Origin: Lysobacterales bacterium UBA2790
Lineage (GTDB): Bacteria > Pseudomonadota > Gammaproteobacteria > Xanthomonadales > Xanthomonadaceae
Assembly (NCBI GenBank): GCA_002352135.1
Contig: DEHW01000107.1
Coordinates: 4,783-19,599 of the forward strand
Reading direction: 5' to 3'
DNA: 14,817 bases
Below, piece after piece: positions 1-14,817 of this stretch. Made by a program: the position numbers and the translations under genes. Position 1 is the stretch's first letter. Each line of letters starts with the position of its first letter. The notes under the pieces were generated by a model. The model had not been told where the DNA came from. It worked only from the letters and a program-made list of their open reading frames with translations, and did not search any database.

Positions 1-345
1 TGGCTGCTGCTGGTGCCCAGATTGGCGGATCGACGTGAACTGACTGACCTGGATGCCGCGCAACAGGCGCAACTGATGCGCGAAATCGACCTCAGCTCGC
101 GCCTGTTGCTGAAGGTCGCCAAGCCAACCAAGCTCAATACCGCCGCGCTCGGCAATATCGTCGAGCAACTGCATGTCCATGTCGTTGCGCGCCATGTTGG
201 CGACGCCGCTTGGCCCGGACCGATCTGGGGCGTGGGACAGGCTGAAGCCCGCGATGATGCGTACTGGATGAACGAACGTCAGGTCTTGCTGGAGGCATTG
301 GCCGGCCTTGATGACCCCAGCGACGTGGCGATTTCCGTCTCATGA
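1..345 (+). CDS. HIT-family hydrolase, 3' part (5' end outside window)
   Basis: The reading frame is open from the first base, so only the C-terminal part is present, about 114 codons. The protein contains Q-L-H-V-H-V-V-A-R followed by GDAAWPGPIWG, which is the histidine-triad region of a small HIT subfamily related to diadenosine polyphosphate hydrolases and nucleotidyl hydrolases. The third position of the H-x-H-x-H triad is Val rather than His. From memory this is normal for the subfamily whose motif continues into AWPGP-WG, so I do not read it as inactivation. The likely role is cytosolic hydrolysis of a nucleotide phosphoramidate or dinucleotide, but the substrate cannot be told from sequence. 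Its stop codon overlaps the pxpB start in ATGA, so the two are probably co-transcribed. Confidence 0.85.
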   Translation, partial: WLLLVPRLADRRELTDLDAAQQAQLMREIDLSSRLLLKVAKPTKLNTAALGNIVEQLHVHVVARHVGDAAWPGPIWGVGQAEARDDAYWMNERQVLLEALAGLDDPSDVAISVS

Positions 346-1094
346 ACGCCGTACTGCAGCCCGGACTCACACTGGAGCCACTGGGCGACAGCGCGGTGCT
401 GGCCGTGCTTGGCGACCGCATTCATCCCGACCTCAACACCGCCGCGCTCGCACTGGCAGACGAACTGGATCGGCAACGACTCAAAGGCGTGCTCGACATC
501 GTGCCCGCCTACGCCTCCGTCGCCATTCACTATCTGCCCCTGCGCATGGAAGTGCCTGCCGAGCAGAGCCGTCGCAAAGTTGAAAGCTGGATCAAGCAGA
601 CCTGGTCGCATCTGCATTGGGAAGCACATCGCCAACCGCAACCCGGCGCGGAAGACATCTGGAATCAAAGCATTCTGCCGGTACCCGTCTGCTACGGCGG
701 CGACTTCGGTCCGGACATCGACCACGTGGCCGCCCACTGCGGGATGTCGGTGGATGAAGTCATCGCCCGCCATAGCGCACCGATTTACCGCGTCGCCATG
801 CTCGGCTTCCAACCCGGTTTCCCCTACCTGCTCGGGCTCGATCCACGCCTGGAAACGCCACGTCTGGCCTCACCGCGCACCCGCGTGGCCGCAGGCGCGG
901 TCGGCATTGGCGGCGCGCAGACTGGCATCTATCCCTTGCCCAGCCCCGGTGGCTGGCAACTGATCGGATGGTCGCCGCTGCGCTTGTTTGATCCGCAGCG
1001 CCATCCCGCCACGCTGCTGCGGGCCGGATCGCGTCTGCGCTTCATACCGACCGCTGCCGAGGACATCGACACCGCGTCACAGGCCTCGCGATGA
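342..1094 (+). CDS. pxpB: 5-oxoprolinase subunit PxpB (KipI family)
   Basis: This 250-residue protein is a PxpB/KipI-family member. PxpB acts with PxpA and PxpC in ATP-dependent opening of 5-oxoproline (pyroglutamate) to glutamate, a cytosolic metabolite-repair reaction. In Bacillus the homologue KipI inhibits the sporulation kinase KinA. Visible family marks are GDSAVL near residue 15, GFQPGFPYL at 155-163, the PRTRVAAGAVGIGG stretch at 178-191, and PGGWQLIG at 202-209. The protein is slightly longer than the roughly 220 residues usual for the family, with the extra length mainly at the two ends. The ATG start overlaps the preceding HIT stop (ATGA), and its own stop overlaps the pxpC start in the same way, which points to translational coupling of a three-gene operon. 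Confidence 0.93.
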   Translation: MNAVLQPGLTLEPLGDSAVLAVLGDRIHPDLNTAALALADELDRQRLKGVLDIVPAYASVAIHYLPLRMEVPAEQSRRKVESWIKQTWSHLHWEAHRQPQPGAEDIWNQSILPVPVCYGGDFGPDIDHVAAHCGMSVDEVIARHSAPIYRVAMLGFQPGFPYLLGLDPRLETPRLASPRTRVAAGAVGIGGAQTGIYPLPSPGGWQLIGWSPLRLFDPQRHPATLLRAGSRLRFIPTAAEDIDTASQASR

Positions 1095-2068
1095 GTCTGG
1101 AAATCCTCAAGCCCGGCCTGTTGACCAGCGTGCAGGATCTCGGACGCCCAAATCATCGCGCGCTCGGCATAGCGGTCGGCGGTGCCGTCGACACCTTCAG
1201 TCTGCAAGTCGCCAATGCCCTGGTCGGCAACGAGCCGCACGCCGCCGCACTGGAAATCACCCTGCTCGGCCCTCGACTGCGCTTCACGCAAGACGCCGTC
1301 ATCGCGCTGTGTGGCGGGCGTTTCGAGGCCAGTCTTGAGGATCTGGCCCTGCCCATGTGGCGCGCGATGCGCGTGGCGGCAGGCAGCATCCTCGACATCG
1401 GGCGCAGCCAGCGCGGCGCGCGGCTCTATCTGGCAATTGCCGGTGGCTTGAACTGCCCGAGGATTCTGGACAGCCGCGCCACCGCACTGGATGGCAGCTT
1501 CGGCGGATGGCAAGGACGCGCCCTGCGCGCCGGTGACAGTCTTCCGCTGAGCGAATGCTTCAGCCTTGGCCGCCACTGGCCGCGCCAAAGCATCGGCCTT
1601 CGTCTAGCGCGCTGGTGGGCCAATCCCGCGCCTGCCCTGACGCTGGAACCCATCGCCGAGATCGGCCTGCTACCCGGCCACCATCTGCCTGAAGGCAACG
1701 AAACGCTCTTCGACACCGAATTCCAGGTCGACTCACGATCCAACCGCATGGGCCTTCGCCTGGAAAGCGAAACGCCCATTGCCCTCGCCAACCAACCGAC
1801 CCTTTCCGAGCCGGTCAGCATCGGCACCGTACAACTGCCCCCCGAAGGCAAACCGATCATCCTGCTGGCCGATGCGCAAACCATTGGCGGCTACCCGCGA
1901 ATCGGCCACATCCCCAGCGCCGACCACCCCCGCCTCGCCCAACTCGCCCCCAGCGACCGCCTGCGCTTTGTCCCCAACACCGAAGCCATGGCACTGCAAC
2001 GCCTGCAACAACTGGATCGCCACCTGCAACGCCTGCAGGATGCAGCGAGGGATGCGTTGAGGGATTGA
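1091..2068 (+). CDS. pxpC: 5-oxoprolinase subunit PxpC (KipA family, carboxyltransferase-like)
   Basis: This 325-residue protein belongs to the PxpC/KipA family, the biotin-dependent carboxyltransferase-like subunit that pairs with PxpB in 5-oxoprolinase. Family signatures are the N-terminal LTSVQDLGRP at residues 11-20, GGAVDTFSLQVAN just after it, AALEITLLG near residue 55, FQVDSRSNRMGLRLE in the middle, and the C-terminal stretch running SIGTVQLPPEGKP then DAQTIGGYPRIG. Length and motif order are as expected, so the gene looks intact. It starts inside the pxpB stop (ATGA overlap). No pxpA (LamB/YcsF-type subunit) follows. The next recognisable gene begins almost 500 bp downstream and belongs to the accessory island, so pxpA must be upstream of the window, elsewhere, or lost. 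Confidence 0.93.
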   Translation: MSLEILKPGLLTSVQDLGRPNHRALGIAVGGAVDTFSLQVANALVGNEPHAAALEITLLGPRLRFTQDAVIALCGGRFEASLEDLALPMWRAMRVAAGSILDIGRSQRGARLYLAIAGGLNCPRILDSRATALDGSFGGWQGRALRAGDSLPLSECFSLGRHWPRQSIGLRLARWWANPAPALTLEPIAEIGLLPGHHLPEGNETLFDTEFQVDSRSNRMGLRLESETPIALANQPTLSEPVSIGTVQLPPEGKPIILLADAQTIGGYPRIGHIPSADHPRLAQLAPSDRLRFVPNTEAMALQRLQQLDRHLQRLQDAARDALRD

Positions 2069-2072
2069 GGAC

Positions 2073-2098
2073 GGGCTCCACGCTGCTGTCGGGAGCCA
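2073..2098 (+). terminator. Weak hairpin just after pxpC
   Basis: Five bases past the pxpC stop, GGCTCC (2074-2079) can pair with GGAGCC (2092-2097) across a 12-base loop. No T-run follows (the next bases are ATCCTCTC), so it is not a canonical intrinsic terminator. It may mark the end of the pxp transcript or be a chance inverted repeat. Confidence 0.25.
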
Positions 2099-2544
2099 TC
2101 CTCTCAACTTTCACTTGGTCCGAAAATCGCTTGGCAGGTCAGCGCGCGTCTTTCATCAGGGTCCGTCGTTTCACACGACCACATGACCGTTTGTCGTTTC
2201 GCCAGTCTCAGTGTGGAGCGGTCATCAGCGACGGAAAATCCATGCCGCAGAAAAAACCCTACATTCTCGAAGTCGCAGACCGCACTTAGCAGATGCCTTG
2301 GGTTCGCACACCACACCCATTAACGTGGTACTGAAGTCGGCCTCGCGCGATGACACACCGCCCTGCTATCAGCACCACCAGCAGCAGATCAGGCACCTTG
2401 TTGACCGCATCGACCGACAACATCACCACAGGTAAGTCATGCTTTCTTGCAGTTCCCACGCTCACGGCTCGCGACGCCTCCGGTAAAGTATGGCAGGGCG
2501 TACTTGCGGTGTCCGCGTTGCCGAGTCATCGACTGGATCAACAG

Positions 2545-2550
2545 GGGAAG
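2545..2550 (+). promoter_or_regulatory. Ribosome binding site deciding the SLOG protein start
   Basis: A strong purine-rich Shine-Dalgarno stretch, AGGGGAAG (2543-2550), lies 6 bases before the ATG at 2557. No such site precedes the longer in-frame start at 2350. Together with the SLOG fold beginning directly after it, this selects 2557 as the start codon. Confidence 0.7.
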
Positions 2551-2556
2551 CGGATC

Positions 2557-4431
2557 ATGGAGAACTTCTCGTTGCCACAAGTGGTAGTGCGTGCGGGCCT
2601 TACCGGCCATCGGCCAAACCACTTGCGCATCTCGGCTGAACTTGTTGCTGAGCGCATCGGCCAAGTGCTCGACGGCATGGCGAGCGCAGCCACCCAGATA
2701 GCACAGGATGCCGAGCTGTACCTTCCCGCTGACCCAATACTTCGCGTCACCACCGGCCTTGCGCGCGGAACCGACGAGATCGGCGCAGATGTCGCACTGG
2801 CCAAGGGTTGGCAACTGCAATCGGTGATTGCGTTCGATCAACACAAGTTCGTCGATCTGGCGGTCGCCGATTGCAAGCCGGAAGAAGCCGCAGCCTACCG
2901 ACAACATCATGCCGACCTGGTGAGCCGATCCAGCAGCGTGCTCGAACTGCACGGCAACGAAAAAGGCGGTTTCCGGCGTGATGGCTACGAACTCACTGGC
3001 GAAATCATCCTGGAACAAGCCGATGTACTGATCGGCGTATGGGATGGCGAACGCGCACATGGCCTCGGCGGCAGCGCGCATCTTCTTCGACTGGCCATGC
3101 AGCGCGGTCTGCCGGTGGTGTGGATACACGCCACTCGGCCGGACGAGAAAATCGCCGTGTATCTGCCGGGACAACCGGGCAGGCAGGATTTGCACGCACT
3201 CCAGAAGTGGCTGATCAACAGCCTGCGACTTCCCCTGTCGTCCACGTCGCATGCAGGGGGCAGCGATACCGCACGCGAACACTGGGCAGATTTCGTCGCG
3301 GAAGATGGCGGACGTACCGGGCGTTTCATTCCGTTCTTCCAGTACCTGCTGATGCTCGGCGGCAAGGCGCCACCGCGTTGGCGACTTCCAGCTTCGGACA
3401 GCGAAAGCAACTGGCGCGACAACTGGCAACAGTTCCGTGATTCCATTGCAGAATTCGACGGCGGCATCGCAGAGCAGATGGAGGTTGCCTTGCAGCGACC
3501 ATTCCATCGCGCCGATCATCTGGCAGAAATCTACGGTCGCGCCTATCGCGGCGCTTACATACTGATCTACCTGCTGGCCAGTGCGGCGGCGACGGCGGGC
3601 CTATTGGGCTTGCTGGCACCGTTCTTCCATCACCACAAGCCTGTACTCGTGGTCTTCGAGTTGCTGACGATCATCACCATGATCGGCGTCACCTTGGTCG
3701 GGCGCAACAACCGGTGGCACGAACGCTGGCTGGAATACCGCGCAGTGGCCGAACTGTTGCGGCAAGCGCGGATGGGCCTTTGGACCGGGCAATCGCTGGA
3801 GCCTGGCGATCCCGAAAGCCACGGCAATCGCTCCAGTGCTTCTTGGACAAGCTGGTACGTGCGGGCCTGCGTGCGGCAGGTGCCGATGATCCAGGCAAAA
3901 GCGATGCCGGATTACCTACGGAAGGCGGCACGCACTATTGCGCGCCTGGAAATCGACGATCAACGCGGGTTCAACGAGAGAACCGCCAAGGTGCAGGAAC
4001 AGGTGCACGAACGGATGGAGATCATCGAGATATGCCTGCTTGTCGTGTTGATCGCTGCGTGTCTGGCGTTCCTTGCCGTCTTTGGTTTTGGGCCGCTCCA
4101 TACCTCTGAAGGCGGTAGTCATCACTGGTGGGCTCCCCAGATCCCCGAATGGATGACGCTGATTGGCGGGTTGGTTCCCGCTCTCGGTGCAGCCTTGCTA
4201 GGCATGCGCTCCCAGGGGGACTTTCAGGCCTACGCCGAACGCGCCGCCGCAACCGCCTCGCAACTGCGGCCGATTGGCGAAACGGCCGCTCGCTGGGACG
4301 ACCCCGGAAACGGCGATCCCGGCTTTGAAGACCTGCTCGACCTGATCGACCGAACCACCGAAGCACTGGCGGGTGACGTGTTTTCCTGGCGCACGGTGTA
4401 TCAGCGCAAGGTGCTGACCGTATCGGCCTGA
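2557..4431 (+). CDS. SLOG-domain protein with four C-terminal membrane segments (SLATT-like)
   Basis: This is a 624-residue protein when started at 2557. Residues 8-205 look like a Rossmann-type SLOG domain (the LOG/DprA/YpsA superfamily, which binds or processes nucleotide-derived ligands). The marks are GLTGHRP at 14-20, TGLARGTDE at 66-74, ADVLIGVWDG at 155-164 and GLGGSA at 169-174, followed by LPVVWI. The C-terminal half has two hydrophobic hairpins, at roughly 333-355/363-382 and 490-511/532-550. Each is combined with a conserved-looking helix (RWLEYRAVAELLRQAR after the first, FNERTAKVQEQVHERME before the second). This layout fits SLATT-type 2TM modules, which are known to associate with SLOG domains and are thought to be membrane effectors gated by the nucleotide sensor. 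Pore activity is an inference. It is the first gene of the plus-strand island, 103 bp before the TIR gene. Domain recognition is good; function is unproven. Confidence 0.8.
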   Translation: MENFSLPQVVVRAGLTGHRPNHLRISAELVAERIGQVLDGMASAATQIAQDAELYLPADPILRVTTGLARGTDEIGADVALAKGWQLQSVIAFDQHKFVDLAVADCKPEEAAAYRQHHADLVSRSSSVLELHGNEKGGFRRDGYELTGEIILEQADVLIGVWDGERAHGLGGSAHLLRLAMQRGLPVVWIHATRPDEKIAVYLPGQPGRQDLHALQKWLINSLRLPLSSTSHAGGSDTAREHWADFVAEDGGRTGRFIPFFQYLLMLGGKAPPRWRLPASDSESNWRDNWQQFRDSIAEFDGGIAEQMEVALQRPFHRADHLAEIYGRAYRGAYILIYLLASAAATAGLLGLLAPFFHHHKPVLVVFELLTIITMIGVTLVGRNNRWHERWLEYRAVAELLRQARMGLWTGQSLEPGDPESHGNRSSASWTSWYVRACVRQVPMIQAKAMPDYLRKAARTIARLEIDDQRGFNERTAKVQEQVHERMEIIEICLLVVLIAACLAFLAVFGFGPLHTSEGGSHHWWAPQIPEWMTLIGGLVPALGAALLGMRSQGDFQAYAERAAATASQLRPIGETAARWDDPGNGDPGFEDLLDLIDRTTEALAGDVFSWRTVYQRKVLTVSA

Positions 4432-4534
4432 CCTTTTGCCTGCTGCGCACATCCATGTCTAAGCCACATTCGTTGCACTCCAAAGCAAAGCTTGCATCCA
4501 TTCCGAGACAACCCGCCAACCGGACTCCAAACCC

Positions 4535-5830
4535 ATGAAAGGCACGTCCACGCGAACCCACGATGTTTTCATCAGCTACTCCCGCCGCGACCAGAAGATT
4601 GCGCAGTCGGTATGCGCCTTGCTCGAACAGCAAGGCATCCGCTGCTGGGTCGATTACCGCGACATTCCCGGCGGCGAAAGCTGGCCGGGACAGCTTGTGA
4701 AAGCCATCACGGGCGCCCGCGTGCTCGTGATGATCTGGTCGCCAGAATCCAACGCATCCAATCAGGTGTTCCGAGAGGTTTCCAATGCGCTGGAAGCGGG
4801 CGTCACGGTTATCCCATTCCGGATCAGCGAGGTCGAACCATCGGAGCAATTGAAATTCTACTTCACGAACATCAACTGGATGGATGCCGTCACCGAGCCG
4901 ATCGAAGAACACATCAAGCGATTGGCGAGCCGTATCAAGGGTCTGCTCGGCGGAACGATAATGGACCTGCCGCCGCCGTCATCGTCATCATCATCGAGAA
5001 ACGCACGGGTAAAGTGGATCGCGCCTATTGCGATTGCCGGTGTCGTGCTGGTCGGCTTGGCATGGTGGAAACCGCAAGTGTCAGGAAGCCGTGCCGACCG
5101 ACCTTCCGCTGATTCGAGTGATTCAGTGCGAGTAATCGCAGACACAGCACCAAAGTTGTCGTTGGCGGAAAGCTTGCAAAACAGAATGAAATATAAGGAT
5201 TATCTTGATTCCATATACAAGCAACTGGACTCAGGGGTTTCCAAGGAGCAACTGATCGCGGGCCTGCTTGTCGATTTGGGAAAGAAAAAATCCGAATTCG
5301 ACGATGTCTATGAAAACGTCGACATCGACGAGCACTGTGCGGCAGTATGGCAACTCTTCAATATTGGGAATATCCTGGTCATGAGATACCCCGATGTCAA
5401 GGCGTTGGGATGGGATCTTGTCGACAAGGCGGATGACGTGATGTCAGGCCTGACATGCTCGGACGCGGAGGCTTGGAGAAAATGGTGGGTCTTGCATGGC
5501 AAAGCGTATTTGCTGAGCTGGTACAAGCCAACGAATGGCGACACCCTTGATGAGGCCGAAAAATATTTCAATGGCGCCCTGGTCATACTTCAAAAGGCTG
5601 CCAACTACAACCCAAGTCCCGATTGGGACATATATACCGTGCTATCGCGAGAACAGAGGGCCCAGTTCTACCAGGAAAGGAGGGGTGACTTGGAACAGGC
5701 GAAGGCAGAGATCGACGATGCCCTGAAGATATGCAATGAACAGCCCGCGCTTCAGGAAAGCAATCCCGGGTTCAAGGCATGGTGTGAGGGGGCGATTCAG
5801 CGCGCCAAATCGATCAACTCGCAGCGTTGA
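4535..5830 (+). CDS. TIR-domain protein with one TM segment and TPR-like C-terminal half
   Basis: This is a 431-residue protein. Residues 8-138 form a bacterial TIR domain: HDVFISYSRRD at 9-19, GIRCWVDYRDI at 34-44, ARVLVMIWSPES at 61-72, VIPFRIS at 92-98, and the FYFTNINWMDA segment near 108-118 typical of the common TIR_2-like group. A Ser-rich linker (149-154) and basic RNARVK lead into a membrane segment at about 161-178, which predicts a cytoplasmic N terminus and a periplasmic C terminus. Residues 200-431 are helical, with TPR-like stretches near the end (DEAEKYFNGALVILQKA, GDLEQAKAEIDDALKIC). After the conserved Trp the sequence reads P-G-Q-L, without the Glu usually found there in NAD-cleaving TIRs, so it may be a scaffold rather than an enzyme. 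DNA for the C-terminal half is clearly AT-richer than for the TIR half. It has close downstream coupling to the lipoprotein gene. Confidence 0.85.
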   Translation: MKGTSTRTHDVFISYSRRDQKIAQSVCALLEQQGIRCWVDYRDIPGGESWPGQLVKAITGARVLVMIWSPESNASNQVFREVSNALEAGVTVIPFRISEVEPSEQLKFYFTNINWMDAVTEPIEEHIKRLASRIKGLLGGTIMDLPPPSSSSSSRNARVKWIAPIAIAGVVLVGLAWWKPQVSGSRADRPSADSSDSVRVIADTAPKLSLAESLQNRMKYKDYLDSIYKQLDSGVSKEQLIAGLLVDLGKKKSEFDDVYENVDIDEHCAAVWQLFNIGNILVMRYPDVKALGWDLVDKADDVMSGLTCSDAEAWRKWWVLHGKAYLLSWYKPTNGDTLDEAEKYFNGALVILQKAANYNPSPDWDIYTVLSREQRAQFYQERRGDLEQAKAEIDDALKICNEQPALQESNPGFKAWCEGAIQRAKSINSQR

Positions 5831-5875
5831 AAAATGAACTTGGGACGGTTGCTGAGTCATTTTGGAATAGCGTCG

Positions 5876-7158
5876 ATGCCCAAACCCACCCTGCCCCTAC
5901 TCTGCGCAGCCCTGCTCGCCGCGGGCTGCGCCACATCCCAACTGAAACCGGATTTCGCCGGGTTCTCCACCGCCTATGCCGACAACATGAACTGGCAGAT
6001 GCTGCTGAATCTGGCGCGTCTGGATCAGGGCCATCCTGCCTATTTCATGGCCATCGGCGAAATCCGGCTGGGGCGCAACCAGTCCGCGGGTGGCAACTTG
6101 ACCGCCACTTCCAGCCACGCCACCGGCGAAACTGTCGCCGCCGCCGTATCCAACACCGTCACGAACGTACTGTCCGGCACGCTGACGCCCAACGCCGCGA
6201 CTTCGGCCAATCCGACTTTCGTGTTCATCCCGCTCAACAGCGAGGAAACCGCCGAGCAACTGCTTTCGCCCATTGCCATCGACGTGTTCAACACCCTGCA
6301 CCAGCAGGGCTGGCCGGTGGGTCAGTTGCTGCACGTGCTGGTGGAACGCATCGAGGTGGACATTCCCGCCCAGAGCGACCAACCCGCGCAACGCATCGTG
6401 CTACCCAATTCACCGACGGGTGGCACGCCGCAATCGTTCGCTACCTTCCTGCGCGTGTGCGAGATCGTCCACGACCTGCAACGCAGCGGTGGCTTGAATC
6501 TCGTCGGCGAAGAAGGCTTCAGCGCGTTGTCGCAGGCCGAAGTCGAGAACATCAGCGCGAAGGAAGTGAGCGAGGCCGCCGACAAGAGTCGCGCCTGCAA
6601 AGAAGCGCCGACGGCAACGGCTGACAACTGGGCACGCGCCGACCGGGCTACCGCTTCCAGGCCGACCGCGACATCGTCGCGACGGTGCTGGGGCAGTACA
6701 AGGCGCGCAACCCGGATTACCGGATGACGCTGGACAACCACAACGTCGTGCTCTCGGCCACCGTGGTAAAAGCCGCCGAAGACGCACCTGAGCATAACGA
6801 CCCACGTTCGACGCTGATCCTGCGCTCCTTCCGCAATGTGCTGGAAGCCGTGGCCTCCGAACAGCGCGCCTTCGACGAACTGGCGCGCGACACGGATTTC
6901 CGCCAACGCGTTCCGCCACGGCAGTTGAGCCCGGTGCTGCAATTGGATTGGCAAGGCGTCGATACACCTCTCGCGTCCCCTGCGGTGCAACTGGACTACG
7001 CAGGCCACCACTACCAGATCACCGATCCTGCCGTCGGGCCAGCCGTCAATGCCGACAGCCGCTGGAACCGCGACGTGTTCCGCCTGCTGGTGAACCTGTC
7101 CTCGCAAGTCACCGTGGACATCACCAAATTCCAGCGGCAAGTGTTGGAAGTGAATTGA
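5876..7158 (+). pseudogene. Lipoprotein gene with a single-base frameshift near 6641
   Basis: The protein starts in one frame (from 5876, open to 6727) and continues in the frame one base earlier (open from 6625 to the stop at 7158). Restoring one base gives about 427 residues. Starting at 5876, residues 1-18 are a lipoprotein signal: Lys3, a hydrophobic core, and lipobox L-A-A-G-C with Cys18. Position +2 is Ala, not Asp, so outer-membrane sorting is likely. An in-frame ATG at 5834 is possible but would place the lipobox 14 residues further in. A mature region with NMNWQMLLNLARLDQGHPAYF resembles uncharacterised proteins I associate loosely with such loci; no enzymatic motif is visible. The best junction is GCCGAC to CCGGGCTAC: a C lost from GACCCGGGC would explain it. 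The downstream half (GYRFQADRDIVATVLGQYKARNP and onward) retains coding character, so the break is recent or a sequencing error. Confidence 0.75.
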
Positions 7159-7174
7159 ATCAACGGGAAACGCC

Positions 7175-10100
7175 ATGACCCACGACAAATCCACCACGCT
7201 GCGAATCTTCCTTTCCTCGCCATCCGACGTATTGCCCGAACGCAACCGCGCCGAGGCGATCATTCGCAAGATTTCCGCAGAACTGCCCGACATCGAGTTG
7301 GAAGCGGTGCGCTGGGAAGACAGCTACTACACGGCGGACAAGTCGTTCCAGGCGCAGATCGACAGACCTTCGGACTGCGATCTGGTCGTGTGCCTGTTCT
7401 GGTCGCGGCTTGGTTCGGAACTGCCGCCCGTATTCAACCGCAGGGATGGCAGCGGCCGCACCGGCACCGAATGGGAGTTCGAGGAAGCGATGGAAGCCGC
7501 GCGCAAGAGCGAGCCGGCCACGCCCGACCTGCTGGTCTACAAGAAAACCGTCGAACCGCAGTTCAAGGCGAGTGAGGCGGAACTTGGACTGGCGCAGAAA
7601 CGCGCGCTGGATGCGTTCTGGATGCGTTGGTTCCACGACGAAGACGGCCACTTCGTCGCCGGGTTCGACATGTTCGCCAGCGCCGACGAGTTCGCGGACA
7701 AATTCGAGAAGCACCTGCGCGAATGGCTACGCCGCCGCACAGACGGCAATTCTTGGGACATCGCCACGCGCGGCTCGCCGTTTCGTGGCCTGGCTCCGTT
7801 CGACGAAGCGCATACGAGCGTATTTTTCGGTCGCTCCACGATGATCAAGCGTCTCGCCGCGCGCCTACGCTCGGCCGCTGCCGACGGTTTTCCGCTGGTG
7901 TTCGTGCTTGGCGCCAGCGGTTCCGGCAAGTCCTCGCTGGTGCGCGCGGGCCTGATTCCGCACCTGCGCATCGCTGGCGTCACCGAACCTTTGGTCGCAC
8001 GCTGGCGGCGTGCGGTGACGACGCCGGATTCGCTCTCGCGCCTGGGTGAAGGAAACCTGCTCGCCGGTCTCGTCGCGCTGCTGCAAGGCGATGGCGTATT
8101 GCCGGAACTCAAACAGGGCGATTTCGCCAATCCCGAACAACTGGCCAGCCTGCTCGCCGCCAGCCCGGAATCCGCCACGGTCAGCCTGCTTGGTGCGCTG
8201 GATCGCTGGGCCAGTGCCGTGCAAACCGACGAAGGCCATGCGCAGCGGCCCGTCACCGGCCTGATCCTCGTGCTCGACCAGTTCGAGGAAATCTTCAAAC
8301 TGGAAGACGCCGAGCGCGCCGCACTCGCTCGCGCCGTGAGCGCCCTGGTCGAGACGGGTCGCGTCTGGCTGGTCGCAACCATGCGCAGCGATTTCTACCA
8401 AGCCCTGCAAGGCGCGCCGGATTGGCTGGCGCTGCGCGAACGCGGTCGCAGCTTCGACGTGACAGCACCGAGTGCGGCCGACATCCGAGAGATCGTCCTT
8501 GCGCCAACGCTAGCAGCCGGTCTGCGCTACGAGGAATCCGGCGCGCGTTCGCTCGCCGAAGACCTGGAACGTGAAGCCGCCGCGCCGGGCGTTTTGCCGA
8601 TGCTGCAATCGGCGCTCGAAGAACTGTTCAACGAGCGAGACGTGGCAAGCGGCCTGATGACGCTGGCCAGCTACGACCGCCTTGGCGGTGTGCAGGGTGT
8701 ACTGGCCGAACGCGCGGAGCGGGTATTCGGCGAGCTCGACTCGCAGGCGCAAGGCGCGCTTTCCGAGGTGCTTGGCAAACTCGCCGATTTCGATACTGAG
8801 GCTGGTCACGAATCTCCAGTCGCACGTGCTGCGCAGCTGTCCGACTTCGGCGACGACACGCCAGCGCGTCGCATGGGTGATCGCCTGCTTGCAGAACGTC
8901 TGTTGTTGCCGATTTCCGATATATCGGATGCCGGTGAAAATAAGGAATTCACCGCATGGTCTGGCCATGTGCGCGTAGCACACGAAAGTCTGTTCTTGCG
9001 CTGGCCGCGCGCGCAGGAGCAACTTGCCGCCGATCGTGCCGATCTGGAGTTGCGCCGACGCTTGAACGGCGATGCAGCGAACCATGTTGCAGCTGGCGCA
9101 AAAGACGCCAAAACTGCACGCACTCTGCTGCTCGATGGTCTGCGCCTTGCCGAAGGTCGCGATCTGTTGAAACGGCGGCCCGATCTGCTTACTGCGGATG
9201 CTCGGCGATTCATCGCCGATTCCGACCGTCAAGCCAAAGCGAAAAGCCGACGCGCGTGGACAATTGCAGCATCCTTGATTGTCGCATTCGGATTGATCGC
9301 GATTTACGCTGGCTGGTCAGCAAGCCGGGCACAGTCGAATTTACGCCTTGCCCAAGGTACGGTGGATCGTGTGCTGGACACGCTGCAAAGCCCCCAGATG
9401 GATCAGGTGCGCGGCTTCCACCTTGTTCAATCCCGGCTTTTGGATGAGCTTGTTCCTTTGGCAGGGCAACTGGCTGAACTGGAATCGCCGGAATCCAGCC
9501 CCGCTGGCGTATTGCGCGCCGCCAAACTGAATTTGTCGCAGGCCAATCTTCTCGACGGCCGGGGAGAAAAGAAAGAATCATCATTGATATATCGAGATAC
9601 TTATCGATGGATTGACGCACAGGATTCTGCGGACATCACGCCGGAAATGCGAGAAATCCAGTTCGAGTGCCTCTACAAGCTGGCTCGAAACCGCTTTTTT
9701 CTGCCACCGGATATCTATGACCACGATGCTATGGTACACGCGGGCCGTGAACTATTTGATCACACATTTACTAACGGAATTTGGTACCGGCGAGAGCTAT
9801 ATGCTCAAACGATTGAGCAATATCTTCGAACCAATGGGAAGTTGGCTGATGCTCTGGCGATTATTCGTCGTGCGCGGCAGGATATAAGCAACTTTCCGGA
9901 AGATTCCAAAGACATTTCGAGACCTATCATCCTTAACATCTTGGAGAGCGAAGAAATGGTTGTGCTCGACAAGTTGGGCGAGGCCGCACAGCGCAATGAG
10001 CTTCGTTCCGCATCGAGTAGTCGTCTGCAAGAGGCAATGAGGCGGTTTCCTGTGTCGCGAGGCCTAGCCAGGCTCTATTTGTGGGAGTTGTTTGAGCGAG

Positions 10101-11362
10101 AGCGGGAGGCATATTCTTCCAAAGACGCCACCCGCCACGCAGAGTTGGTTTCGGAAATCAGGAGGATTGTGTCTCATTTCTCTGGTAGTGAGCCAACCTT
10201 TTTCGAGGCAGCTGCCGCAAAACTCGACTTGTCAGAGGCCGATTTCTATTTACATGTAGACAAACAGCCCCAAAAAGCCCTGCAAAGCATATATTCATCT
10301 CTCGACGGATATGCCCGTCTTTATGCAGGCCAGAGCATCGAATTGCCGCAGTTTGACGAATCAGCCACGGCGATTTCCATGCTCTCATCCATATTCGAGG
10401 AAATCGAGAAAAACACGCCAGAATCTTATCGAGCGACAATCACGGCCACCCATGCCCGCGAGTTGGTCAGCCGCAGTTCTCAATTCCTCAAGTGTGCGCG
10501 AGATCTGGGAGAGGGGTCAACCTGCCATTTTCTGGTCAGAAAAGCCACCGTATGGGCCAAAGATCGTTTTAAAAAGCAATTCGAAAATGCCAAGGAACAG
10601 GCGGAATTGCTTTTCTCTCGGAATGACTTATTTCTGGCAGCAGCCGTGGCAATGGTGCAGCGGGATCAGCAACAGCCTTCATCGGTACCGATCGCGGATC
10701 GGGAGTCGACTGAGCCGCTGTTCGACTACTGCTCCGCTGAAAGAGACTATGCGAAAGCACTTCATGACCTAGGAGAGATACAAGAGGCTTTGAAAATCGG
10801 TGGAAGGGTATTGCCTCAGTGTCTGTCATGGGCGAAAGAATATGATTTCGATTTTTACTTGCGTAGCAGCACTTTGGGGTTGCTCAAGCTTCAGGCATCA
10901 TTACTCTCGGCAACTGGTGATCATGTCAATGCACGCATTCTTCTTAAAACTTGCGTGGACATTGTTGACGAATACTGCGATGAAGATTTGGCGGACATGC
11001 TTGAAAATGGCAAGGGCGGCCCGGCAGATAAACAAGCCGCTGACGCTTTGCGAAACGGAAAAAGATTGCACTTAGTGCGTTTTACGGTTCCAGTTCGCAA
11101 GAAGGTGGGAGACGCATTAACGTTCCCGTTCGACATCTATATCAGCGAACTCTCGGACAAGCGGCACTACAAGGGTATCGAAGATCAGGCTATCTGGCTG
11201 GAACGGAATCGCGGTCTAGTCATCCCCCAAGATGTGCGTGATTCCTTTATAAAACTCGAAAACCTTGCCCGAGAAAACAAGGTGTCCTTTCCCGACTTGG
11301 CCAAGTACGCTTTGGGGGAAGCACAAAAAACCGAGGACACGCCAAAATCGCAGAACAAATAA
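7175..11362 (+). CDS. DUF4062-nSTAND1 NTPase with TM segment and long helical C-terminal region
   Basis: This is a 1395-residue protein, starting 16 bp after the lipoprotein stop with GGGAAA as ribosome site. Residues 8-125 are DUF4062, a TIR-superfamily domain (LRIFLSSPSDVLPERNRA; DCDLVVCLFWSRLG; GTEWEFEEA). Residues 203-224 (FRGLAPFDEAHTSVFFGR) open an nSTAND1 domain. Walker A is G-A-S-G-S-G-K-S at 246-253, Walker B is LILVLDQFEEIF at 363-374 with Asp368, and RSDFY at 404-408 is a probable sensor region. The domain runs through a winged-helix-like part to about residue 690. Basic KAKSRRAW precedes a membrane segment at about 695-715, so the NTPase is predicted cytoplasmic and residues 716-1395 periplasmic. 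That C-terminal region is helical and partly TPR-like but matches nothing I recognise. From about 9570 the DNA becomes markedly AT-richer. STAND proteins are signal-activated oligomerising switches; the trigger here is unknown. Confidence 0.88.
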   Translation: MTHDKSTTLRIFLSSPSDVLPERNRAEAIIRKISAELPDIELEAVRWEDSYYTADKSFQAQIDRPSDCDLVVCLFWSRLGSELPPVFNRRDGSGRTGTEWEFEEAMEAARKSEPATPDLLVYKKTVEPQFKASEAELGLAQKRALDAFWMRWFHDEDGHFVAGFDMFASADEFADKFEKHLREWLRRRTDGNSWDIATRGSPFRGLAPFDEAHTSVFFGRSTMIKRLAARLRSAAADGFPLVFVLGASGSGKSSLVRAGLIPHLRIAGVTEPLVARWRRAVTTPDSLSRLGEGNLLAGLVALLQGDGVLPELKQGDFANPEQLASLLAASPESATVSLLGALDRWASAVQTDEGHAQRPVTGLILVLDQFEEIFKLEDAERAALARAVSALVETGRVWLVATMRSDFYQALQGAPDWLALRERGRSFDVTAPSAADIREIVLAPTLAAGLRYEESGARSLAEDLEREAAAPGVLPMLQSALEELFNERDVASGLMTLASYDRLGGVQGVLAERAERVFGELDSQAQGALSEVLGKLADFDTEAGHESPVARAAQLSDFGDDTPARRMGDRLLAERLLLPISDISDAGENKEFTAWSGHVRVAHESLFLRWPRAQEQLAADRADLELRRRLNGDAANHVAAGAKDAKTARTLLLDGLRLAEGRDLLKRRPDLLTADARRFIADSDRQAKAKSRRAWTIAASLIVAFGLIAIYAGWSASRAQSNLRLAQGTVDRVLDTLQSPQMDQVRGFHLVQSRLLDELVPLAGQLAELESPESSPAGVLRAAKLNLSQANLLDGRGEKKESSLIYRDTYRWIDAQDSADITPEMREIQFECLYKLARNRFFLPPDIYDHDAMVHAGRELFDHTFTNGIWYRRELYAQTIEQYLRTNGKLADALAIIRRARQDISNFPEDSKDISRPIILNILESEEMVVLDKLGEAAQRNELRSASSSRLQEAMRRFPVSRGLARLYLWELFEREREAYSSKDATRHAELVSEIRRIVSHFSGSEPTFFEAAAAKLDLSEADFYLHVDKQPQKALQSIYSSLDGYARLYAGQSIELPQFDESATAISMLSSIFEEIEKNTPESYRATITATHARELVSRSSQFLKCARDLGEGSTCHFLVRKATVWAKDRFKKQFENAKEQAELLFSRNDLFLAAAVAMVQRDQQQPSSVPIADRESTEPLFDYCSAERDYAKALHDLGEIQEALKIGGRVLPQCLSWAKEYDFDFYLRSSTLGLLKLQASLLSATGDHVNARILLKTCVDIVDEYCDEDLADMLENGKGGPADKQAADALRNGKRLHLVRFTVPVRKKVGDALTFPFDIYISELSDKRHYKGIEDQAIWLERNRGLVIPQDVRDSFIKLENLARENKVSFPDLAKYALGEAQKTEDTPKSQNK

Positions 11363-11383
11363 ATCAACTCGTTACCTTGGGCT

Positions 11384-12505
11384 TCAGGCATCATCAAAAT
11401 GCAACATGGAAACCACCCGCCGCGCATACTCTGCCCCCATTTCCCCAAGACAATCCATCAACTCCACATTGTCCAGCGTAAACCCGCGCCGACTGAACTT
11501 CCCCGCCGCAATCACGTCGGCCTCGGTGATGCGCCGGTCGTAGCGCGCATAGAGAAACTTCGCGTCGGGATTGGGTCGGACCAGATCGCCCACTTCGCTG
11601 TCGAGCGGCTCGCCATAGCGACATTCGCCCTGCTGGCGGCAGAGCAAATCCTGCCACCACTGCGACGAACCGATCAGCGCGGCGGGCACCTGTTTCGCCA
11701 GACCGAGCAGGTGTTCTTCCAATCGTCCACCGCGCCCGGTGGCGAGGCTGCCGGTGCCGATGGACACCAGACTCATGCGTTCGGCGCCCTGCGGCCAGCA
11801 CAGGCGGTATTCGGGCAAGGTCGCCATCGTGTAGAGCAGATACGCCGGGTTGTTGAACGGCGTCACCGCACCGTCCTCGAAGGCGAAGGTGTTGCGCGTG
11901 ACCTCGCCGCTGGTCTGGTCCACGATGTCGATGATTTCCGGCGGAAAGAACGTCGGCGCGGCGGTGCTGGCGCGCACCAGTTGCCACAGCGGCAGGTCGA
12001 GGTTGCAGCCGGGTTTGCTGCGGTCGTTGTAGCGCGCCTTCGGGTTGTTCGAGATCGGCCACGGCGAGCCGGTGGAAGCGTTGCGGGTGACGACCAGCAG
12101 CAGCGTGCGCAGGCGCGAACTTCCGAGCGTTGCGGGTTTGCCGTCGGCTTCGACGAAGAAATCGCGCAGGAAGGCGGAAATGGGTTCGCGCGCAAAGCGG
12201 AAGCCACGCAGGCCGCCGAGGCTCAGGTTGTCCTTGGTGAACATGATGCGGGCATTTTCGCGGTACAGCCGGATCACGTCGTCCACCGCCAATCCCCACG
12301 AAAGCGCGGTGGCGATGATCGCGCCGGTGCTGGTGCCGCCGATGTAGTGGAAGTGATCGGCCAGCACCAGTTTCGGGTTGCCGCTGCGCTCGCGCAGCAG
12401 GGTTTCGATGCGCCGCGCGATTTTCAGTGCGAACAGACCGCGGATGCCGCCGCCGTCGAAGGCAAGCAGGCGCGCTCGTGGTGTGGGCGGCGTGGTCAAG
12501 TCCAT
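11384..12505 (-). CDS. Patatin-like phospholipase (CapV-like fold)
   Basis: This is a 373-residue patatin-family lipid acyl hydrolase. The oxyanion motif D-G-G-G-I-R-G is at 17-23, the nucleophile elbow G-T-S-T-G at 57-61 (Ser59), and the catalytic Asp of the dyad in F-E-D-G-A at 209-213 (Asp211); LVSIGTGS follows at 246-253. All catalytic elements are present, so activity on phospholipid acyl chains is expected. There is no signal peptide, which implies action from the cytoplasmic side. Related patatins (CapV) serve as membrane-degrading effectors in CBASS, but no CD-NTase gene is in this window, so it may answer to another signal. It begins 4 nt after the stop of the RyR protein gene, with GGAATGA as ribosome site inside that gene's end, indicating translational coupling. 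It converges with the nSTAND gene, 21 bp apart. Confidence 0.92.
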   Translation of the reverse strand: MDLTTPPTPRARLLAFDGGGIRGLFALKIARRIETLLRERSGNPKLVLADHFHYIGGTSTGAIIATALSWGLAVDDVIRLYRENARIMFTKDNLSLGGLRGFRFAREPISAFLRDFFVEADGKPATLGSSRLRTLLLVVTRNASTGSPWPISNNPKARYNDRSKPGCNLDLPLWQLVRASTAAPTFFPPEIIDIVDQTSGEVTRNTFAFEDGAVTPFNNPAYLLYTMATLPEYRLCWPQGAERMSLVSIGTGSLATGRGGRLEEHLLGLAKQVPAALIGSSQWWQDLLCRQQGECRYGEPLDSEVGDLVRPNPDAKFLYARYDRRITEADVIAAGKFSRRGFTLDNVELMDCLGEMGAEYARRVVSMLHFDDA

Positions 12506-12509
12506 CGGT

Positions 12510-14258
12510 TCATTCCGGTTTGAAGGCCCAAAGCTCGCGAATCTGTTCGCGGTCGTATTCCTGCGTGGCGTGGCTCAGTGCCGCGTAAGGGATGAGATCG
12601 GGATGCCGCATCCGCGCATTGTCGCGTTGCGGTGCGTAGCGCCAGCCGTCGAGTTCGCGGTCGATGCGCCAGGCGTCGTGTTCGATGGCGGCGAGTGCTT
12701 CGAGCAGTTCCGGCGTGAGCGTTTCGGGGAAGCCAGGGGCGTCCAGCGCGCGTCCGCTCAGGAAATTGGCGGAAAGCCATTTCACCGGCAGGTGATCGGC
12801 GGCGCGGCGGTTGGAACGGCGATAGGTTTCGGCCAGTTCGTCCCATTCGCGCAGCGCGCCTTGCCCGGCATCGACAGGACGCGACGTGTCGGCGCGGCGA
12901 CGGCGCAGGTAAGCCTCGTGCAGTTGCCGCGCCAGCCGTTCGCGCGGCGCGTCGGAAGGCTTGGGCTGGCAAAGTTCAGCCAGTTTGCCGAAGGCGTGGA
13001 TGCCGTTGTCTTCGCGTGCAAGCAGCGAATCGAGGCTCGTGGCGGCAGGCGCGTGGACGTGGATCGGGCACGGCGGAAGCGCGAGCCGCTCCATGTCGCG
13101 GAGCAGTTGGATGGCAAGCCGGATGTTCGCCACGCTCGATGCCGCCGCCACGACGATGCCCGTCCACGCATCAGCGCCTTCACCTTGAAGCCGCGCCGCT
13201 ATCAAGGCGCTTTCCGTGGCCACATCGTGCAGCACGAGGTCGGCGGCCCACCGCAAGGGCGTTTCCGGCGCTGCATCCGTTTCCGGGTTCAACAGATGCG
13301 CAAGATTCGGCACGCGCGCCAGCAGGCGGCTGCGGACTTCCGCCGCAGGCGCAAACCATTCGATGCGCGGTTTGTCCAAACCGCAGCAGGGCGAAACGCG
13401 CAGAAACTGGAGCGCCGTTTCGATGGCGGCATCGCCGATGCCGATCATCGCGAGGCGGATACGCGGCTGGTGCAGTTCCAATGCGCGACGCCCCCACAGC
13501 GGCGAGCCAAGCAACGCGACAGCGGCGGCGCGCGCCGGGTTGAACAGGTTCACGCGCACGCGCCGGGCGAGGCCGGTTGGCCGCACGATGGCGTCCTCGC
13601 GTTCCACCGAATCGGCCAGCGCCGGGTCGTCCAGCGTCACGATCAGATCCAGCGCCGTCTCGCGCGGCACGGTGGCGGCGACCAGCACGGCGCGGGCGAT
13701 GGCGAGGTTGCGCTCGTCCGAACCCGTACCGATAACCACGGTATCGGCCTGCGCGATGCTGGCCGAACGCAACACGTCCGGATCGGCGGCGTTGCCTTGC
13801 ACGCGCAGCAGTTTCGCGCCCGAAGCGTCGGACATGTCGGCAACGTCGATGGCCACGCACGACGATGCGGGCGCGGAGCTTCCGAACAGGCGTCCGCGAT
13901 CGCCATAGCCGCAGATCACGGTATGCCCGCGCAGCGAGGCGAGCCGAACCTTTTCGCGGGATTTCGCAAGAAACGCCAGCAACACCCGCCCGACCGCACC
14001 GAAAGCCACGAAAGCGCCGCCAAGCCGCGCCAGCACGAGCAGCCAGTTGTCGCGGCCCGGCTCCCCGCGCGAACTCAGCGTGAACAGTTGTAAGGTCTGC
14101 AACAGGCTGTCGGCGACGATCTTCACGCCCTGCGCAGTGGAAGCCACGGGAATCGTCGAAAAGTTCTTCGCTAGATGGCCCGTAAAACCCGCGATCAGCA
14201 CCGCCGCTGCCGCGATGGCAAGCACGTGCTGCCGCGATCCGGATTTGTTCGTACTCAT
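12510..14258 (-). CDS. Two-TM, TrkA-N/RCK-like protein with C-terminal RyR domain
   Basis: This is a 582-residue protein started at 14258, where AGGGAG lies 7 bases before the ATG. The frame is open for 58 more codons upstream, but that extension is Arg-rich, membrane-incompatible and has no comparable site. Hydrophobic segments are at about 11-30 and 72-97, joined by a non-cytoplasmic loop, with basic KSREKVR after the second. A TrkA-N/RCK-like Rossmann domain follows (HTVICGYGDRG at 112-122, with the GxGxxG dinucleotide motif; DTVVIGTGSDERNL at 172-185). The last 65 or so residues are a RyR domain: AIEHDAWRIDRELDGWRY, then HPDLIPYAALSHATQEYDREQIREL. The topology recalls 2TM ligand-gated channels, but I see no T-V-G-Y-G-type selectivity filter. 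RyR domains are proposed nucleotide-ligand sensors in conflict systems. It is the first gene of a two-gene operon with the patatin. Confidence 0.87.
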   Translation of the reverse strand: MSTNKSGSRQHVLAIAAAAVLIAGFTGHLAKNFSTIPVASTAQGVKIVADSLLQTLQLFTLSSRGEPGRDNWLLVLARLGGAFVAFGAVGRVLLAFLAKSREKVRLASLRGHTVICGYGDRGRLFGSSAPASSCVAIDVADMSDASGAKLLRVQGNAADPDVLRSASIAQADTVVIGTGSDERNLAIARAVLVAATVPRETALDLIVTLDDPALADSVEREDAIVRPTGLARRVRVNLFNPARAAAVALLGSPLWGRRALELHQPRIRLAMIGIGDAAIETALQFLRVSPCCGLDKPRIEWFAPAAEVRSRLLARVPNLAHLLNPETDAAPETPLRWAADLVLHDVATESALIAARLQGEGADAWTGIVVAAASSVANIRLAIQLLRDMERLALPPCPIHVHAPAATSLDSLLAREDNGIHAFGKLAELCQPKPSDAPRERLARQLHEAYLRRRRADTSRPVDAGQGALREWDELAETYRRSNRRAADHLPVKWLSANFLSGRALDAPGFPETLTPELLEALAAIEHDAWRIDRELDGWRYAPQRDNARMRHPDLIPYAALSHATQEYDREQIRELWAFKPE

Positions 14259-14494
14259 GCAACGCTCCCTGCGGGAAGCCGGTAGCCTAGCTAAAACGCG
14301 TCGCGATTTGGCGATGGTTGTTCGCGGCGCGCGATGCCGCGTGATGGCGGCTGCCGGACGGTTCATCCGTGTTCTCGTGCCAGTCGATCCGGGACATAAT
14401 TGCGTACACAAACGGTGCGCAACGAGGTTCACATGGAATCGGTGGAAGTTGGAGTCCGTGGTTTCGGGGTAGAACCCCTCTCAAAAGAAAGCTC
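14259..14494. other. Leader/upstream region of the RyR-patatin operon, with a short hairpin
   Basis: No supported gene lies here; open frames on both strands are extensions or shadows of the RyR gene. It should contain the minus-strand promoter, but the only candidate pair (TTGCGC / TATGTC on the minus strand near 14395-14425, spacer 18) is poor. A perfect GGGGT-AGA-ACCCC hairpin lies at 14466-14478. Confidence 0.4.
14466..14478. terminator. Compact GGGGT/ACCCC hairpin without a T-tract
   Basis: GGGGT (14466-14470) and ACCCC (14474-14478) form a perfect 5-bp stem with a 3-base loop. Read on the minus strand it lies 17 bases past the stop of the weak ORF ending at 14495, where a terminator would be expected, but no U-rich tail follows. 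Termination is only a possibility. Confidence 0.25.
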
Positions 14495-14812
14495 TTAGCG
14501 TTCCCTGCTAGATTCGTAAGCACGGATGCAGTCGACAACTACGGAAACCGGAACTGGCAGCATCCTTCGTACGTAATAGCTCGGCGGCCATTCCAAGTCA
14601 CCCCGCCAAAACGGACGTGCGCGCGGGTCTGCCGTACCAACGTCGCATCCAAGGCTGCCGAGTTCACTTTCTGTCAGCATGACAGCGGAATCCGAACCGA
14701 CCATTGACCGCGCTATTGGTAGCGCGACAACACTATTCGAATATACAGAATAGTCGACCGCATCATCGCCACACTCCGAACGGCGTGCGGAGCGAGAAAC
14801 CGCGATCAGCAA
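14495..14812 (-). CDS. Hypothetical ORF, possibly partial at window edge (weak)
   Basis: An open minus-strand frame of about 105 codons runs to the window edge. The only start inside the window is TTG at 14812, so the true start may lie outside. The predicted protein has no recognisable domain, signal or membrane segment (it ends VVVDCIRAYESSRER). The DNA is lower in GC than the neighbouring RyR gene and contains several short perfect hairpins within the frame, which argues that this may be a structured intergenic region rather than a gene. I give it as a possibility only. Confidence 0.2.
   Translation of the reverse strand: MLIAVSRSARRSECGDDAVDYSVYSNSVVALPIARSMVGSDSAVMLTESELGSLGCDVGTADPRARPFWRGDLEWPPSYYVRRMLPVPVSVVVDCIRAYESSRER
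14671..14685. repeat. Perfect inverted repeat CTGTCA-GCA-TGACAG
   Basis: A 6-bp perfect stem with a 3-base loop. It is the leftmost of four closely spaced hairpins at the right edge of the window. It could be an operator or an RNA hairpin; function unknown. Confidence 0.5.
14709..14726. repeat. Perfect inverted repeat CGCGCTA-TTGG-TAGCGCG
   Basis: A 7-bp perfect stem with a TTGG tetraloop, the strongest hairpin in the right-end cluster. No T-tract follows on the plus strand (next bases ACAACAC), so an intrinsic terminator is not indicated. Confidence 0.55.
14732..14754. repeat. Inverted repeat ACTATTC/GAATAGT containing palindrome TATTCGAATA
   Basis: ACTATTC (14732-14738) pairs with GAATAGT (14748-14754) around a 9-base loop. 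The left arm also overlaps a perfect 10-bp palindrome, TATTCGAATA (14734-14743). Such nested symmetry is typical of dimeric regulator sites but may be chance in AT-richer DNA. Confidence 0.45.
14774..14792. repeat. Short inverted repeat CTCCG/CGGAG
   Basis: A 5-bp perfect stem with a 9-base loop, the last of the right-end hairpin series. It is weak on its own and noted because it continues the series at 14671, 14709 and 14732. Confidence 0.3.
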
Positions 14813-14817
14813 TTTAG

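Follow-up and report, generated by a model that had tools for sequence, protein, structure and literature searches.

A recurring SLOG-4TM, patatin and lipoprotein core in a candidate envelope-immunity locus of Lysobacterales bacterium UBA2790

Six domain-bearing genes at the locus

The window, by which we mean the whole 14,817-nucleotide stretch that was analysed, belongs to contig DEHW01000107.1 of Lysobacterales bacterium UBA2790, whose assembly is 76% complete in 246 contigs; the contig terminates at the right edge of the window. Six domain-bearing genes were found there (Table 1). The lipoprotein gene lies 3 bp from the TIR gene and 16 bp from the nSTAND gene, the RyR and patatin genes are 4 bp apart, and the nSTAND (+) and patatin (-) genes are convergent with 21 bp between them. 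A first-pass annotation had listed SLOG-4TM, TIR, DUF4062, nSTAND1, patatin, TrkA_N and RyR, and profile searches confirmed these domains and their positions; the DUF2610 match in the nSTAND1 protein (58 bits) is an addition to that list. It had also placed the SLOG start at 2557. The earliest ATG of this frame is at 2350, and the AGGGGAAG stretch ahead of the ATG at 2557, together with a SLOG match that starts at about 2554-2557, supports the later start.

Table 1. Positions and main features of the six genes in the window
Gene product	Position	Strand	Features
SLOG-4TM	2557..4431	+	624 aa; N-terminal YpsA-type SLOG, then two 2-TM SLATT/DUF4231-like units
TIR-TM	4535..5830	+	431 aa; TIR, one predicted TM, C-terminal part of ~250 aa with lower GC
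Lipoprotein, unannotated family	5834..7158	+	lipobox LAAGC; broken into 5834-6727 and 6685-7158
DUF4062-nSTAND1-TM	7175..11362	+	1395 aa; long C-terminal part with lower GC, ends in DUF2610
Patatin-like phospholipase	11384..12505	-	373 aa; patatin 70 bits
2TM-TrkA_N(RCK)-RyR	12510..14258	-	582 aa; upstream of patatin

The SLOG-4TM protein is predicted to be a signal-gated membrane effector. It scores 40.3 bits against SLATT_1 and 21.5 bits against DUF4231, each just below the cut-off (41 and 24.7), while a relative in L029 reaches 31.6 bits against SLATT, for which the Pfam cut-off is 26.3; the 469 bits against the family profile come from a profile built with the window protein included. The SLOG part has a YpsA-type fold, with 2nx2 as the best Foldseek match (E 2.5e-4; target-normalised TM 0.66). 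The structure model of SLOG-4TM has a mean pLDDT of 67. The patatin, predicted to act as a membrane-attack effector, retains the GGGIRG loop, the GTSTG Ser and the DG Asp. CapV is its nearest solved structure, to which the profile gives 99 bits, and this likeness was counted for the effector role. The window lipoprotein frame is not intact and switches between two frames somewhere between about 6625 and 6688, whereas its relatives are mostly a single uninterrupted frame of about 430-510 aa; the broken frame may be a pseudogene or an assembly error.

In the TIR protein (TIR_2, 85 bits) the SARM1-type catalytic Glu is aligned (SARM1 HKEIVTAL), and the charge difference, 2 vs 3 K/R, favours neither topology of the TIR-TM protein. 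The DUF4062-nSTAND1-TM protein (DUF4062 26.9 bits, nSTAND1 268 bits) is predicted to be a sensor or switch. C-terminal parts vary across loci, with FGE in L033, Sel1 in L043, WD40 in L045 and TPR in L037. The last protein matches TrkA_N with 43 bits and RyR (PF02026) with 48.8 bits, above the cut-off of 27.4, and its RyR pocket is complete (H527, W530, H552, D569); it is incomplete in L055, L058 and L067.

A conserved trio with variable modules

At the level of sequence comparison, the conserved core of the locus consists of SLOG-4TM, patatin and lipoprotein, and TIR, DUF4062-nSTAND1 and RyR-TrkA are variable modules. The linkage of the three core genes was first found with single-sequence searches and then counted. 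Among 12 close lipoprotein loci in named genomes, SLOG-4TM was present in 10 and a patatin of one subfamily in 9, and all three genes share one locus in the window and in 9/12 of these loci. In lipoprotein-bearing genomes, 10/12 patatins lay at most 4.3 kb from the lipoprotein. The same picture was obtained from the other two genes: 14 of the 15 SLOG-4TM genes above 300 bits (28 genomes) stood beside patatin and/or lipoprotein, and seeding with patatin only returned SLOG-4TM within 2 kb of patatin in 5/7 new Verrucomicrobiota loci. At E 1e-75 there are at least 3,891 patatins. The profiles A2 and A3 include members of sample A, and scores within sample A are therefore not independent. Gene trees were concordant across nine full triads (Mantel r 0.76-0.91), and on a Rhodococcus plasmid (L069) the SLOG is fused to the patatin, with a TIR gene also present. 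Intact relatives of the locus include the Caballeronia plasmid set L070 and the Verrucomicrobiota set L065. The three core genes are found linked in at least two phyla of bacteria, so that the cluster is more than a chance assembly. In the window, 7.0 kb separates SLOG-4TM from the patatin, a distance that ranges from 2 bp to 2 kb in the 16 other compared loci that contain the two genes. Of nine patatin loci that are less closely related but fall into the same class as the window, one had SLOG-4TM, one a SLOG-only gene and seven none or only weak matches (20-34 bits).

The remaining genes come and go. No TIR was detected in triads L029, L030 and L032; L029 carries a DUF4062 gene, and neither DUF4062 nor nSTAND1 was detected in L030 and L032. 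Of 47 TIR domains, 12 lay at most 10 kb from the lipoprotein, where a count of 0.23 was expected, and TIR_2 had the most matches to neighbour ORFs (10/89) among the Pfam families listed. All seven profiles occur together only in the window among the loci compared, and L043 has all except DUF4062. The first-pass proposal of a single system stood in that the genes belong together, and is corrected as to what is conserved, which is the trio and not the set of four plus-strand genes. The patatin on the minus strand is no independent insertion, given that it accompanies SLOG-4TM and lipoprotein in those nine loci and SLOG-4TM in the five Verrucomicrobiota loci; the outcome named at first pass as refuting was not observed.

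Proposed mechanism and rival readings

We incline, with about even confidence, to the view that the locus is a modular, probably anti-phage, envelope-immunity system in which a nucleotide signal drives a pore and a lipase. An envelope receptor would trigger the TIR: the lipoprotein, together with the C-terminal regions of nSTAND1-TM and TIR-TM, which are probably periplasmic, would watch the envelope, the nSTAND NTPase would switch, and the TIR would convert NAD+ into an ADP-ribose-type molecule (ADPR or a cyclic isomer). Binding of this signal by SLOG would open or assemble the 4TM pore and the patatin would be turned on to cleave phospholipids, so that the host may be depolarised or lysed ahead of phage release. 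The 2TM-RCK-RyR protein could bind the same signal as a second channel-type effector; alternatively, in the window, its intact His/Asp dyad may make it an enzyme that terminates the signal. The linkage, the tree agreement, the SLOG-patatin fusion, the variation of the C-terminal parts and the lower GC in the window were counted for the envelope-immunity model, and the TIR enrichment, the TIR_2 matches of neighbour ORFs, the YpsA-like SLOG, the 3'cADPR pocket of the ThsA SLOG, the RyR residues shared with phage RyDEP and an LSDAT_prok gene in L055 for the nucleotide signal. The TIR-less triads, the 7.0 kb spacing, the divergent SLOG, the broken lipoprotein, the incomplete RyR pockets, the charge difference of 2 vs 3 K/R, the seven of nine distant loci and the pLDDT of 67 were counted against the model. 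A more specific version, which we consider less likely than not, is a bacterial ADPR/cADPR circuit of TIR with the two receptor domains of animal calcium channels linked to ADPR/cADPR, namely SLOG (TRPM) and RyR R12, each attached to a channel-like membrane part, plus a signal-driven lipase and an envelope lipoprotein sensor, in which RyR-RCK would be a host-encoded partner of the TIR, either a gated channel or a signal-hydrolysing off-switch.

It is rather unlikely that the SLOG proteins are instead signal makers, by LOG-like base release, or self-contained sensors, with the patatin as effector and TIR and nSTAND as extra alarms. Two SLOG types per locus would then be enzyme and sensor, as the paired SLOG proteins of L029, L032 and L033 could suggest. 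The Glu after GGT is present in 7/10 type-1 SLOGs and lost in both type-2 proteins, namely the second copy in L032 and the window SLOG, which is of the divergent type 2 and lacks the Glu after GG[ST]. The SLOG-patatin fusion and the triads L030 and L032 would also suit such an arrangement, whereas the strong TIR enrichment near the lipoprotein, the DUF4062 in L029, the TIR in L069 and the fold argue against it, YpsA being the closest fold and its SLOG clade including cADPR sensors according to the accessible part of one article (PMC9503650).

Host envelope-stress or lipid-homeostasis signalling, with the lipoprotein and periplasmic domains sensing damage and the patatin remodelling lipids, seems distinctly unlikely. 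A lipoprotein beside several single-TM proteins would fit it, and most loci are on chromosomal-type contigs, but the distribution is patchy: with the centres included and at most five candidates scored per genome, the lipoprotein was found in 2/337 genomes of the phylum of G061 and the patatin in 8/387 and 1/396 genomes of two sets. Related gene sets also occur on plasmids, and the partners at relative loci are of conflict type (SIR2-TIR, nSTAND, SLATT). Mere accumulation of unrelated defence genes in one hotspot is very improbable in view of the constant subfamilies, the tight spacing, the fusion and the tree concordance across phyla, although gene order and module content vary and DpdE, ZorD, PD-T4-6 and MkoA models are among the matches listed for some neighbour ORFs. 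A CBASS variant whose CD-NTase lies beyond the contig end or elsewhere in the genome is the least credible reading, despite the nearness of the patatin to CapV and its likeness to a cUMP-AMP phospholipase, because the window proteins scanned contain no CD-NTase, as the first-pass annotation had also stated, and none was seen among the best 25 of 79 and the best 25 of 146 families for the 89 neighbour ORFs.

Relation to known systems and significance

The SLOG/SLATT/TIR nucleotide-centred conflict network, reportedly described by Burroughs et al. in 2015, shares its domain vocabulary with the locus, as well as a predicted logic of TIR signal, SLOG sensor and SLATT pore. TIR-SLATT neighbourhoods in firmicute phages appear in the accessible part of PMC9503650. 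Thoeris (ThsB TIR and ThsA) resembles the locus in joining a TIR enzyme to a SLOG-type receptor, the SLOG domain of ThsA having a 3'cADPR pocket (PMC11204291), and its TM-macro type in having a nucleotide-driven membrane effector, as far as the accessible parts of PMC11204291 and PMC7272460 describe them. The window has a TIR protein, as Thoeris has in ThsB, and its match to the named Thoeris model ThcB4 is weak (30 bits, cut-off 220). Unlike Thoeris, the window has SLOG on a 4TM protein plus patatin, lipoprotein, DUF4062-nSTAND1 and RyR-channel, and zero SIR2 or Macro matches that would indicate a ThsA (SIR2-SLOG or TM-macro) were obtained among the window proteins scanned. CBASS with the CapV phospholipase shares the CapV-like patatin effector; it differs in its CD-NTase, and the window patatin scores 88.3 bits against CBASS_lipase (NF041079), under the cut-off of 200.

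PADLOC gave zero matches for the SLOG-4TM, lipoprotein and RyR-TrkA proteins tested, and the defence-gene library searched holds no model for the core beyond a generic phospholipase. Our literature search found neither the lipoprotein-patatin-SLOG-4TM core nor the RyR-RCK partner described, and turned up no named system of such composition, in keeping with the earlier impression that none was known. What began as a suggestive domain list can now be described as a unit that recurs and is defined by its core, SLOG-4TM, patatin and lipoprotein.

RyDEP, according to the accessible part of PMC13232231, is a phage RyR-domain enzyme that cleaves cyclic ADP-ribose. Its four ligand residues, a His/Trp/His/Asp pocket, are present in the window RyR with identical spacing (0, +3, +25, +42), and the same residues are retained in animal RyR; unlike RyDEP, the window RyR is host-encoded, fused to a 2TM-RCK channel-like protein and part of a TIR-containing locus. 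Animal TRPM and ryanodine receptors resemble the bacterial loci in that SLOG (LSDAT in L055) and RyR R12-type domains share a locus with, or are joined to, channel-like parts, whereas the bacterial membrane parts are SLATT-like 4TM and 2TM-RCK. Should the ligand prove to be an isomer of ADP-ribose, the locus would connect immunity in bacteria with the domains by which TRPM and ryanodine receptors bind their ligands, and would open a way to learn what bacterial RyR domains do. The linkage of RyR to patatin proposed at first pass recurs as a pair in L055, where a gene of the SLOG-of-TRPM type (LSDAT_prok) sits between RyR-TrkA and patatin, and is looser, at 6-7 kb, in L043 and L067.

Linkage of the lipoprotein, SLOG-4TM and patatin genes

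The lipoprotein, the least-known gene of the island, was used as the first query; a set of 5.8 billion proteins yielded 68 relatives for it at E 1e-3, and for none of these is a Pfam domain listed. Its lipobox is LAAGC, and the Ala at +2 points to sorting to the outer membrane. Named genomes contained 18 lipoprotein loci (by record title 12 Verrucomicrobiota, 4 Acidobacteriota and 2 Gammaproteobacteria), which profile scores split into 12 close (>250 bits) and 6 distant (<200 bits). By profiles built from members that include these same loci, a SLOG-4TM gene was found at 10 of the 12 close loci, and 9 of the 12 carried a patatin from the same subfamily as the window patatin, with which it shares 43-47% identity; neither gene was found at any of the 6 distant loci. 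The same pattern had been seen earlier by single-sequence searches. Two exceptions, L034 and L036, are short contigs (7.7 and 4.5 kb), and the L036 genome carries SLOG-4TM and patatin on a separate contig (L056). At the locus L031 no patatin was seen; a gene adjoining the lipoprotein and SLOG-4TM (L031:5215-7596, +) encodes an alpha/beta-hydrolase joined to a membrane region of SLATT-like type, with Pfam scores below the cut-offs, and may represent an effector swap.

Genome-wide counts were also made. Among 19 lipoprotein genomes, the window's included, 12 had a patatin at E 1e-30, one copy each, and in 10 of the 12 the distance from this patatin to the lipoprotein was no more than 4.3 kb. SLOG-4TM matches above 300 bits numbered 15 in 28 genomes, 14 of them by the patatin and/or lipoprotein and the last on a 3.2 kb contig where no other gene was recognised. 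Of 47 TIR domains in 13 genomes, 12 were no more than 10 kb away from the lipoprotein, versus 0.23 expected by chance, and these 12 were spread over 8 of the 13 genomes. With host relatedness still included, tree distances of SLOG-4TM and patatin correlated at r 0.63 over 17 loci with both, and those of nine full triads at pairwise r 0.91, 0.83 and 0.76 (permutation P 0.0002-0.0024). The first-pass annotation had suggested that all six genes form a single envelope-signalling/conflict system; the close lipoprotein loci bear this out for the lipoprotein, SLOG-4TM and patatin. Searches of an open-licence library gave no description of such a locus, and the founding work on the SLOG/SLATT network may show some of the neighbourhoods.

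A distant branch of the lipoprotein family (loci L038, L039, L041, L042 and L044) has another genomic setting: at L044 it is accompanied by genes for Band_7, DUF697, ABC-type ATPase and periplasmic binding proteins, and relatives of some of these genes occur at L038, L039 and L042.

The window as an atypical member

The window is the right end of a 19.6 kb contig in a fragmented genome (76% complete), and domain search places ordinary genes to the left of the island, namely a HIT-domain protein and two carboxyltransferase-domain genes, which we take to be of the PxpB/PxpC type.

Genes of the island (2557-14258)
Gene	Position	Strand	Basis
SLOG-4TM	2557-4431	+	domain matches
TIR-TM	4535-5830	+	domain matches
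Lipoprotein, frame broken	5834-7158	+	
DUF4062-nSTAND1-TM-DUF2610	7175-11362	+	domain matches
2TM-TrkA_N-RyR	14258-12510	-	domain matches
Patatin, 4 bp after the 2TM-TrkA_N-RyR gene	12505-11384	-	domain matches

SLOG-4TM and patatin are 2 bp to 2 kb apart in the 16 other loci with both, versus 7.0 kb in the window; the window SLOG is of a divergent second type, like the second copy in the locus L032, and the direct neighbour of the patatin is RyR-TrkA, which in L055 is one gene away. The window is therefore a rearranged or composite, non-typical member of the system, and because of the broken lipoprotein frame this copy may be inactive. The C-terminal DUF2610 domain of the nSTAND1 protein (58 bits) was absent from the first-pass annotation.

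Proposed mechanism and the RyR-TrkA module

Our proposal, drawn from sequence and model comparison, has as its simplest reading that TIR would make an ADPR-type signal to which SLOG-4TM and the lipase respond, and that RyR-RCK would serve either as another receptor for this signal or as an off-switch. The weakest step of this scheme is the source of the signal, since in some triads no TIR was found. The window TIR aligns with SARM1 and keeps the Glu that is catalytic there, and the window patatin keeps its catalytic motifs and has the CBASS phospholipase CapV as its nearest solved structure. The model of the SLOG part (block pLDDT mostly 70-94) is nearest in fold to YpsA; published work describes a 3'cADPR pocket in the ThsA SLOG domain (PMC11204291) and a YpsA-like clade that includes cADPR sensors (PMC9503650).

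The C-terminal parts of TIR-TM and nSTAND1-TM vary by locus (FGE, Sel1, WD40, TPR) and have in the window a GC of 0.51 versus 0.58-0.64 for the N-terminal parts, a pattern as expected of swapped receptor domains. Five nSTAND1-TM proteins carry 5-6 K/R before the TM versus 2-3 after it, a charge pattern from which their C-terminal parts are predicted to lie outside; the flanking charge of the window TIR-TM, at 2 versus 3 K/R, favours neither orientation.

An RyR domain was present in 4 of 28 genomes picked by lipoprotein or patatin, and in three of them it lay by the patatin: the window, L055 (in the order RyR-TrkA, SLOG of the LSDAT_prok family, patatin) and L043 (6 kb). In the fourth genome the domain is on a 3.5 kb contig (L058), and SLOG-4TM and patatin are on another short contig (L046). 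L067 is an extra RyR-patatin case, 7 kb apart. RyR-TrkA consists of 2TM, a TrkA_N-type Rossmann part and RyR, with an invariant Phe and Leu in the inter-TM segment (TLQLFTL in the window). A 2026 preprint (PMC13232231) reports phage RyR proteins that bind or cleave 2'cADPR and 3'cADPR via H75, W78, H100 and D117, which correspond to H527, W530, H552 and D569 of the window RyR at identical spacing (0, +3, +25, +42). The L043 RyR has the same four residues and spacing, and all four align in the compared RyR proteins P0070-P0073; P0074 lacks the Asp, and from the RyR of L055, L058 and L067 the second His, at the least, is missing.

Three neighbouring genes were also noted: the LSDAT_prok gene (L055:7433-8089, -), of a SLOG family named after TRPM channels; a gene divergent from RyR-TrkA (L058:127-1242, -) whose product looks, by eye, similar to CARF-type CRISPR-associated proteins; and a SIR2-TIR gene (L043:18370-19830, -) that adjoins an nSTAND1-FGE gene and is separated from the patatin by about 4.3 kb.

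Patatin-seeded loci and plasmids

To avoid selecting for the expected answer, the patatin profile was used as the sole seed (E 1e-90) in 387 genomes from the phylum of an Opitutaceae genome, which gave matches in 8, of which 7 were new. SLOG-4TM lay within 2 kb of the patatin at 5 of the 7 new loci, and DUF4062-nSTAND1 was present at 3. The sixth locus, L064, carries a TIR-kinase gene and a SLOG-only gene. The seventh, L067, has TIR genes besides its RyR-TrkA, and 0.6 kb away from its patatin lies a divergent lipoprotein (37 bits, hhalign probability 98%). The TIR-kinase gene (L064:6761-8617, -), which joins a TIR to a protein kinase domain, is 0.8 kb from the patatin and adjoins the SLOG-only gene. 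Nine further, more distant patatin loci of the window's class had SLOG-4TM once (L046, the closest), a SLOG-only gene once (L047) and TIR in four.

Related arrangements were found on plasmids. A Rhizobium leguminosarum plasmid (L068) carries by annotation DUF4231, patatin and two TIR genes, with weak SLOG and DUF4062 matches. On a Rhodococcus plasmid (L069:8425-10107, +), SLOG and patatin are joined in one 560-aa protein near a TIR-nSTAND1 gene, with 57 bits to the SLOG-4TM profile and 20 bits to Pfam SLOG, below its cut-off. A Caballeronia plasmid (L070) combines SLOG-4TM and TIR with an nSTAND1-TM gene, and a distant lipoprotein relative lies nearby.
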